DNA of 64,000 nt from Halorubrum lacusprofundi ATCC 49239 (lineage in GTDB: Archaea; Halobacteriota; Halobacteria; Halobacteriales; Haloferacaceae), in NCBI RefSeq assembly GCF_000022205.1, contig NC_012029.1, positions 2,480,001 to 2,544,000 on the forward strand. Direction: 5' to 3'. This document shows, piece by piece, positions 1 through 64,000 of this stretch (the stretch's first letter is position 1; each line of letters begins with the position of its first letter). The notes under the pieces were generated by a model. It had not been told where the DNA came from, searched no databases, and saw nothing but the letters and a program-made list of their open reading frames with translations. A program made the translations under genes and the position numbers.

Positions 1-25
1 GTGATCGACGGCTCTGGGGTGACGG

Positions 26-338
26 CCTCCAAAGCCCCAGCCGCTCGCTTATAAATAGCTGACCGGAGATCGACGGCGAGGACCTCCAAAGCCCCAGCCG
101 TGAGGCGTCCAGACACTCGCTGCGCTCCTCGTCACTCGTTCGACTCGTTCCTGCGGTGCTTGCGTCGTCTCTGGGCGCCTCACGGTTGCCCCTTTGAGTC
201 CCGCCCCGCACAGCGACCGCAGCCTCACGCCTCCCCAGCCTCGTCGCTGGCGGCGATCGCCGCCAGCGACTCCCTCGCGCGTGCTACTCGGCCGCGAGGC
301 GGCCTCGCAGGCACGCGCCAACCGCATTCATTTATAAA
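26..338 (-). repeat. Dispersed haloarchaeal element, copy A (with an extra 3' block)
   Basis: Read on the minus strand, a TATA box (plus-strand TTTATAAA, 331-338) is followed by a conserved block (plus-strand CTCGCAGGCACGCGCCAACC, 304-323), then about 200 bp of variable GC-rich sequence, then a block reading GGCTGGGGCTTTGGAGG (83-100). A second 3' block lies at 26-43, just behind another TATA-like TTATAAAT at 49-56. The same two conserved blocks recur at 45830-45911, and the 5' block alone at 24904-24938. An open frame (327 to 49) runs through it and starts MRLARACEA, but the variable centre makes a conserved protein doubtful. The stretch 345-520 holds nothing else I can recognise. Confidence 0.65.
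243..270. repeat. 28-bp perfect palindrome
   Basis: A perfect inverted repeat without spacer: the half-site GTCGCTGGCGGCGA is followed by its exact reverse complement. It lies in the variable middle of the dispersed element and could form a cruciform or RNA hairpin. Confidence 0.7.
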
Positions 339-526
339 TGGCCGTCGCTCAACCTCTCGTTTAAATATGCTCTCGTCGCCACCGATCTGCAATACCCACT
401 CCCGTCATCGATCAGAGAACACGCTCGGTGGCCGACCGCTTCGAACGAGAATCCGCTCGAAGAATCGGATTCCAACGGCACTACCGAGCCGGAGCTAGCG
501 CCGAAACCGCCACACCCGGCGTGGGG

Positions 527-532
527 TATATA
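527..532 (+). promoter_or_regulatory. TATA box of the DUF460 gene
   Basis: TATATA sits 25-30 bp upstream of the GTG at 557. This spacing fits leaderless haloarchaeal transcription and decides the start codon of the downstream gene. Confidence 0.6.
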
Positions 533-556
533 CGCTCCAACGGCCTACGTGAATAC

Positions 557-2614
557 GTGACAACCCGGACCATCCGCGCCCGCGACCGGCCGGTGTTCGG
601 CGTCGACGTCCACAGCGGCGACGTCCGCGGCGACGACCCCTCCTACGCCCTCGTGATCTTGGATCCCGTCGACGACGACGATCCGGACGCGCCCGACACG
701 GACGAGCCGATGGCGCGGGTGACCCGCGACGTGGTGTCGTTCCGGAAGCTCTGCCGATTGATCGACGACCGCAAACCGCTGTACGTCGCCACCGACAACG
801 CCTACGAGCTGGCGGCGAACAAAAACGATCTCGTGGGCTTCCTCCGATCGCTTCCCGACGGCACGCGGCTGGTGCAGGTGACCGGCGCGGAGCGCCCGGA
901 GCCGCTCTCGCGGGTCGCCTCCAGACACGGGATCCCGTACGGGAAAGAGCCGATGAAGGAGGCTGAGGCGTCGGCCCGGCTCGCGGCCGCCAACGTCGGC
1001 CACGAGGTGACCGCCTTCACCGACGAGACGCAGGTGAAGGTGTCCCGCGGGCGCTCGACCGGGAAGGGCGGCTGGAGTCAGGACCGCTACACCCGGCGGA
1101 TCCACGGGAACGTCCGGAAGCGGACCCGACAGGTCCAGTCGAAGCTGAAGGAGGCGAACCTCGACTTCGAGCGCGACGTGACCGAGAAGTACGGCGGCTA
1201 CGCGAACGCGACGTTCGCGGTCGAAGCGCGCCCGGAGGACATCCCGGTGTCGAACTCGCGGGCGGGCGACGTGCGCGTCGAGGTCGAGCGCGAGCGCCGC
1301 GACGGGATCGAGTACGAGCCGCTCGTGAAGCGACGCGACCGGGTGATCGTCGGGATCGATCCGGGGACGACCACCGCGGCCGCCGTGGTCGGGCTCGACG
1401 GCACCGTCCACGCCCTCTACTCTTCGCGAACGTCCGACACGGCCGACGTGACGGAGTGGATCATCGAGCAGGGCCGCCCGATCATCGTCGCCGCCGACGT
1501 GGAGCCGATGCCGGAGACCGTCGAGAAGTTCCGGCGTTCGTTCGACGCCGCGGGCTGGCGACCGACCACGGACCTGCCCGTCGACGAGAAACTCCATCGG
1601 ACCCGCGAGACCAACTACGACAACGATCACGAGCGCGACGCGCTGGCGGCCGCGCTGTACGCCTACGACGACCACGAGGACCAGTTCGAGCGCATCGCGG
1701 CGAAGACCCCGCCTCGGCTCGACCGCGAGGCGGTGATCGCGGGCGTCGTCGCGGGCGGGTCATCCGTCGAGGCCGTCATCGAGGGGCTGAGCGAGGACGA
1801 CGGGAGCGGCGGTGGTGACGGGGGTGGCGACGGCGGCGCGGAGGAGACGGACCCCACCGAGCCCGAGCGCACCGAAGAGGAGGAGACGATCCGGCGGCTC
1901 CGCGAGCGCGTCGGCCGGCTGGAGTCGCACGCGGAGTCGCTGGAAGCGGACCTCACAGAGCGCGACGAGCGGATCGCGGAGCTAGAGGGCGAACTGGAGG
2001 AGGCGAGGCGGGAAGAGCGGATCGAGGCGCGGAGCCGGCGGGCGGTGTCGCGGCTCGAACGCGAGACGGACCGGCTGCAGCGCGAGCGCGACGAGGCCAG
2101 AGAGCGGGCGGACGAATTAGAGGGGAAAGTGGAGACGCTGAAAGAGCTGTGGCGGCTCGATCACTCCAACTTCGGGGACGTGGCCGCGGATCAGGGGCTC
2201 GCGAGCGTGAAAGTCGTCGAGCAGTTCACGCTCGACGCGCTGGAGGCCGCAGATGAAGCGTATGGCCTCGTCGCCGGCGACGTGGTGTACCTTCGGGACG
2301 CTTCCGGAGCGGGACGGCGGACCGCAGAGCGACTGGCGGAGACGGAACCGCGGGCAGTGATCCGCGACGGGAACCTCTCGGAGGTGGCCGACCAGGTGCT
2401 CTTCGACCACAACGTGCCGGTCCTCCCGGCCGACGCGGTCCCGGTGCGCGAGGTCGACGAACTGGCGGTTGCGAGCGAGGAGGCCGTGGCGGCCGCCGTC
2501 GACGACTGGGAGCGACGAGCCGAACGCCGGCGAAAGGACGAGAAACAGGAGCACCTCGACCGGATCATCTCGGAGCATCGAGCGGGGCGGACGCTACCGG
2601 AGACCGAAGAGTAG
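557..2614 (+). CDS. DUF460-family protein with RNase H-like halves and a coiled coil
   Basis: The protein has 685 residues. It resembles the archaeal DUF460 family, whose function is unknown. The N-terminal part holds FGVDVHSGD near residue 14, and a second actin/RNase H-like motif, GIDPGTTTAAA, lies near residues 265-275. A Gly/Asp-rich hinge follows, then a long charged coiled coil (about 440-530, heptads rich in Glu and Arg) and a compact C-terminal domain. The frame is open further upstream, but GTG 557 is preferred because a TATA box lies 25-30 bp before it. The paired RNase H-like folds suggest binding or cutting of nucleic acid; that is inference, and no catalytic set can be assigned with certainty. 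tyrS follows on the same strand after 100 bp. Confidence 0.75.
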   Translation: MTTRTIRARDRPVFGVDVHSGDVRGDDPSYALVILDPVDDDDPDAPDTDEPMARVTRDVVSFRKLCRLIDDRKPLYVATDNAYELAANKNDLVGFLRSLPDGTRLVQVTGAERPEPLSRVASRHGIPYGKEPMKEAEASARLAAANVGHEVTAFTDETQVKVSRGRSTGKGGWSQDRYTRRIHGNVRKRTRQVQSKLKEANLDFERDVTEKYGGYANATFAVEARPEDIPVSNSRAGDVRVEVERERRDGIEYEPLVKRRDRVIVGIDPGTTTAAAVVGLDGTVHALYSSRTSDTADVTEWIIEQGRPIIVAADVEPMPETVEKFRRSFDAAGWRPTTDLPVDEKLHRTRETNYDNDHERDALAAALYAYDDHEDQFERIAAKTPPRLDREAVIAGVVAGGSSVEAVIEGLSEDDGSGGGDGGGDGGAEETDPTEPERTEEEETIRRLRERVGRLESHAESLEADLTERDERIAELEGELEEARREERIEARSRRAVSRLERETDRLQRERDEARERADELEGKVETLKELWRLDHSNFGDVAADQGLASVKVVEQFTLDALEAADEAYGLVAGDVVYLRDASGAGRRTAERLAETEPRAVIRDGNLSEVADQVLFDHNVPVLPADAVPVREVDELAVASEEAVAAAVDDWERRAERRRKDEKQEHLDRIISEHRAGRTLPETEE

Positions 2615-2714
2615 TCCGGCGGGGCCGACGGCGGACCCCTTCCATCGAGACCCCCTCGCCATCCGTCCGCACGCATCCAGAAGTCATATGTCCGACAACC
2701 GCACAGTCGGGAGT

Positions 2715-3701
2715 ATGGATGCCTACGAGCGGATCACCCGGAACGCGGCCGAGGTGGTCACCGAGGAGGAGATCGAGGCTATGGCCGACGACCCCGACGG
2801 GAAGCGGGCGTACGTCGGCTACGAGCCCTCGGGCGTCCTCCACATCGGGCACATGCTCACCGCGAACAAGCTCATCGACCTCCAAGAGGCCGGGTTCGAG
2901 GTGACGGTGCTGCTCGCCGACGTACACGCGTATCTCAACGACAAGGGGTCGTTCGAGGAGATCCGCCACACGGCCGAGCGGATGCGCGACCAGTTCATCG
3001 CCTACGGGCTCGACGAGTCGAACACGCAGTTCGTGCTCGGCTCCGACTTCCAGCTCGACGACGACTACACGCTGGATCTCCACTCACTGGAGTTAGAGAC
3101 GACGCTCGCGCGGGCCGAGCGCGCGATGGCCGAGATCACCTCCGGCGACTCCGTGAAGGTGTCGCAGGCGGTGTACCCCCTGATGCAGGCGCTCGACATT
3201 CCGTACCTCGGCGTCGACCTCGCGGTCGGCGGGATGGAGCAGCGGAAGGTCCACATGCTCGCGCGCGACGTGCTTCCGAGCATCGACCGCGAACCGCCGA
3301 CGAGCCTCCACACCCCGCTCATCGCCGATCTGGGCACTGGCCGCGGGAAGATGTCCTCCAGCGAGGGCGTCACCATCTCGATGGAGGACTCCCGCGAGGA
3401 TATCGAGTCGAAGGTGAACGACGCGTACTGCCCGCGGACGGCCGACCCCGAGCCGACCGACGACGGCCAGTCGCGGGAGAACCCCGTTCTGCAGGTGTTC
3501 GAGTACCACGTGTTCCCGCGGTTCGACACCGTCGTCGTCGAGCGCCCCGAGGAGTACGGCGGCGACTTGGAGTACGACAGCTACGACGCCTTAGAGGCGG
3601 AGCTGGAGTCGGGCGAACTCCACCCCGCCGACGCGAAGGGGGCGCTCGCGGAGTACCTCAACCGGCTGATCGCGCCGGGGCGCGAGCAGCTCGCGGAGTA
3701 G
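2715..3701 (+). CDS. tyrS: Tyrosine-tRNA ligase
   Basis: The protein is 328 residues long, typical of compact archaeal TyrRS, which charges tRNA-Tyr in the cytoplasm. The class I signatures are clear: HIGH at residues 43-46 and KMSSS at 212-216. The Tyr-binding stretch near YVGYEPSG (about 33-40) is present and the C-terminal domain is the short archaeal form. The start MDAYERITRN matches the usual archaeal N-terminus; an in-frame ATG at 2688 would add nine residues. It is followed by a convergent gene, with a T-rich stretch at 3734-3739 that may act as terminator. Nothing unusual is seen. Confidence 0.95.
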   Translation: MDAYERITRNAAEVVTEEEIEAMADDPDGKRAYVGYEPSGVLHIGHMLTANKLIDLQEAGFEVTVLLADVHAYLNDKGSFEEIRHTAERMRDQFIAYGLDESNTQFVLGSDFQLDDDYTLDLHSLELETTLARAERAMAEITSGDSVKVSQAVYPLMQALDIPYLGVDLAVGGMEQRKVHMLARDVLPSIDREPPTSLHTPLIADLGTGRGKMSSSEGVTISMEDSREDIESKVNDAYCPRTADPEPTDDGQSRENPVLQVFEYHVFPRFDTVVVERPEEYGGDLEYDSYDALEAELESGELHPADAKGALAEYLNRLIAPGREQLAE

Positions 3702-3749
3702 GCGGCTTCGCTTCGGTCGATTCGTCTCGGTCGGTTTTTCTCGCCGTTT

Positions 3750-4502
3750 CTACTCGCTCGCCGTGTGGCCCTCGTACTCACAGCTCCCGTCCAGACAGCC
3801 GCGGCCGGCGGCCGTCTCGAAGACGGGGAGCCCGCAGTCGCACTCGTCGACGACGACGCCGGAAGGGATCGAAAAGGTGGTCTCACAGCCCGGGCGGTTC
3901 TCGCAGGCGAGGTAGACGCGACCGGGCGCGGACTGGACGGTGAGGTCGCCCTCGCAGTCCGGGCAGCCCCAGACGCGGTCGAACCGGTCGCTGACGGCGG
4001 CTTCCATCGGGTCGCACGCGGGGTCGAGACAGAGGTGGAACGGCTCGCCGCGCTCGATCCGGATCTTCGGAAGCTCGCAGTCCTCGCAGACCCCGTCGGT
4101 GACGCTCGCACCGGCGGGGAGTCCCCAGCGAGTCTCGCAGTCGAGACAGACCACGTCGCCCCGCGAGCGCACGAGTACCCCACCGTCCTCCGGGCAGGTG
4201 CCGACCGGGAATCCGGCTTCGGTAACCGGGAGCGCGCGGCTGGCGGTCGCCTCCTCGGCGACGACTCGGAGCCGGCGGGTGCCGTCGCGGGCGGTGATAG
4301 AGAAGCCGTCTCCGTCGCCCTCAACGACGACCGAGTCGGGACGGGTGAGCCACGCGACCGGCTGGTAGCCGTCGGCGTCGTGCACGAGGGTGGTGTCGTC
4401 GGGCTTGATCAGGACGACGACGCGCCCCCGGTGGGTCCGAGAGCGGTCGCCGCGTTCGGTCACTCGGCAGTCGCCTGCGAACACGCGGAGTCGTTCGGGC
4501 AT
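3750..4502 (-). CDS. NucS N-terminal (DUF91)-like domain fused to C4 zinc fingers
   Basis: The protein has 250 residues. The N-terminal 60 resemble the DNA-binding N-domain of the NucS/EndoMS mismatch endonuclease (VVLIKPDDTTLVHDADGYQP and the VAWLTRP that follows). After residue 100 come several Cys pairs of the topoisomerase I C4 zinc-finger type (CPEDGG, CLDCETRWG, CPDCEGDL, CENRPGC, CDCGLPVF). The NucS catalytic nuclease domain is absent. Single-strand DNA binding without cleavage is the simplest inference. It stands alone, convergent with tyrS and divergent from the RimK-like gene. Confidence 0.75.
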   Translation of the reverse strand: MPERLRVFAGDCRVTERGDRSRTHRGRVVVLIKPDDTTLVHDADGYQPVAWLTRPDSVVVEGDGDGFSITARDGTRRLRVVAEEATASRALPVTEAGFPVGTCPEDGGVLVRSRGDVVCLDCETRWGLPAGASVTDGVCEDCELPKIRIERGEPFHLCLDPACDPMEAAVSDRFDRVWGCPDCEGDLTVQSAPGRVYLACENRPGCETTFSIPSGVVVDECDCGLPVFETAAGRGCLDGSCEYEGHTASE

Positions 4503-4630
4503 GTCGCGGGGTTGCCCCGTTCTCCGATTTAAGCATGGGCGGTGAGGCCGAACCGCGAGCGACCGGCTCGCGATCTTCGGATGGGGAATTGTGTGTTTGA
4601 TTTAACAAGATCGTTTCCGTAGGTCTACAT

Positions 4631-5980
4631 ATGAGCGAGAACTCCGGTTCGGCTCCGTCGAGAACAACGGACTCAGCGTCTCCCGTTCGAGTCGGGGTAT
4701 TGAGTTTTCACAACAGCAAAGAGACCAAAGCGATCCTCAACGCCGTTCACGCGCTGGGGCACGAGCCGGTCTGGCTCCGCGAGGAAAACGCCCGGTCCTG
4801 GATCGAAGCCGGGAATCTCCGTTTCGACCCCGACGTAGAGGTCGTCTCGAACCGGCTGCTGACGACGAAGGCCGCACAGCCGCTCGACGACCTCGGAATC
4901 GCGACGAGTTACGCCGCTTCGTGTCCCGTGTTGAACCCGCCGGCCGTCGTCGTCCAGGCCATGCACAAGTACGGCGCCGCGGCGACCCTCACTGCGGCCG
5001 GGATCCCGGTTCCGGACGCCTACATGGCGTTCACGCACCGAACGATCAACGAGGGCAACCGACTGACGAGTGAGAAAGCGGTCCACAAGTCCGCGATCGG
5101 GACGAACGGGGCTCGGATGTCGATCGTCGGTGCGGACGACACCGTCTCTCCGCATATCGCCCACCGACGAGCGTTCTTACAGGAGTTCATCGACACCGGC
5201 ACGGAGCGACCGTTCGACGTCCGGGCGTACGTCGTCGACGACCGTATCGTCGGCGCGATGAAACGGTACGCGCCGCCGGACGAGTGGCGTACGAACGTCG
5301 CCGTCGGCGCCGAAGTCGAGGATTTCACCGCCGACCTCCCCGAGGAGGCGGCGCGGCTCTCGCGGGAGGCGGCCGACGTGCTCGATCTCGATTACGCCGG
5401 CGTGGACCTGTTGTGTCGTGACGGCGCGTGGTACGTTCTCGAAGTGAACGCGACGGCGGGATTCAAAGGACTCTTCGAGGCGACGGGGACCAGCCCCGCG
5501 CCGTTCATCGCCGGCCTCGCGATCGAGAGGGGCGGCGGCCGGGTCGACCTCGATCGCGTCACCGACCTCGCGGCGGAACTGGACGACTCGACCCCGGAGT
5601 GTAAGCCGTCGATCGACCCGGAGCCGACGGAGTCGGCGGCGATCGGCTACACCGAGCGCGTGACGGTGGGCGCCGGCGGACGAACGATCGACGCGATCGC
5701 CAAATCGGACACCGGCGCCCGGCGGACGAGCATCGACCTCGACGTCGCCGCGGATATCGGCGCCGGTCCGATCGTCGGTACGGTCCACGTGAAATCAGGA
5801 TCGCAAACCGGGCGGCAGAAGCGCCCGCTCGTCGAGATCGACGTCAAAATCGGCGACCGCTGGCAGACCGTAACCGCGAGCATCGAGAACCGGAACCACA
5901 TGGCCTACCCCATACTGCTTGGTCGGGACATTCTCGACGGCTACCGCGTGGACGTCACGAAACGGCAACGCGGGGAGTGA
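4631..5980 (+). CDS. RimK-type ATP-grasp ligase fused to a RimB-like retropepsin protease domain
   Basis: The protein has 449 residues. Residues 15-320 form an ATP-grasp ligase of the RimK/LysX group (Mg-ATP loops and LEVNATAGFKG in the catalytic core), a family that adds glutamate or similar amino acids to proteins or cofactors. Residues 335-445 match the RimB/DUF785 aspartic-protease-like domain: the DTGA flap-side motif is at 360-363 and LLGRD at 429-433. In E. coli rimK and rimB are separate neighbouring genes whose products add and trim glutamates on ribosomal protein S6; here both activities may sit in one chain. The target in this organism is unknown. It is convergent with the next gene, with one base between the stops. 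Confidence 0.85.
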   Translation: MSENSGSAPSRTTDSASPVRVGVLSFHNSKETKAILNAVHALGHEPVWLREENARSWIEAGNLRFDPDVEVVSNRLLTTKAAQPLDDLGIATSYAASCPVLNPPAVVVQAMHKYGAAATLTAAGIPVPDAYMAFTHRTINEGNRLTSEKAVHKSAIGTNGARMSIVGADDTVSPHIAHRRAFLQEFIDTGTERPFDVRAYVVDDRIVGAMKRYAPPDEWRTNVAVGAEVEDFTADLPEEAARLSREAADVLDLDYAGVDLLCRDGAWYVLEVNATAGFKGLFEATGTSPAPFIAGLAIERGGGRVDLDRVTDLAAELDDSTPECKPSIDPEPTESAAIGYTERVTVGAGGRTIDAIAKSDTGARRTSIDLDVAADIGAGPIVGTVHVKSGSQTGRQKRPLVEIDVKIGDRWQTVTASIENRNHMAYPILLGRDILDGYRVDVTKRQRGE

Positions 5981-5981
5981 G

Positions 5982-8324
5982 CTACTTCACCCGAACCGTT
6001 CGCGTCGCTTTGACGGGCATCAGCGGGAGATCGGGGAAGACGACTTCGACGACGAACTCCAGTTCGTCGGCGTCGGGCGGACCGAACACGCCGACTGGGA
6101 CCGTCGTCTCGCCGTCGAGGTACGTCGTCGTCGCGGTCATCTCCACGTCGTTGACGGTGACCCGGATCCCCGTGCGGGCGCTCCCGGAGACGGTCGAGAC
6201 CGCGACCTCGCACATCTCGTTTTCGCCGACAGCGATCGCGTCGGGGAAGTCGCCCCAGTCAACGTCGATCCGGGGGCAGTCACGGGCGGCGTCGACGATG
6301 CGCTCGGCGACGGAACCGCTCATGCCGGCGTTTTCCAGCGCTCCGGCGCCGGCGTCGACGACGGCGGCGGGAGAGGTGAGCCCGGCGTCCGCGAGGCGCT
6401 CGGCGCGGCCGGAGCCGACCCCGTCGATCGCGGTGAGCGCGACGGCCTCCCGCGAGACGCCGTGCTCGACGCGCGCCTCGACGCGGCACGCGAGGTTGGC
6501 GGCGCGGGGGCCGGCGAATCGGTCGAGAAACTCCGAGAGCGCGGCGAGCAGGCGGAGCGCGTTCTGCCGGATAACCCACGCGTCCGAGCGTAGGTCCGAG
6601 GGGATCGAGTCGGCCATCCCGGCGAGCAGAATGGCGAACACCTTGCGGTGGCCGTCCTCTAAGTCGGTGTCGCGACCGTCGAGGATCCGGTCGATCGCGT
6701 CCGACTCGGCCGAGCGCGCGGAGACCGAGTCGAACTCGCCGGCCGACGCGACGGTCTCCAACACCGAATCGACAGTCAGCGTCTCGTGGTCAGCGAGCCG
6801 CCGGAAGCGACGGGCCGTGTCGAGCCGGAGGTAGTACTTCGAGGCGAGCCGCCCGAGTCCCGTCGGCTCGATCGCGAGGTCGTCGTCGGCCGCGACGAAC
6901 CCGTCGTCGACGAGCGATTCGAGGGTGTCGCGGACGCGGTCGCGGAGGGTGGCGAACTCGTACTCGTCGGGCTTCGACTCGGCGCGGACGTAGTAGAAGG
7001 TGGTCTCCAACCACTCCATCACGTCTTCGAGCCCGCGGATGGTGCCCATCGCGATCTCGGCGTTGAGGTGCGATTCGAGTTCGGCGGCGAGCCGCGACTC
7101 GATCTCCTTGCCCTCCCTCAGTAGCGCGCGGTACTTGTCGGCGTCCGCGCGGTCACAGACCACCCAGCCGTACCCCACGTCGTCGTAGCCGGGGCGACCC
7201 GCGCGCCCGAGCATCTGGAGCACGTCGAGCGGCGAGATGTCGGTCTCGCCCTCCAGCGGGTCGTGATACTTCGTGTCGCGGATGACGACGCAGCGCGCCG
7301 GGAGGTTCACCCCCCACGCCAGCGTCGACGTCGAGAAGAGGAGCTTGATCTTCCCCTGCTTGAACCACTCTTCGACGCGGTCGCGGTCCTCCTTCCCGAG
7401 CCCCGCGTGGTGGAACCCGACGCCGTCGGTGACCGATTGCCGGAGGGTGTCGTTGGTGAGCTCCTTCGCCTCGTTGTGGAAGTCGTAGTCGCCCCGCGAA
7501 TCGATCGGGATGTCCCGTTCCGTTATCTCGTCGCGCGCCTTCTTGGCCGCCTGCACCGTGTCCTGCCGCGAGGAGACGAACACGAGCGCCTGCCCGTCCT
7601 CTCGCACGTGCGGCTCGGCCAGATCGAGCGCGCGGTAGAGCCGCCGGTACTTGTCGGCGAAGGCGTTCGAGCCGTGCGAGTACGTCTTCACGCCGGTTTC
7701 GAGGTCGACGGGGCGGTACTCGTCGCCGAACTCGTAGGTCGTCTCCGCGGGCGCGTCGAGCCACTCGGCGACATCCGCGATGTTCGGCATCGTCGCCGAG
7801 AGCGCGACGACGCGGGGGTCCTGTAGGCGGCGGAGCCGCGAGACGGTGACTTCGAGCACCGCGCCGCGTTTTTCCGAATCGAGCAGGTGGACCTCGTCGA
7901 TGACGACGCAGTCCACGTCAGTGATGAAGGAGTACCGCCCGGAGTCGTGCTTGCGCGTCGCGCTGTCGGCCTTCTCGGGCGTCGTCACGAGCACGTCCGC
8001 GCGCTCGGCACGGCGGGGGTTGAGGTCGCGCTCGCCGGAGACGACGTACACGGAGTAGCCGAGATCCTCGAACCGCTCCCACTCGCTCTCCTTCTCATTG
8101 GTGAGCGCGCGGAGCGGCGCGATGAAGAGCGCAGTCCCGCTCTCTGAGAGCGTCTTGCAGATCGCGAGCTCGGCGAGCGCGGTCTTGCCGGAAGCTGTCG
8201 GCGCGGAGGCGACCACGTTGTGGTCGGTCTCCAAGATTCCCGGCAGCGCCTCGCGCTGCATCCGGTTGAACTCCTCGAACCCAAAGGCGTCGGCGAACTC
8301 CGGCACCGCGTCCGCGACCTTCAC
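5982..8324 (-). CDS. Ski2-like DEAD/DEAH-box helicase, Hel308-type paralogue
   Basis: The protein is 780 residues from the GTG at 8324. Superfamily 2 motifs are in order: Walker A APTASGKT (41-48), DEVH in VVIDEVHLLD, SATMPNIADVAEW as motif III, and a QMLGRAGRPG motif VI. After the helicase core come a winged helix, a ratchet-like domain, a helix-hairpin-helix (IDGVGSGRAERL) and a Sec63/beta-sandwich tail of about 100 residues. That order resembles Hel308/Brr2-type helicases, which remodel stalled replication forks, but the N-terminus differs from the main haloarchaeal Hel308, so it may be a second paralogue. The frame stays open 26 codons upstream, without a better start. Confidence 0.85.
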   Translation of the reverse strand: MKVADAVPEFADAFGFEEFNRMQREALPGILETDHNVVASAPTASGKTALAELAICKTLSESGTALFIAPLRALTNEKESEWERFEDLGYSVYVVSGERDLNPRRAERADVLVTTPEKADSATRKHDSGRYSFITDVDCVVIDEVHLLDSEKRGAVLEVTVSRLRRLQDPRVVALSATMPNIADVAEWLDAPAETTYEFGDEYRPVDLETGVKTYSHGSNAFADKYRRLYRALDLAEPHVREDGQALVFVSSRQDTVQAAKKARDEITERDIPIDSRGDYDFHNEAKELTNDTLRQSVTDGVGFHHAGLGKEDRDRVEEWFKQGKIKLLFSTSTLAWGVNLPARCVVIRDTKYHDPLEGETDISPLDVLQMLGRAGRPGYDDVGYGWVVCDRADADKYRALLREGKEIESRLAAELESHLNAEIAMGTIRGLEDVMEWLETTFYYVRAESKPDEYEFATLRDRVRDTLESLVDDGFVAADDDLAIEPTGLGRLASKYYLRLDTARRFRRLADHETLTVDSVLETVASAGEFDSVSARSAESDAIDRILDGRDTDLEDGHRKVFAILLAGMADSIPSDLRSDAWVIRQNALRLLAALSEFLDRFAGPRAANLACRVEARVEHGVSREAVALTAIDGVGSGRAERLADAGLTSPAAVVDAGAGALENAGMSGSVAERIVDAARDCPRIDVDWGDFPDAIAVGENEMCEVAVSTVSGSARTGIRVTVNDVEMTATTTYLDGETTVPVGVFGPPDADELEFVVEVVFPDLPLMPVKATRTVRVK

Positions 8325-8519
8325 GCCGCACCACGCCCGTGGGCGACTCGACGGCGACCGAGAGTCGTTCGCATCACGTCGAACGGGGGGCTTCAAGCGC
8401 AAAGGCGTTTCTCATGCGGGCGGCCGGACCGAGCGGTCGGTGCGGGCGAGCGCGTCCGTCGCGTTCGGGCCCCACCGCCGACCCCGAGTGTTTACGTGAC
8501 CGCAGGTCGACCGCCCGGT

Positions 8520-8882
8520 ATGTTACCGTCGTCGCCAGTCGTCATCGGTGCCGCCGCCGTGATTGCCCTGCTCGTCCTGCTGATCGCCGTCCGCCGTCTG
8601 CGCGCCCCCTCGTCGGAGGCGCGCGAGTCGAAGCGCGCCCACGACGCCGCCCAGAAGCGCGAACCGCCGGTCGCGATCGGCGAGACGTACGAGTTCGGCG
8701 TCACCGAACTCACCGACCACCACTCGGGCAAAGAGGTCGCCGTCGGCAAAGTCGAGGGGTTTGTCCTCTTCACCCAAGACATTCCGAGAGACATCAGCGA
8801 AAGCGACGTGATCCGCGCCAAGGTGCTCTCCTTCAACGAGGGGCGCACCTCCGCGGACGCGACGTTCGTGACGAAGGCCTAG
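8520..8882 (+). CDS. Membrane-anchored TRAM-domain protein
   Basis: The protein has 120 residues. Residues 7-25 are one hydrophobic segment (VVIGAAAVIALLVLLIAV), followed by a basic stretch and a TRAM domain at about 48-118 (IGETYEFGVTELTDHHSGKE and the GFVLFTQDIP that follows). TRAM domains are small RNA-binding beta-barrels, and free-standing archaeal versions have been linked to RNA chaperoning. The membrane anchor is an unusual combination and may place RNA binding at the membrane; this is inference. The gene lies 94 bp upstream of mcm on the same strand. Confidence 0.8.
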   Translation: MLPSSPVVIGAAAVIALLVLLIAVRRLRAPSSEARESKRAHDAAQKREPPVAIGETYEFGVTELTDHHSGKEVAVGKVEGFVLFTQDIPRDISESDVIRAKVLSFNEGRTSADATFVTKA

Positions 8883-8976
8883 CGCGGTCGCGTCTCGAAC
8901 GCGAACGGACCGCCATCGAGTTCGCCTCTGCTCCGAACATGAGGTTCATACGTGGTGGCGACGAAGTGATTTCGTA

Positions 8977-11079
8977 ATGGCTCAGGCCGGGAATCAGGAC
9001 CTCACGGAGCGGTTCATTCAGTTCTACCGTAACTACTACCGCGAGGAAATCGGCGGCCTCGCGCAGCGATACCCCAACGAACAGCGATCGCTGTACATCG
9101 AGTACGACGACCTCTACCAGTTCGACCGCGACCTCGCCGAGGACTTCCGCACGAAGCCGGAGCAGATGCGCGAGTACGCCGAGGAGGCGCTGCGGCTCTA
9201 CGATCTCCCCGCAGACGTCAGCCTCGGGCGCGCGCACGTCCGGATCGAAAACCTCCCCGAGAGCATCGACATCCGAGGAATTCGCGTCCACGACGATCAC
9301 ATCGGCAAGCTCGTCTCGATCAAGGGCATCGTCCGTAAGGCGACCGACGTTCGCCCGAAGGTAACCGAGGCCGCCTTCGAGTGCCAGCGCTGCGGGACGA
9401 TAACGTACATCCCCCAAAGCGACGGCGGGTTCCAAGAGCCCCACGAGTGTCAGGGCTGTGAGCGACAGGGGCCCTTCCGCGTCAACTTCGACCAGTCGGA
9501 GTTCGTCGACTCCCAGAAGCTCCGCATTCAGGAGTCGCCCGAGGGGCTCCGCGGCGGCGAGACGCCTCAGAACATCGACGTCGACATCGTCGACGACATC
9601 ACCGGCAAGGTGAGCCCCGGCGACCACGTCACCTGCGTCGGCGTCCTCCACATCGAGCAGGTCGAGCAGGGCAACGAGAAGTCCGCCATCTTCGACCTGT
9701 ACATGGACGGCGTCTCCATCGCCATCGAGGACGAGGAGTTCGAGGACATGGACATCACCGAGGCGGACAAACGCGAGATCATCGAGCTCTCCAACCGCGA
9801 GGACATCTACGACGCGATGGTCGAGTCCATCGCCCCGGCCATCTACGGCTACGAGGAGGAGAAGCTCGCGATGATCCTCCAACTCTTCTCGGGTGTCACC
9901 AAACACCTTCCCGACGGGTCGCGGATCCGGGGGGATCTGCATATGCTCTTGATCGGAGATCCGGGTACTGGAAAGTCCCAGATGATCAGTTACGTAGAGA
10001 ATATTGCACCGAGATCAGTTTATACGTCTGGTAAGGGATCATCTGCTGCGGGTCTTACCGCCGCAGCTGTAAGAGATGACTTCGGCGACGGTCAGCAGTG
10101 GTCACTCGAAGCCGGCGCTCTCGTCCTCGCTGACAAGGGAATCGCCGCAGTCGACGAGCTGGATAAAATGGATTCGTCGGACCGCTCTGCGATGCACGAG
10201 GGGCTCGAACAGCAGAAGATCTCCGTCTCGAAGGCGGGGATCAACGCGACGCTGAAAGCGCGGTGTTCCCTCCTCGGCGCGGCGAACCCCAAGTACGGTC
10301 GGTTCGATCAGTACGAGCCGATCGGCGAGCAGATCGACCTCGAACCCGCGCTCATCTCGCGGTTCGACCTCATCTTCACGGTGACGGACAGCCCGGATCC
10401 GGATCACGACTCCCGACTGGCGAAACACATCATCAAGACGAACTACGCCGGGGAGATCAACACGCAGCGCGAGGAGCTGGCGAGCTCGGAGTTCACGCCG
10501 GAACAGGTCGCGGAGGTGACACAGGAGGTCGCGCCGGAAATTGACGCGGAGCTGCTCCGAAAGTACATCGCCCACGCGAAACGCTCCTGTTACCCGACGA
10601 TGACGGAGGAGGCGAAGGATCTCATCGAGGAGTTCTACGTCAACCTGCGCTCGAAAGGCGCCGACGAGGACGCCCCGGTCCCGGTCACCGCCCGGAAGCT
10701 GGAGGCAATGGTGCGGCTTGCGGAGGCGAGCGCGCGGGTCCGGCTCTCGGACACGGTCGAGCGCATAGACGCGGACCGCGCGACCGACATCGTCGAGTCG
10801 TGTCTCAAGGACATCGGTGTCGACCCGGAGACGGGGCAGTTCGACGCCGACGTGGTCGAGACAGGGACCTCCAAGAGCCAGCGCGACCGCATCAAGAACA
10901 TCAAGGGGCTCATCGCGGATATCGAGGAGGAGTATCAGGAGGGCGCACCCGTCGAGGAGGTGCTCGACCGCGCCGGCGAGATTGGGATGGACCCCGGGAA
11001 GGCCGAACGCGAGATCGAGAAGCTCCGCACGAAGGGCGAAGTGTACGAGCCCCAGCAGGGTCACCTCCGGACAACCTAG
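8977..11079 (+). CDS. mcm: Minichromosome maintenance helicase MCM, without intein
   Basis: The protein has 700 residues. It is the replicative DNA helicase. The N-domain has a zinc knuckle (Cys136, Cys139, Cys158, Cys161). The AAA+ core carries Walker A GDPGTGKS (327-334), Walker B with Asp393-Glu394, and the SRF arginine finger (461-463). A winged helix closes the C-terminus. The start ATG is 36 bp after an ATG-like AT-rich motif and fits family length. No intein is present, but codon use from about 9943 to 10080 is far more A/T-rich than the rest of the gene. A small gene follows with no spacer. Confidence 0.97.
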   Translation: MAQAGNQDLTERFIQFYRNYYREEIGGLAQRYPNEQRSLYIEYDDLYQFDRDLAEDFRTKPEQMREYAEEALRLYDLPADVSLGRAHVRIENLPESIDIRGIRVHDDHIGKLVSIKGIVRKATDVRPKVTEAAFECQRCGTITYIPQSDGGFQEPHECQGCERQGPFRVNFDQSEFVDSQKLRIQESPEGLRGGETPQNIDVDIVDDITGKVSPGDHVTCVGVLHIEQVEQGNEKSAIFDLYMDGVSIAIEDEEFEDMDITEADKREIIELSNREDIYDAMVESIAPAIYGYEEEKLAMILQLFSGVTKHLPDGSRIRGDLHMLLIGDPGTGKSQMISYVENIAPRSVYTSGKGSSAAGLTAAAVRDDFGDGQQWSLEAGALVLADKGIAAVDELDKMDSSDRSAMHEGLEQQKISVSKAGINATLKARCSLLGAANPKYGRFDQYEPIGEQIDLEPALISRFDLIFTVTDSPDPDHDSRLAKHIIKTNYAGEINTQREELASSEFTPEQVAEVTQEVAPEIDAELLRKYIAHAKRSCYPTMTEEAKDLIEEFYVNLRSKGADEDAPVPVTARKLEAMVRLAEASARVRLSDTVERIDADRATDIVESCLKDIGVDPETGQFDADVVETGTSKSQRDRIKNIKGLIADIEEEYQEGAPVEEVLDRAGEIGMDPGKAEREIEKLRTKGEVYEPQQGHLRTT
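9943..10080 (+). other. Low-GC synonymous patch in mcm over known intein sites
   Basis: Within a gene of roughly 65% GC, positions 9961-10020 contain 28 G/C of 60 and 10021-10080 contain 32 of 60. Codons such as AAA, AGA, TAT, ACT, TCA and ATT cluster here while the protein sequence stays conserved (Walker A and the SGKGSSAAGLTAA segment). These are the segments where haloarchaeal mcm inteins are known to insert. Confidence 0.7.
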
Positions 11080-11388
11080 ATGGACCGGATTTCCGCGATA
11101 CGGAACGTCGAGGATGCACTCCGTGCGTTCGAGAACGGCGACGCCGACCTCGCCGACACCGAGCGACGCGTGGCGGCGGTCCTCCGGACGTACGCCACCG
11201 AGTTCGACGGCGACGACGACGTGTTCCGCGCTGTTGGCGAAGATCCGATCGACGGAACGATCGTGGTCGCACCCTCGGCGCCCGCGGCGCGGGAACGCGT
11301 GCTCGCGCTCATCGGGCCCGATAGTTTAGAAGATGTGACAAAGATAAGAGGCGACTCTGTCCCCGAATTCGACGTGGAACGAGTGTGA
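11080..11388 (+). CDS. Small conserved haloarchaeal protein downstream of mcm
   Basis: The protein has 102 acidic residues and I do not recognise a function. It begins with an amphipathic helix (MDRISAIRNVEDALRAFENG) and has a predicted alpha-beta pattern ending in SVPEFDVERV. Its ATG directly abuts the mcm stop, so the two are probably translated from one transcript. The next two genes continue the run on the same strand. A role linked to replication is possible only by position. Confidence 0.75.
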   Translation: MDRISAIRNVEDALRAFENGDADLADTERRVAAVLRTYATEFDGDDDVFRAVGEDPIDGTIVVAPSAPAARERVLALIGPDSLEDVTKIRGDSVPEFDVERV

Positions 11389-11439
11389 TCGTCGTACCAG
11401 TTCGGAACCGATAAGTTCCGGAGTCGATCAACCGCGTTC

Positions 11440-11778
11440 GTGCTGCTGGTCGTGACGTATTCGACGGCGGCTCGCACCGGCCTCCGAAACCTGTGTCGCC
11501 GTCACGAAGAGACGGTCGTTCGGCGGTTCGGGCGGGCGGCACTGCTCGACGCGACGGTGTACGCCGCGTTCCTCGCGCTCCGGTTGCGCGAGTCGTACGG
11601 CGGGGACGTACAGATCGAACAGACGGAGCCGTTTAACGAGTTTGTCGCGCTCGACAAACCGGTCCGCGAGGCCGCGGGCGCGTACGCGAACCGTAACGCG
11701 AAGTCGACGCCGTACGCCGCGTTTGCTGCTGGAACCGACCATCCCAATCCCGACTCGATGCGAGGCAACGAGCTGTGA
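11440..11778 (+). CDS. Conserved haloarchaeal protein of unknown function
   Basis: The protein has 112 residues and starts at GTG 11440 (MLLVVTYSTAARTGLRN). It contains RFGRAALLDATVYAAFLALR, a conserved-looking helical core, followed by a hydrophilic tail (GTDHPNPDSMRGNEL). No known domain or membrane segment is visible. Its last codons overlap the next gene by four bases (GTGA), so the two are translationally coupled. A GTG at 11452 is an alternative start. Confidence 0.7.
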   Translation: MLLVVTYSTAARTGLRNLCRRHEETVVRRFGRAALLDATVYAAFLALRLRESYGGDVQIEQTEPFNEFVALDKPVREAAGAYANRNAKSTPYAAFAAGTDHPNPDSMRGNEL

Positions 11779-12632
11779 GCGGTGCGGACGGACGGCGCAA
11801 TCGGGACGAACCCGACGAAGCGCCCAAAAGCGAGGAGCGGGCCGACAGGCTCGACGGCAAAACCTACGGACAAGACGATATCGTGGCGACTCCCGATCCG
11901 GTCATCCCCGATCCGGCTGCCGTGATCGGCCGCGTCCCGACGGAGACGAGCCTCTGGCGTGAACTTGCGGCGGCGGCCCGGACGCTTGGGCTGGCGTCGT
12001 CGATCGAGGGCGAACTGATCGAGATCCGCGACGCTATCGCGTCGATCGAGATTGAATCGGTCGATCTCGACGCGGCCCGGCGCCAAGTCGCAGCCGCGAG
12101 CGGCGAGGAAGAGCGACTGAAAGAGCGCGTTGCGGCCCTCCGCGGGGGCGTGCAAGCGCGCCGAGAGGTCGAGGCGGAGACCGACGAGGCCCTCGGCGAT
12201 CTGGAGTCGGCGGCCGCTGAGCTGTCGGCCGCACAGAGCGAGCGAATCGCGGCCGAGCAGGCACTCCAACACGCCCGGAAGCGAGCGGCCAGCGCCCGCG
12301 ACGACCGGGAACGACGCCTCGAACTACGGGACCGGCTGCGGAATCGGCGTCAAGACGCCCGTCGAGAGCTCGCTCGTGAAGTGTACCCGGCGTTCCGCGA
12401 CGCGCTGTCGGTCGTTCCGGGCGCCGGCCCCGCCGACGCCGGTGCGAAGCCTACGGCGTACGACGGCCCGCCCCTCGCGGCGTCGCTGGCGGCGGTTCGG
12501 CTCGCGAATCTCGACGGGCCGGTCGCGCTCGGTGCGGAGGCGATCGGGTGGATCGTCGACCGCGGCGGAGTGGTGCCGGAATCGGTGATCGACGCGCCGG
12601 TGGTCCGGCCGTGCAGGCGGTCGCAGTCCTAA
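11775..12632 (+). CDS. Coiled-coil protein of the mcm-downstream cluster
   Basis: The protein has 285 residues. The N-terminal 45 are hydrophilic and contain DKTYGQDDI-like residues (DGKTYGQDDIVATPDPVIP). Residues about 95-205 are a long Ala/Glu/Arg coiled coil with SMC-like heptads. The C-terminal 70 form a small globular part (LGAEAIGWIVDRGGVVPESV). I know no function. It starts by a GTGA overlap with the preceding gene. Possible structural or scaffolding role is inference from the coil. Confidence 0.7.
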   Translation: MSGADGRRNRDEPDEAPKSEERADRLDGKTYGQDDIVATPDPVIPDPAAVIGRVPTETSLWRELAAAARTLGLASSIEGELIEIRDAIASIEIESVDLDAARRQVAAASGEEERLKERVAALRGGVQARREVEAETDEALGDLESAAAELSAAQSERIAAEQALQHARKRAASARDDRERRLELRDRLRNRRQDARRELAREVYPAFRDALSVVPGAGPADAGAKPTAYDGPPLAASLAAVRLANLDGPVALGAEAIGWIVDRGGVVPESVIDAPVVRPCRRSQS

Positions 12633-12700
12633 CAAGGGAAAGTCGGACCGTCCCGACGTTCGAACGGCGCTGGGTCGGTGATCACGCCCCGTTCGATGGG

Positions 12701-12706
12701 TTTTAT
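12701..12706 (+). promoter_or_regulatory. TATA-like box before the HTH regulator
   Basis: TTTTAT lies 25-30 bp upstream of GTG 12731, supporting a leaderless start there rather than any of the longer in-frame starts reaching back to 12548. Confidence 0.5.
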
Positions 12707-12730
12707 CCGGTCGTGTCGCGTGGATTCGGT

Positions 12731-13723
12731 GTGAGTCAGTTCGATCGAACCGCCGGCGCGGACGCGGGTGCGGAGACCGACACAGCGACCGAAACGGAGC
12801 CGGCGGCGGAGACAGACGCGGGGTCGGACATCGACTCCGACGACGACCTGACGGCCGCCCTCCGGACGGAGTCCCGAGTGCTCCCCGCGGAGGTGTTCGC
12901 CACCCTCGGCAATGATACTCGAGTCGACATCCTGCGCGCACTCCTTGAACTCGGCGCCGACGAGGAGCCGGTGAGCTTCACCGATCTCTTCGAGCGGGTC
13001 GACATTGACGACAGCGCCAACTTCAACTACCACCTCCGACAGCTCACCGGTCACTTCGTCAAGCGGAGCGACGACGGCTACGAGTTCCGGTACCCCGGCC
13101 GCAAGGTCGTCAGCGCGATCTTCACCGGCACCCTCACCGATCGGGCGCAAGTTGGGTTCTTCCCGGTCGAGGGGTCGTGTTACGACTGCGACGGCGACCT
13201 CCACGGCTGGTACGTCGACGACACGCTCACCGTGGGGTGTGCCGACTGCGGCACGATTCAGGTGAGCTACCCGTTCCCCTCCGGTGGGCTCGACGACCGC
13301 ACAACCGACGAGCTGCTGCAGGCGTTCCACCACTACGTCCGCCACCACTACTGTCTGGCCGCGGACGGAGTTTGCCCCGAATGCACCGGCGCGGTCGAGA
13401 CGACGCTCGTCCGCGACCCCGACGAGGAGGATCTCGACGTCGCCGTCGAACACGTCTGTCAGCGGTGTAACTACCGGCTGCGGTCGACGGTCGGGGTCAC
13501 CCTCTTGGACCACGCCGAGACGCTGCTGTTCTTCTCCGAGCGCGGCGTCGACCTGAACACCGAGCCGTTCTGGGGGTTCGACTGGTGCGTGAGCGACGAG
13601 CGGACGACGATCGTTGCCGAGGACCCACTCCGGGTCCAACTCTCGCTTCCTTGCGGGGGCGACGAGCTTCGCGTGGTCGTCGACGGGTCGGTCGATGTGG
13701 TGGAGACGACGCTGGTTGAGTAG
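12731..13723 (+). CDS. ArsR-like winged-helix regulator with zinc-ribbon C-terminal domain
   Basis: The protein has 330 residues from GTG 12731. After an acidic low-complexity N-terminus, residues about 45-125 form a winged helix of the ArsR type (LGNDTRVDILRALLELG, then NFNYHLRQLTGHFVKR). The C-terminal half has four Cys pairs, CYDCDG, CADCG, CPECTG and CQRCN, which should hold two zinc ions. Many haloarchaeal proteins share this layout, and the ligand is unknown. Its start overlaps the end of the preceding frame region only through longer, unlikely starts. Confidence 0.8.
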   Translation: MSQFDRTAGADAGAETDTATETEPAAETDAGSDIDSDDDLTAALRTESRVLPAEVFATLGNDTRVDILRALLELGADEEPVSFTDLFERVDIDDSANFNYHLRQLTGHFVKRSDDGYEFRYPGRKVVSAIFTGTLTDRAQVGFFPVEGSCYDCDGDLHGWYVDDTLTVGCADCGTIQVSYPFPSGGLDDRTTDELLQAFHHYVRHHYCLAADGVCPECTGAVETTLVRDPDEEDLDVAVEHVCQRCNYRLRSTVGVTLLDHAETLLFFSERGVDLNTEPFWGFDWCVSDERTTIVAEDPLRVQLSLPCGGDELRVVVDGSVDVVETTLVE

Positions 13724-13837
13724 GTTGCGGACGATACTCGCGGAGTAGAAGCGTCCACCGGGCGGGCCGAACGACCCGGCGGGCAGTAGAATATCTCGGT
13801 AGGATCGGTCAAATTTCGACCGATCGATCGACGTTCG

Positions 13838-14437
13838 TTACTCGAACAGCTCGACGGCCTGCTCGTAGCGGGTCGCGGGCTCGTTCCAGTCGACGACCTC
13901 GAAGAAGTTGTCGACGAACTCGCCACGAGCCGGGCCGTAGTCGTGGTAGTAGGAGTGTTCCCATACGTCCAGCGCGAGAATCGGGTGGCCGCCCCAGATC
14001 GCGCCCTGGTCGTGCTTGTCGACCACGACGTTCCGCAGCTGGTTCGAGAACGTGTCGTACACTAAGAGCGCCCAGCCGGACGCGGCGGACGCCGCCGCCT
14101 CGAACTCGCCCTTCCAGGCGTCGTACGAGCCGAAGTCCTCCTCGATCTGGTCGGCAAGTGCGCCTTCAGGCTCGTCGCCGCCTTCCGGACTCATGTTCTG
14201 CCAGAACAGATCGTGCAGGATGTGACCCGACGAATTATGGGTCACGTTTCGGATCGCCCCGCCCGACGATGAGAAGTCTCCAGCGTCGCGGTTCGCCTCA
14301 AGCGTCTCCTCGGCCGAGTTCCACCCGTTCACGTAGCCCTGGTGGTGAGTGTCGTGATGCCATTCGAGCACCTGCTCGGAAATGTGCGGCTCCAATGCGT
14401 CGTAATCGTACGGCAGCGGATCAAGTTCGTAGCTCAT
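13838..14437 (-). CDS. sod: Superoxide dismutase (Fe/Mn type)
   Basis: The protein has 199 residues and converts superoxide to oxygen and hydrogen peroxide in the cytoplasm. The four metal ligands are visible: His in LEPHISEQ, His in HNSSGHILHDLFW, then Asp and His in ALDVWEHSYYHDY. The start MSYELDPLPYDYDALEPH matches the family; a longer in-frame start at 14488 has no support. Manganese is the usual metal in haloarchaea. An AT-rich 200-bp region separates it from the divergent pirin gene and holds both promoters. Confidence 0.95.
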   Translation of the reverse strand: MSYELDPLPYDYDALEPHISEQVLEWHHDTHHQGYVNGWNSAEETLEANRDAGDFSSSGGAIRNVTHNSSGHILHDLFWQNMSPEGGDEPEGALADQIEEDFGSYDAWKGEFEAAASAASGWALLVYDTFSNQLRNVVVDKHDQGAIWGGHPILALDVWEHSYYHDYGPARGEFVDNFFEVVDWNEPATRYEQAVELFE

Positions 14438-14610
14438 GTCTACATTCATTTCCATGTTCGGGACGGGTAAGAGCGTTCTCTGTAGCACTTTTCAGTAAGA
14501 GGTTTGTCTTTTCCAAATGACTCAGAAATCCCCCATAAATCCGTTTTAAACCATAATCGGAACAAATATATTTATTATCTAGTTGTTTTTGACTACCGGC
14601 GACGCGGGCC

Positions 14611-14616
14611 TTATCT
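14611..14616 (+). promoter_or_regulatory. TATA-like box of the pirin gene
   Basis: TTATCT lies 24-29 bp before ATG 14640. Further upstream (14490-14580) the sequence is unusually AT-rich, with AAATATATTTATTAT at 14565-14579, so control elements for both divergent genes may lie here. Confidence 0.45.
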
Positions 14617-14639
14617 GTGCCGAACTCGTCAGATCGAAT

Positions 14640-15428
14640 ATGACACCAGACGAGAGCGGCGCGAGCGTCGAGCCGCTCTCCGGCGAGACGGTCCGGCACG
14701 GAACCGGCGTGAACTCCGACCGTGCGTTCCCGACGAACGGCCATCCCGACAACCTCGACCCGTTCGTGCTGTTCGAGCGGTTCTACATCGACCCCGACAA
14801 GGGGTTCCCGATGCACCCGCACAAGGGGTTCGAGATCGTCTCGTACATGATCGAGGGCGGGATGGACCACGCGGACTCGCTCGGCGTCGAGCACACCGCG
14901 CGCGAAAACGAGGCGATGCGGATCACGACCGGGAGCGGCATCCGCCACTCGGAGTTCCCCGCCGACGACGAGGCCTGCAACGGGCTCCAGCTCTGGGTGA
15001 ACCTCCCGCGCGAGGAGAAGGAGGCGGATCCGGACTACGTCGACGCGAGCGCCGAGGAGCTCCCCACGACCGAACTCGACGGCGCGACCGTCACGACCGT
15101 CGTGGGCGAGGGCTCGCCGATCGAGTTGCACACCCCGATGGAGTATCTCGACGTTCACGTCAGCGATACGTGGACGTGGGAGATTCCCGACGAGTGGTCC
15201 GGATTCCTCTACGGCGTCGAGGGGAGCGGGACCGTCAGGGAGGGCGACGCAGCCGCCGGTGCCGGTGCCGACATCCGCTGCGAGTTCGGCGCAGGCGACG
15301 TGCTACCGAACGCGGACGCACGAGACGTGACGGTCGAGAGCGACGAGGAAGATGGGCTTCGCTTCGTCGCCGTCTCCGGGCGGCCGCACGGCGAACCGAT
15401 CCGCCAACAGGGGCCGTTCGTCCTATAA
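14640..15428 (+). CDS. Pirin-family cupin protein
   Basis: The protein has 262 residues. The N-terminal cupin barrel carries the pirin metal motif region FPMHPHKGFEIVSYMIEGG and GSGIRHSEFP, which hold the histidines that bind iron. The C-terminal cupin ends in VSGRPHGEPIRQQGPFV, another pirin hallmark. Some pirins have quercetinase activity and others act as redox-sensing cofactors; which applies here cannot be read from sequence. It is divergent from sod, so a shared oxidative-stress response is plausible. The leaderless start at 14640 is supported by the TATA-like box. Confidence 0.9.
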   Translation: MTPDESGASVEPLSGETVRHGTGVNSDRAFPTNGHPDNLDPFVLFERFYIDPDKGFPMHPHKGFEIVSYMIEGGMDHADSLGVEHTARENEAMRITTGSGIRHSEFPADDEACNGLQLWVNLPREEKEADPDYVDASAEELPTTELDGATVTTVVGEGSPIELHTPMEYLDVHVSDTWTWEIPDEWSGFLYGVEGSGTVREGDAAAGAGADIRCEFGAGDVLPNADARDVTVESDEEDGLRFVAVSGRPHGEPIRQQGPFVL

Positions 15429-15509
15429 AAATCACCGTCCGGAGGGAATCGATCTGCGATCGAGCGAACCACGGGGTATGATAACGCGGCGCGCCGAAGG
15501 GACGACCGA

Positions 15510-16193
15510 ATGCCACTCGATCCGGACCGCGTTCAGACCGTCACCTTCGACTCGTACAGCACCCTCGTCGACGTGGAGGCGGCCGAGGCGGCGCTCGCCG
15601 AGCGCGTCCCCGACCCGGAGCCGGTGTCGCGGCTCTGGCGGTCGCGGTCGCTGGCGTACACCTTCGTCGCGAACGCGATCGACGCCTACCAGCCGTTCTA
15701 CGAGATGAACCGCGACGCGCTGACGTACGCCTTGGCGGCTCACAACGTTGATCTGTCGTCCGCCGAACGCGACGAGATCCTCGCGGTGTACCACGAACTG
15801 GAGGTGTTCGACGACGTGCGCTCAGGGATCGAGCGCCTACGGGAGGGCGGCTACGAGCCGTACGTGCTCTCGAACGGAAACCCGGAGATGCTCGATTCGA
15901 TGGTCGAACACGCCGGTATCGGCGATCTCATCGCTGGGACGATAAGCGCCGACGAGGTGGAGACGTTCAAGCCGGCGGCGGAGCTGTACCGCCACGGCGC
16001 CGCCCGAACCGGGACACCGATCGACGAGATCGTTCACGTCACCGCGGGCTGGTTCGATGTGTTGGGCGCGTCGCACGCGGGGATGCAGGCAGTTCGCGTC
16101 GACCGGAAGGGGACGCCGTGGGAGCCGTTTGCGGGCGATCCGGATATGACAGTCGAATCGATCCACGAGCTGGCCGACGCGCTGGGAGTCTGA
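15510..16193 (+). CDS. HAD hydrolase, type II 2-haloacid dehalogenase-like
   Basis: The protein has 227 residues. Motif I is TFDSYSTLVDV, in which the nucleophile Asp is followed by Ser-Tyr as in type II haloacid dehalogenases. Motif II is in YVLSNGNPEML, motif III is Lys in VETFKPAAELY, and motif IV is in VHVTAGWFDVLGASHAG. The cap domain matches the dehalogenase subclass. In vivo substrate is unknown; many members are general phosphatases or dehalogenases. It follows the pirin gene by 81 bp on the same strand. Confidence 0.85.
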   Translation: MPLDPDRVQTVTFDSYSTLVDVEAAEAALAERVPDPEPVSRLWRSRSLAYTFVANAIDAYQPFYEMNRDALTYALAAHNVDLSSAERDEILAVYHELEVFDDVRSGIERLREGGYEPYVLSNGNPEMLDSMVEHAGIGDLIAGTISADEVETFKPAAELYRHGAARTGTPIDEIVHVTAGWFDVLGASHAGMQAVRVDRKGTPWEPFAGDPDMTVESIHELADALGV

Positions 16194-16249
16194 GGCGGTC
16201 GCGTCCGGCGTCCGGGGACGCTCGCGCTCGGTGAAGAAAATCTGCGATC

Positions 16250-16882
16250 TCAGTCCCGCTCGGCGATGATCGTCTCGCCGGCGCGCACCGCGTCACCCTC
16301 GCTCACGAGGAGGTCAGTCTCGTCGATATCGGCGGGGAGGATCACGTCTGCCCGCGAGCCGAACGAGACGTGGCCCACGCGCTCGCCGCGGTCGACGGCA
16401 TCGCCGGGCTCGACCGAGGGATGGATCCGGCGAGCGAACCAGCCGGCGATGACCAACAGTTCGTACTCGCCGAAGTCGATCGCGACCTGCTCGTTGCGGT
16501 CGGACTCCTTGTCGAAGGCGGGCCGATTCGCGCCGGGGCGGTGCCGAACCTCGCGGACCTCGCCCGCGAGCGGCGCGCGATTCACGTGCACGTCGGTGAC
16601 GTTCATGAACACGCCAACGCGGAGCCGTTCGCCCTCCTTGCGGACGACCGAGACAGTTCCGTCGGCGGGGGCGACGACAATCCCCTCGGCATCTGGCGTC
16701 GAGCGGTCGGGGTCGCGGTGGAACCAGAGGACGCCGAACGCGAGCGCCAACAGGCCGATCCCGACCGGCGGCAAGAACGGCAGCGTCACGGCGGCGGCGA
16801 GCGCGGGCGCGAGCGCCAGCCGCCACGCTTCGTCGACGACGTCGAACGGGAGGACCGTCGCGAGCGGGGGGTTCCGGGCCAT
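16250..16882 (-). CDS. pssD: Archaetidylserine decarboxylase (protein-sorting type)
   Basis: The protein has 210 residues. It belongs to the phosphatidylserine decarboxylase family, which self-cleaves at Gly-Ser to form a pyruvoyl cofactor; the site here is the FGSR in HVSFGSRADVILP. Two hydrophobic segments lie at about 18-50. In haloarchaea such short enzymes decarboxylate archaetidylserine to archaetidylethanolamine and are tied to archaeosortase ArtA lipid anchoring of surface proteins. The start MARNPPLA lies two bases after the rfcC stop, so it is the second gene of that operon. The same pair is adjacent in Haloferax. Confidence 0.88.
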   Translation of the reverse strand: MARNPPLATVLPFDVVDEAWRLALAPALAAAVTLPFLPPVGIGLLALAFGVLWFHRDPDRSTPDAEGIVVAPADGTVSVVRKEGERLRVGVFMNVTDVHVNRAPLAGEVREVRHRPGANRPAFDKESDRNEQVAIDFGEYELLVIAGWFARRIHPSVEPGDAVDRGERVGHVSFGSRADVILPADIDETDLLVSEGDAVRAGETIIAERD

Positions 16883-16884
16883 CG

Positions 16885-17934
16885 TCAGGCCTCCACGGGG
16901 TCTCGGAGGTCTGGTCGGAGCTCGGTGCGCCCCGCGGCCCACGCCGAGAGCAGGTGAACGAGGTGGGTGCGGTCGTCGAGCCCGTCGACGAGATCGAGGT
17001 CGGCCTCGCCGGCGAGGACGTGGAGCCGCGCGAGATCGTCGCCGCCGTACTCGGAGCCGGCACGGGCGACTCGCAAGGTCTCGCGCAGCAGTTCCTCGCC
17101 GTCGTATCCACCATCGTCGAGCAGGTCGTCAAGGGTCGAGCGAGCGTCCTTGAAGTCGCCGGCACGGGCATCGGCGAGCGCCTCCCGGATCGCGTCGTCG
17201 TCGCCGACCTCGCCGAGCGTCTCGTAGGCGGTCGACATGGTGATCTCGCCGCCCTCGGCCGCGGTGGCCTGCGCCGAGAGGATCGCCTTTCGGAGATCGC
17301 CGCCGGCCGCGCTGGCGACGAACTCCAGCCCGTTGCCGTCGTAGTCGACGCCCTCGCGCTCACAGATCGTTTCGAGGACGTCGATCGTCTCGTCGGTTGT
17401 CGGCGCACGCACGCGAACCGGAAAACATCGCGAGCGGATCGGCGCGATGAGTTTCGACGGCTGTCGGGTGGCGATCACGAACTGTGTGGTACGATGGTGC
17501 TGTTCCATCACACGTCGGAGCGCCTGCTGGAAGTCCTCGCGGATGGCTTCGGCGTTGTCCAACAGGACCGTTTTGTACTCGCCCGACATTGGCGCGTACG
17601 ACGCCGACTCCTTCAGCACCCGGTTTATCATGTCGCGTTTCGCCATCCGGCTTCGACCCTGTAGGAACCCCTCAAAGCGGGGATCGCTCCGGATCTCCTT
17701 TTTGGTCCGGCCGAAGAAGTCGGCGACATTGATCTCGATCAGGTCGGCGTCGGGGGTTTCGTGGGCGACCCGGGTCAACGCCCGCGTCGCTGCCGTCTTT
17801 CCGACACCGGGCGGCCCCTGCACGACGAGGTTCATCGGCTCATCGACCGCGCGCTCCAGCCGCTGGCGGGCCTCGTCTTGACGGATCTCATCGAGCGCCG
17901 GGGCGTGCGCGTCGATCCACAGCGGTCCCTCCAT
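16885..17934 (-). CDS. rfcC: Replication factor C small subunit, RfcC type
   Basis: The protein has 349 residues and is part of the clamp loader that opens PCNA. Walker A is GPPGVGKT (40-47) and the SRC arginine-finger motif is at 168-170. The Walker B site reads LLDNAEAI (126-129 are Asp-Asn-Ala-Glu), so the usual catalytic Glu is replaced by Asn. This suggests an ATP-binding but weakly hydrolysing subunit, as in multi-subunit haloarchaeal clamp loaders. The start at 17934 (MEGPLWIDAHAP) fits the family; longer starts do not. pssD follows in the same operon. Confidence 0.92.
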   Translation of the reverse strand: MEGPLWIDAHAPALDEIRQDEARQRLERAVDEPMNLVVQGPPGVGKTAATRALTRVAHETPDADLIEINVADFFGRTKKEIRSDPRFEGFLQGRSRMAKRDMINRVLKESASYAPMSGEYKTVLLDNAEAIREDFQQALRRVMEQHHRTTQFVIATRQPSKLIAPIRSRCFPVRVRAPTTDETIDVLETICEREGVDYDGNGLEFVASAAGGDLRKAILSAQATAAEGGEITMSTAYETLGEVGDDDAIREALADARAGDFKDARSTLDDLLDDGGYDGEELLRETLRVARAGSEYGGDDLARLHVLAGEADLDLVDGLDDRTHLVHLLSAWAAGRTELRPDLRDPVEA

Positions 17935-18061
17935 ATCGCATCTTCCGGGCCACGCGCTCAAGAATCGGTCGGTCCGACCCCCGGATAGTCGAGCCTCAGG
18001 CGGCCCGGCCCCGGTTACGCTGTGCTCGGCTCTCACACCGAGCGCCCAAACTCATCAACAC

Positions 18062-18178
18062 GTAGACATTTCAGCGTCCCAACAGTGGCCGTGACAACTC
18101 TCCTAGGTGATACGTGACAACCACCCCAGGTGAGATAGCTGATCGCGCGCCTGTTCAAGGATTAGCGTGTAGACATTT
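18062..18178. promoter_or_regulatory. Repeated operator-like sites before the sugar ABC operon
   Basis: Two pairs of direct repeats lie in the 305-bp gap between rfcC and the ABC operon. GTAGACATTT occurs at 18062-18071 and 18169-18178. GTGACAACTCTCCTAGGTGA (18091-18110) is followed by GTGACAACCACCCCAGGTGA (18114-18133), 23 bp apart, close to two helical turns. They look like regulator binding sites, but the regulator is not in this window. Confidence 0.5.
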
Positions 18179-18207
18179 TTAACAATCGGAGTAAATGAAC
18201 ATCAATC

Positions 18208-18217
18208 GTTAAATATA
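18208..18217 (+). promoter_or_regulatory. TATA box of the sugar ABC operon
   Basis: GTTAAATATA lies 23-32 bp before the ATG at 18240, the usual distance for a leaderless haloarchaeal transcript. Confidence 0.6.
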
Positions 18218-18239
18218 GGGAGGGAGATCATCATTATAC

Positions 18240-19598
18240 ATGTCACACGACAGCCGATCCGACGACAACAACCGCCTTACGCGTCGCCACTACGTGGCCG
18301 GCGCCGGTACCCTCGCAACCGTGGGGATCGCCGGCTGTTCCGGCGGTGGCGACGGCAGTGACGGTTCCGACGGCAGTGACGGCAGTGACGGTTCCGACGG
18401 CTCCGACGGGAGCGACGGCGGCTCCGGTGAGCCTGTCGAGGTACTCCACGGCTGGACCGGCGGCGACGGCGCCGCCGCGGCCGAGGCATTGGAGGCAGCG
18501 TTCAACGAGGTTCACCCCGATGTCGGCCTCGAGATGAACCCCATCGGCGGCGGCGGCAACCAGAACCTCGACGCAGTCGTCGCGAACCGACTCCAGAGTG
18601 ACGATCCGCCGGGATCGTTCGCCGGCTGGCCCGGTCCGAACCTCCTCCGCTATCAGGGGGTCCTCGGCAGCGTCGACGACGTTTGGGAGGAGAACGGCTT
18701 CGAGGACGCGATGGTCGAGGAGGCGGTCGAGCTCCACAAGCAGAACGGCAGCTACCGCGCCGTGCCGCTCGGCTCCCACCGACTGAACTGCCTCTTCTAC
18801 AACGTCTCCGTCGTCGAGGACGCGGGGATCGATGTCGACTCGCTGAATAGCCCCTCGGCACTCATCGACGCCTTCGAGACGGTTTCCAGCGAGACCGACG
18901 CGATTCCGATGACCCACGGGATGTCCGGGACGTGGACGACGACGCAGCTGTGGGGCGCCGTGATGCTCGGCGTCAACGGCTACCAGCCGTATATGGACTT
19001 CCTCGAGGGTAACGGCGACGAGAGCGCCGTCCGGTCGGCGTTCGAGACGACCGCAGAGATGCTGGAGAACCATATCAGTGACGACGCGGCTTCGATCGGT
19101 CTGACCCAGTCGAACCAGAACATCATCAACGGCGACGCCGCGTTTATCCACCAAGGTAACTGGGCGGCGGGCGCGTTCCGGAACGCCGAGAACTTCGAGT
19201 ACGGAGACGACTGGGGCTTCAAGACGTTCCCCGGGACCGAGGGAATGTACACCCTCCACTTCGACTCGTTCCTCTACCCGTCGGACAACCCGACGCCCGA
19301 GGCCTCGAAGACCTGGGAGGCGTTCGCCGGCAGCCCGGAGGCCCAGATCGCGTTCAACCAGTACAAGGGCTCGATCCCGACTCGGACCGACGTGAGCATG
19401 GAGGAGTTCGGTCCGTACCTCCAGGAGACGGCCGAGGACTTCGCGAACGCGGAGTACCGACCGCCGAACCTTCAGCACGGCCTCGGCGTCCCCTCCGAGA
19501 CGATGACGGCGCTCAACGACGTCATCTCTTCGGAGTTCACGGGACCGTACAACGTCGACGCCGCGACGCAGGGCTTCCTGAACGCGGTGTCGAACTGA
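18240..19598 (+). CDS. Carbohydrate ABC transporter substrate-binding lipoprotein
   Basis: The protein has 452 residues. It has a Tat-type signal (Arg15-Arg16, then a hydrophobic stretch) and a lipobox GIAGC with the lipid Cys at residue 33. A flexible tract of seven Gly-Ser-Asp repeats then spaces the binding domain from the membrane. The rest is a family 1 sugar-binding fold (GWPGPNLLRYQGVLG, then YPSDNPTPEASKTWEAF). It captures the sugar outside the cell and passes it to the two permeases encoded next. Glucose or an oligosaccharide are the likely ligands, but sequence does not decide. Confidence 0.92.
   Translation: MSHDSRSDDNNRLTRRHYVAGAGTLATVGIAGCSGGGDGSDGSDGSDGSDGSDGSDGSDGGSGEPVEVLHGWTGGDGAAAAEALEAAFNEVHPDVGLEMNPIGGGGNQNLDAVVANRLQSDDPPGSFAGWPGPNLLRYQGVLGSVDDVWEENGFEDAMVEEAVELHKQNGSYRAVPLGSHRLNCLFYNVSVVEDAGIDVDSLNSPSALIDAFETVSSETDAIPMTHGMSGTWTTTQLWGAVMLGVNGYQPYMDFLEGNGDESAVRSAFETTAEMLENHISDDAASIGLTQSNQNIINGDAAFIHQGNWAAGAFRNAENFEYGDDWGFKTFPGTEGMYTLHFDSFLYPSDNPTPEASKTWEAFAGSPEAQIAFNQYKGSIPTRTDVSMEEFGPYLQETAEDFANAEYRPPNLQHGLGVPSETMTALNDVISSEFTGPYNVDAATQGFLNAVSN
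18354..18416 (+). repeat. Seven 9-bp repeats encoding Gly-Ser-Asp
   Basis: Seven consecutive units of GGN-(AGY/TCC)-GAC code for GSD. The units differ at synonymous positions (GGCAGTGAC, GGTTCCGAC, GGGAGCGAC), so the tract is partly decayed. It lies in the linker behind the lipobox. Confidence 0.85.
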
Positions 19599-19608
19599 AC
19601 TCCACGCG

Positions 19609-20655
19609 ATGCTCGATTTTTACCGTCGATTGCACCGGACGATCAGTCCCTCCTCGAGGGACGACGACAGCGAGGTCCGTACCGACGGCGGGGTCGTGAG
19701 CGACGGCCCTGGCGCCGACCCGGCGCCGGAACCGGACCGGGACCTGACGACCCGTCTCAAGGCGACCTTGGACCAGCGCTTCGGGAGCGACTTCATCGAG
19801 TCGTCCGTCTTCTGGCTCCCTCCGTTCCTGCTGATGGGGCTGTTCGTCTACGGTGCGATCATCTGGAACCTGCTGATCTCGCTGACCGACTACCAGCGCT
19901 TCGAGAACGCGCCGGACTACTCGAACCTCGACTTCGAGATGTACACGCGTGCGCTCGCAGACACCGGGTTCATCGACGCCGCGATCAACACGCTCATCCT
20001 GCTTATCGCGTTCACGGCGGGGACGCTCGTGGTCGGCCTCGTGCTGGCTATCCTAATCGATAGAGGGATCCGGTTCGAGAACACGTTCCGGACGATCTAT
20101 CTCCTGCCGATGAGCCTCTCGTTCGTGGTGACCGCCCAGTTCTGGCTGTGGATCTACAACTACAACAACGGGATCGCCAACAACGTCATCGGCACTGTCG
20201 GTCTCGGCCCAGTGAGCTGGCTCGGCAACCAGGACATCGTCCTCTACGCGGTCATCTTCGCGTTGATGTGGCAGTTCTCGGGGTACGCGATGGTCGTGTA
20301 CCTCGCTGGGCTCCGAGCCATTCCGACAGAGCACTACGAGGCGGCCACGGTCGACGGCGCGTCGACCCTGAAGATGTACTGGCGCGTTATCATCCCCCAG
20401 TTGAAGGGCGCGACGATCAGCGCCGCCGTAGTGCTGATGGTGTTCGGGATGAAGGCCTTCGACTTCCTCTACTCGCTGTCAGGGGGATACCGGCCGCCGA
20501 ACGGCGCCGATATCTTAGCGACGAAGATGGTTCGTGAGGCGTACGCGAATCTCAACTGGGCGTACGGGTCGGCGATCGCGATCGTCCTGTTCGGAATGGC
20601 GCTCAGCGTCATCGGCCCCTACCTTGTGTACGAATACCGGAGGGACAACCTATGA
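19609..20655 (+). CDS. Sugar ABC transporter permease, MalF-like
   Basis: The protein has 348 residues. A 60-residue hydrophilic N-terminus precedes about six membrane helices. The cytoplasmic EAA loop reads HYEAATVDGASTLKMYWRVI, the contact point for the ATPase. It forms a heterodimer with the product of the next gene, and the two frames overlap by four bases (ATGA). It starts 10 bp after the binding-protein gene. Belongs to the family that imports mono- and oligosaccharides. Confidence 0.9.
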   Translation: MLDFYRRLHRTISPSSRDDDSEVRTDGGVVSDGPGADPAPEPDRDLTTRLKATLDQRFGSDFIESSVFWLPPFLLMGLFVYGAIIWNLLISLTDYQRFENAPDYSNLDFEMYTRALADTGFIDAAINTLILLIAFTAGTLVVGLVLAILIDRGIRFENTFRTIYLLPMSLSFVVTAQFWLWIYNYNNGIANNVIGTVGLGPVSWLGNQDIVLYAVIFALMWQFSGYAMVVYLAGLRAIPTEHYEAATVDGASTLKMYWRVIIPQLKGATISAAVVLMVFGMKAFDFLYSLSGGYRPPNGADILATKMVREAYANLNWAYGSAIAIVLFGMALSVIGPYLVYEYRRDNL

Positions 20656-21593
20656 GCAACGCAAAACCTCGAACCGACGGCGGCGCAACGGCGACGGCGC
20701 GGCTGCGCCGGACCATCGATCAGCTGACGGCCGAGGATATCGGCCTGTACGTTGTCCTGACACTCGCGGCGGCGTTCTACCTCGTTCCCATCGAATCTGG
20801 CCTGGTCACGTCGTTCAAGACCGGCACCGCGATCATCGAGACGGCGCCGTTCGCCCCACCCGGCCCGTCCGGGTTCACACTCGAGAAGTGGCAGACGGCG
20901 ACCGATACCCTGCTGCGTGGGATGGGGAACAGCCTGCTGTACGCTGTGCCCGCGACGGTCATCTCGGCGTTCGTCGGGAGCGTCACGGCGTACGGCCTGA
21001 CGATCCCAACCTGGAAGAAGTCGTACAAGGCAGTGGTACTCATGCTCATCGTCGCCGGGATCTTCATCCCGTATCAGGCGGTGCTGGTCCCGCTGACCCA
21101 GTTCTGGTCGCAGTGGGTCCAGCTCGGCGACGCGTTATCGTTCGTCTGGGCGCTCGGGATCGACGACGACTACGTTGGCATCATCGAGTTGGTGATCACC
21201 CACGTCGCCTACGGGCTCCCCATCTGTACGCTCCTGTTCCGGACGTACTACAAGACGATGAGCGACGAGATGATCGAGTCGGCCCGCCTTGACGGAGCGA
21301 CGCTCCGTCGGGTGTACCGACGGATCGTCCTCCCGCTCTCGGGACCGATGTTCGCCGTCGTCTTAATCTATCAGTTCACCCAGATCTGGAACGATCTCCT
21401 CTTTACGCTGGTGATCGTCTCGACGGAATCGAGCCCTGCGGCGCCCGTCGTGTTGATCCTTGCGGGACTCGGGAGCTCGCTGGAGGGACAAGACTTCGCG
21501 CTCCGGATGGCCGGGGCATTCTTCGCGGCGCTGCCGACGCTTGCGGTGTACATCCTCTTCGGCGAGGAGTTCGCCGAGGGGGTGGCGGCGTGA
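20652..21593 (+). CDS. Sugar ABC transporter permease, MalG-like
   Basis: The protein has 313 residues and about six membrane helices. The EAA loop is MIESARLDGATLRRVYRRIV. The C-terminal helix ends with YILFGEEFAEGVAA. It pairs with the preceding permease. A 111-bp spacer follows before the ATPase gene, with no gene that I can see in it. Confidence 0.9.
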   Translation: MSNAKPRTDGGATATARLRRTIDQLTAEDIGLYVVLTLAAAFYLVPIESGLVTSFKTGTAIIETAPFAPPGPSGFTLEKWQTATDTLLRGMGNSLLYAVPATVISAFVGSVTAYGLTIPTWKKSYKAVVLMLIVAGIFIPYQAVLVPLTQFWSQWVQLGDALSFVWALGIDDDYVGIIELVITHVAYGLPICTLLFRTYYKTMSDEMIESARLDGATLRRVYRRIVLPLSGPMFAVVLIYQFTQIWNDLLFTLVIVSTESSPAAPVVLILAGLGSSLEGQDFALRMAGAFFAALPTLAVYILFGEEFAEGVAA

Positions 21594-21704
21594 CCCGCAC
21601 GCCGACCCCGTCCAGCGACGGGACCCGTCCGAGACGAGGGCGTCCGGGATGCGACGCGGCGCGACGCGCAAACGACCACACGACACCGACCACAACACAC
21701 AGAT

Positions 21705-22856
21705 ATGGCAACGCTTGAACTCAACTCGATAACGAAGACGTTCCAGGACGGCGACGAGGAAATCGTCGCGGTCGACGATGTGTCGATGTCGATCGACGAC
21801 GGCGAGTTCCTCGTCGTCGTCGGTCCGTCCGGCTGCGGGAAGTCCACGACGCTCCGGATGATCGCTGGCTTGGAGACGATCACCTCCGGCACGCTCAGCA
21901 TCGACGATCGCGTCGTTAACGACGTGAAATCACAGGACCGGGATATCGCGATGGTGTTCCAGTCGTACGCGCTCTACCCGCACATGAGTGTCCGGCAGAA
22001 CATGTCATTCGGACTGGAGGAATCGACGGACCTCCTCGACGACGAGATTAACCGGATGGTGTCTGAAACCGGCGAGATGCTCGGAATTTCGCCGCTGCTC
22101 GATCGAAAGCCGAGCGATCTCTCGGGCGGGCAACAGCAGCGCGTCGCACTCGGCCGCGCCATCGTCCGCGACCCTGAGGTGTTCCTGATGGACGAGCCCC
22201 TCAGCAACCTCGACGCGAAGCTCCGTGCGGAGATGCGGACGGAACTACAGCGGCTTCAGAACGATCTCGGTGTGACGACGGTGTACGTCACGCACGACCA
22301 GACCGAGGCGATGACGATGGGCGATCGGATCGCCATCCTCGACGGCGGCAAACTGCAGCAGATCGCGTCGCCGCTGAAGTGCTACCACGAGCCGGCCAAC
22401 CAGTTCGTCGCGAGCTTCCTCGGCGAGCCCTCGATGAACTTCTTCGACGTGACGCTCGACGGCGACCGGCTGGTCGGTGACGTCTTCGAGTATCCCATCG
22501 GCGACGACGTGCGTGTGGACCTCGGAGAGACGGCCGATCTTGTCATGGGGATTCGTCCCGAGGCGATCAAGCTCGTCGCGAGCAAGTCCGACGCACACGA
22601 GTTCGAAATGACCGTCGACGTCGTCGAACCGATGGGCGACGAGAACACGGTGTACCTCCATTTCGACCCCGACGCAGACCCCGAGTCCGCTGCGACCCTC
22701 GTCGCGACGATCGACGGGTTCACGCAGGTCAGTGAGGGAGACTCGGTCGTCGCGCAGATTCCGGAGGACGCGATCCACATCTTTGATCGCGTCACCGGCG
22801 AGGCGCTCCACAACCGGTCGATGAAGGACGCCGCTGATCAGGTCAACCTCGCCTGA
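21705..22856 (+). CDS. Sugar ABC transporter ATP-binding protein, MalK/UgpC type
   Basis: The protein has 383 residues. Walker A is GPSGCGKST (40-48), the signature is LSGGQQQRVALGRAI, and Walker B is VFLMDEPLSNLD. The C-terminal 140 residues form the TOBE-type domain of sugar importers, where regulators and the substrate-loaded state are sensed. It powers the permease pair encoded upstream. A T-rich stretch at 22877-22890 probably ends the transcript. Confidence 0.93.
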   Translation: MATLELNSITKTFQDGDEEIVAVDDVSMSIDDGEFLVVVGPSGCGKSTTLRMIAGLETITSGTLSIDDRVVNDVKSQDRDIAMVFQSYALYPHMSVRQNMSFGLEESTDLLDDEINRMVSETGEMLGISPLLDRKPSDLSGGQQQRVALGRAIVRDPEVFLMDEPLSNLDAKLRAEMRTELQRLQNDLGVTTVYVTHDQTEAMTMGDRIAILDGGKLQQIASPLKCYHEPANQFVASFLGEPSMNFFDVTLDGDRLVGDVFEYPIGDDVRVDLGETADLVMGIRPEAIKLVASKSDAHEFEMTVDVVEPMGDENTVYLHFDPDADPESAATLVATIDGFTQVSEGDSVVAQIPEDAIHIFDRVTGEALHNRSMKDAADQVNLA

Positions 22857-22876
22857 CCGGATCCGGAACCGTTTCG

Positions 22877-22890
22877 ATTTTTCCGTTTTT
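22877..22890 (+). terminator. T-rich terminator after the ABC operon
   Basis: ATTTTTCCGTTTTT begins 20 bp after the ATPase stop, in a gap between convergent genes. Archaeal termination often needs only such U-runs. Confidence 0.5.
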
Positions 22891-22902
22891 CGCGGGTCGC
22901 CG

Positions 22903-23583
22903 TCACCAGTAGCCAGTTCGATCGACGCTCTCGGCGATGAGCGCCGCGGCGGCGACGTGGGCGTAGGCACACCACCCAAGCACGAGGAGCGCGGCGACGC
23001 TCCGTGTGGCCGTCGCTGCAAGCGCGCTCCATGCGACGACGACGAGCACGGTCGCGCCCACCCACGCGAGGAAGTACGTGCTCGACGCCGTACCGCGGAG
23101 AGCGTCCCGCCGGAGACCCGCACGGAGTCCGTCTCGAACGCTCACGACGGCCGCCGCCGGGAAGAGGTACCCACAGACGACCGTGACGAGCAGCGCGGCG
23201 GTCGCGAGGGTCGCGAGCGTCACGCCGCCCAGCGCGTCCGGAACCGTCCCGCTCGCGACGACGTAGCCGGCGGCGACCACAGTGATAGCCGCAGGGAGGA
23301 GGTAGACGGTAGCGACGCCGAGGAGCCGACCGGCGAGACGCACCGTATCGGTTGTCGCCAGCGGGGGGAACCCGCCTCCGGCGAGGACACCTCCGAGGAG
23401 GCCGAGAAACGCGAGCAGAGGAGCGACGGCGAGCAGAAGCGGTGCCACCAACGCCCAGTCGGGCCAGAGGCGTGCTGCAAACCGAAGCAGCACCCCGCTG
23501 AACAGGAGCGCTGCGAGACACTTCGCGGTGCCGTCTAACCGCGTTCGATCGGCAAGCGGGTACCGGAGTGCGTCGACAAACAC
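22903..23583 (-). CDS. Multispanning membrane protein, DUF4013-like
   Basis: The protein has 226 residues and five or six hydrophobic helices, with the N-terminal MFVDALRYPLADRTRLDGTA being cytoplasmic. It resembles haloarchaeal DUF4013 proteins, which have no known function. It ends with a short SVDRTGYW tail. The gene is convergent with the ABC operon and stands 69 bp from the next minus-strand gene. Confidence 0.7.
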   Translation of the reverse strand: MFVDALRYPLADRTRLDGTAKCLAALLFSGVLLRFAARLWPDWALVAPLLLAVAPLLAFLGLLGGVLAGGGFPPLATTDTVRLAGRLLGVATVYLLPAAITVVAAGYVVASGTVPDALGGVTLATLATAALLVTVVCGYLFPAAAVVSVRDGLRAGLRRDALRGTASSTYFLAWVGATVLVVVAWSALAATATRSVAALLVLGWCAYAHVAAAALIAESVDRTGYW

Positions 23584-23652
23584 GTCAGATCCTCTCGCTA
23601 GCGCCGCGCAAAACGATGACGGTCGCGGTCGAGATCTGGATCGGGATCGGGA

Positions 23653-24072
23653 TCACTCGCGAACCCGCTCGACTTCGCGCCGGAGTCCGTCGCGAACGCG
23701 CTCGGCGAGGTCCTCGGCGTCGCTGCGGTCGACGGTCTCGGCGTCTTCGGTCTCCAGCAGCCGGTCGAGCTTGCGCTCGAACTCGCGCTCGTCGATCTCG
23801 CCGCGAGCGTAGCGCTCGCGGAGCGCGCGGAGGGCGGGGTCGTCGGGGGCATTGGCGTCGGAGTCGTCGCTATCCTCGTCGGGCACCGGCTTCGTCAGCG
23901 TGTGAAGGACGGGCAACGCGACGAACAGCCCGAAGAACCAGACGAGCGGCAGCGACCACCAGAGCCCGGTGATGAGCGGGGCGGCGACGCCGATACCGAT
24001 CACGAGGAGCGCGAATATCCGCCGCCAGCGGTGGCGAAGGTTCCACGCGATCCGGCGAGAGAGACCGGTCAT
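23653..24072 (-). CDS. Membrane protein with SHOCT domain
   Basis: The protein has 139 residues. Two hydrophobic helices at about 18-60 are followed by an acidic linker and a SHOCT motif (LRALRERYARGEIDEREFER), a short oligomerisation helix-turn-helix common at the C-terminus of membrane proteins. The start MTGLSRRIAWNLRHRW at 24072 is preferred over a longer frame. The function is unknown. It is followed downstream by the DUF4013-like gene on the same strand. Confidence 0.75.
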   Translation of the reverse strand: MTGLSRRIAWNLRHRWRRIFALLVIGIGVAAPLITGLWWSLPLVWFFGLFVALPVLHTLTKPVPDEDSDDSDANAPDDPALRALRERYARGEIDEREFERKLDRLLETEDAETVDRSDAEDLAERVRDGLRREVERVRE

Positions 24073-24133
24073 GGCTTGGTCGACGCCCGCGAAGGGCAAA
24101 TCGGTTTCGTCGCGGGGTACGGTTTTGTCGCGG

Positions 24134-24613
24134 TCAGTCCACCTCGAAGACGAGCCGGTCACCCGGCCCGACACCGTTGCGCTCGCTCCACCCTCGCGGC
24201 GCTTCGAGGACGTACCGACCGGTGCCCGCATAGCGGGTGTACGGGCGCGAGTCGGGCGCCGCCTCGTGGATCTCGGTGACGGTGCCGTTCGGCGCGACGA
24301 AGACGATGTCGAGCCCGAACGACATTCCTCGCATCACGTAGGCGTGTTTGCCCGTCTCGTCGTGGACGAACAGCATTCCCTCGTCGTCGGCGAGCTCGTC
24401 AGTCTCGGAGAGGCCGACGTACTGCTTCGCGAAGCCGTCTGCGACGCGCGTCTCGACGGTTGCGAGCGAGTCGCCCGTCTCGCCGTCGACCGCCTCGACG
24501 GTCGTGGTGTCGTAGCCGGCGATCAGGAGGGCCGGGTTCGCCGCGATCGCCGCGACGAGCAGGAGGGCGATGGCGCCGAGGGCGCTAGCGATCGCGAGGA
24601 GGCGGCGGTTCAC
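24134..24613 (-). CDS. DUF192-family exported protein
   Basis: The protein has 159 residues. One N-terminal hydrophobic segment (7-30) acts as signal or anchor. The remainder matches DUF192: DGFAKQYVGLSETDEL, then GMLFVHDETGKHAYVMRGMS and LDIVFV. The fold is a small beta-barrel of unknown role outside the membrane. It starts upstream of the SHOCT gene by 61 bp on the same strand. tRNA-Val is divergent from it. Confidence 0.85.
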   Translation of the reverse strand: MNRRLLAIASALGAIALLLVAAIAANPALLIAGYDTTTVEAVDGETGDSLATVETRVADGFAKQYVGLSETDELADDEGMLFVHDETGKHAYVMRGMSFGLDIVFVAPNGTVTEIHEAAPDSRPYTRYAGTGRYVLEAPRGWSERNGVGPGDRLVFEVD

Positions 24614-24674
24614 GATCGATCCTTGCGCCGCAGAAAGAAACCGTTTTCCGCTGCCGGCGGGTTTGAAACTCTGA

Positions 24675-24748
24675 GGGCTCGTGGTCTAGCTGGTCATGAC
24701 GCGGCCTTTACAAGGCTGAGGTCGGCGGTTCGAACCCGCCCGAGCCCA
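24675..24748 (+). tRNA. tRNA-Val (anticodon TAC)
   Basis: The acceptor stem GGGCTCG (24675-24681) pairs with CGAGCCC (24741-24747), and the discriminator base is A24748. The anticodon stem CGGCC/GGCTG encloses the loop TTTACAA, giving TAC. The T-loop is GGCGGTTCGAACCCGCC-like with the standard TTCGA. No intron is seen and CCA is not encoded. A near copy of the T-arm occurs 67 bp downstream. Confidence 0.93.
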
Positions 24749-24788
24749 TTTCTGGGACGAACGAAGTGCGTCACAGAAATGTATGTGA

Positions 24789-24817
24789 GGGCGGGTTCGA
24801 ACCCGCCCGAACTCCCA
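24789..24817 (+). repeat. Partial copy of a tRNA T-arm and 3' end
   Basis: GGTTCGAACCCGCCCGA (24794-24810) repeats exactly the sequence at 24727-24743 inside tRNA-Val. It is embedded in the 20-bp perfect palindrome GGGCGGGTTCGAACCCGCCC (24789-24808) and followed by ACTCCCA, a decayed 3' end. A hairpin-like TTTCTG...CAGAAA separates it from the tRNA. This looks like an attachment-site remnant or tRNA scar. Confidence 0.55.
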
Positions 24818-24903
24818 CGCGATGAGGATCGATCGAGACATAGGTGCGACTGGTGGTGTCGATCGGTCGTGAGTCGGCGCGATCAGCTACTCTGCGGTGA
24901 CCA

Positions 24904-24938
24904 CTCGGAGGCGCGCGCCACCGCACAGCCATTTATAA
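24904..24938 (-). repeat. Dispersed element, copy C (5' block only)
   Basis: Plus-strand CTCGGAGGCGCGCGCCACCG followed by CACAGCC and ATTTATAAG reproduces the promoter-proximal block of copies A and B with few changes. The GGCTGGGGCTTTGGAGG block is missing downstream. Confidence 0.5.
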
Positions 24939-25001
24939 GTGCATACTGATTGACTAGAGTCAGCCATAGCGTTTTGTGTGCCCGCCGTGACGGGAGCGTG
25001 T

Positions 25002-25676
25002 ATGCCCGAAAAAGCGGTTCACGAGTCGCGGCAGTCACGGAGCCGACAGGCGCTTGCCACCTACTTCCGACGCATCGCACGGGCGCTCGGTCGCGGGGAA
25101 CCGGTCCCCGTCGACGACGCCGGTACGGTGACGGTCGATCCGGCCCCAGAACAAGAGGTCGAGATCGAACTCGAACGCGAGGACGGGATGGTCCACTTCG
25201 AGATTGAGATGGAGTGGCCGGAGACGGAGGGTGAGATCAACGACGACGCTGCCGCGAGCAAGGCGGCCTTCGAACTATACACAGACAGCGTCGACGAGTG
25301 GCGCTGGCGGCTCGTCCACGACAACGGGAACATCATCGCCGACGGCGGCGGTGGGTACTCGGACAAACGCGACGCCAAGTCGGGCATCGAGAGCGTCCAG
25401 CGGAACGCGCCCGGCGCCCACGTGATCGACATCTCTCGCGACGAGGAGGCACCCGACGAAGGAGGGAGCGACGCCACCTTCGAGATATTCAGGGACACGG
25501 CGGACGAACACCGCTGGCGGCTCCGCCACGACAACGGGAACGTCATCGCCGACGGCGGACAGGGGTACGCCTCCAAACAGAAAGCGAAACAGGGACTTAA
25601 CAGCGTGAAGTCGAACGCGCCCGGCGCGGCAGTCGAGGAGGCGGGAGACGGCGAGCCAACTGACGAGGAGGAGTAG
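25002..25676 (+). CDS. Amphi-Trp domain protein with two DUF1508/YegP repeats
   Basis: The protein has 224 residues. Residues 1-75 resemble the amphi-Trp domain (SRQALATYFRRIARALGRGE, then VHFEIEMEWPE). Two YegP/DUF1508 units follow: FELYTDSVDEWRWRLVHDNG and FEIFRDTADEHRWRLRHDNG, each ending in NAPGA. YegP-type repeats are small basic-acidic dimers of unknown function, often linked to stress. The next gene is 7 bp downstream on the same strand. An in-frame upstream start at 24978 is less likely. Confidence 0.8.
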   Translation: MPEKAVHESRQSRSRQALATYFRRIARALGRGEPVPVDDAGTVTVDPAPEQEVEIELEREDGMVHFEIEMEWPETEGEINDDAAASKAAFELYTDSVDEWRWRLVHDNGNIIADGGGGYSDKRDAKSGIESVQRNAPGAHVIDISRDEEAPDEGGSDATFEIFRDTADEHRWRLRHDNGNVIADGGQGYASKQKAKQGLNSVKSNAPGAAVEEAGDGEPTDEEE

Positions 25677-25683
25677 CCGAACG

Positions 25684-26193
25684 ATGGTCCCCGACGACAC
25701 ACCCTCCACTGACGACATCGCTTCCACCGACGCTCGCTCCCCAGGCGCGGACAGCACCGCATCGACCGACTTCCTCGCCCCCGGAGACGGTACCCCCGCG
25801 GACTTGGTCGACGTACTCGTCTACGGGATCGTAGGCGGAATCGCCGGCTCGGTTCTGTCGTTCGTCCCCTTCGCCACCGTGCTCGGCGGCGCGGTCGCCG
25901 GCTACCTCTGTGGCGGCCGGTCGAGCGACGCGCTCAAGGCGGGCGCGGTCGCCGGCTACCTCTGTGGCGGCCGGTCGAGCGACGCGCTCAAGGCGGGCAC
26001 GGTCGCCGGGGTCGTGATGACCCTACCATTCGTGGCCGTCGTGTTCTTCCTGCTGTTCTTCCTCGGATTCGCCGGAGCGCCCGCGGAGTTCGGGCTTATC
26101 GCGCTGTTCGTGATCGGCGTCGCCGTCATCTACACCCTCGGGTCCGGGATCGTCGGCGGGGTCCTCGGGCACTACCTCCGCGGGCGGCTCTAA
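25684..26193 (+). CDS. DUF5518-like membrane protein with internal 18-residue duplication
   Basis: The protein has 169 residues: a polar N-terminus, then about four hydrophobic, glycine-rich helices typical of haloarchaeal DUF5518 proteins. Residues 70-87 (AVAGYLCGGRSSDALKAG) are repeated at once as 88-105. The DNA copies are identical, so the duplication is recent. One extra unit in a membrane-loop region could change topology. Function is unknown. It begins 7 bp after the amphi-Trp gene. Confidence 0.75.
   Translation: MVPDDTPSTDDIASTDARSPGADSTASTDFLAPGDGTPADLVDVLVYGIVGGIAGSVLSFVPFATVLGGAVAGYLCGGRSSDALKAGAVAGYLCGGRSSDALKAGTVAGVVMTLPFVAVVFFLLFFLGFAGAPAEFGLIALFVIGVAVIYTLGSGIVGGVLGHYLRGRL
25891..25998 (+). 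repeat. Perfect 54-bp tandem duplication
   Basis: The 54 bases at 25891-25944 are identical to 25945-25998. The unit is in frame (18 codons) and codes for AVAGYLCGGRSSDALKAG (phase chosen by codon). Confidence 0.95.
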
Positions 26194-26292
26194 GTCCGTC
26201 TCACGTGGTTCTCACCTGCTCCCCGATGCACCCATCCGCGCCGACGCGGACCGCACCGCTTATTCGCCGCCCGTTGCTACCTCGGCCCGGAC

Positions 26293-27462
26293 ATGGACGC
26301 GCTCGACGCCAAGTACCCGTTCTTCGCGACCGCCCGCGAGGCGGTCGCCGACGCCGCGGTGTCGCTGCCGGAGCTCGTCGCGGCCGACGCGCCGGCGGTC
26401 GAGCGCGCCCGCGAACGCGTGGAACGCGCTCTGATGGACGGGACGGTCGCGTCCGAGAGTGGCGCCTTCCCCACCGAGTCGGCCTACGACACGCAGGCCG
26501 AGTTGCTCTCGTATCCGATCGCACGGATCCTCGTCTCGCTGCTTGACTCCGACCCCGCGATCGAGAAGTACGCCGCCGCCGAGGCCGCAACCGCGATCGA
26601 CCGGATCCGCGAGGACCTCGCGACCGACGACGAGCTGCGGTCGATGTCGACGCCGACCGTCGCGCTAGACGACGTACTCGCCGAGTTCGACCTCGCGGAT
26701 GCGGTGCGACCGGAATCGCTCCGATCCGACCCGGGGACCGGCGGCACAACCGCGACAGGGTCCGGCTCCGCCCCCGGCCGCGACCCGGAACACTACTGGA
26801 TCGCCGTGGGACCGTATCTTCGGCTCACGTCGCCCTCGTGGGGTGAGTCGTGGCGGCTCGTCAACCGCGCGCTCGACGACGGCGAGGTGCGCATCTCCCG
26901 TGAGGAGCTTCTGGATGCGCTCGAAGCCGCGGTCGAAGATCGGGTCCGAGAGGGCCTCCCGTTCGAACTCGCCGCCGGGGAGGGGATCGCCGCCGAGCTC
27001 GAATCCGGCGTCGCAGACCTCAAGCGGCTGCTCTCCGAGCGCACCTACGCCGGCCCGGTCGATGTGGTCGCCCCTGACCTGTTCCCGCCCTGCATGCGGA
27101 ACCTGATCGAGAAGGCCGAGCGCGGCACAGAGCTCTCCCCGCCGGAGTCGTTCGCGCTGATGGCGTTTCTCGTCGGAATCGGGATGACGCCCGACGAGGT
27201 AGTGACGTTTTGCGCCGACACGAGCCTCGACGCCGAAGGTATCCGATACCAGACCGAGTACCTGAGCGATGACCGGGGGAGCCAGTACCCGCCGCCGACC
27301 TGCGAGACGCTGGCGAACTACGGGATCTGCCACAACGAGGACGACCACATGCAGGTCGCTGCCGACCCACTCGCGTACTACGAGGCGCGCGTGGACAAAG
27401 CCGACGAGATCACCGACTGGCGCGAGCAGAACGCGGCCGCAGGAAAAGCCGAAATCGAGTAG
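26293..27462 (+). CDS. priL: DNA primase large subunit
   Basis: The protein has 389 residues. It partners with PriS to make primers for replication. The C-terminal domain carries the four iron-sulfur cysteines Cys267, Cys307, Cys337 and Cys346 (FPPCMRN, TFCAD, PTCET, GICHN). The N-domain is helical, and a Gly/Thr-rich loop around residue 155 is a typical haloarchaeal insertion. A TTATT box at about 26258 fits as promoter. It is convergent with the small membrane gene, five bases away. Confidence 0.95.
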   Translation: MDALDAKYPFFATAREAVADAAVSLPELVAADAPAVERARERVERALMDGTVASESGAFPTESAYDTQAELLSYPIARILVSLLDSDPAIEKYAAAEAATAIDRIREDLATDDELRSMSTPTVALDDVLAEFDLADAVRPESLRSDPGTGGTTATGSGSAPGRDPEHYWIAVGPYLRLTSPSWGESWRLVNRALDDGEVRISREELLDALEAAVEDRVREGLPFELAAGEGIAAELESGVADLKRLLSERTYAGPVDVVAPDLFPPCMRNLIEKAERGTELSPPESFALMAFLVGIGMTPDEVVTFCADTSLDAEGIRYQTEYLSDDRGSQYPPPTCETLANYGICHNEDDHMQVAADPLAYYEARVDKADEITDWREQNAAAGKAEIE

Positions 27463-27467
27463 TCGTC

Positions 27468-27686
27468 CTACGCGTCGTCGTCGCTCGCGCGGATGAGGTA
27501 CGCGCCGACGAGTGCCATCAGCAACACGAACGCGGCGAGCAGCGCAACGAGGGCGATCGCGCCCGTCTCCGGCAGCCCTTCGGGACCGCCGAACGCGACC
27601 CCGATCCCGACCAGTCCGGCGACGAAGATCGCGGCCGCCGACAGCGAGACCACGATCTGTCGACGGAGCTCCGCGTCGATTTCCAT
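27468..27686 (-). CDS. Small two-helix membrane protein
   Basis: The protein has 72 residues with two hydrophobic helices (about 12-32 and 42-64) joined by a Gly-Pro-rich turn (FGGPEGLPETGA) and a polar end. It resembles conserved small haloarchaeal membrane proteins of unknown function. A plus-strand AAAAAA run at 27704-27709 could be part of its promoter on the minus strand. Confidence 0.7.
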   Translation of the reverse strand: MEIDAELRRQIVVSLSAAAIFVAGLVGIGVAFGGPEGLPETGAIALVALLAAFVLLMALVGAYLIRASDDDA

Positions 27687-27865
27687 ATCCGCGAGTTTCC
27701 GTCGCCACTAAAAAAGGACTTCGATGAGGGCGGCGAGGTCAGCACGGTCGAGTCGACGAGGGCGTTCCGAACGTGGAATATCCGCGCTCGACCCATCTCA
27801 GCGGCGTATTTATCCGTTTCCGTCTCGTATATTGACGTGAAGCGAGAGTCCTCTCGCAGTCACTT

Positions 27866-28522
27866 ATGACGCACACCCGAGACGCATCCGCGTCAACAGC
27901 CGGCGAAACGACCCCGTCGCGAGAGCCGTCCTCGACGCCGCCAGCGGCGTCTTCCGGCGAGCACGACAACCGATCCACGCGCGCCGTCACGGAAGAGATG
28001 ACGATCCGCCCGCTTCGCGACCGGCGCTACGTCGTCGAGACCGACGGCGGCACCTACGTGGTTGCGCTTGACGCCGGCACCTGTACCTGCCCGGACCACG
28101 CGATCCGCGGCTCGCGCTGCAAGCACCTCCGCCGCGTTGCGATGGAGGTGACCGCGGGGTCCATCCCCGCCCCCGACCAGCGTATCGGCGCCTGTGCGGT
28201 CTGTGGCGCGGAGACGTTCGTCCCGTTCGACGCCGGCGGCTCGCACCTCTGTGACCGACACGCGTTCGAACCGGGCGCGATCGTCCGCGATCGCGAGACG
28301 GGGAAACGACTCATCGTCGTCGCAGTCACGACCGACCGGGCCGACGCCTACCGGACCGACGAGGGGCGTGTCATCGCCGAGTACCCCACGAACGCCGGCT
28401 ACGGCGCCCACGAACCCGTCGTCGAGGCGGTCTACGCGGACTCGCTCCGGCCGGGACGGAGCGTCGCGGACTGCGACCGGTACGGGTTCCCCGCCTCGCG
28501 GCTCACCCGGCGAGATGACTGA
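27866..28522 (+). CDS. SWIM zinc-finger protein
   Basis: The protein has 218 residues. Residues 73-87 form a SWIM motif, CxC-x9-CxH (CTCPDHAIRGSRCKH), which binds zinc and often DNA or protein. A second set of Cys/His (CAVCGAETFVPF, HLCDRHAF) may hold another zinc. The first 45 residues are low-complexity Ser/Thr/Pro. TATA-like GTATTTATCC is at 27806-27815. Its last 20 bp overlap the convergent gene at 28503. Confidence 0.8.
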   Translation: MTHTRDASASTAGETTPSREPSSTPPAASSGEHDNRSTRAVTEEMTIRPLRDRRYVVETDGGTYVVALDAGTCTCPDHAIRGSRCKHLRRVAMEVTAGSIPAPDQRIGACAVCGAETFVPFDAGGSHLCDRHAFEPGAIVRDRETGKRLIVVAVTTDRADAYRTDEGRVIAEYPTNAGYGAHEPVVEAVYADSLRPGRSVADCDRYGFPASRLTRRDD

Positions 28523-28694
28523 TGTCCCGACGGAGCGTGTACCCCTTCGGCACTCCGACGGCACCCAGACACTCCTCGCACAGCACTCGCTCGTAGTCTC
28601 GGTTCGTCTCCTTCTCGAGCAGCGAGACATCCTCGATCGGGAACACCGACTCGCACCGATCGCACTCGACCTTGTCGCCGTCGACGATCTTCAT
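28503..28694 (-). CDS. Small CPxCG-like zinc-ribbon protein
   Basis: The protein has 63 residues. The CDRCESVF and CEECLGAVG pairs should bind one zinc ion, a pattern shared by many haloarchaeal small zinc-finger proteins. The start at 28694 (MKIVDGDKVECD) has a TATA box 24-31 bp upstream. Function unknown. Its 3' end overlaps the SWIM gene by 20 bp in convergent orientation. Confidence 0.78.
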   Translation of the reverse strand: MKIVDGDKVECDRCESVFPIEDVSLLEKETNRDYERVLCEECLGAVGVPKGYTLRRDISHLAG

Positions 28695-28717
28695 CACCTC
28701 TCCGTTTCCGAGATCGG

Positions 28718-28725
28718 TATATAAA
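28718..28725 (-). promoter_or_regulatory. TATA box of the zinc-ribbon gene
   Basis: Plus-strand TATATAAA lies 24-31 bp upstream of the start at 28694, read on the minus strand. Confidence 0.6.
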
Positions 28726-28823
28726 CTCGTGGACGACGTTATCACTCCGGATAGCGAAGTTCAATAAAAATCGGATGTTTGAGAGTCGGTCGACGCGGTC
28801 GAAGTCTCGGCTATCGTCCGGCG

Positions 28824-29162
28824 TTAGCCGAAGAGCTCGCCGAGGCCCTCGCCGCCGTCGTCGTCCTCGTCCTCGTCGTCCGCCGCTTCCTCGGCGGCGT
28901 CGTCCTCGTCGTCGCTCTCGTCGGCGGCCTCGTCGGCGTCCGCGGCGTCCGCGGAGCCGCCCGCGGCGGCGCCGGCGGCGGGGGCCGCGGCGGCCGTCTC
29001 GATGGCCTCCTCGATGTCGACGTCCTCCAGCGCGGCGACGAGCGCCTTGACGCGGGATTCCTCGACGTCGACGCCGGCGGCTTCGAGCACGCCGGTGACG
29101 TTGTCTTCGTTGATCTCTTCGCCAGTCTCGTTCAGGATGAGCGCAGCGTAAACGTATTCCAT
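28824..29162 (-). CDS. rpl12: Ribosomal protein P1/L12, stalk
   Basis: The protein has 112 residues. The N-terminal helical dimer domain [20 protein letters not shown] is followed by an Ala/Gly hinge, then an acidic tail ending [10 protein letters not shown] that recruits translation factors. It is the third gene of the L1-L10-L12 operon, 18 bp after rpl10. A run of A residues at 28764-28770 (T on the minus strand) may be a terminator. Confidence 0.96.
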
Positions 29163-29180
29163 TGGTGTATCCTCGTGGTG

Positions 29181-30218
29181 TTATCCGAACATCGCGCCGA
29201 GACCGTCGCCGCCGTCGTCGCCGTCGTCGGCGTCGTCGTCGGCTGCCTCAGCGTCGTCCGTGTCGTCTTCTTCCTCCGCCTGTTCCTCTTCCTCGTCGGC
29301 GTCGTCCGTCTCAGGAGCCGGGGCAGCTTCGACGCCCTGCAGCTCCTCGGGAAGCGCCTCCTCGTCGTCGATCTGGGCCGCGAGCGAGCGGAGCTGGGCG
29401 TCGGCCTTCCCGATGAGGTCGGGCACGACGTCCGGGCTCTCGATCTCCGCGAACAGTCCGACGGACTTGGCCTCGCCGGACGCCTTCGCGAGAAGGGTGC
29501 CGGCGGTGGCGGCCGTCGGGTACGCGGCGTTGACCGAGAGGTTTCGCGCGGCGGCGGCCGCCGAGCGGATGTCCGCTTCGTACTCGTCGACGTCGATTTC
29601 GAGCTCGTCCGGCTCGAACAGGACGCCCTCGGAGTAGACGCCCTTGAGGTCGAGTCCGACTTCCTTCGGCTCGATGCCGAGTTCGGTCAGGACGTTCGCG
29701 AGGTCGTCGTCGACGACCTCGCCCTCTTCGAGGACCTTCGAGTCCTCGGTGACCATGATCGAGCCGTCCTGAATGCGCGCGGCGGCCCCGACAGTCTGGA
29801 GCTCGCCGACGAACGGTCCCGGGTCGACGCCCGTGTCACCCTCGGGGATGACGACGTCGTTGGGGGCGACCTCGCCCGCGTTGATCGGGGCGGGGGTCTT
29901 CGAGGCTTCCAGCTGCTTGAAGAGGCCGAACGGGTTGTCGTTCGTGCCGATGAGCGCGACCTGACCCGCGACGTACTGGGTCAGCTCTTCGACGCCGTCG
30001 TTTACCTCTTCGAGCGCACGGACGGTGAGCGTGTTGCGGCTCATCCGGACGTCCGCGGAGCCGTGCAGCTCGCGGCGCATGGCCTGAAGCTGGCGGCTCG
30101 GGATGCCGGCGACGCCGACGATCCCGACGGAGTTGAACGACTCGATAAAGTCGACGAGCTCGTCGACCTCCTCCTGTTTCCACTGCGGGATCGTCTCGGT
30201 CTTGCGGACCGAGCTCAT
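29181..30218 (-). CDS. rpl10: Ribosomal protein P0/L10
   Basis: The protein has 345 residues. The N-domain binds 23S rRNA ([20 protein letters not shown]). A mid insertion domain is present, and the helical spine anchors L12 dimers. The C-terminus is an acidic, Ala-rich tail ending GDGLGAMFG, similar to L12. It overlaps the end of rpl1 by four bases. No unusual feature. Confidence 0.96.
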
Positions 30219-30853
30219 ACGGGCACCTCCTTGGCGGGACCCATCGTGGTCTTCACGTAGATCCCGTCAATGTTGAGCGGGCCCTTCTCGAGGCTCGCTT
30301 CGAGCCGCCGGATGATGACGTCGATGTTGTCCGAGATCGCGTCGGGGCCCATATCCTCGGCACCGACACGGGTGTGGAACGTGCGCCGGTCACGCGACCG
30401 GAGCTGCACCGTGTTCTTCATCCGGTTGACTGTGTCGACGATGTCGTCGTCCGGCTGTAGTGGGGTAGGCATCTTCCCGCGCGGACCGAGGACGGTACCG
30501 AGGTACCGACCGATGTCCTGCATCAGGTTGGCCTCTGCGACGAAGAAGTCGGTCTCGTCGGCCAGGTCCTTTGCGCGGTCGTCGTCGTCTCCTAAGTCCT
30601 CAAGGTCGTCGCTGTCAAGCACTTGATCAGCAACTTCCTGAGCGCGGACGGCGGTTTCGCCCTCCGCGAAGACGACGATCTGTGTCTCCTGCCCCGTTCC
30701 AGCCGGCAGCACGACGGACTCGTCGATTCGGTTCGACGGATCGTTGAGGTCGAGGTCTCGCAGGTTGATCGCGATGTCCACGGTCTCGCGGAAGTTCCGC
30801 TCGGGCGCATCGTCGAGTGCGAGGGTTACGGCCTCTTGTATTGTGTCTGCCAT
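30215..30853 (-). CDS. rpl1: Ribosomal protein L1
   Basis: The protein has 212 residues, from [17 protein letters not shown]. It has the L1 two-domain fold and [15 protein letters not shown], the conserved 23S-contact loop. In archaea L1 also represses its own operon by binding the mRNA leader. The leader upstream (30854-30916) holds a matching hairpin. rpl11 is not adjacent here; the next upstream gene is the divergent carboxylase subunit. Confidence 0.96.
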
Positions 30854-30944
30854 TTTCACCTCCGTAGTACGCAGGTCGCTCCTACGGGTCAGTGAAACAG
30901 GCGAAGCCTGTCTCACCGGAAAGTGGTCCATCGGAGGTTTAAAA
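30854..30944 (-). promoter_or_regulatory. L1 operon promoter and L1-binding leader hairpin
   Basis: Plus-strand TTTAAAA (30938-30944) is the TATA box on the minus strand. Roughly 25 bp downstream, the mRNA leader would begin near a hairpin: GTGAGACAGGC, a short UUC loop, then GCCTGTTTCAC (30892-30916). The 62-nt leader resembles the described Halobacterium L1-operon leader, in which a structure mimics the L1 site of 23S rRNA. The remaining gap to 31151 holds the divergent carboxylase promoter. Confidence 0.65.
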
Positions 30945-31151
30945 GCGTCGAACCGGCCGTCAGAGAGTGAACCCGAGACAGGGGCCGTGCGGACGGTTCC
31001 TCAACGCGAGGTCCTGCTTCGACACCGAGTTCGACGCCGGGCCCCGCTTCGATACCGAGTTCGACGCCTGTCGAAGGCGAAAACGTCGCATAGGGGAACC
31101 CTTTTGATGCCGCTCGCCGACCCACGAGGTAATGACTCAGGGTGGTCCGGC

Positions 31152-32702
31152 GTGACGATGGACGACCGTATCGAGGATCTCCGCGAGCGTCGAGAGCGGG
31201 CGGCACTCGGCGGCGGCGAGGATCGGATCGAGTCCCAACACGAGAAGGGGAAGATGACCGCGCGCGAGCGGGTCGACTACTTCCTCGACGACGGGACGTT
31301 CCACGAGTTCGACCGGTTCCGCACCCACCGGAACAACAATTTCGGAATGGAGGAACAGCAGATTCCGGGCGACGGTGTCGTCACGGGATACGGCGAGGTG
31401 AACGGCCGGAAAACGTTCGTCTTCGCACACGATTTCACCGTCTTCGGCGGGTCGCTCGGCGAGGTGTTCGCCGAGAAAGTCTGCAAAGTGATGGACAAAG
31501 CGATGGATGTCGGCGCGCCCGTGGTCGGACTCAACGACTCCGCGGGTGCCCGCATTCAGGAGGGCGTCGCCTCGCTCGGCGGATTCGCTGAGATCTTCCG
31601 GCGCAACACGGAGGCGTCCGGCGTGATCCCGCAGATATCGGCGATTATGGGCCCGTGCGCCGGGGGTGCGGTCTACTCTCCGGCGATCACGGACTTCACG
31701 TTCATGGTCAAAGACACCTCGCACATGTTCATCACCGGCCCGGACGTCATTGAGACCGTCACGGGCGAGGAGGTGAGCTTCGAGGAGCTCGGCGGCGCAG
31801 TCACCCACTCGTCGACCTCCGGCGTCGCGCACTTCGCAGAGGAGAGCGAGGAGGACGCGCTCGACGACATCGCGCGACTGCTCTCGTACCTCCCCGCCAA
31901 CAACGTCGAGGATCCGCCGCGCGTCGAGCCGTGGGATGATCCCGAGCGCACCGACGACGAGTTGGGCGACATCGTTCCCGACGCCCCGCGAAAGCCGTAC
32001 GACATGAAGGACGTGATCGGCAGCGTCGTCGACGAGGGCTCCTTCTTCGAGGTGCAGGAGAACTTCGCGAAGAACATCGTCGTCGGGTTTGCCCGGCTCG
32101 ACGGCCACTCGGTCGGGATCGTCGCCAACAACCCCCGCGTGAACGCGGGCACGCTCGACATCGAGTCGAGCCAGAAGGGCGCCCGATTCGTCCGCTTCTG
32201 CGACGCGTTCAACATCCCCATCCTCACCTTCGAGGACGTGCCCGGGTTCATGCCGGGAACCGATCAGGAGCACAACGGGATCATCCGCCACGGTGCGAAG
32301 TTGCTGTACGCCTTCTCGGAGGCGACGGTTCCCCTCCTGACCGTCATCACCCGAAAGGCGTACGGCGGAGCCTACTGCGTGATGTCGTCGAAGCATATCG
32401 GCGGCGACGTGAACTACGCGTGGCCGACCGCCGAGATCGCGGTGATGGGGCCGAAAGGCGCCGTCAACGTGCTCTATCGCGAGGAATTGGCAGCGGCCGA
32501 CGACCCCGACGCGCGCCGACAGGAGCTCATCGACGAGTACCGCGAGGAGTTCGCGAACCCGTACACCGCCGCCGACCGCGGCTTCGTCGACGACGTGATC
32601 GAGCCCACGGAGACGCGCGCACGGCTGATCGACGACCTGACGATGCTGAAGGGGAAGCGCTCGGAGGCACCTGAGAAGAAGCACGGCAACATCCCGATCT
32701 GA
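31152..32702 (+). CDS. pccB: Acyl-CoA (propionyl-CoA) carboxylase, carboxyltransferase subunit
   Basis: The protein has 516 residues from GTG 31152 (an ATG at 31158 is also possible). It transfers CO2 from biotin to propionyl- or acetyl-CoA. Oxyanion and CoA-binding signatures are present: [26 protein letters not shown] in the N-half and [15 protein letters not shown] in the C-half. The sequence closely resembles haloarchaeal PccB. The pccX gene starts by TGATG overlap. The biotin carboxylase subunit follows 2.3 kb later, after the mobile element. Confidence 0.93.
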
Positions 32703-33034
32703 TGGCGACCGACGCATCTGAATCAGACGATGTCGCACCGAGGTCGGGTGACACCGCACCCGGCGTATCAGCCGTCCTCGACGGTCTGTCGATCCCGGAG
32801 CACGCCGACGACGCGGAGGCAGCCGCTATCGCCGCCGCGGTCGCGGCCCACCTCCGAGATGGCGAGCGTGCCGCGGCGGCCGCGGCCGCCGCGGCGGACG
32901 ACAACCCGGACTGGGAGGGCAAGCGCTGGTCGTTCGCTGGTCGAGTCGACCGCCTGCAGAATCGATCGGTCCGCGTTCCCGTCGACGCGCCGACGGACCC
33001 GTGGACCGCAGCCGGACGCGCCGACCGGTTCTGA
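32702..33034 (+). CDS. pccX: Small accessory subunit of haloarchaeal propionyl-CoA carboxylase (PccX-like)
   Basis: The protein has 110 residues. A central Ala-rich helix ([20 protein letters not shown]) precedes [20 protein letters not shown], a conserved-looking tail. In Haloferax mediterranei the propionyl-CoA carboxylase has a third small subunit, PccX, encoded just after pccB; position and composition here match. The stop of pccB and the start share one base. Identity as PccX is by context and size rather than a sharp motif. Confidence 0.7.
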
Positions 33035-33160
33035 GTCGAAACGCGCGCATACCCTAGGCGGCAGACCTCGGTGGGTTGCGGCGATTTGACCGCCACACGA
33101 ATCCTTCACAGAGTGTGTCCGAGGGTATCACCGATTGCGTAGATATCTATGGCCGCCGGA

Positions 33161-33409
33161 TCACGCCTCGCGCGACTCGTCGGCGTCGCTGTCGCCGTCT
33201 CCAATCCCCTCGGTCGGCTCGTCGCGCCAGTCGTTGGTCGAGCCGCCGCCGAGGATCCGATTGAGGACGATCGGCACGACGCCCGCGAGGAAGGCAAGGA
33301 TGCCGATCCGGACCAGCAACGAGGCGTCCGTCAGAAGCGTTACGGCGAGATACGCGCCCGCCGCGACCAGCACCGACGGCAACACGTAGGGATTTCCGGC
33401 CGAGAGCAT
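33161..33409 (-). CDS. Small two-helix membrane protein
   Basis: The protein has 82 residues with two hydrophobic helices (about 8-25 and 33-52), then a hydrophilic acidic tail (GDGDSDADESREA). It resembles conserved haloarchaeal small membrane proteins with no known role. It sits between the carboxylase genes and the mobile element, facing pccX. Confidence 0.7.
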   Translation of the reverse strand: MLSAGNPYVLPSVLVAAGAYLAVTLLTDASLLVRIGILAFLAGVVPIVLNRILGGGSTNDWRDEPTEGIGDGDSDADESREA

Positions 33410-33465
33410 GTCCGGATGTGGCGGCCGGCAGGCTCTTAACCGTCTCGGGAAGTCGCGGGGGTGAC

Positions 33466-33620
33466 ATCCTCCCCGGCGTAAACGCCGGGGCTTCCCGTAC
33501 CGCAGGTGGGATATTTGCTGGTTTACGATACAACCTGTTCTCTCGGGCGAACCGTCCCGCTCTCGCGGTCGAACAGGTGTACCGATGGCTGTGCCACACA
33601 GCCGTTACTCCTATCCTCTC
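33466..33620 (-). ncRNA. Candidate omega/reRNA at the right end of the IS element
   Basis: In IS1341-type elements of haloarchaea, sense overlapping transcripts from the 3' end of tnpB through the right-end hairpin are known and correspond to the TnpB guide RNA. Here the hairpin at 33471-33490 lies 32 bp past the tnpB stop. The guide would be read into the flank at about 33445-33465 on the minus strand. Transcript limits are inference. Confidence 0.4.
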
Positions 33621-34773
33621 CGTGAGGACTCGGAGTTATCTTCTGGCGCATGTTCTCCGCCCCGTTACAATCCGCATTGGCTACCAATTCACACGACGAA
33701 CACACGTACAATCCACGTTCGACACGGTTTGACGTCGTGTCGTCGCCACACCGTGAACACGTCTTCGAGGTGTCCCATTCGTTCTCTTTCAGTACTTCGA
33801 CTCCACGTTCTTCGCCCTTGTATTCGAGGTACTGGTAGATGCGATCGAACGCCCACGTGTGGAGTTTCTTGTTGCCGGTCTTCCCCCAGTCGGAGTCTCG
33901 AACGTCTTCAGGCCAGCTCACTGCCAGCGTTCCAACACCACGTTCGACACACTCTGTGATGATGGTGTCTGAGAGAACGTGGAAAAAGTGTGTCTCGCGG
34001 TCAGCAAGTTTTCTACGTGCCCACGTCGACTTGTTAGATGGGCCGTTTTTACCTTCCGTGTCGTACTCTGAACGCTTGAAGTAGTGTTTGTCCTGCTTGA
34101 TCGAGTTACCGGGATACAAGACGTATTCGTCCGGAAATGCGACCGTAGCGATGTTTGTGATGCCGAGGTCAATCCCCGCTACTTCATTTCCTGTGGAGTC
34201 GTTGGTTTTGAGCTTGACTTTACAGACGAAGTGTAGTTCCCACTCGTCACCGTTCCAGACCGCACGAACGTTCTGTACCGAGTTGACTTCTGAGAGATCA
34301 ACGTCAGGGCGGGTCTGGTATTCGCACAGCAGGAAATCCGACCAATACCCCTTGAGATTGGAACCTTTCGAGAGTCGGACGCGGTTGTTGTCGGGGTCGT
34401 GTTTGAACCCGTCTTCTTTGAATGAGACCGTACTGCGCGGTCGTTCGTCTCCGTGTTTGCGGTAGCCGGGAGGATTCGCCGTGTCGTCTTTCTGCCGCAG
34501 GTCGAACCATGACTGGAAAGCGTCAGAAAGTTCTTCAATGACTTTCTGACTCGATTGTGCGTTCAAGTCCTTCCAGCACGCTTGGTTCTTCATGTACGCT
34601 TTCAGAACGCTCACATCGGGAATTTTGCCAGTTTCGTCCCAGATGCGGTTCGCTGTCCACCGTGCGACGTTTCAGATTTTCGAGGCGGAATCACCGAGCA
34701 AATCCAGACCACTCTGTACCTGACGCTGGTTCTGTATGGAACCAATGTAGGTACGAGTAACCTGAATCGCCAT
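33523..34773 (-). pseudogene. tnpB: tnpB with a single in-frame stop
   Basis: The full frame is 416 codons from ATG 34773 (MAIQVTRTYIGSIQNQRQVQ). Codon 34 is TGA (plus-strand TCA, 34672-34674); the family context SASKI-W-NVARWTANRIW suggests it was TGG. The frame then continues without shift. RuvC residues are intact: Asp in AGIDLGITN, Glu in SWPEDV and Asp in NADCNGAENM. The zinc finger CSRCG/CSSCE is intact too. The N-terminal break would remove the first domain or require readthrough or internal start at 34614. TnpB is an RNA-guided nuclease. Confidence 0.85.
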
Positions 34774-34998
34774 ATATAGCCTATGTAGATTAATTGAGTT
34801 AATAGTTCGGAATAGCGTTGAATATCCGTCCATAGCGTCGTTGGCGGATCGTTTGGGGTTGTCGGATTCACTCTCGCCGTAAACGGCGGGATTCTCTCCT
34901 CGGGGAAAGATAGCCGACGGAGTACGACAATCGTCGTCACCGTTCGTCGTCACGGACCGATAGAATGAGGTGGGTTATGGTGGAAGGAACGTGCAGGA

Positions 34999-36879
34999 AT
35001 GTTCGATAAGGTTCTGGTCGCGAACCGCGGAGAAATCGCGGTTCGGGTGATGCGCGCCTGTGCTGAGCTGGGTGTCGACACCGTCGCCGTCTACAGCGAC
35101 GCGGACAAACACGCGGGTCACGTCCGGTACGCGGACGAGGCGTACAACGTGGGACCGGCCCGCGCTGCCGACTCGTACCTCGACGGCGAGGCGGTCGTCG
35201 AGGCCGCGAAGGCGGCCGACGCCGACGCGATCCACCCCGGCTACGGCTTCCTCGCGGAGAACGCCGACTTCGCGGCCCGCGTCGAGGCGACCGACGGGAT
35301 CACCTGGGTCGGTCCGTCGAGCGACGCGATGGAGCGGCTCGGGGAGAAGACCCACGCGCGCCGCGTGATGGACGACGCCGACGTGCCCATCGTCCCCGGG
35401 ACGACCGAGCCCGTTACCGACGTCGAGGCGGTGACCGAGTTCGGCGACGAGCACGGCTACCCCGTCGCGATCAAAGCCGAGGGCGGCGGCGGCGGCCGCG
35501 GGATGAAAGTCGTCGAGAGTGCCGACGAGGCCGAGAAGGCCCTCGAATCCGCGAAACGCGAGGGCGAGGCGTACTTCTCGAACGACTCCGTCTACCTCGA
35601 ACGCTATCTACAGAACCCCCGCCACATCGAGGTCCAGATCGTCGCAGACGACCCCGAGGGTAACGGGTCCCTCGACGAGAGCGACGTGGTCCACCTCGGC
35701 GAGCGCGACTGCTCGCTCCAGCGCCGCTACCAGAAGGTGATCGAAGAGGGGCCTTCCCCCGCGCTCTCCGACGAACTGCGCGAGCAGATCGGCGAGTCCG
35801 CTCGCCGCGGCGTCGCCGCCGCCGACTACACCAACGCCGGCACCGTCGAGTTCCTCGTCGAGGAGGACGTGGACCGCGACCCGTCGGACCTGCTCGGGCC
35901 GGACACGCCCTTCTACTTCCTCGAAGTCAACACGCGGATTCAGGTCGAACACACCGTCACGGAGGAGCTGACGGGGATCGACATCGTGAAAGAGCAGCTC
36001 CGGGTCGCCGCCGGGGAGGGCATCTCCGTCTCGCAGGACGACGTCGAGCTTGACGGCCACGCGATCGAGTTCCGGATCAACGCCGAGAACGCCGCCGCCG
36101 ACTTCCAGCCCGCCAACGAGGGACGCTTGGAGACCTACGACCCACCGGGCGGAATCGGCGTCCGCGTCGACGACGCGCTCCGACAGGGCGACGAGCTGGT
36201 CACCGACTACGATTCGATGATCGCGAAGCTGATCGTGTGGGGTTCGGACCGCGAGGAGTGTCTCGCGCGGTCGAAGCGCGCGCTCGCGGAGTACGACCTC
36301 GAAGGAGTCGTCACCATCGTCCCGTTCCATCGTCTCATGCTCGACGACGAGCGGTTCGTCGCGGGCACCCACACCACGAAGTACCTCGACGAGGAGCTCG
36401 ATGAGGCGCTGGTCGCGGACGCACAGGAGAAGTGGGGCACCGAGTCGTCCGCGAGCGGCGACGACGATGAAGAGGTGTCCGAACGCGAGTTCACCGTCGA
36501 GGTGAACGGCAAGCGTTTCGAGGTCGAACTGGAGGAGCGCGGCGCACCCGCGATCCCGGTGCCGGAGGGCGGGATGGGCGGCGCCGGCGGCAGTGGTGGC
36601 GAGCAGCGGCCCCCGCAGGCGAAGTCCGACGACGGGAGTGACGACGGTGTCGACATCGCTGAGGGCGGCGAGGCGATCGAGGCGGAGATGCAGGGGACGA
36701 TCCTCTCGGTCGACGTCGACGAGGGCGACGAGGTCGCCGCCGGCGACGTGGTCTGTGTGCTCGAAGCGATGAAGATGGAAAACGACGTGGTCGCCGAGCG
36801 CGGCGGCACCGTCGTGAGCGTTCACGCCGGCGAGGGCGACAGCGTCGATATGGGCGACGTGCTGATCGTGTTGGAGTAG
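34999..36879 (+). CDS. pccA: Acyl-CoA carboxylase biotin carboxylase and BCCP subunit
   Basis: The protein has 626 residues. Residues 1-445 are the biotin carboxylase ATP-grasp unit ([42 protein letters not shown]). A linker domain rich in Gly and Glu follows. The C-terminal 75 residues are the biotin carrier with Lys592 in EAMKMEND. It supplies carboxybiotin to PccB. Its ATG follows an AT-rich, IS-derived stretch, so the native promoter may have been replaced or displaced by the element. Confidence 0.95.
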
Positions 36880-37005
36880 CGCGGCGCAATCCCCAGCGCG
36901 ATGGGTTTTAAGTGAGAGAGTGGTGTTGCTGTCGGCTGTTTAGAGCCGTCAGCGACTCCCGTCCTGACCGACGGTGTTTAACCGAACGCCCGAAAAGAGG
37001 GCGAT

Positions 37006-37353
37006 ATGGAGCCGGTCGACGACTGGCAGGCGGCGATCGCGGAGGCCGGGGAGCTGACCGGCCCGATCGCCGCGGCCGTCGTCGACGAACACGGCGACCG
37101 CGGGAAACGCGCCATAGAGGCGGTCGGCGAGGGACGGGTCAAGCGCTACCGCGATTTCACCGTCGTCGTCGGCCACGACGACGAGTACGTTATCGAGGAC
37201 GGCGAGTGTACCTGCGCAGACGCGACCTACAACCTCGACGCCGAGGACCCCTCGGAGCGGTGCTGGCATGCGATCGCGGTCGACGTGGCGGACGCGGTCG
37301 ACGCGGTCGATCACCACGATATGTGGTACTCGGAGGTCAGGGAGTTCCTCTAG
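37006..37353 (+). CDS. Small SWIM-type zinc-finger protein
   Basis: The protein has 115 residues. It contains a CxC-x15-CxH motif (Cys68, Cys70, Cys86, His88) in a compact fold with RYRDFTVVVGHDDEYV before it. Such small SWIM proteins occur in many haloarchaea, and a role in DNA or protein contacts is only inferred. A TATA-like GTTTAAC lies about 28 bp upstream of the ATG. Confidence 0.75.
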   Translation: MEPVDDWQAAIAEAGELTGPIAAAVVDEHGDRGKRAIEAVGEGRVKRYRDFTVVVGHDDEYVIEDGECTCADATYNLDAEDPSERCWHAIAVDVADAVDAVDHHDMWYSEVREFL

Positions 37354-37478
37354 GTCGGCGTTGGGACTCGACCGACTGATCGATTTACCCACCGTTCACC
37401 CGAATGAGGCGCCGATACGCCGGATTCATCGGCCGCCCAGTCGAAAACGTTTCAATGGCGGCCGGTCTCTTCTACGGT

Positions 37479-37979
37479 ATGGCGGACTGTCCACTCGCCG
37501 ACGATTGCCCCAGCTTCGACGAACGAATCGAGGGAATGGGGTGCCAACACTACGGCAACAAGGGCGGCGCGGAGTGGTGTAACCACTACGACATGCCCAT
37601 CTACGAGCTGAAACAGCAACCGGTCCAGCCCGGCGAGGAAATCGTCGTCGAGGTCGACGACATCCACGAGAGCGGCGCCGGCGTGGGGCGTACCGACGAC
37701 GGCTTCATCGTCCTCGTCGACGGCCTGCTCCCCCCGGCGCGTGCCGAGGTCCGGATCCACCGCGTGAAATCGAGCCACGCGACCGCGCAAGATGTCGTCG
37801 AGCGCCTCCCCGACGATCCGGAGGAAGGCGAGGGCGACGACGGCGACGGGGATGACCCCGCCGGCGACGACGTTGACGACGCCGACGACACCGAGGAAGA
37901 TGACGGCAAAGGCGACCGGCGCCGCGACCGTCCCGACCGCGAACGGCTCGGCAGCCGCGAAAACTTCTGGGGCAAGTAG
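37479..37979 (+). CDS. TRAM-domain protein with N-terminal Cys cluster
   Basis: The protein has 166 residues. The N-terminal 45 have a Cys-rich motif (CPLADDCPSF, then GCQHYGNKGGAEWCNHYD) that could hold zinc or a cluster. Residues 50-110 form a TRAM domain (GEEIVVEVDDIHESGAGVGR). The remainder is an acidic, Asp/Gly-rich tail. TRAM domains bind RNA. The start at 37479 is preferred because a TATA-like element lies about 30 bp upstream; longer frames start at 37404. Confidence 0.78.
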   Translation: MADCPLADDCPSFDERIEGMGCQHYGNKGGAEWCNHYDMPIYELKQQPVQPGEEIVVEVDDIHESGAGVGRTDDGFIVLVDGLLPPARAEVRIHRVKSSHATAQDVVERLPDDPEEGEGDDGDGDDPAGDDVDDADDTEEDDGKGDRRRDRPDRERLGSRENFWGK

Positions 37980-38114
37980 ACCGTCCCGAGAGCGGTCCCA
38001 CCCCACGGACAGTCCAGACGTTACCGATCCGTCGCCGACTCTGGTCCCGTTTTGCACCCTCTCTGTTCCGTCCACTCCCGTTGAAACCGCCGTTTTTTGG
38101 GCGCGCGTCTCCTG

Positions 38115-38627
38115 ATGACACGTATGGTCGCAGACGACGGGCCCCCCGATCCAGACCGGGACCCTGACCCCGACAACGTCGACGCCGCGGCGCTGTTGGA
38201 GCGCGCGGGGTTCGACGCGGACGAGAGCGTCCTCACCCGCCGGCAGGCCGAGGTGCTGGCCCTCCGCGAACGGGGGCTCCGCCAGTCCGACATCGCGGAC
38301 TGGCTGGGTACCTCCCGTGCGAACGTCTCTAGCGTCGAGGCCAGCGCCCGCAACAACGTGGCGAGCGCCCACGAGACGGTCGCGTTCGCGGAGGCGCTCG
38401 CCGCTCCCGTCCGCGTCGAGATTGAGGCGGGAACCGACCTCTATGACGCGCCGAAGCGCGTGTACGACGCCTGCGACGACGCGGGCGTGAAGGTGAACCA
38501 GACCGCACCCGACCTGATGAAGACGATCGGGGAGCGTGCGGGCGACGCGGTCCGCGGACGCGAGGTTCGCGATCGGCTGTTTGTCACCGTCGACACCAAC
38601 GGCACGATCCGGGTGCGGCAGCCCTAA
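38115..38627 (+). CDS. Tfx-family helix-turn-helix regulator
   Basis: The protein has 170 residues. After an acidic N-terminus, a helix-turn-helix (LTRRQAEVLALRERGLRQSD, then IADWLGTSRANVSSVEASAR) matches the Tfx family of archaeal DNA-binding regulators, originally described near formylmethanofuran dehydrogenase genes. The C-terminal part is the family's alpha-beta domain. Target genes are unknown. A start at 38124 is equally possible; T-rich GTTTTTTGGG lies about 25 bp upstream. Confidence 0.78.
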   Translation: MTRMVADDGPPDPDRDPDPDNVDAAALLERAGFDADESVLTRRQAEVLALRERGLRQSDIADWLGTSRANVSSVEASARNNVASAHETVAFAEALAAPVRVEIEAGTDLYDAPKRVYDACDDAGVKVNQTAPDLMKTIGERAGDAVRGREVRDRLFVTVDTNGTIRVRQP

Positions 38628-38679
38628 CTCGAAGTGGTCGGAGGAACCCGGTTCTTCCTCTCGCGGCCGCCGGCTGGGC

Positions 38680-38731
38680 GGGTCGATCGCAGACGCCAAA
38701 TCGACGGGTCGACCACGGACGCTAAGTCGGT
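38680..38731 (+). repeat. Imperfect 26-bp tandem repeat before the MBL gene
   Basis: GGGTCGATCGCAGACGCCAA at 38680-38699 has a diverged neighbour, GGGTCGACCACGGACGCTAA, starting at 38706. About 19 of 26 bases match. It overlaps the expected promoter position of the next gene. Confidence 0.5.
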
Positions 38732-38753
38732 GGGCCGTGGATGCCGAGCCGAG

Positions 38754-39581
38754 ATGCGGGTCACCCTCCTCGGAACCGGCGACACGACCGGGACGCCGAC
38801 GGTCGGCTGCGATTGCGACACCTGCGCCGCGGCGCGCGAGCGCGGGGTGTCGCGCTCGCGGTTCTCGGTCCACGTCGCGAACGAGCGCACAGGCGAGTCG
38901 CTACTCGTCGACTTCAGCCCCGATTTCCGGAGCCAGTTCCTCGACAACGACGTTCCGCTGCCCGACGCCGGCATCGTGACGCACATCCACTTCGACCACT
39001 TGGACGGGCTCGGCAACGTCTACCGGCTGGTCGACGGGCTCCCGGTCCACGCGCCGTCGGAGACCGATCCCGCGACCGACGAGAGCGTCGCCGAGACGAT
39101 CCGAAGCAAGTACGACTACTTGGAAGACCGGATCGGCGTCCACTCCCGCGACCCGTTCGACCCGTTCGAGAGCTGCGGGTTTGAGGTTCGGTTCGTCCCC
39201 GTCGACCACCCGCCGCTCCTGTGTTACGGCGTCGTGATCGAAGACCCCGAGACGGGCGCCAAGCTCTCGTTGACGGGCGACACGAGCTACGACGTGCCAG
39301 AGCGGTCCCGCGACGCGCTCGCCGACGCCGACCTCCTGCTCGCCGACGCCATCGTCCCCGCGTCGCTTTGCGACCATCACCCGATCGGCGGGCGCCACGA
39401 GGGCCCGGACGGGGTCCCGCGCACGTTCGGCTCGAAACACATGACCCGGGAGGGCGCGCTCGCGCTTGCCGACGAGCTGGACGCGGACCGCACCCGCCTC
39501 GTCCACCTCGCGCACTTCTACCCGCCCGACGAAGCGTTCGAGGAGCCGCTGGCGGTGGATGGGGAAGTGTACGAGCTGTGA
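38754..39581 (+). CDS. Metallo-beta-lactamase-fold phosphodiesterase, PhnP-like
   Basis: The protein has 275 residues. The HxHxDH metal site is in THIHFDHLDG, with further His and Asp in SLTGDTSYD and VHLAHFYPP. The N-terminal pair CDCDTCAA resembles the zinc-binding loop of PhnP-type cyclic phosphodiesterases. Substrate is unknown. The start MRVTLLGTGDTTG at 38754 fits the family; longer frames do not. The following gene is 37 bp away. Confidence 0.85.
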   Translation: MRVTLLGTGDTTGTPTVGCDCDTCAAARERGVSRSRFSVHVANERTGESLLVDFSPDFRSQFLDNDVPLPDAGIVTHIHFDHLDGLGNVYRLVDGLPVHAPSETDPATDESVAETIRSKYDYLEDRIGVHSRDPFDPFESCGFEVRFVPVDHPPLLCYGVVIEDPETGAKLSLTGDTSYDVPERSRDALADADLLLADAIVPASLCDHHPIGGRHEGPDGVPRTFGSKHMTREGALALADELDADRTRLVHLAHFYPPDEAFEEPLAVDGEVYEL

Positions 39582-39618
39582 CGACGCTTTTGTCCCGGTA
39601 GCACCTACCACGGCCGAG

Positions 39619-40740
39619 ATGGACGTGAGATCCCGGATCGGTGGGGCGCTCGACCGGCTGGAGCCGCCGCCGCGCGCGGTCGACTGGTCACTTTTCGCGT
39701 TCGTCGTCGCCGAGGCGATGACCGGGCTCGTCTCGTTCACCGTCGGCGTCCCCGAGGGATGGCCGCTGTTCTGGCTCCACCGCGCGCTCGGGATCGGGAT
39801 CGTCGCACTGCTCGCGTGGAAACTCGCGCGTGTCGGCCGTCGGCTCACGGATCCGAGCCTGTGGCGGCGGTCGACCGCGCTGTCAGTCCTGACGCTCGTC
39901 GCCGCGCTCGGCACGCTTGCGACCGGGATCGTCTGGGTGTTCGGGCTCGACGTGCGACTCTCCTACTGGACCCTCCTCTCCGTCCACGTCGGGTTCGGCC
40001 TCGCGCTCGTCCCGCTTGTAGCCGCGCACGCGGCGACTCGGTTCCGGCTCCCGCGACGGGTCGACTTCGAGCGGCGGCGCACCGCGATACGCTACACCGT
40101 CCTGCTGGCCGCGGGCGCGGCGACGTACCGCCTCCAGCAGGCCGCCAACGACGCGCTCGACACGGCCGGCTCCGACCGGAGATTCACCGGGTCACAGCCG
40201 CGGGAGGGCGAGGGGAACGGCGCGTTCCCGATCACCTCGTGGGTCGCCGACGACCCCGACCCGATCGACCGAGAACCCTACCGACTGATGGTCGACGGAC
40301 TCGTCGTCGACCCGATCGCCCTCAACGCCAGCGACCTCGCCGCGGGCCACGAGACGGAGGCCCTGCTCGACTGCACCAGCGGCTGGTACACGGTCCAAGA
40401 GTGGGGCGGGATCCGCGTCGGCGACCTCCTCGACGCGGCCGGCGGGGTCGCGGCCGCGGGGGAAACCCCCGGTGCGGATTCCGACCGCGAGCCGGCATAC
40501 GTCCGGTTCACGTCCGTGACGGGCTACCGCTGGAGCCTCCCGATCGAGGAGGCCGAGGACGCGCTGCTCGCAACGCACGTGGGCGGCGAGCGCCTCTCGC
40601 ACGGGCACGGCGCGCCCGCTCGGCTGGTCGCGCCCGACAGGCGGGGGTTCCAGTGGGTGAAGTGGGTGACGCGGGTGGAAGTCAGGTCGGAGTACGACCT
40701 CGGCCAGTGGGTGGTGACGCTGGTGAGCGGGTTCGAGTAG
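39619..40740 (+). CDS. Membrane-bound molybdopterin-dependent oxidoreductase
   Basis: The protein has 373 residues. The N-terminal half has four hydrophobic helices with spaced His, a small cytochrome b-like membrane domain. The C-terminal half is a sulfite oxidase/MsrP-type molybdopterin domain with the molybdenum-ligand Cys252 in LLDCTSGWYT, then FTSVTGYRWSLP. It probably reduces or oxidises a substrate outside the membrane. Substrate is unknown. It faces hef convergently. Confidence 0.83.
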   Translation: MDVRSRIGGALDRLEPPPRAVDWSLFAFVVAEAMTGLVSFTVGVPEGWPLFWLHRALGIGIVALLAWKLARVGRRLTDPSLWRRSTALSVLTLVAALGTLATGIVWVFGLDVRLSYWTLLSVHVGFGLALVPLVAAHAATRFRLPRRVDFERRRTAIRYTVLLAAGAATYRLQQAANDALDTAGSDRRFTGSQPREGEGNGAFPITSWVADDPDPIDREPYRLMVDGLVVDPIALNASDLAAGHETEALLDCTSGWYTVQEWGGIRVGDLLDAAGGVAAAGETPGADSDREPAYVRFTSVTGYRWSLPIEEAEDALLATHVGGERLSHGHGAPARLVAPDRRGFQWVKWVTRVEVRSEYDLGQWVVTLVSGFE

Positions 40741-40766
40741 CCGGCTCGCTGGCGGAAACGCGGGCG

Positions 40767-43277
40767 TTACTCGTACTCGCTCCCGACGACTTCACGGATG
40801 CGCTCGGCGGTCACCGGGCCGACCCCGTCGACCTCCAGTAGGTCGTCCTCCGGCGCGGTCATCACGGCCTCGACGGTGCCGAAGTGTTCGAGAAGCGTGC
40901 GCGCGGTGACCGGGCCGATGTCGGCAATGGAGGAGACGACGTACTCCTGCTGTTCGGCGCGGGTCTTCGCCGTCTTCTCGCCGTGGACGCTCACCTCGCG
41001 GTCCCGCGTCTCCTGCTCGCGCTTGGCGATCGTCGCGAGCAGTTCGGTGGTGTCCGACTCGCCCTCGGTGCGGAGGACGCTCACATCGAAGTCGACCGCG
41101 AGCGACGCGAGCGCGCCGCGAATCGCGTTGGGGTCGATGTCGCGCTGGCCGTAGAGGTTCGTCCCCTCGACGACCATCACGGGGCGGGCGTACGCCCGCG
41201 AGAGCTCGCCGACCTGCTCGAACATCGACCGATCGGAGTCGAGCATCGAGTCGACGAAGTCCGCCGCCGACTTGCGCTCGACGGCAACCCGGTCGGAGAG
41301 CACGTAGTCGCCGACCGCGAGCGTCTCCAGCCGGGTGACGAGTCCGTCGCGCGTCGAGAGGTCCTTCGCGATGGTGGAGTCGAGCTCGCGCTGATCGACG
41401 ACGACTTCGACGCCCTCGTCGACGCCAGCGGTCGCGACGACGCCGGCATCGTCGCTGTCCCCCTCGCTTGCCTCGACCTCGCCGGCATCGTCGCTGTCTC
41501 CCTCGCTCTCGTCGCCCCCGTCGCTCTCGTCGCCTCCGTCGTCATCGTTATCCTCCCCATCGGCGTCTCCGTCTCGCGCCTCCGCCGCGAAGTCGGTGAG
41601 TCCGGCGTCGGTGTTGTCGTCGTCGCCGCCATCGTCACTGTCTGCCGCGCTATTGTCGGCTTCCGGCTTCGTGTCGTTCCCGGCGGATCCCCCGGCGAAC
41701 GCGTCGAGCCCCGCCTGTCCATCGTCGACGGTCTCTTCAATGTCGTCGGTCGCTTCCTTCAGTTCGGCGAGCTGGCTGGCCATCTTCTTCTCGCGGCGCC
41801 GCGAGATCCAGAAGAACGCCTCGTCGCGGGTGTCTTCTGCCATCAGGACGACGACTTTCCCCTCGGCCTGCCGGCCGGTCCGGCCCTTGCGCTGGATCGA
41901 GCGGATCGCGGTCGGGACCGGCTCGTAGAAACAGACGAGATCGACCTCTGGGACGTCGAGCCCCTCCTCGGCGACGCTCGTGGAGACGAGTACCTCGAAG
42001 TCCCCGGCTTTGAACTCGTCGAGCGTCTCCTGTTGCTGTTTCTGGCTCATTCCGTCGGAGCCCTCCTTGTCGCCCTGTCCGACGAACTTCCGCACGTCGA
42101 AGCTCGTCGAGAGGAACTCCACGAGCGCCTCCGCGGTGTCGCGGGACTCGGTGAACAGAATGGCACGCTCGCCCTCGTTGATCCCGAGCGTCTCCGCCAG
42201 CAGGATGCGGGCCTTCGAGAACTTCGGGTGGAGCCCGTCGAACGCCTCGGCCTTCCGCATCGCCTCGCGCACTTTGGGGTCCGCGACCATCCGCTGGCTC
42301 GCCTTCGAGGCACCGGAGGAGCGCGCGGCCTCGCGCTGGCGCTCGAAGTAGCGACGAACGGATTCGACCGACTGGGTCTCGACCAGCTCGGTCGCACGCC
42401 GGAGCTTCATCACCTCGGCGTGGGTGGACATCCCTTTGTACCCGTCCGACTGGTCGTTGTCCATCATCTTCTTCAGCTTCCCGCGCATCTCGTTGAGGTC
42501 GCGCTGGGAGAGGTCGGGGCTTGTCTTGTTCGTCACGCCGAGCGACTTCAGCTTCTCCAGTCGGTCGGTTATCACCTCGTTGAGGGCGTCGCGGATCGCG
42601 ATGACCTCGTCGGGGAGCGTGACCTGCTCCCACTGCACGTCGGTGTCGTGGGTGTACTCGTCGACGTCGGCGTCCTCCTCGGTCATCACTTCCACGTTCG
42701 AGAGCCCGAGGTTCTCACAGACCGTCTCGATCTCCTCGGTGTCGCCGCCGGGCGAGGCCGACATCCCGGTGACGAGCGGGTCGGCCGCGTCGGCGTGGTA
42801 GCGCTCGGCGATGTAGACGTACGCGTAGTCGCCGGTCGCGCGGTGACACTCGTCGAAGGTGCAGTGGGTCACGTCGCGCAGCGAGATCCGGTTGCCGACC
42901 AGATCGTTCTCGACGACCTGCGGAGTCGCGATCACGATCCGGGCGTCGTTCCAGAGCGCGGCGCGATCGTCGGGTTTCACGTCGCCGGTGAACACGACGA
43001 TCTCGTCGTCCGGAATCGAGAGCGCCTCGCGGTAGAAGTCGGCGTGCTGCTGGACGAGGGGTTTTGTGGGGGCTAAAAAGAGCGCCTTCCCGCCGACTTC
43101 GTGGAGGCGCTCGGCGGTGACGAGCAGGCTGACCGTCGTCTTGCCGAGACCGGTCGGGAGACAGACGAGTGTGTGTTCGTCGGCCGCGGCGTCCGCGAGC
43201 TGGAGCTGGTAGCGGCGCCGCTGAAGGAAGTCGTCGACGAGCAGGGGTCTGTCGATGCCGGTGGCCTCAGTCGCCAT
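40767..43277 (-). CDS. hef: Hef helicase/nuclease
   Basis: The protein has 836 residues. The N-terminal FANCM-like helicase has Walker A PTGLGKT (41-47), DECH box in FDECHRATG, and motif VI RKGRTGRQAEG. An acidic low-complexity linker (about 515-625) carries repeated EGDSDDAG units. The C-terminal XPF nuclease has VERKSAADFVDSM as catalytic core, then a helix-hairpin-helix (DIGPVTARTLLEHF). Hef restarts stalled forks and is the XPF/FANCM counterpart in archaea. Confidence 0.96.
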   Translation of the reverse strand: MATEATGIDRPLLVDDFLQRRRYQLQLADAAADEHTLVCLPTGLGKTTVSLLVTAERLHEVGGKALFLAPTKPLVQQHADFYREALSIPDDEIVVFTGDVKPDDRAALWNDARIVIATPQVVENDLVGNRISLRDVTHCTFDECHRATGDYAYVYIAERYHADAADPLVTGMSASPGGDTEEIETVCENLGLSNVEVMTEEDADVDEYTHDTDVQWEQVTLPDEVIAIRDALNEVITDRLEKLKSLGVTNKTSPDLSQRDLNEMRGKLKKMMDNDQSDGYKGMSTHAEVMKLRRATELVETQSVESVRRYFERQREAARSSGASKASQRMVADPKVREAMRKAEAFDGLHPKFSKARILLAETLGINEGERAILFTESRDTAEALVEFLSTSFDVRKFVGQGDKEGSDGMSQKQQQETLDEFKAGDFEVLVSTSVAEEGLDVPEVDLVCFYEPVPTAIRSIQRKGRTGRQAEGKVVVLMAEDTRDEAFFWISRRREKKMASQLAELKEATDDIEETVDDGQAGLDAFAGGSAGNDTKPEADNSAADSDDGGDDDNTDAGLTDFAAEARDGDADGEDNDDDGGDESDGGDESEGDSDDAGEVEASEGDSDDAGVVATAGVDEGVEVVVDQRELDSTIAKDLSTRDGLVTRLETLAVGDYVLSDRVAVERKSAADFVDSMLDSDRSMFEQVGELSRAYARPVMVVEGTNLYGQRDIDPNAIRGALASLAVDFDVSVLRTEGESDTTELLATIAKREQETRDREVSVHGEKTAKTRAEQQEYVVSSIADIGPVTARTLLEHFGTVEAVMTAPEDDLLEVDGVGPVTAERIREVVGSEYE

Positions 43278-43329
43278 CGGCGGGGCTTCGCCGCCGTCGG
43301 CCTAAAGCCTTCGCGAACCGGGGTGAAAG

Positions 43330-43434
43330 TTAACAGTCACCGGATCGCTCCTCTCGGAGCTTCTCCGGCACGTTCTCGTCGACCAGGTTCGCCCACTCGA
43401 CGAGCCGGTCTTCGGATGGCGTTTGCGCACTCAT
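43330..43434 (-). CDS. Small protein of 34 residues beside hef
   Basis: The frame runs from ATG 43434 to TAA 43330-43332. The peptide starts MSAQTPSEDRL, has VEWANLVDENV and ends in REERSGDC. A TATA-like GTATTAAC lies 24-31 bp upstream (43458-43465, minus strand), right for a leaderless start. It is too short for a strong composition test, but start, stop, codon use and promoter agree. Function is unknown; its acidic, amphipathic pattern resembles small haloarchaeal proteins. Confidence 0.55.
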   Translation of the reverse strand: MSAQTPSEDRLVEWANLVDENVPEKLREERSGDC

Positions 43435-43457
43435 CACACGACTGATCTCAGTGGTTC

Positions 43458-43465
43458 GTATTAAC
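43458..43465 (-). promoter_or_regulatory. TATA-like box of the 34-aa gene
   Basis: Plus-strand GTATTAAC is centred 27 bp upstream of ATG 43434 on the minus strand. Confidence 0.5.
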
Positions 43466-43580
43466 ACTTACCCCGATTCCGCGCGAGTTGGGGGGCGTCG
43501 GGGGCGAGACGGGCCGGATCGAGGCGGGCGCCCTCGGGCCGACTCGCACGCTTTTTACGGTTCACGTGCGTCCGGCCGGC

Positions 43581-44024
43581 ATGAGCAACCTCGACGAGTT
43601 CCTCGCGGGCGAGCGGCTCGACGACGTGGTCTTCTACCTGAGCGACGCGTATCTCGACGACGACTCCCGGCTCCGCAACGTCGGCACTGAGACTGACGGT
43701 GGGGTTCGGCTGATCCTCGACGGGGAGACCGGTCGGTCCGCGTTTCAGGCCGGAACCGGTATGGGCGCGATGGAGTTCGCGAAGACGGCGATGGGCGCCG
43801 AAGGCGAGATCGCGCGATTGCTCGACGACGGGGCGTGTCCGTTCACCGAGGAGAATCCCGACGACGATCACGAGATCCGGTTCATCTTCGCGTTCGCGGA
43901 GGCGCAAAATGAGGAAGTCGGCGGGCTCTACGCCGAGGGCGACGTGATCCACGCGTACGCCCACTGCACCTGTGGGGAGAGCTACTCGCACAAGTGGGTC
44001 ATCGGCGACCGCGACGGCGAATAG
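43581..44024 (+). CDS. Conserved haloarchaeal protein, DUF5807-like
   Basis: The protein has 147 residues and starts MSNLDEFLAGERLDDVVFYL. A Cys pair HCTCGESYSH at the end and RFIFAFAEAQNEEVGGLYAEG are recognisable. Function unknown. CTTTTTAC about 28 bp upstream is a plausible TATA box. It faces the acyl-CoA synthetase gene convergently. Confidence 0.75.
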   Translation: MSNLDEFLAGERLDDVVFYLSDAYLDDDSRLRNVGTETDGGVRLILDGETGRSAFQAGTGMGAMEFAKTAMGAEGEIARLLDDGACPFTEENPDDDHEIRFIFAFAEAQNEEVGGLYAEGDVIHAYAHCTCGESYSHKWVIGDRDGE

Positions 44025-44051
44025 ACCACCCGCGGTCGACCCGTTAACGAC

Positions 44052-45704
44052 CTACTCCTGTTCGGGCGCGTCGTTTTTCGGAACGGACCCCTCCACGAGC
44101 GACTGGTCGGCGTACTGTTCCCGGAGGTCCTTTTTCGAGAACTTACCGGTGGCGGTCTTGGGCACCTCGTCGATGAACTCCACCGCGTCCGGTACCCACC
44201 ATTTCGGGTAGTCCTCGCGGAGTCCGGCCTCGATTTCCTCGACGAGCGCCTCGCGGTCGACACCGTCGGCCGCGACGACGAACGCGACCGGGCGCTCCTG
44301 CCAGCGCTCGTGCGGGACGCCGACCACGGTCGCCTCGCTGACGCCGTCGTAGGCCATAATCGCGTTCTCCAACTCGACACTGGAGATCCACTCGCCGCCC
44401 GACTTGATCACGTCTTTCGTCCGGTCAACGAGCTGGATGTAGCCGTCCTCGTCGACGGTGACCACGTCGCCAGTCTTCAGCCAGCCGTCTTCGAACCCCT
44501 CCTCGCTGGCGTCGGGGCGTGCGAAGTACTCTTGAGTGACCCACGGGCCGCGGATCCGGAGCTCGCCGAACGCCTCGCCGTCCCACGGAATCTCCTCGTC
44601 GTTCTCATCGATCACCTCGAACTCCAATCCGGGGACGACGAGTCCCTGTTTCGAGCGCTTGTCGACCTGCGTCTCGTAGTCGGCGTCGCGCAGGTCCGAG
44701 GTGAGGTGCGAGACGGTGCCGATCGGCGACAGCTCAGTCATCCCCCACGCGTGGAGCACCTCGACGCCCCGGTCGTCGTACCACTCGATCATCGACCGCG
44801 GCGCAGCCGCGCCGCCGACGATCACGGTGTCGAGCGTCGAGAGGTCCACGTCGTTGCCCCCCGTGATGTACTCCTGGAGGCCGAGCCACACCGTCGGGAC
44901 GCCCGCGGAGACGGTCACGCCCTCTTCCTCGATCAGCGCCGCAAGGTCGGCCGGGTCCGGCGACGGCCCCGGATAGACGTGTTTCGCGCCCGCCGCGGTC
45001 GCGGTGAACGGCATCCCCCACGCGTTGACGTGGAACATGGGGACAACTGGCATGACCACGTCGGAGTCCTCCATCGGGATCCCCTGTGGCGTCTGGGAGG
45101 CCATCGTGTGGCTCCACAGCATCGACTGGGTGTACTCAACGCCCTTCGGCTTCCCCGTCGTCCCGGAGGTGTAACAGAGGCCGGCGGGCTGGTCGCTGTC
45201 GAGGTCGGGCCAGTCGTAGTCGGTCGGTTGGTCAGCGATGAACTCCTCGTACGGTGTGGCATCAAGCGCGTCGATCTCTGACGAGCCCATGGAGACGAAG
45301 TCGACGTCGTCGAACTCCGCGGCGCCATCGGCGGCGCCGGCGAGTTTCGGCGCCAGCGATGCGTCGACGAAGACAATCTCGTCGGCGGCGTCGTCGACGA
45401 TGTACTGGATATGCTCGTCGGGTAGAAGCGGGTTGATCGTGTGGAGCTGCGCGCCGGTGCTCGGGACGCCGAAGTACGTCTCGAAGTGGCGGGTGTGGTT
45501 CCAGCAGAACGTCGCAACCCTGTCGCCGCGTTCGATCCCGTACTCGTCGAGCGCGTTCGCGAGCTGTGCGGTTCGGTCAGCGTACTCAGCGTACGTGTGC
45601 CGCGTCCGCCCCTCGTGAGTCCGGGAGACGATCTCGGTGTCGGGGTACAGTCGTTCGGCGCGCCACAGGAACGGTCGAAGCGTCTGGGAGTGTCCACCGG
45701 GCAT
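44052..45704 (-). CDS. Long-chain fatty-acid/acyl-CoA synthetase
   Basis: The protein has 550 residues. The AMP-binding motifs are present: YTSGTTGKPKGVEYTQS, HAWGMTELSPIG, LKTGDVVTVDEDGYIQLVDR and the C-terminal Lys in PKTATGKFSKKDLREQY. It activates a fatty acid to acyl-CoA through acyl-AMP in the cytoplasm. Chain length cannot be read. Next upstream is a 212-bp gap that holds a dispersed repeat. Confidence 0.92.
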   Translation of the reverse strand: MPGGHSQTLRPFLWRAERLYPDTEIVSRTHEGRTRHTYAEYADRTAQLANALDEYGIERGDRVATFCWNHTRHFETYFGVPSTGAQLHTINPLLPDEHIQYIVDDAADEIVFVDASLAPKLAGAADGAAEFDDVDFVSMGSSEIDALDATPYEEFIADQPTDYDWPDLDSDQPAGLCYTSGTTGKPKGVEYTQSMLWSHTMASQTPQGIPMEDSDVVMPVVPMFHVNAWGMPFTATAAGAKHVYPGPSPDPADLAALIEEEGVTVSAGVPTVWLGLQEYITGGNDVDLSTLDTVIVGGAAAPRSMIEWYDDRGVEVLHAWGMTELSPIGTVSHLTSDLRDADYETQVDKRSKQGLVVPGLEFEVIDENDEEIPWDGEAFGELRIRGPWVTQEYFARPDASEEGFEDGWLKTGDVVTVDEDGYIQLVDRTKDVIKSGGEWISSVELENAIMAYDGVSEATVVGVPHERWQERPVAFVVAADGVDREALVEEIEAGLREDYPKWWVPDAVEFIDEVPKTATGKFSKKDLREQYADQSLVEGSVPKNDAPEQE

Positions 45705-45829
45705 ACCTCACACACCACGGAGTCAAGAACTATGAACGTTGTCATGGTTGATCGTGTACGTATGAGGTGGGTGATTTTGACTGCTCAGAGGTGCACCGAT
45801 AAGTATTGACACCGATCCGGCGGTGAACG

Positions 45830-45911
45830 CCTCCAAAGCCCCAGCTCGTCGCGGCCGTCGATGGCGACCGCTCGCAGGCGCGCCAACAGCACAGCAGCTA
45901 TGGTTGTAAAC
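45830..45911 (-). repeat. Dispersed element, copy B (short form)
   Basis: Minus-strand reading: TATA-like plus-strand TTGTAAACC (45904-45911), then plus-strand CTCGCAGGCGCGCCAACAGC (45871-45890), then the 3' block CCTCCAAAGCCCCAGC (45830-45845) on the plus strand. The variable middle is only about 25 bp. A tiny frame starts with MLLARLRAV and reads through the block. Confidence 0.6.
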
Positions 45912-45916
45912 CTCAA

Positions 45917-47218
45917 CTACCCTTTAAAAAGGCTCGCGTGAACCGGCGCGTGGTCCCGCTCGGGCCGCGCGGAGTCGTTACCCCCACCGCCGCCGTCATC
46001 GGAGACCGCCCGACCTCCGACCCCCTCCACGAGGAAGTCACGCAGCGGCGGGCCGACATGTTCGGGCTCGACGAGGAACGCGTCGTGGCCGTGATCGGAG
46101 TCGATCACGTGGTGGGCGACGGGGACATCCCGATCGCGGAAGGCGGCCGCAAGCGACGACGACTGCTCGACGGTGAAGTGCCAGTCGGCGGTAAAGCTCA
46201 TCAACAGCGCCTCGCCCTCGAAGGCGGCGAGCGCGTCGGCGTCGGTGCCGTGGCCGGCGGAGAGGTCGTACTCGTCCATCGCGCGCGTGAGGTAGAGGTA
46301 GCTGTTGGCGTCGAACCGCTCGCTGAACCCCTCCGCCTGATAGTCGAGGTACGACTCCACCTCGCGGTACGGGAAGAAGGCCGCCGTTGGCTCCGGCGGG
46401 AGACCCAAATCTCCCTCCTCGCGGGTCAGCGAGTCGCGGCCCGCCGAGCGACGACCGAACTTCCGCTCCATCGACGCCTTCGAGAGGTACATGATGTGCC
46501 CGATCTGACGGGCCAAGGCGAGCCCTTCGTCCGGCGAGGGGCGGCCCTCGCCGTAGTAGTTGCCCCCGTTCCAGTTCGGGTCCGCGCGGATCGCCCGCCG
46601 GGCGACCGCGTCGAGCGCGAGACACTGCGCGTCGAGGCGACCGGCGGTCGCGATGGCGACCACGCGGTCGACGTCGTCGGGGTAGCGCTTCGCCCACTCC
46701 AAGACGTTCATCCCGCCGACGCTCCCGCCGACGACGGCTCGGAGCCGGCCCACGCCGAGGTGGTCCAGCAGACGGCGCTGCGAGCGCGCCCAGTCCTCGA
46801 CCTGCACCGGCGGGAAGGCGGTCCCCCACCGGTCGTGATCGGGTTCCTCGGGGAGGTCGAGGTCGGCTGGGCGCTCGCTCGCCGGCCCCGTGGTGCCGTA
46901 ACAGGAACCGGGAACGTTCGCGCAGACGACGTAGTACTTCGTGGTGTCTATCGCCTTCCCCGGGCCGACGATGTCGTCCCACCACGCGCGGGCCTGTCCG
47001 GCCTGCCCGGCTCCGCGGGTCCCCTCGTTGCGCTCCGGCGCGGGCGACCGGGCGACGTTCTGGCTACCGGTGAGCGCGTGGCAGACCAACACCACGTTGT
47101 CGCCGTCGAACTCGCCGTGGGTCTCGTAGGCGACCTCCAGATCGGGGACCGACTGGCCGCACTCGAAGACGAACTCCCCGAGAGCGGCGACGCCGTGGTC
47201 GGTCGGAACGGTGCTCAC
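45917..47218 (-). CDS. metX: Homoserine O-acetyltransferase
   Basis: The protein has 433 residues. It makes O-acetylhomoserine for methionine synthesis. The alpha/beta-hydrolase features are the nucleophile elbow [17 protein letters not shown], the acid in [13 protein letters not shown] and His in [10 protein letters not shown]. It lies four bases after metY in the same operon. Some family members use succinyl-CoA; sequence here fits the acetyl type. Confidence 0.93.
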
Positions 47219-47222
47219 GGCG

Positions 47223-48521
47223 TCACACCTCCGTGTCGGTCGCGGCGCGTTCGCCGGCGGTGAGCCCCTGATCGAGGTCGGCGATCACGTCGTCTGCGTC
47301 CTCGATTCCGACGGAGAGCCGGAGCATCTCCGGGTAGACCCCGGCGAGCCGCTGTTGCGTTTCGTCCATCTGCGCATGCGTGGTCGAGGCCGGGTGGATG
47401 ACCAGCGTCTTCGCGTCCCCGATGTTCGCGAGGAAGCTCGTCAGGTCGACGGCCTCGCAGAAGGTCTTGGCGGCCTCGTAGCCGCCGTCGACGCCGAAGG
47501 TGACCATCCCGCCGTAGCCGTCGAGGTATTTGGCGGCGTTGTCGTGGCTCTGGTGGTCCTCGAAGCCGGGGTACGTCACCCAATCGACCCGGTCGTCGTC
47601 TTGGAGGAACTCGGCGACGGTCCGGGCGTTCTCGCAGTGGCGCTCCATCCGGAGCGGGAGCGTGTTGAGCCCCTGAATCGTCTGCCACGCGTCGAACGGC
47701 GACTGCTGGCCGCCGGTCGGCCGCACCCCGCGCTGCCGGGCGACGTTGCCGAAGGCGGCGTCGCCGAACCGCTCGACGAAGTCGATCGGGTAGGCGGGGG
47801 ACTGCCCGTCGAGTTCGTCGTAGTCGGCGTCGGGGTGGTCCCACGGGAACTGGCCGCCGTCGACGACGATGCCGCCGACGGTCGTCCCGTTGCCCGTGAT
47901 CCACTTCGTCGTCGACTCCCAAACGATGTCGGCGCCGTGCTCGAACGGCCGACAGAGGTAGGGGGTCGCGAACGTGTTGTCGACCACGAGCGGGACCGCA
48001 TTCTCGTGGGCGATCTCCGCGAGCCGCTCGAAGTCGGGCGTGACGAGCGAAGGGTTCGCGACCGTTTCGACGTGGACGAACGCGGTGTCGTCGTCGATCG
48101 CGTCCGCGTACGCCTCGTCGTCGAGCGTGTCGACGAGTCGGGCCTCGACTCCGCGGCGGTTCGCGATGCTGGTGAGGTACGCGGCCGTGCCGCCGTACAT
48201 CTCGGAACTGGCGACGACGTTGTCGCCCGCGCTCGCGAGCACGGTCGTTATCGCGTCGAACGCGGCCATCCCCGAGCCGGTCGCGACCGCGTCGGAGCCG
48301 CCCGACAGGTCGGCGATCCGGTCTTCGAGGACGCTCACGGTCGGGTTGGAGAGCCGGGAGTAGATGTGGCCCTCCGCCCGGAGCGCGTACATCTCCGCCG
48401 CCGTCTCCGCGTCGTCGAAGACGAACGAGGTCGTCTGGTGGATCGGGGTCGCGCGCGACCCGGTCGCCGGGTCGGCCTCGGCGCCGGCGTGGAGACTCCG
48501 GGTGTTGAACCCACGTGTCAT
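47223..48521 (-). CDS. metY: O-acetylhomoserine aminocarboxypropyltransferase
   Basis: The protein has 432 residues from [13 protein letters not shown]. The PLP lysine is in [30 protein letters not shown] and [12 protein letters not shown] confirm the Cys/Met-metabolism PLP family. It joins sulfide or methanethiol to O-acetylhomoserine, giving homocysteine or methionine. It is the first gene of the metY-metX operon. TATA elements in the 48530-48570 AT-rich gap could serve both divergent sides. Confidence 0.93.
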
Positions 48522-48676
48522 GTGTGTAGTGCATATATCTACAAACATCTATAACCGTCAGTTACGGCAAGTGATGCCTCCGCCTGTGTCGGAGCGGAGA
48601 CGGCGAGACGCGCAGTCGCTTCCCGCCGACCGGCCGAAGCGTGAGTTTATCCCCGATCGCGAGCCAACGAGTCGTA

Positions 48677-50098
48677 ATGGCAGTCGCCGATCCTCCCGTG
48701 CCGGAGCTCACTGCGCGCGCGAACGCCTGCGCCGGCCGGCTCCGCGCAGCGGACCGCGTGCTACTCGCGTCCCACATCGACGCTGATGGGCTTACCAGCG
48801 GCGCAGTCGCCTCGACGGCGCTCGCGCGGGCCGGGATCGACCACGAGGTCGTCTTCGAAAAGCAGCTCGACGCCGAATCGATCGCGGGGATCGCCGCGCG
48901 TGAGTTCGACGTAGTGCTCTTTACCGACTTCGGCTCCGGACAGCTCGACGTGATCGTTGGCCACGAGGATCGCGGCGACTTCGTCCCCGTGATCGCCGAC
49001 CACCATCAGCCAGCCGACCGTGACACGGATTTCCACCTCAACCCCCTCCTTGAGGGGCTAAACGGCGCGAGCGAGCTGTCGGGCGCGGGCGCGAGCTACG
49101 TGCTTGCCCGCGCGTTGGAGGGCCCCGACGGCGACAACCGTGACCTCGCCGCACTGGCGGTGGTGGGCGCGGTCGGCGACATGCAGGACTCCGACGGCGG
49201 GCTCATCGGCGCCAACGAGGCGATCGTCGCCGACGGCGTTGACGCCGGCGTCATCGAGACACGGACGGACTTGGACCTGTACGGCAGGCAGACGCGCCCG
49301 CTCCCGAAACTTCTTGAGTACGCCTCTGACGTGAAGATCCCGGGTGTCTCGAACGACGAGGCGGGTGCGATCTCCTTCCTCACCGACCTCGACATCGAGG
49401 TGAAACGCGACGGAGAGTGGCGGCGTTGGGTCGACCTCGATGCAGGGGAGCGACAGATTCTCGCGTCCGGACTGATGCGCCGCGCCGTCGCCTCCGGCGT
49501 CCCCGCCGACCGGATCGAGGCGCTCGTCGGTACCTCCTACACCCTCGTCGACGAGGAGCCCGGCACAGAGTTGCGGGACGTAAGCGAGTTTTCCACGCTC
49601 CTCAACGCCACCGCCCGGTATGAACGGGCCGACGTGGGACTCGCGGTGTGTCTCGGCGACCGGGGTGACGCACTCTCCGAGGCGCGCCGGCTCCTCCGGA
49701 ACCACAGAAAGAACCTCTCTGAGGGGCTTCAGTGGGTGAAAAGCGAGGGCGTCACTGAGGAGCAGCACCTCCAGTGGTTCGACGCTGGCTCGCGGATCCG
49801 CGAGACGATCGTCGGGATCGTCGCGGGGATGGCGATCGGCTCGCCGGCGCTCGATCGCTCGAAGCCCGTAATCGCGTTCGCCGAGGAGAGCGCCGAGGAG
49901 CTGAAGGTGTCCTCGCGGGGATCACACTCCCTGGTTCGGCAGGGACTCGACCTCTCCGCAGTGATGCGAGAGGCGAGTCAGGCCGTCGGCGGCGACGGCG
50001 GCGGTCACGACGTGGCCGCGGGCGCGACGATCCCGATCGGCGAGCGCGATGCGTTCGTCGCCGAGGCGGACCGGCTGATCGGCGAACAGCTCTCGTAG
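48677..50098 (+). CDS. DHH-family single-strand nuclease/phosphoesterase, RecJ-like
   Basis: The protein has 473 residues. SHIDADGLTSG is the first metal motif, LFTDFGSGQ the second, and IADHHQPA the DHH box. The C-terminal DHHA1-type domain with GGDGGGHDVAAG is the substrate-binding loop. The family includes archaeal RecJ-like GINS-associated nuclease and other phosphodiesterases, so the exact substrate is unsure. The start MAVADPPVPE is supported by a TTTATCC about 27 bp upstream. Confidence 0.85.
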   Translation: MAVADPPVPELTARANACAGRLRAADRVLLASHIDADGLTSGAVASTALARAGIDHEVVFEKQLDAESIAGIAAREFDVVLFTDFGSGQLDVIVGHEDRGDFVPVIADHHQPADRDTDFHLNPLLEGLNGASELSGAGASYVLARALEGPDGDNRDLAALAVVGAVGDMQDSDGGLIGANEAIVADGVDAGVIETRTDLDLYGRQTRPLPKLLEYASDVKIPGVSNDEAGAISFLTDLDIEVKRDGEWRRWVDLDAGERQILASGLMRRAVASGVPADRIEALVGTSYTLVDEEPGTELRDVSEFSTLLNATARYERADVGLAVCLGDRGDALSEARRLLRNHRKNLSEGLQWVKSEGVTEEQHLQWFDAGSRIRETIVGIVAGMAIGSPALDRSKPVIAFAEESAEELKVSSRGSHSLVRQGLDLSAVMREASQAVGGDGGGHDVAAGATIPIGERDAFVAEADRLIGEQLS

Positions 50099-50137
50099 CG
50101 ACGTATCGAGGAGAACAGAAGCGTCAATCCGGCCGCG

Positions 50138-50701
50138 TCAGGCCTCACCGAGATCACGGAACATCGCGCGGTAGTCGTCGGAGGATAGCGACTCGCCGAG
50201 CTCGTCGATGTTGGCGTCGAGGTCTTCGAGCCGCTCGACCAGTTCGGCGTACGACTCGTTCCCTTCACGTTGGGCGGCCGGCTTCTGGGTGTTGAGCACC
50301 GCGCGCTTGCTCGCCAACGCCGCGGCCTCCTGGATCAGGCCGTCGTACTCGCTGCGGGTCAACAGCGTCTCGATCGCCGCCAGCAGCTTCGAGCGACTGA
50401 CGGGCTTGGTGAGGTACAGATCGAACCCCATGTCGATGATGTCAAAGTCGGGCTCGACGGCGGTGACCATCGCGACCCGACAGTCGTAGCCGGCCTCACG
50501 GATGTGTTCGAGCACGTCGTCGCCGCTCCCGTCTGGGAGTCGACGGTCGAGCAACACCACGTCGACCGCGCCGTCGACCCGATCGATCGCCTCGGCGGCT
50601 GTCTCGGCGAGATCTACGTCGTATCGCTCTTCGAGGAAGCCGGCGTACAACGCGGCGATATCCGGCTCGTCCTCGACGACGAGGACCGATGGATTGCTCA
50701 C
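50138..50701 (-). CDS. Response regulator with HalX C-terminal domain
   Basis: The protein has 187 residues. The receiver has acidic Glu10-Asp11, phospho-acceptor Asp52 and the conserved Lys in LTKPVSRSKL. Residues 120-185 are the HalX domain, a helical effector common in halophiles (SYAELVERLEDLDANIDELG). Its kinase is not in the window. It is divergent from the KaiC-like gene. Confidence 0.87.
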   Translation of the reverse strand: MSNPSVLVVEDEPDIAALYAGFLEERYDVDLAETAAEAIDRVDGAVDVVLLDRRLPDGSGDDVLEHIREAGYDCRVAMVTAVEPDFDIIDMGFDLYLTKPVSRSKLLAAIETLLTRSEYDGLIQEAAALASKRAVLNTQKPAAQREGNESYAELVERLEDLDANIDELGESLSSDDYRAMFRDLGEA

Positions 50702-50813
50702 CGCCGATCACCGCCGGGGTCGACGGGGGACGCTTCACCGGGCATACACGAAGGGGCGGCGTGTCGAGGAATAAACCTGTCGCCGTCCGTGCGGTCGGTC
50801 CGTCGGATCGTCT

Positions 50814-50821
50814 TTTATATA
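50814..50821 (+). promoter_or_regulatory. TATA box of the KaiC-like gene
   Basis: TTTATATA lies 25-32 bp before the ATG at 50846. Confidence 0.65.
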
Positions 50822-50845
50822 CTCCCGCTGCTAAGAACGGGACGA

Positions 50846-51574
50846 ATGTCAGAACTCGTCTCCACCGGGGTCGAGGGGCTCGACTCGATCCTCACCGGCG
50901 GAATCACGGAGCGATCGACGGTCCTCGTCTCCGGAAACCCCGGTACGGGCAAGAGTATCTTTGGGATCCAGTACCTCTACCACGGCGTCACCGAACACGA
51001 CGAGCGCGGGGTGTACGTCTCCTTCGAGGAGGACGAAGCGGACATCCGCGGCGCCGCCGAGTCGATCGGGTTAGAGGGGTTCGGCGACCTCGTCGACAGC
51101 GGCGACATCGTTATCTTGGACAAGCGAGAGATGCTGCGCGAGACCGATTTCTCGACGGCAGTCGACAAGCTGCTCGACACGATCGAAGATGGAGAGTTCG
51201 ATCGGCTGGTCCTCGACTCGCTATCGATGTTCCAGCTCTTCTTCGACGCCGAACAGGAGAAGCGGACGTACCTGCTGAAGTTCTCGGACATCCTCAAGGC
51301 CCCCGGGCTGACCTCGCTGCTCATCAACGAGCAGGGCGCGGTGTTCCCCGACACCGAGGTCGGACTGGAGAACTTCCTCACCGACGGGAATATCTACTTC
51401 ATCCAGACGCCGACCGACTCCGGCGTCAACCGCTACGTCTGGGTGGCAAAGATGCGGAAGCAGGATATCGACACCGACATCTTCCCGATGGAGATCGGTG
51501 AGGGCGGGATCACCGTCCACGAGCGGGCCGGCGGATTCTCGATGATGGGGCGGTCAGAAGAGCCCTCGTTCTGA
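50846..51574 (+). CDS. KaiC/RadA-like ATPase
   Basis: The protein has 242 residues and a single KaiC domain. Walker A is GNPGTGKS (30-37), and VLDSLSMFQLF supplies the Walker B aspartate. ArlH is a relative encoded 12 kb further on. Haloarchaea use many single-domain KaiC proteins in signalling. It lies between a receiver/HalX regulator and a winged-helix gene and close to the archaellum genes, so signalling in motility is plausible but not shown. Confidence 0.83.
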   Translation: MSELVSTGVEGLDSILTGGITERSTVLVSGNPGTGKSIFGIQYLYHGVTEHDERGVYVSFEEDEADIRGAAESIGLEGFGDLVDSGDIVILDKREMLRETDFSTAVDKLLDTIEDGEFDRLVLDSLSMFQLFFDAEQEKRTYLLKFSDILKAPGLTSLLINEQGAVFPDTEVGLENFLTDGNIYFIQTPTDSGVNRYVWVAKMRKQDIDTDIFPMEIGEGGITVHERAGGFSMMGRSEEPSF

Positions 51575-51644
51575 CTTCAGCGAGGATACAAACGAACGCG
51601 GGCTGGCGGAGACGAACGCGATCTTCGGAGACAAACGCGGAGTG

Positions 51645-51983
51645 TTACTTACTCGACGAGAGATCACGCCACACGTCATCGAGCCGGTTCTTCACCGCGG
51701 AGCGCTCCTCGACCTCCACAGTGAGCCCGTCGCGGAAGTCGACTTCGACGCCGTCGACCTTCCGGCGGTACACCTTCACACGGCGGTGTTCGTCCGAGAG
51801 CGGTCGGTCATGGAGCTCAAGCAGGTCAGCTTCCTCGAGTTCGTTGATCCGACGGTAACACGTCGCGATCGGGACGTCAAGTTCGTCGCTGAGGTCCTGT
51901 GCGGACATCGCGTCGCCGGTCGCGGTCAGGATATCCGTGTTGTACTTGTTGCCGAGCACCGTGATCAGGTTGTCCCCCACCAT
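51645..51983 (-). CDS. Winged-helix transcriptional regulator
   Basis: The protein has 112 residues. The winged helix is LITVLGNKYNTDILTATGDA, then LDVPIATCYRRINELEEADL. C-terminal part is a short beta-rich domain (VKVYRRKVDGVEVDF). It lacks metal cysteines. TATA-like plus-strand TTAAAAG (52011-52017) lies 28-34 bp upstream on the minus strand. The gene is divergent from a small membrane gene, a pairing seen often in haloarchaea. Confidence 0.82.
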   Translation of the reverse strand: MVGDNLITVLGNKYNTDILTATGDAMSAQDLSDELDVPIATCYRRINELEEADLLELHDRPLSDEHRRVKVYRRKVDGVEVDFRDGLTVEVEERSAVKNRLDDVWRDLSSSK

Positions 51984-52137
51984 TCACGTTATCGAAACTG
52001 ATTTTTAGTCTTAAAAGGGTATCGGTAATCATTATCGGCCGAGATGCCGCTCCGGGACGCTGTCGAACAGTGTGCCGGGCGTTCGGCTTCTTCGGGTATT
52101 TCCGGGTGTTATCGCCGGTGATAGCCGCCACCGTGGG

Positions 52138-52144
52138 TTTATAC
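52138..52144 (+). promoter_or_regulatory. TATA box of the three-helix membrane gene
   Basis: TTTATAC lies 23-29 bp before ATG 52167 and supports that start over GTG 52161. Confidence 0.5.
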
Positions 52145-52166
52145 GTCGACTCCGGTCACGGTGGGT

Positions 52167-52505
52167 ATGGAGCTCATCGAGGGGCTGTATCTCGTGACGA
52201 CTACCGTGCTGGCCGGCGCGAGCGTGACGCTGCTCGCGTTCGCGGTTTCGGCGTACCGATCGTCGGGCCGAACGGCGATGGCGTACCTCGCGGTCGGGTT
52301 CGGGCTCGTCGTCCTCGCCGCCGTGGCGACGCCCGTGGCCGCCTTCCGGACCTCGTTCGCGAACCCGCAGGCGCTGCTGCTCGTCAACACCGGCCTGCTG
52401 GCGGCGTCGATGGCGCTGGTCGCCGGGAGCCTCGCGGTGTACGAACCCGGGACGCGGGAGTTCGTGATCCCCGACTCGGAGCTGGCGCAGATCCAAGATC
52501 GCTGA
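52167..52505 (+). CDS. Three-helix membrane protein
   Basis: The protein has 112 residues with three hydrophobic helices (about 5-28, 38-60 and 67-90) and a C-terminal polar tail. It resembles a haloarchaeal family found next to winged-helix genes, as here. It may be a sensor or partner of the regulator, but this is inference. Confidence 0.7.
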   Translation: MELIEGLYLVTTTVLAGASVTLLAFAVSAYRSSGRTAMAYLAVGFGLVVLAAVATPVAAFRTSFANPQALLLVNTGLLAASMALVAGSLAVYEPGTREFVIPDSELAQIQDR

Positions 52506-52842
52506 GGCGGGTCGGAACTCCGCGGAGCGGCCGAAGCGATCGGCGGCGGACCAGCGGATTCGGGAAGCGACTGTCCGACGATCGCACGCGAGAGCGTCGC
52601 GGATCCGCGTGCCGACCGCGCTCGATCCGACCGTCGATACGGAACTCTCACAGATCCAACGCCGATAATCCGATCACGACTTTGTTGATATATTCAAAAA
52701 TCATTCGCTAGAAAATAATCCGATAATCGCAACACTGCAGCGTTTTATCAATTTGGATAATCTGCACGGAGTCTTTAATAGGGAAATTACACTTCGTAGC
52801 GATAACGCCCGCCGGGCAGGCCGGGGGCCAACGCAACACACA
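52506..52842 (+). promoter_or_regulatory. Archaellin upstream region with GATAATC repeats and TATA box
   Basis: The 337-bp gap has no gene. GATAATC occurs at 52664-52670, 52722-52728 and 52756-52762, and once more at 54967-54973 before the surface-protein gene. TTTAATA at 52774-52780 is the probable TATA box, giving a leader of about 40 nt. The stretch 52680-52800 is strongly AT-rich compared with its surroundings. Confidence 0.5.
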
Positions 52843-53574
52843 ATGTTCGAAACAATACTGAACGAGGAAGAGCGCGGTCAGGTTGGCATCGGTACGCTCA
52901 TCGTGTTCATCGCGATGGTACTGGTGGCGGCGATCGCCGCCGGTGTCCTGATCAACACGGCCGGCTTCCTCCAGTCGCAGGCGGAAGCAACCGGACAGGA
53001 GAGTACGGATCTCGTCTCCGAACGGATCGACGTGACGAGCGAGGTCGGTATCGTCGGGAACAACAGCACCGGCGAACTTGAGTCGATCCGCGTCGCCGTT
53101 ACCGGTGCGGCCGGGTCCGATCAGATCGACTTATCAGAGACGACGATCCAAGCGGTCGGTCCGAACGGACAGGCGAACCTCGTGTTCACCGACGAGGCTG
53201 CAAATGGTACATCTCTAGTCAATAACGAGAGCACATACAATGCGAGCAGCCTCAATGCGAGTGAGTTCGCTGTGCAAGATTCCCAAGGCGATTGGGTCAG
53301 CAGTGGCGGTGCAGTGCTGGACGACGAGAACGATTACACCATCGTCCTCAACCCTGGCGCAGAACCGTTCGGGAGCCTCACTGCGGACGGTACCGATGGC
53401 ACAGCAGTCTACGGTGGAACGTGGACCTACGCTCACCAAACTGCAGACGAAGAGGCCTTCGGACAGAGCCAATCCTCGTCGCTCGAGATCGTCTCGCCCG
53501 CGTCGGCGACGACCTCACTCGAACTCACTTCGCCCGACCTCTACAGCGAAGACGGCGAAGCGGTCCGGCTCTAA
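52843..53574 (+). CDS. arlA: Archaellin (archaellum filament protein)
   Basis: The protein has 243 residues. The class III signal peptide [12 protein letters not shown] is cleaved by PibD/ArlK before [20 protein letters not shown], the hydrophobic helix that forms the filament core. Candidate N-glycosylation sites are NNST, NGTS, NEST and NASS. The C-domain is beta-rich and acidic. It is a single archaellin copy; other paralogues may lie outside the window. The start at 52843 is fixed by the signal peptide. Confidence 0.95.
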
Positions 53575-53659
53575 CGAGCCTCGAATAGCCCCCTAACTAC
53601 CTTCCCGGCGGATCCCTCCGCCCGGAACACCTATTTTCTCGCACCACAACGGCTACGCC

Positions 53660-54325
53660 ATGAGTGACCACGAGGCACCGCCGGCCGACCCCGACGAACT
53701 CGACTTCACCGACGACGAGAGCGTCGTCGAGATCGGGGAGAGCCGGTACGTCGTCGGGACGAACGGCCGGCCCAACGTCCGCCGGTCGCAGCCGGACCGG
53801 CGCCCCGCCGACGAGACGGGCTTTACGTCCGCCGACCCGTCGAACCCGGCGGAGCGGCGACCGCCGGACCCGGGCGGCGGCTCGGGGGGCGCAGAGGCTG
53901 GAGGTGGCGGAAACGCTGACGCGCCCCGCGATGCAGGCGGTCAGGCGCAGGGCGGCCACAGCGCTCCCGAGGTCGACCGCCAGTCGGTGAGCCGATGGCT
54001 GGCGAGTTCCTTCGACGACGACGGGTTCACCTACGGGATCGACGCGACGCTCCACGTCGACGGCGACACCACCCGCCAGCGGATGGTCTCGAACGACGTG
54101 ACGGCGACGTTCGACTCGCTCGTGTCGTGGTTCGCGTCCAACGCGGGCCCGAGCTCGCCGACGCCGGAGGCGCTCGGACTCCTACTCGTCGCGAGCGAGA
54201 CGACCGTCGACGTGCCGCCGGTGGCGATCAAGCGCTTCGCCGCGAGCCAGGGGCTCACGGCGAGCGACAGCATCGGCGATCTGGTGCGCGCGGCTGAGGA
54301 AGCCAACGGCTTCCGGATCGAGTAG
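53660..54325 (+). CDS. Conserved haloarchaeal protein of the archaellum region
   Basis: The protein has 221 residues. The N-terminal half is a low-complexity acidic, Gly/Pro-rich linker (DFTDDESVVEIGESRYVVG at the start). The C-terminal 110 form a helical domain (SRWLASSFDDDGFTYGIDAT). I do not recognise it, and no metal or nucleotide motif is seen. It lies between archaellin and the zinc-ribbon gene, so an archaellum role is possible only by context. Confidence 0.72.
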   Translation: MSDHEAPPADPDELDFTDDESVVEIGESRYVVGTNGRPNVRRSQPDRRPADETGFTSADPSNPAERRPPDPGGGSGGAEAGGGGNADAPRDAGGQAQGGHSAPEVDRQSVSRWLASSFDDDGFTYGIDATLHVDGDTTRQRMVSNDVTATFDSLVSWFASNAGPSSPTPEALGLLLVASETTVDVPPVAIKRFAASQGLTASDSIGDLVRAAEEANGFRIE

Positions 54326-54359
54326 CGAGTTCCTCTGGTAGCGATTTTCGAGGACGTGT

Positions 54360-54848
54360 TTATAAGAGAACGAGCAGCGCGACGCCGAGCAGCGCGAACA
54401 CCGCGTACAGCCCGGCCATCACCTCGCGTTTCAGCGGGCTCCCGAGCGGCTCCGCGGTCAGACGACGGATCGGCGGGAGGATCGCGATCCCGCCGAGAAT
54501 TAGGGGGAAGGCGCCGACCTGCGGGACCAGCGTGAGCGCGACGACAATCGTCCCGTAGCCGAACACGTAGCAGCCGCGGCGCCAGAGCTGCTCGCGGTCG
54601 GTGAGTTGCTCGGTCGGGACGAACCCGGACCCACCGCCGTCACTCTCGGCGTTCCCGGCGTTTCCGAAGTCCCCACCGCCTCCGCCGCCCGTCCCCCCGG
54701 ACTCGGCGGCCACCTGCTGGGCCTGCCGCTGTACGTACTCGTCGAGTTCCTCGGCGGCGTCCTCCGTTTGAGGGGCGCCGCAGTCGACGCAGTAGCGGGC
54801 CTCGTCGTCGAGCGACGAGTCACATCGGGGGCAGGTCTTCATCCTCAT
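54360..54848 (-). CDS. Zinc-ribbon membrane protein
   Basis: The protein has 162 residues. CPRCDSSLDD and CVDCGAP form an N-terminal zinc ribbon. A Gly-rich linker follows, then three hydrophobic helices (about 90-160). Haloarchaea carry many such proteins of unknown role. A second Met (MKTCP, 54842) may be the true start. It is on the opposite strand to the archaellum genes. Confidence 0.78.
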   Translation of the reverse strand: MRMKTCPRCDSSLDDEARYCVDCGAPQTEDAAEELDEYVQRQAQQVAAESGGTGGGGGGDFGNAGNAESDGGGSGFVPTEQLTDREQLWRRGCYVFGYGTIVVALTLVPQVGAFPLILGGIAILPPIRRLTAEPLGSPLKREVMAGLYAVFALLGVALLVLL

Positions 54849-55069
54849 CGAAACCGTACCGCGGGCGGACTTAACTCTTCGGAGCTTTGCTGACGGCCCG
54901 ATCCCGCTTCGGTCCGTCGATTTACTTCGCGTTCCTCCTCGATGAGTCGATCTGGTTCTCCGACACGATAATCGGGAGGGTACGCTTTAGTCGCTGAGAT
55001 CCCGAGGACGTACCAACCGACAGCGGGCCGGCGGAACGGCTCGGCCCGTCACGCGAAACGGACACCACG

Positions 55070-57484
55070 ATGACCTCCAGATCTTCACCGAACGGCGCGG
55101 ATCGGTCCGGCCGGACGACGACGGCCGACGGTCGAAGCGGACGGACCGATTTGGATACCGGGCGCGCCGGCTCGCACACGAAACCGGGCGAGGGGAATGC
55201 GGAGAGGGACATGGAAGCGACGCTCCGCGCCCGGCTCTCGGACCTCGGCGTCGTGCTGGTCGCGATCGCGGTACTCCTCTCGTTCCTCAGCGCGGCGGCC
55301 ACGGGCCCCGCATCAGCGACTCTCATGGGAGGAGATGCGGCGACAGGCGGTGGAGACGAGGTCGCCCCGGCGATCGCGGCTGACGACGAAGCGGAACCGG
55401 GTGGCGCCGCCCGGCGGGAGATCAGCGGATCGTTTAGCCGACCGACATACACCGGGACGGCGGGGGATCCCGTGGAGATCAGACACGTCATCGGCGCGTC
55501 CGGAAACGATAGCGCGTACCTGCTGATCGGCGGCAACCGGCTTACCGACTCCGGCGGAACGGTCGGGTTCGTCGACGTTGTCAAGGCATCCGGCGGGTCA
55601 ACGACAATTAACACGCGGCTTCTCGGGACGAACGAGAGCAACGTCGAGAGCTGTAGCGACCCCGCCACGAACTGCGACCTCGAGTTCAGAAACGGGGACG
55701 GCGACGTGATCGCGAAGAGCCTCGCGGAGCTGTCCGGCGCGGCTGGCGCAACCGGCGCGAGCGGCCTCGCACGCCCTCTCGCCCCGCAGCGATACCGGCT
55801 CGCGGTCACGAACGGGACGTTCATCGTCCGGAACTCCGGTGCGGTGGACCCCGTTAAGGTGGCCGCGGAGTCCGACCTCGTGTTAGAGAGCCCGACGTTC
55901 CACGACGACGTCGAGGTGTTCACGACCGCGGACAGCGACGTGATCACCGACGGCGAGGGCGAGACCGAGTCGCTCGGCGCGCTCAGGGAGAACGGGCTCG
56001 AGCGCACGGCGGTGACGAAGGGCGACCGCGTCGTGCTGGGCTTCGAGTCGACCGGAATCTGGGGCGCCCTGTCGTACTTCGCCGAGCGGCGGTCGACCGG
56101 GGCGATCGAGCCCGGGACCCAGATCGATCACCGAGTCCTCTCCGACCTCCTCGAGGCCGAGGAGGGCGTCTCGCTGCGAATCCGGCAGACGAACCCCGGA
56201 CGAAACGAGCGGGGGGCGGAGTTCGACCTCGCAAATGCCGACCCGAAGGACGTCACGCTCTATCTCGCGGAGGGAGAGACGCTCGAACGCGGCGAGAGCG
56301 ATCGGGCGCCCGGTCGGTTCTACCTCGCGATAGACACGAGCGACGGGGGCCCGTTCACCGACGACCCCGAACCGGGCGACGAGTTCGCGGTCGAGTTCGC
56401 TCTGGAGGGGACCGACGGCGAGCGGTACGCGTTCCGTGACGGCCAAGAGCCGCCGGCGGCGTTCGAACCGAAGTCGGAGGCGAACGACCGGGTGTCGGAG
56501 CAGTATCCGTACCACGAGAGCGCCGACGGTCGGGTGAGCACCGAGGCGTCGTTCAGCGTCAGTGAACGCTACCTCCGCTACGAGCACGTCACCGCCGACC
56601 GCGACCTCCTCATCGAGGCCGGCAACGAGAGTATCACCGGGACGACCTCGATCCTGCCCGCGACGGAGCTGTCGGCGACGATTGTCAGGGACGGCGACGA
56701 GGGACCGTCACGGACCGAGTCCGAGTTAACGATCGACAGAGGGAACTTCTCCGTGGACAGCGGGCTCGCCGACGCGGCGCCCGGGACGAAGGCGAGCTAC
56801 CGGCTCTACCGGGGCCAGTCGCTGCAGGACAGCCGGACGGTCCTCGTCGTCTCGGACGCCGGAGATCCCGCCCGTCTGCGGCTGACAAATGGGACGACGA
56901 CGAATCTCACGGTGACCCGGGGCGAGTCGCTGTCGAATCTCTCTGCGACTGTGCAAAACATCGGGCAGTTGCAGAGCCGGGAGCGGCTGTCACTCGACAT
57001 CGACGACGGGACGATCGTCGAAGAGCGCCACGTGACGGTCGGGCCGGAAGCCTCGAAAAACGAGACGTTCGGCGAGATCAACGCCAGATTGGAGCCGGGT
57101 GAGTACCCGTACGTACTCGCGATCGACGGGCACAGCGTGAACGGAACGCTGACCGTGGAAGCGGACCCGTCGGTGACGCGCGTCGACGACGCTGGCGCCG
57201 ACGGGGGCGACTCGGCGGCGATCGACGGAGCGGAAGGAGGAGACGGAGGAGACGGAGAGGGCGAGGCAGACGAGGCAGACGGCGACGGCTCGGACGATGG
57301 AGGCTCGGATGAAGGGACTTCGAGCGGTGGCGGTGGGGGAGACGCTCCCAACGAGGAACTCCCGGACGACGAGGCGCCAGACGGCGCGTCGCCGACGTTC
57401 CTTCCCTTCGGCATCGGGACGCGGGAGACGTTCGGTGGGACGCTCCTCGTCGGCGCGACGTATCTCCTCGGTCACTGGGTATGA
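55070..57484 (+). CDS. Large surface protein with beta repeats, DUF7827-like
   Basis: The protein has 804 residues (757 if the start is ATG 55211, MEATLRARLSDLG). It has a signal-type hydrophobic segment behind the basic N-terminus, several beta-sandwich repeats with NES/NGT glycosylation sites, a long acidic Gly/Glu/Asp-rich stalk (about 710-765) and a C-terminal hydrophobic helix. This layout is typical of haloarchaeal surface glycoproteins related to the S-layer. There is no clear archaeosortase PGF motif at the end. A GATAATC motif lies 97 bp upstream. Confidence 0.8.
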   Translation: MTSRSSPNGADRSGRTTTADGRSGRTDLDTGRAGSHTKPGEGNAERDMEATLRARLSDLGVVLVAIAVLLSFLSAAATGPASATLMGGDAATGGGDEVAPAIAADDEAEPGGAARREISGSFSRPTYTGTAGDPVEIRHVIGASGNDSAYLLIGGNRLTDSGGTVGFVDVVKASGGSTTINTRLLGTNESNVESCSDPATNCDLEFRNGDGDVIAKSLAELSGAAGATGASGLARPLAPQRYRLAVTNGTFIVRNSGAVDPVKVAAESDLVLESPTFHDDVEVFTTADSDVITDGEGETESLGALRENGLERTAVTKGDRVVLGFESTGIWGALSYFAERRSTGAIEPGTQIDHRVLSDLLEAEEGVSLRIRQTNPGRNERGAEFDLANADPKDVTLYLAEGETLERGESDRAPGRFYLAIDTSDGGPFTDDPEPGDEFAVEFALEGTDGERYAFRDGQEPPAAFEPKSEANDRVSEQYPYHESADGRVSTEASFSVSERYLRYEHVTADRDLLIEAGNESITGTTSILPATELSATIVRDGDEGPSRTESELTIDRGNFSVDSGLADAAPGTKASYRLYRGQSLQDSRTVLVVSDAGDPARLRLTNGTTTNLTVTRGESLSNLSATVQNIGQLQSRERLSLDIDDGTIVEERHVTVGPEASKNETFGEINARLEPGEYPYVLAIDGHSVNGTLTVEADPSVTRVDDAGADGGDSAAIDGAEGGDGGDGEGEADEADGDGSDDGGSDEGTSSGGGGGDAPNEELPDDEAPDGASPTFLPFGIGTRETFGGTLLVGATYLLGHWV

Positions 57485-57586
57485 GCGCGGTTGGTCTCGC
57501 TGTTTTCACCCTCCCGCGATCGGTTCTCAGCGCTGAGAACCGCGGGGGAGTCGTTAAGTGAACGCTGTCCCGCGTTCCGGATAACT

Positions 57587-57943
57587 ATGGCAACGCGCGT
57601 GCTTATCGCGGACGATTCGGAGTTCATGCGGAACCTGCTCCGGGAGATACTCGAAGGGGAGTTCGAGATCGTCGGCGAGGCCGAAAACGGCGTTGAGGCG
57701 GTCAATATGTACGAGGAACACGGTCCCGATCTCGTGATGATGGACATCGTGATGCCGATCCGCGACGGCATCGAGGCGACGACGGAGATCCTCGAAACGA
57801 ACCCGGAGGCGACGGTGATCATGTGCACCAGTGTCGGGCAAGAGGAGAAGATGAAGGCGGCCATCAAGGCCGGCGCCGAGGGGTACATCACGAAGCCGTT
57901 CCAGAAGCCGAACGTGCTCGACGCCATCGGATCGGCGGTATAA
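57587..57943 (+). CDS. cheY: Chemotaxis response regulator CheY
   Basis: The protein has 118 residues. The receiver has acidic Asp9-Asp10, the phospho-acceptor Asp53, Thr/Ser81 and Lys103 in ITKPFQKP. It carries the signal from CheA to the archaellum switch. Haloarchaeal CheY acts through CheF and ArlC/D/E. The stop overlaps the cheC start (TAATG). Confidence 0.96.
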   Translation: MATRVLIADDSEFMRNLLREILEGEFEIVGEAENGVEAVNMYEEHGPDLVMMDIVMPIRDGIEATTEILETNPEATVIMCTSVGQEEKMKAAIKAGAEGYITKPFQKPNVLDAIGSAV

Positions 57944-59142
57944 TGCGCGTCGACGTTCGGGCGCTCGGCGCCTGTAACCGGTTGGCAGAGCGGGGGGCCA
58001 GACAGGCCGCCGGCGCGCTCACCGACCTGACAGGTACGGATCTCTCCGTGGAGGTCACGGGCGCCAGCGTCGCCAGCGGCGAGGACCTCGCCGAGGCGTT
58101 CGCCGGCCGGGAGTCGATCGGCGTGAGCGTCGGGCTCCGCGGCGGGCTGGAGGGCGAGGCAGTCCTCGCGTTCGACGCGGAGAACGTCGACGCTCTGCTC
58201 TCGCTGTTACCCGGTGGGGCGTCGATGGGACGCAGCGCGGTGACGGAGGTCGGGAACATCGCGCTCGGCGGCTTCCTGGACGGCTGGGCGAACTATCTCG
58301 GAGCGGCGATAGACATGACGCCGCCTCGGTACTTCGAGGCCGACGGCGCCGCCGTCCTGCCCGACGGGGCGCTGGCCGGCGACGGCGTGTTCCTCTTCGA
58401 GAGCCGGCTGGACGCGACGACGACGGATCTGGACTTCTCCATCTACATGCTTCCCGACTCCGGGAAGTTCCGCGACCTCGTCGTGGGCAAGACCGCGCCG
58501 GCCGCGGCGTCGGGCGCGGACGGCGGGGCGGGGACCGACGGCACCGAGAGCACCGCGATCCCGTACGAGTCGCTGTCGACGTTCGCGTCGCTGGCGAAGC
58601 GGGGCTCCGCGAACGCCGCCGACAACATCGCGATGATGACGGGCCTCGACACGAGCGTCGACGTGAGCCGACTCCGATTCGTCCCCCTCGCCGACGTACC
58701 CGCCGAAGTCGGCGTCGAGCCGCACGCGGGGACCGTCTTCGAACTGCAAGGGGAGCCGAGCGGCTACCTCGCGATCCTCTTCGAAGAGGAGTCCGCGGCG
58801 AAGATCGCCGCCTCGATGCTCCCCAGCGAGCCGGACGAGCCGCTCGGCGGGATGGCGGAGAACGCGCTCTGCGAGCTCGGTAACGTGATGACGAGCGGGT
58901 TCATCGACGGGTGGGCGAACGTGCTCGGCACGTCGATCACCCACTCGCCCCCGGAGTTCGTCCACGACATCGGCTCGGCGGCGATCAGCCCGCTGGTCGC
59001 CAAGCTGAGTCGGCGGCAGGACTACGGGTTCGTAATCGACGCCGCGATTCAGACGGAGGGCGTACAGGCGCGGTGCGACGTGTACGCGCTCCCGGATGAG
59101 CGCGAACTGGCGCGGGCGCTCGATCGGCTTTCGGAGCCGTGA
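57943..59142 (+). CDS. cheC: CheC-type phosphatase with two CheC domains
   Basis: The protein has 399 residues. Two homologous halves are visible: VTEVGNIALGGFLDGWANYL in the first and MAENALCELGNVMTSGFIDG in the second. Each carries a conserved Glu-Asn pair typical of CheC/FliY/CheX. CheC dephosphorylates CheY-P and is stimulated by CheD. A Gly/Asp-rich linker separates the halves. Duplicated CheC chains occur in other haloarchaea. cheD starts by overlapping the cheC stop. Confidence 0.9.
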   Translation: MRVDVRALGACNRLAERGARQAAGALTDLTGTDLSVEVTGASVASGEDLAEAFAGRESIGVSVGLRGGLEGEAVLAFDAENVDALLSLLPGGASMGRSAVTEVGNIALGGFLDGWANYLGAAIDMTPPRYFEADGAAVLPDGALAGDGVFLFESRLDATTTDLDFSIYMLPDSGKFRDLVVGKTAPAAASGADGGAGTDGTESTAIPYESLSTFASLAKRGSANAADNIAMMTGLDTSVDVSRLRFVPLADVPAEVGVEPHAGTVFELQGEPSGYLAILFEEESAAKIAASMLPSEPDEPLGGMAENALCELGNVMTSGFIDGWANVLGTSITHSPPEFVHDIGSAAISPLVAKLSRRQDYGFVIDAAIQTEGVQARCDVYALPDERELARALDRLSEP

Positions 59143-59666
59143 GCCACCCCCCGTCGTCTCGCGATCGGACGCCCCGCGACGGGTCCGAAACCCAAGACGC
59201 CGGCCGGATCAAGGTCGGCGTCAGCGAGTTGGCGATCGCGACCGGCGGGGAGACGCTGACCACGAGCGGCCTCGGATCGTGCGTCGCCGTGGCGCTCGTC
59301 GATCGGTCGACCGGCATTCGGGGGCTGTTACACGCAATGTTGCCGAACGGTACCGGAACCGACACCGGGATCGAACGACCGGGGAAGTACGTCGACACCG
59401 GAATCGAGACGCTGCTCGCGGAGTTGGAGGCTGCGGGGGCGTCCACCAGCCGACTGGAAGCGCGCGTCGCCGGCGGCGCGGAGATGCTCGATCTCACGGA
59501 TGCGGTCGGGCCGCGGAACGTCGCGCGCGTCGAGCAGTCCCTCGATGCGGTCGGGATTCCGGTGGTCGAGCGCGCCGTCGGCGACGGCGTCGGCCGGACC
59601 GTCCGGTTCAGGGCCGACGGACGACTCGTCGTTCGTGCCGCTGACGGGTTCGAGCGAACCCTATAA
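59139..59666 (+). CDS. cheD: Chemoreceptor glutamine deamidase CheD
   Basis: The protein has 175 residues from GTG 59139, overlapping cheC by four bases. The catalytic Cys is in GLGSCVAVAL, His in GLLHAMLPNG, and Thr in YVDTGIETL. CheD deamidates receptor glutamines and binds CheC. It completes the adaptation module. Confidence 0.93.
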   Translation: MSHPPSSRDRTPRDGSETQDAGRIKVGVSELAIATGGETLTTSGLGSCVAVALVDRSTGIRGLLHAMLPNGTGTDTGIERPGKYVDTGIETLLAELEAAGASTSRLEARVAGGAEMLDLTDAVGPRNVARVEQSLDAVGIPVVERAVGDGVGRTVRFRADGRLVVRAADGFERTL

Positions 59667-59785
59667 GGGATCGAGCTGACTCTCGGAACCCGCGCAGTCG
59701 TCCGATTTTCCGCCAAGTGAATGTCTTCTCACAGTTGATATTTTGAGGGGTGAATTGAAGTGTGTTCTGGGGGTGGTACTCGGTA

Positions 59786-61648
59786 ATGGGCCTCGAACTA
59801 CCGGTGTGGGGAGCTCCAACGGCCGCATGGATAGTCGCCACGCTGGGGCTCGTCGGTGCGAGCGTCCTCGACAGGTTCCTCGACGATGACGGCTCCGACG
59901 ACGACGATTCCGGGGGCATGGGCGGCGGCGACGACCCCTTCGGCGGCGGCGGGATGGGCGGCGGTGGCGGCGGGATGGGTGGTGGCGGTGGCGGCGGAAT
60001 GGGCGGCGGCGACGACTTCGACGACTTCGACGGAATGGACGAGTGGGACGACGACTTCGACGACGGCGGCGGTGGCGGATCGGACACCGACGAGCTGGAG
60101 AAACGGCTCGACGACCTGGAGAACGAGGTCTCCTCGCTCTCGTCGACCGTCTCGACCGTCCGTTCGGAGAACGAGGAGATCTCGGCCGCCGTCGACGACA
60201 TCGAGGAGGACGTGCGGAACTTACTCGACATCTACGAGATGGTCACCCGCGGCATCAATCCGTTCGTCGACGACTCCAGCGGTTTCGACGGGGTCGACGA
60301 CGGCAGTGAGGGGTCGTTCGGCCTCTTCGACGACGACGAAGAAGAGAACGAAGCCGACGACGATCTCGACGAGGACGTCGCGAACGCGGACGCCGACGGG
60401 TTCTTCGACGACGACCTGCTCGACGATGACCTTGAAGACGATGACGACGAGTTCGCCGAGCTGGACGAGGAACCGGACGACGAGCACACGGACGACGGCG
60501 ACTCCGCCGACGCCGCGTCCGAGACCGCGGCGGCGGACGACGGAGACGACATGAACGACGATGGAAAGAGCTTCAGCGAGCTGAAAGAGGAGTACGACGC
60601 CGGGGAGGCCGACTGGGCCGACGAAGACGGCGCCGAAACGGACGCGGATGCGGCCGCGGACGAAGACCCGTTCGACGACGGGGGCGACTCGTTCGAAGAC
60701 GATCTCGGCGGCGAGCCGGACCCGTTCGACGATGGTCCCGGCGACGATGGGCCCGCCGATGACGGCGTCGACTCGTTCGACGAGGGGATGGGCGCGTTCG
60801 ACGATGGTCCCGTCGACGACGGTCCGGTGACGAACGGCCACGAGCCGGAGTCGGAACCCGACCCGGAGGCCGACCGCTCGCGCGGCCCACAGCCCGGCGG
60901 CGATCCCGCCGAGGCGAGCGGCGACGGCTTCGAGTACGTCCGCGAGGGCGATCTTTCTGGGACCCGCGGCAAGCCGTACCTCACGGAGCTGCCCGGCGAC
61001 TACGTCGGCGACCTCCTCGTGATGGAGTGGCTGGAGTTCCTCGTCTCCGAGAGCGACGTCACCGACGCGGTACGCGCGATCAACTACTACGAGCGCATCG
61101 AGTGGGTCGGTCCCGAGGCCGCCGCGCGGCTCCGCGACTTCCTCTCCGGGTTCGGCACGATCGACCGCAACCTCGTCGACCGACCCGGGACCGACCGGCT
61201 GGTCCGTGAGCACCACACCCGCAGTCTCCGGTACGTGACCCAACTCAACGGGACGAGCGGTCATCTGCTGCTGCTCGACCGCTGGGACGATCTCGCCGGC
61301 GGTTCGCTGGTCGGGGGCGGCCCGCCACGGATCGGTTCGGGGGGTCGCAGGGGGCGAGGAGGTCACGGGGGGCGCGGTCGTCGCGAGGAACGTTCCCCAC
61401 GCGAGGATCGCAGTAGCGACGGCCGCGACCGGCACGCGAGCGAGAACGGTCACGGCGGCGACGCGGAAAACCGAAACGGCCACGCGGAGAGACGGAACGG
61501 CCACGCGGAGAGACGGGACGACCACGCGGACCGTCACGGGTCCGAGGGCCGCGAGCGCAACGACGGCTCTCCACGGCCGATGAACGACCCGAACCCGCGT
61601 TCCGACCGCGCCGACCCGGCCGACGGAGGGTGGGGCGATGGGCGTTAG
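59786..61648 (+). CDS. arlCDE: Fused archaellum switch protein ArlC-ArlD/E
   Basis: The protein has 620 residues. After a Gly-Met-rich tract (about 42-75) lies an ArlC-like coiled domain (LEKRLDDLENEVSSLSSTVS). A very long Asp/Glu-rich linker (about 190-370) separates it from the ArlD/E domain (KPYLTELPGDYVGDLLVMEW, then NYYERIEWVGPEAAARL). The C-terminal 130 residues are basic, Arg/Gly/His-rich with repeats NGHAERR. ArlC, D and E receive the CheY/CheF signal. The protein is long for this family. Confidence 0.87.
   Translation: MGLELPVWGAPTAAWIVATLGLVGASVLDRFLDDDGSDDDDSGGMGGGDDPFGGGGMGGGGGGMGGGGGGGMGGGDDFDDFDGMDEWDDDFDDGGGGGSDTDELEKRLDDLENEVSSLSSTVSTVRSENEEISAAVDDIEEDVRNLLDIYEMVTRGINPFVDDSSGFDGVDDGSEGSFGLFDDDEEENEADDDLDEDVANADADGFFDDDLLDDDLEDDDDEFAELDEEPDDEHTDDGDSADAASETAAADDGDDMNDDGKSFSELKEEYDAGEADWADEDGAETDADAAADEDPFDDGGDSFEDDLGGEPDPFDDGPGDDGPADDGVDSFDEGMGAFDDGPVDDGPVTNGHEPESEPDPEADRSRGPQPGGDPAEASGDGFEYVREGDLSGTRGKPYLTELPGDYVGDLLVMEWLEFLVSESDVTDAVRAINYYERIEWVGPEAAARLRDFLSGFGTIDRNLVDRPGTDRLVREHHTRSLRYVTQLNGTSGHLLLLDRWDDLAGGSLVGGGPPRIGSGGRRGRGGHGGRGRREERSPREDRSSDGRDRHASENGHGGDAENRNGHAERRNGHAERRDDHADRHGSEGRERNDGSPRPMNDPNPRSDRADPADGGWGDGR
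61475..61516 (+). repeat. Two 21-bp repeats in the arlCDE tail
   Basis: The unit AACGGCCACGCGGAGAGACG plus one G occurs twice (61475-61495 and 61496-61516) and encodes NGHAERR. Confidence 0.8.
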
Positions 61649-62105
61649 CGTCTCGGCGTCGACGGCCATCATCGTCGCGGGGCTGTTCTTCGCGTTCACG
61701 ACGTTCTACCCCGTCGCGGCCAACGGCTTCGACCGCGTCAGCGACGCACAACACGGGATAAACGAGCGCGCGCTCGAACGACAGAACACGGACTTCGCGG
61801 TTTCGAACGCGACGTACGACGACACGACCGGCAACCTCACTGTCAACGCCACCAACGACGGCTCGATCGGGCTCGTCGCCGGCGATGCGACGCTGCTCGT
61901 CGACAACGAGTACGTCGACGTGGGCGGGGCAAACGCGACCACGACCGTCGACGGCGACGGCGACACCGAGCTGTGGCTCGGCGGCGAGACGCTGACTATC
62001 GAGGTCGACAAGAACGATCTCTCGACCGACGTGGTCGCGGGCGAGACCCGCGTCGTCCTCGTCGTCGAGTCCGGCGTCCGCGACACCGCGGAGGTGAGCG
62101 CGTAG
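61638..62105 (+). CDS. arlF: Archaellum protein ArlF
   Basis: The protein has 155 residues. One N-terminal membrane helix (IIVAGLFFAFTTFYPVAA) is followed by a beta-sandwich outside the membrane that binds S-layer and forms part of the stator with ArlG. It overlaps the end of arlCDE by 11 bases. Confidence 0.92.
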   Translation: MGVSVSASTAIIVAGLFFAFTTFYPVAANGFDRVSDAQHGINERALERQNTDFAVSNATYDDTTGNLTVNATNDGSIGLVAGDATLLVDNEYVDVGGANATTTVDGDGDTELWLGGETLTIEVDKNDLSTDVVAGETRVVLVVESGVRDTAEVSA

Positions 62106-62603
62106 ATGGCCAGCGTTCCCGTCTCGCACCTCATCCTGTTCATCGCAAGTCTCGTGATCGCCGCCGGCGTGGTCGGCACGATCACCACGGGGGTCGATCG
62201 CGTGAGCGCGGCGGTCGAGGACGCCGGGCTCGATGCGACCGAACAGCTCCGGACCGACGTGACAATTATCTCCGACGCGAACGCGGGGGTGTACAACGCC
62301 AGCGGCCAGCAGAACGTCACGCTCTTGATCAAGAACACCGGCACCTATCGGCTCGCGCCCGACGGCTCGGGACTCGATGTCGTCTTCGACGGCCAGTACA
62401 TCCCGCCGAGCGCGGCTGACGGCGAGCTCGTCTCTGCCGACAACGGCGCGGTCTGGAGCCGCGGCGACGTGTTGCGTCTCACGATCAACGTGAACGAGCT
62501 CGACGGGACGAACGGCGGGCTCGCCGACGGCGACCACCGGGTGTACGTCACCGCCAACGGCGACGAGGAGCTGTTCCAGTTCCGCGTGGAGGGGGGTAAC
62601 TGA
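62106..62603 (+). CDS. arlG: Archaellum protein ArlG
   Basis: The protein has 165 residues. The N-terminal helix (HLILFIASLVIAAGVVGTI) precedes a beta-sandwich like that of ArlF, with the sites NAS and NVT. ArlF and ArlG together make a pseudo-periplasmic stator. The ATG follows the arlF stop directly. The next gene is 2 bp away. Confidence 0.92.
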   Translation: MASVPVSHLILFIASLVIAAGVVGTITTGVDRVSAAVEDAGLDATEQLRTDVTIISDANAGVYNASGQQNVTLLIKNTGTYRLAPDGSGLDVVFDGQYIPPSAADGELVSADNGAVWSRGDVLRLTINVNELDGTNGGLADGDHRVYVTANGDEELFQFRVEGGN

Positions 62604-62605
62604 CC

Positions 62606-63355
62606 ATGCCGCACGACAACCTGCTCTCGCTCGGCCTCGGCGAGCGCGACCGGCTGAACAAGGAGCTTGGCGGGGGGATCCCCCGCGGGAGCATCGTCCT
62701 CATGGAGGGCGACTACGGCGCCGGCAAAAGCGCCATCTCCCAGCGGTTCGCCTACGGACTCGTCGAAGAGGGCGCGTCGGTGACGGTAATGTCGACGGAG
62801 CTCACCGTCCGCGGGTTCATCGACCAGATGCACTCGCTGGAGTACGACATGGTGAAGCCACTCCTTCAGGAGGAGCTGCTCTTCCTCCACGCCGACTTCG
62901 ACTCCGGCGGAGCGTTCTCCGACGACGACGGGGAGCGCAAGGAGCTGCTCAAGCGGCTGATGAACGCAGAGGCGATGTGGAACTCCGATGTCATCTTCCT
63001 CGACACGTTCGACGCAATCTTCCGGAACGACCCAACCTTCGAGGCGCTGGTTCGGAAAAACGAGGAACGACAGGCCGCCCTTGAGATCATCTCCTTTTTC
63101 CGGGAGATAATCTCACAGGGGAAGGTGGTGGTGCTCACCGTCGATCCCTCGGCCGTCGACGACGACGCGATCGGCCCGTTCCGGTCGATCGCCGACGTGT
63201 TCCTCCAGTTGGAGATGATCGAGGTCGGCAACGACATCCGCCGGCAGATCAACGTGAAACGCTTCGCGGGGATGGGTGAACAGGTCGGCGACACGATCGG
63301 CTTTTCGGTCCGCTCGGGGACCGGAATCGTCATCGAGAGCCGCAGCGTCGCGTGA
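62606..63355 (+). CDS. arlH: Archaellum motor regulator ArlH
   Basis: The protein has 249 residues. It is a KaiC-like ATPase with Walker A GDYGAGKS (35-42) and the Walker B region VIFLDTFDAIF. It forms a ring around ArlI and regulates motor assembly and torque. It sits between arlG and arlI, as in other archaella. Confidence 0.94.
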   Translation: MPHDNLLSLGLGERDRLNKELGGGIPRGSIVLMEGDYGAGKSAISQRFAYGLVEEGASVTVMSTELTVRGFIDQMHSLEYDMVKPLLQEELLFLHADFDSGGAFSDDDGERKELLKRLMNAEAMWNSDVIFLDTFDAIFRNDPTFEALVRKNEERQAALEIISFFREIISQGKVVVLTVDPSAVDDDAIGPFRSIADVFLQLEMIEVGNDIRRQINVKRFAGMGEQVGDTIGFSVRSGTGIVIESRSVA

Positions 63356-63431
63356 ACGCATGCCCGAGTCGACGCACAGCCGTCCCGGCCGCCGGGACGC
63401 GACCGATCGGACAGGAGACACGGAGTAAGAC

Positions 63432-64000
63432 ATGACCGAACACGGAACAGCGAAACCGTCAGACGAACTCCGGAAAGCCGCCATGCGGCGGCCGCACCTC
63501 CGCGAGCACCTTCGGGAGTTCAAACAGATAACGGGGGAGTTCCCGCAGTTCATCGAGGAGCCGAAAGACGAGTACGAGTCGAACCGCCCCAACGTCATCT
63601 ACCCCGTCGGCGGACCGATCTACAGCCACATCTACGGCGACCTCGGACAGGACACCAAGTACTACGCCATCGAGCCGGAGGTCTCCGGCCCGCAGGCGGA
63701 GGTCCTCAACGAGGTGAAAAACCGCCTCCTCACGGTGAGCGGCCAGCACAGCGCCCCCGACAGCGAATCCGAGTACGACGACCTCATCGAGGAGCTGTTA
63801 GAGGAGGTCACCCATGTCGACGAGCAGAACGGGGGGTTCCGTGGCAGCCTCTCGAAGGTGCTCAACATGGGGAAGCTGTCGGTCACCGAAGAGACCTACG
63901 AGAACATCCGCTACCGGCTCAACCGCGACATCGTGGGGCTCGGCCCGCTCGAACCGGTGATGCGCGACTCGGCCAACGAGGATATTCACGTCATCGGTCC
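63432..64000 (+). CDS. arlI: Archaellum motor ATPase ArlI, N-terminal part
   Basis: The window cuts the gene after 189 codons. The visible part is the N-terminal domain of the type IV-filament ATPase (PHLREHLREFKQITGEFPQF, then SVTEETYENIRYRLNRDIVG and GLGPLEPVMRDSANEDIHVI). The Walker motifs lie beyond 64000. ArlI powers filament assembly and rotation. A 22-codon frame at 63360-63428 precedes it and is separated by a TAA. Confidence 0.9.
   Translation, partial: MTEHGTAKPSDELRKAAMRRPHLREHLREFKQITGEFPQFIEEPKDEYESNRPNVIYPVGGPIYSHIYGDLGQDTKYYAIEPEVSGPQAEVLNEVKNRLLTVSGQHSAPDSESEYDDLIEELLEEVTHVDEQNGGFRGSLSKVLNMGKLSVTEETYENIRYRLNRDIVGLGPLEPVMRDSANEDIHVIG

Follow-up and report, generated by a model that had tools for sequence, protein, structure and literature searches.

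ERIC (IRU) repeats are intergenic, imperfect palindromes of about 130 bp with a conserved structure, and integron attC sites combine conserved arms with a variable palindromic middle and fold on one strand. MITEs are short, noncoding and have terminal inverted repeats in common with an autonomous transposon. Among haloarchaea, the PATEs of Haloquadratum are transposase-free palindromic elements with divergent copies and a conserved terminal oligonucleotide; they have core-deleted derivatives and are targets of other small repeats (PMC3119063). REPINs, and the REP sequences associated with RAYT (Y1) transposases, are intergenic folding palindromes that occur in hundreds of copies and are dispersed in trans (PMC3116915). 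PATEs and REPINs are the nearest kinds to the element analysed here, which lies in a window of 64,000 nucleotides from Halorubrum lacusprofundi ATCC 49239 (NC_012029.1, positions 2,480,001 to 2,544,000) and is very probably a mobile structured repeat.

The element resembles PATEs in each of the respects listed and, in its minimal form, likewise has near-terminal palindromes and a terminal oligonucleotide without terminal inverted repeats. However, PATEs have one targeting sequence whereas the element has TTATAA on both sides, and it has a multi-helix fold with strong covariation throughout and shows no link to IS605 ends. It shares intergenic position, high copy number and folding palindromes with REPINs, but is much longer and archaeal, and a RAYT/Y1 transposase was undetected in several carriers. 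By description, ERIC is like the long arm of the element (P3) alone in size and palindromic character, as well as in being intergenic; the element adds a 5' domain and the TTATAA borders. With attC sites it shares conserved arms, a variable palindromic middle and one-strand folding, although it is dispersed singly in the chromosome and not in cassette arrays. Like MITEs it is short and noncoding, its TTATAA may be duplicated, and a subset of copies has inverted ends of about 28 bp. In contrast to MITEs, terminal inverted repeats are absent from the minimal element, and no parent transposon or other kilobase-sized element with matching inverted ends was found in seven genomes; a MITE with an autonomous partner was rejected because the inverted ends occur there only as short pairs.

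The preliminary description of the window had pointed to a repeated block together with a TATA box and a CGCG-rich 5' block, and these features are real: TTATAA lies at 332-337, the CGCG-rich block GCGGTTGGCGCG runs from 325 downward, and the block GGCTGGGGCTTTGGAGG has exact minus-strand copies at 26-42 and 83-99 and a further copy, differing by one mismatch, at 45830-45846. At up to three mismatches the window has four matches to GGCTGGGGCTTTGGAGG, where 0.08 would be expected. Exact copies of its 16-nt core number 34 genome-wide (reversed control, 0), and nearly all of these are the end of a much longer common unit, which runs from TTATAA through a hairpin-bearing GCGGTGGCGCG domain, a variable palindromic hairpin and a G-rich linker to a long arm starting with GGGACTCAAAGGGGCAGCC and ending with GGCTGGGGCTTTGGAGGTGTTCACC. 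A covariance model of 255 positions and 66 pairs was built from the consensus of eleven compact copies. Against the three sites originally proposed, there are a full-length copy at 75-325 (213 bits) and an eroded copy at about 45770-45925 that is recognised by its blocks, its match to the model not being significant (E 3.3); no convincing third site was found in the window by the model search, even with filters off. The blocks at 26-42 and 83-99 belong to one copy, the second of them arising from tandem repetition, in a 57-bp unit, of its 3' end. The linkage of the blocks was borne out in this genome and in congeners, and the dispersed minus-strand family with TATA boxes had been correctly perceived. 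The parts of the window copy are listed in Table 1.

Table 1. Parts of the element copy in the window, with associated features (window coordinates)
Feature	Position	Strand	Remarks
Whole minimal element, from TTATAA border to TTATAA border	49..337	-	289 bp (about 290 bp in the family)
Structured core, model R1 positions 1-255	75..325	-	213.3 bits, E 6.2e-49 (213.2 bits, filters off)
5' border TTATAA, the TATA box of the preliminary description	332..337		
3' border TTATAA	49..54		
5' domain, helix GCGCGTGC/GCACGCGC around a hairpin with tandem G.A (CGAG...CGAG)	273..318	-	covarying pairs, helices 2-4
P2 hairpin, hypervariable, near-perfect palindrome (GTCGCTGGCGGC GATC GCCGCCAGCGAC)	240..270	-	helix 5
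G-rich single-stranded stretch, conserved, GAGGCTGGGGAGGCGTGAGG...	206..240	-	invariant alignment columns
Long arm P3, GGGACTCAAAGGGGC ... GCTGGGGCTTTGGAGG	75..205	-	helices 8-18
Second copy of the 3' block, within a 57-bp tandem tail unit	26..42	-	like arrangement in loci L014, L033, L034 and L045
Inverted end of about 28 bp, GATCGATGACGGGAGTGGGTATTGCAGAT, around a subset of copies	385..413	-	partner just beyond the window (C2:2479919 onward)
Second A+T box TATTTAAA, read on the minus strand, 5' of the element in long-form copies	360..367		
Eroded, core-deleted copy, 5' hairpin joined to 3' block	45770..45925	-	model E 3.3 over 45822-45990

A subset of copies, the window copy included, has a long form of about 450-500 bp flanked by the 28-bp inverted ends, and core-deleted forms also occur, for example at window 45770-45925 and at locus L002. 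Tandem tails of 57-bp units at the 3' end (window 26-99; L009, L040 and L066) repeat the 3' block in each unit, and in several copies the units have a TTATAA of their own. Many copies (L011, L013, L016, L017, L022 and L027) also hold nested palindromic inserts (CGCCGGCGGCTTTGCCGCCGGCTGC, CAAGCGAGAGCTTCGCTCTCGCCCTG, CAGAGGCGCTTCGCGCCTCGCTG), which are positioned so that the fold survives and resemble a second, smaller family of mobile palindromes.

One proposal had been that the 5' block encodes short peptides beginning MRLAR or MLLAR. Some copies do have an ATG after the TATA box, and 21 of 47 have one near the start; nevertheless start codon, frame, length and sequence were all unconserved in these 47 copies (20, 14 and 13 copies in the three classes of element length modulo 3). 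The orphan peptide family is refuted by this absence of a conserved reading frame, and we give it virtually no credence.

What is conserved is a multi-helix fold of one strand, in which a 5' hairpin domain is followed by a palindromic hairpin that varies, a G-rich linker and the 130-nt P3. Across 91 aligned copies 95.8% of the paired cells were kept, compared with 82.0% after shuffling, two-sided changes were seen in 52 of the 66 pairs, and the covariation score was 0.392, compared with 0.156 for shuffled and at most 0.070 for slid versions; fitting to the model favours this alignment, but the margin over the slid versions is large. Paired positions held 596 G.U and 75 A.C combinations, and even with the constitutively wobble columns set aside there were several positions with 12-31 G.U and 0-2 A.C. 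Because G.U so far exceeds A.C, one strand folds, and the sense strand was predicted to be the more stable in all 82 copies compared with RNA parameters and in 81 with DNA parameters. Folding by a single strand therefore argues that selection does not act on a double-stranded cruciform. The deepest conserved module is P3, which occurs alone in other genera. The G-tracts at 206-240 (minus strand), together with a GGG/GGG internal loop in P3, might allow a G-quadruplex to form in a cytoplasm with molar K+.

A multicopy family of structured ncRNA genes would likewise show covariation and tolerate G.U on one strand; each copy would be driven by a TATA box (TTATAA, or TATTTAAA, which in long forms lies about 45 nt upstream) and its RNA would act in trans, for example by protein binding, with dispersal incidental. 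Such a family would account for the upstream TATA-like boxes, and RNA energy parameters recovered the fold better than DNA parameters (72% and 53% of core pairs, respectively), although the consensus itself was derived with RNA parameters. The position of the box speaks against it. In archaea a TATA box precedes the start of the RNA by about 26 nt, and TTATAA lies 12-15 nt ahead of model position 1, so that with normal archaeal spacing a transcript would start near model position 13-16, in the 5' strand of the first helix or immediately beyond it. An RNA from the element's own promoter is therefore unproven, as transcription from TTATAA would begin too late to include the first helix. Moreover, TTATAA is symmetrical and recurs at the opposite end, and the boxes therefore resemble borders of an insertion site no less than they do promoters.

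The loops of P3 point the same way. Its apical triloops were GNA in 39 of 64 cases and never TNC, and its apical tetraloops were GNYA in 18 cases, GNRA in three and UNCG in none. Hairpins of the cGNAg and cGNNAg types are exceptionally stable as DNA, and the P3 loops, which avoid GNRA and UNCG, look DNA-like rather than RNA-like. In addition, 85 to at least 150 divergent copies per genome, turnover of presence and absence, and core-deleted relics are unlike host RNA genes, and no Rfam family matched: in a search of Rfam 15 with the window and 20 copy-bearing loci, the families that reached threshold were tRNA and sot0042 alone, the latter elsewhere in the window, and the best weak match at the element, 22.9 of 70 bits, was far under it. 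We consider an ncRNA gene family unlikely. Since the loops are DNA-like and the TATA box is too near the first helix, we lean slightly towards single-stranded DNA over RNA as the acting form of the folded strand; a role as single-stranded DNA is an evenly balanced proposition, and a role as RNA a credible but somewhat doubtful one.

The borders and the insertion sites bear on mobility. Among 30 copies in this genome, TTATAA was found 12-15 nt upstream of model position 1 in 22 (24 nt in two of the copies) and in 23 it lay within 75 nt downstream, the commonest position being exactly +20, compared with a background of 3 per 60 kb at the same loci at least 500 bp away. The TTATAA borders hold for this genus; in the other genera that were looked at they did not appear. 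In the panB-DUF460 spacer of 30 congeneric genomes, ten had a model match, in both orientations, and the other 20 had none, some having short empty spacers and some eroded remnants. At a second locus the element starts at a TTATAA overlapping the upstream stop codon (TTA TAA), and is forward in some species and reverse in others; without the element, most congeners have CTGTAG, TTGTAG, TTGTGA or similar there. Empty sites carry TTATAA in some species only, and filled copies have it at both ends. Same-site copies in congeners were never the closest match to the copy in this genome (rank 2-23 of 30), a test weakened by saturation, of which the opposite orientations at one site are independent. 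The 30 paralogues in this genome had a mean identity of 71% and a maximum of 86%, and for that reason give no sign of a recent burst.

A passive ERIC- or REP-like repeat that forms mRNA 3' ends, or acts as a bidirectional terminator between convergent genes, and is selected by the host at each site would explain the long stable hairpins and the location of the copies, 18 of the 30 lying between convergent genes, two between divergent genes and none in a called gene (by a composition-based gene call). However, a terminator held in place by the host would not be expected in both orientations at one site that is empty in relatives, and a bidirectional terminator would not need a strand-specific G.U bias, so that we regard this explanation as rather improbable. 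Orientation relative to the replication strand was not significant in a runs test (p 0.26), and relative to oriC1 it was weakly biased (within 600 kb, 65 copies toward and 38 away; post hoc, p 0.01). Genomes G000, G278, G120 and G323 showed a weak tendency toward the orc1 origin on its downstream side (43 toward, 18 away, 600 kb; also post hoc).

The account that we favour, with moderate confidence, is of a non-autonomous mobile structured repeat of Halobacteriales that inserts at TTATAA and is moved by an enzyme acting in trans on the folded strand. Insertion would occur at (T)TTATAA(A), leaving a TATA-like site either duplicated or reused; either orientation would be possible because the target is palindromically symmetrical. 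The enzyme would recognise the folded strand, most simply as single-stranded DNA, by analogy with REPINs, IS200/IS605 ends and integron attC sites, and the structure would persist because only copies that fold propagate, rather than because of any service to neighbouring genes.

No candidate for the mobilising enzyme emerged. No Y1 transposase (IS200-type, Y1_Tnp), and with it no associated RAYT, was detected in the element-carrying congeners G004, G033, G044 and G068, while G060 has 10 Y1 matches and no match to the element; an obligatory Y1 partner was therefore rejected. Viral spread was likewise set aside, as no phage record matched; five haloarchaeal plasmids carry partial copies. The window does contain a TnpB (Cas12f1-like/OrfB_IS605) with its sot0042 RNA, at 33470-34614 on the minus strand, a unit unrelated to the element.

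If the copies were relics of IS605-type transposon ends (PATEs), or omega RNAs of stand-alone TnpB genes, this would fit the abundance of PATEs in Haloquadratum, with their near-terminal palindromes, terminal oligonucleotide and core-deleted forms (PMC3119063), the last of which are found in this family as well. We nevertheless think it quite improbable, because no Rfam sot model matched at the element, its right border is conserved where an omega RNA would have a variable guide, and Y1 transposase is undetected in some carriers; an omega RNA or IS605 end was rejected for want of any likeness to the one TnpB/sot0042 unit in the window. That a mobile repeat of the kind we favour represents a new class of archaeal mobile element, whose transposition substrate would be a multi-helix single strand of about 250 nt, in place of a transposase gene or terminal repeats, and which would be specific to the palindromic core of TTATAA sites resembling TATA boxes and inserted in either orientation, is a tentative and rather doubtful extension.

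The family is larger than the small one first supposed. At E<=0.01 the covariance model had 85 matches in this genome, and three congeners had at least 141-150 matches each at E<=1e-10. Matches were found in 224 of 293 genomes and 69 of 87 genera in an order-wide sample, and as a specificity control a phylum-wide sample of 295 genomes gave 42 with matches, all of them within the order of the window. Those in other genera retain AAAGGGGC...GGGGCTTT plus the P3 pairs, and the core motif is carried by Halobaculum, Haloarcula, Haladaptatus, Halovenus, Natrinema and Natronococcus, among others; scattered bacterial matches to the 15-nt core pattern are taken as chance. The preliminary description knew no published name for the element, and none was found, nor any description of such a repeat or RNA, in the open-licence literature. 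The family is thus apparently undescribed.

This structured element, which reaches 150 copies or more in a genome, has relatives in most genera of haloarchaea, and its fold is as well conserved as that of many RNA families; it is apparently without a name, a model or an annotation. It would give the archaea a counterpart of ERIC and REPINs, would account for a sizeable share of the palindromic, G+C-rich DNA between haloarchaeal genes, and would offer a direct test of folded single strands as transposition substrates beyond the known HUH systems. Divergently arranged pairs of the P3 arm, their cores separated by about 33-35 bp, are present in Haloarcula and Halomicrococcus (L159 3890-3970 and L227 7040-7120; also L162 and L198).

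Follow-up and report, generated by a model that had tools for sequence, protein, structure and literature searches.

The genome of Halorubrum lacusprofundi ATCC 49239 encodes a single chain in which a RimK-type ATP-grasp ligase is followed, in the same frame, by a RimB/RloA-type retropepsin. The gene is located at positions 4631-5980 (+) of the window, by which is meant the whole stretch of 64,000 nucleotides analysed (NC_012029.1, positions 2,480,001 to 2,544,000), and it is one intact open reading frame of 449 codons plus stop with an ATG start. At a probability of roughly 0.6, the fusion would function as a one-chain maker and trimmer of C-terminal alpha-linked polyglutamate tails, and the C-terminal glutamate conserved in its family points to the enzyme itself as the leading specific candidate acceptor (self-glutamylation). 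An earlier note on this DNA had proposed a RimK-RimB fusion in an archaeon; the coordinates and the DTGA and LLGRD motifs it gave are exact, and the fusion is borne out by Pfam, by the predicted fold and by orthologues.

Domain architecture and predicted fold

The ligase half opens with a pre-ATP-grasp part at approximately residues 20-114 (4688-4972, +), seen as a conserved alignment block and lying largely within a TIGR00768 match to residues 23-288; its boundary is an estimate. The RimK ATP-grasp domain occupies residues 115-287 (4973-5491, +), where PF08443 was matched at 72.6 bits against a gathering score of 21 (E 4.3e-20). An interdomain linker at approximately residues 301-337 (5531-5641, +) is variable in the alignment and of low confidence in the model at residues 327-337. 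The RimB/RloA-type retropepsin domain spans approximately residues 338-441 (5642-5953, +) and contains the catalytic DTGA motif at residues 360-363 (5708-5719, +), with Asp360, and the LLGRD motif at residues 429-433 (5915-5929, +). The chain closes with the tail VTKRQRGE (5954-5977, +), which carries a single terminal Glu at the site of the acceptor-like Glu-Glu found family-wide. PF05618 (Zn_protease/RimB) was matched at residues 381-445 with 36.8 bits against a gathering score of 27 (E 4.5e-9); this match covers profile positions 67-132 only, that is, the C-terminal half, and to that extent counts against the preferred reading. Weaker Pfam matches to gag-type aspartic proteases fell at residues 349-435.

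With the NCBIfam models, the ligase half was placed within the RimK superfamily below every cut-off, including those of the RimK family (125 bits against 143), MptN (112.2 against 350), LysX (83.9 against 275.6), CofF (48.3 against 300), and the S6--glutamate ligase RimK equivalog PRK10446.1 (45.1 against 331). The protease half was nearest to RloA3 (36.4 bits against 210), followed by RloA2 (28.9 against 250) and RloA1 (17.2 against 280), each again below its cut-off.

An alignment of 85 fused proteins revealed K153, D196, R198, R212, R220, and N222 in all 85, and D259, E271, and N273 in 84, the remaining protein having a gap; these are candidate catalytic residues of the RimK half. Within the protease half, the retropepsin Asp, D360, is present in 83/85 proteins, while G431, R432, and D433 are invariant (85/85). 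The residue two positions before the catalytic Asp is Lys (K358) in 80/85 and Arg in the remaining five. It corresponds to K46 preceding D48 in RloA, for which a contact with polyglutamate is predicted by modelling in the available portion of PMC12239564.

AlphaFold2 models, computed from nine sequences each and in both cases with a single one of the five standing clearly above the rest, had a mean pLDDT of 72.7 both for the whole chain and for residues 332-449. A Foldseek search with the whole-chain model returned the RimK structure 4iwx as the top match (E 2.7e-17). With the model of residues 332-449, retropepsins ranked first, the matches comprising the Legionella DUF785 protein 2pma, the retroviral-protease domains of Ddi1, RloA (9g58), RloA2 (9g59), and HIV protease (all E<=1e-3), and a sequence profile of the C-terminal part matched 2pma, 9g59, and 9g58 among PDB profiles. 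The flap region of the retropepsin half was poorly modelled, which counts against the preferred reading. The earlier note had named a C-terminal domain of some other fold as an outcome that would overturn it; the fold search ruled this out, and the protein possesses both marks of the RimB/RloA group, the motif D360-T-G-A and the retropepsin fold.

Distribution, known relatives and second copies

The nearest homologues, at 79-84% identity, occur in Halorubrum kocurii, H. aidingense, H. coriense, and Halorubrum spp. Atlit-26R and Hd13. In all five genomes the fusion gene lies between the same neighbours: a DUF460 protein, a class I (W/Y-type) tRNA synthetase, and a NucS_N protein on one side, and MCM and a helicase, presumably of the Hel308 type, on the other. 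The reading frame of the Hd13 copy is split. At E<=1e-30 the window protein was matched in 70/76 sampled haloarchaeal genomes, where the top hit always covered both domains, and a PF05618 match was found in 269/292 genomes of the class. Given this class-wide presence, the fusion is old and has been kept in the haloarchaea. Orthologues in the same gene order together with class-wide presence rule out a chance or frameshift fusion, and full-length fused homologues in other Halorubrum and across the sampled genomes exclude the sequencing artefact that had been raised as a possible undoing of the proposal. Annotations on haloarchaeal plasmids read 'RimK/LysX family protein', 'RimK family alpha-L-glutamate ligase', or 'ATP-grasp domain-containing protein', names that conceal the protease half.

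A single-chain RimK/RimB hybrid as such is already known from bacteria. RimBK of Desulfotalea psychrophila (DP2392), with RimB at the N-terminus (residues 1-163), has been published, and the survey in that paper, which drew on bacterial accessions only, places the hybrid largely in two bacterial orders (PMC11957791). The haloarchaeal protein likewise unites ligase and retropepsin; however, its domain order is reversed (K-B versus B-K), with RimB last rather than first, and its distribution is class-wide. Two fusions of opposite domain order, one in bacteria and one in haloarchaea, argue that ligase and protease work as one unit and are not merely opposed. A search of mostly open-access literature, preprints and most subscription papers lying outside it, did not turn up an archaeal RimK-RimB fusion, nor did the accessible part of a survey of archaeal fusions (PMC11237513) contain one. 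The K-B order, the spread through the haloarchaeal class, and the conserved Glu end thus appear to be new, being absent from the literature searched. Such fusions may be covered in the 2009 amidoligase survey of Iyer and colleagues.

Archaeal MptN, CofF, and LysX share the RimK-like ATP-grasp fold; their equivalog cut-offs are missed by the fusion, and they are not known to possess a protease domain. The earlier note was mistaken in describing RimK and RimB as separate proteins of E. coli: by the text available of PMC11957791, E. coli has rimK and lacks rimB, and it was in Pseudomonas that the pair was characterised, with RpsF as target. There, RimB strips polyglutamate from RpsF and stimulates RimK (PMC11957791), trimming towards four residues according to the accessible part of PMC7343187. 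In both domain families and in active-site motifs the Pseudomonas proteins agree with the fusion, but they are encoded by separate genes and serve RpsF. RloA, RloA2, and RloA3 (9g58, 9g59) belong to the same retropepsin family and share the Lys-x-Asp-Thr-Gly-Ala motif, and RloA is described as cutting polyglutamate in the available portion of PMC12239564; these proteins differ in being secreted, in having no ligase fused to them, and in that the fusion falls short of their equivalog cut-offs.

Besides a large canonical clade (31 rows), a tree of 52 fused proteins contained several groups of second copies. The clade of the window protein is one of the latter and has eight rows, comprising six Halorubrum rows, Halorubrum sp. 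CBA1125, and a plasmid of the haloarchaeon XH8 (support 100/99). The canonical copy, 53% identical to the window protein, is found elsewhere in the same genome (G000:C2:1971633-1972871). An insert of ~500 bp whose ends are palindromic interrupts it after RGHMDY, close to the C-terminus (G000:C2:1971631-1973440, or L037:5631-7440), the missing C-terminal codons lying past the insert. Sequence from the insert, for the most part from its ends, is matched 28 times in the genome, the insert itself being counted, and we take the palindromes to be of the IS200/IS605 kind; the insert is therefore probably a non-autonomous mobile element. Because the canonical copy is broken, the window copy may be the only intact one in this strain. 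Within the window, 33459-33511 and 34865-34898 match the two ends of the insert and lie ~1.4 kb apart, which suggests that this IS family has an element there too.

Four second copies from other haloarchaea (L117, L118, L120, and L121) have a degenerated DTG motif (EPV, DPT, NPA, DTT) and retain the RimK half; judged by their motifs, they are possible pseudoproteases. That some second copies keep RimK without the protease motif makes the two activities separable, which counts against the preferred reading. Terminal Glu is absent from 2/4 of these copies versus 3/80 of the others (Fisher p 0.016, with DSG counted as intact), a weak sign, the four including close relatives, that copies whose protease motif is lost also tend to lose terminal Glu. 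A RimK-only relative of 330 aa (L122; G054:C4:10580-11491) is 38% identical to the ligase half of the window protein and has no protease half, and a close relative on the XH8 plasmid (L098, 6947-8827) is truncated at residue 419-420 and reads on into an unrelated open reading frame.

The C-terminal glutamate tail

The last motif of the fused proteins is YxVDV, and the 2-23 residues that follow it form a tail that is freely variable among them. Of 86 tails distinct by their last 60 residues, the broken canonical copy and the truncated XH8 plasmid copy were set aside, leaving 84 full-length proteins, a set to which the window protein does not belong. Terminal Glu was found in 79/84 and Glu-Glu in 70/84; counted by position from the end, Glu occupies -1 in 79, -2 in 72, and -3 in 24. 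Shuffling within tails gave an expectation of 25 Glu and 6.9 Glu-Glu ends, and 0/5000 shuffles reached the observed values. When one representative was taken from each of 35 tail clusters, a step that lessens relatedness but corrects for it only partly, 32 ended in Glu and 28 in Glu-Glu versus 9.8 and 2.7 expected (0/20000 shuffles).

As background, 385 haloarchaeal open reading frames of the same loci, called by a rough rule, ended in Glu in 71 cases and in Glu-Glu in eight; among the 52 background proteins with acidic ends, the corresponding numbers were 21 and four. Terminal Glu was found in none of the separate proteins inspected, namely ten methanogen RimK, three RimB, and two Vibrionaceae RimK and RimB. 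Orthologues of AstE, one cut row left out, ended in Glu in 6/29 and in Glu-Glu in 1/29. The window protein itself ends RQRGE, with a single Glu, which counts against the preferred reading; in the H. aidingense orthologue the end is EREA, and in some second copies the last residue is Ser, Lys, or Asp.

The only neighbour with a Glu-Glu end is the DUF460 protein (window 428-2614), which terminates in TLPETEE in six Halorubrum loci; six rows of its family head a longer, redundant list of open reading frame ends. It was considered as a substrate and not kept, its orthologues across the class ending in Glu in 3/30 and in Glu-Glu in 0/30.

Glu is the last residue of the RpsF proteins that RimK extends (...DNADE and ...GDSEE, as tabulated in PMC11957791). 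Since RimK extends proteins with such ends and the fused proteins end in Glu themselves, the enzyme looks like its own acceptor, and its conserved end provides a concrete candidate substrate.

Proposed mechanism, alternatives and partner genes

By analogy with its bacterial relatives, the RimK half would use ATP to activate the carboxyl end of an acceptor, to which glutamates would then be added. The RimB half would have to pair with that of a second chain, as in those relatives, because each chain supplies only one catalytic Asp. It may be expected to cut chains beyond about four to six glutamates, the range suggested by the available portions of PMC7343187 and PMC11957791, and together the two halves would keep tails at a set length. 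Coupled writing and trimming, as the earlier note proposed, stands as the natural reading because both active sites are intact. For the fused form it is a prediction, against which it counts that bacterial RimBK, the only hybrid tested, cut polyglutamate while glutamylation of RpsF was not seen (PMC11957791). No report of glutamylation or trimming chemistry, or of measured activity, in an archaeal member was found in the searched literature. More tentatively, the fusion could be a self-primed polyglutamate enzyme, its own Glu-Glu serving as acceptor for a chain that the retropepsin half, located only a few residues before it, would cut, thereby setting the length of the chain or releasing poly-alpha-glutamate, in the manner that glycogenin primes glycogen.

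The tail might have nothing to do with the enzyme chemistry, being a mere product of haloarchaeal acidity or a ribosome-binding site for the next gene. Haloarchaeal proteins are acidic, and GAGGAG resembles a Shine-Dalgarno motif; however, the excess of Glu lies at positions -1 and -2 and drops off at -3, Glu-Glu ends are some tenfold more frequent than the ~7 expected by shuffling and are found in just 4/52 of the acidic-ended background, an open reading frame starts on the same strand <=25 nt downstream in 8/84 only, and both GAA and GAG are used. On these grounds, the explanation was rejected and is considered very improbable. A different view, which is possible if on the doubtful side, holds that the enzyme acts on some abundant protein, ribosomal or otherwise, whose last residue is Glu, like RpsF in Pseudomonas, and that the tail of the enzyme is incidental or a docking mimic filling the idle protease or ligase site. 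Archaea are not known to have bacterial S6, no substrate of this kind was found here, and the Glu-Glu end of DUF460 is not kept across the class (0/30), all of which speaks against it. In its favour, the Glu end of RpsF is a substrate of both RimK and RimB in the available portions of PMC11957791 and PMC7343187, and a tail too short for cutting could still occupy a positively charged channel of the type described for RloA in the accessible part of PMC12239564; such docking is the main alternative to the self-acceptor role.

It appears unlikely that the ligase half glutamylates a small cofactor (F420, folate, or other), as do MptN and CofF of methanogens, with the retropepsin half cutting the peptide tail of that cofactor. 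MptN is indeed the second-best NCBIfam model (112 bits), and both RimK homologues of M. jannaschii serve coenzyme biosynthesis in the text available of PMC11957791. The scores, however, reach only 112 of 350 bits for MptN and 48 of 300 for CofF, and an enzyme of this kind should need neither a protease for runs of alpha-linked Glu nor a conserved Glu-Glu end of its own.

A third function may be associated with the preferred reading of a one-chain maker and trimmer of polyglutamate tails. A protein with an AstE/AspA-type catalytic domain (PF24827) is encoded directly divergent from the fusion in 25/52 loci and 2-5 kb away in five more, in a sample that was not unbiased, 40 of the loci having been chosen to include second copies. 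At 22/52 loci no AstE was found in the stretch examined; the window is among them, which counts against the preferred reading. The M14-like hydrolase beside many canonical copies would probably take as substrate either these same ends or glutamyl products once they are released. In Salinivibrio kushneri, adjacent genes encode an ATP-dependent zinc protease (RimB), an S6--glutamate ligase (RimK), and a succinylglutamate desuccinylase/aspartoacylase, the same three functions as the haloarchaeal fusion plus AstE. With class-wide retention and no known RimK target, the haloarchaea, some of which have working genetics, offer a place to learn the role of polyglutamylation beyond the bacterial ribosome.

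Separate genes were also observed side by side. In Vibrio campbellii, rimK is followed by rimB at a distance of ~57 bases, and a gene order of this kind could have been the source of the haloarchaeal fusion through loss of a stop. Separate and adjacent rimB and rimK occur in Methanosarcina-like genomes as well, a label that rests on the control genome of M. acetivorans. A second, divergent PF05618 class of ~180-200 aa, whose profile match starts at position 25, is encoded elsewhere in the phylum (e.g., in genomes L048, L050, L051, and L053) and is separate from the rimB adjacent to rimK.
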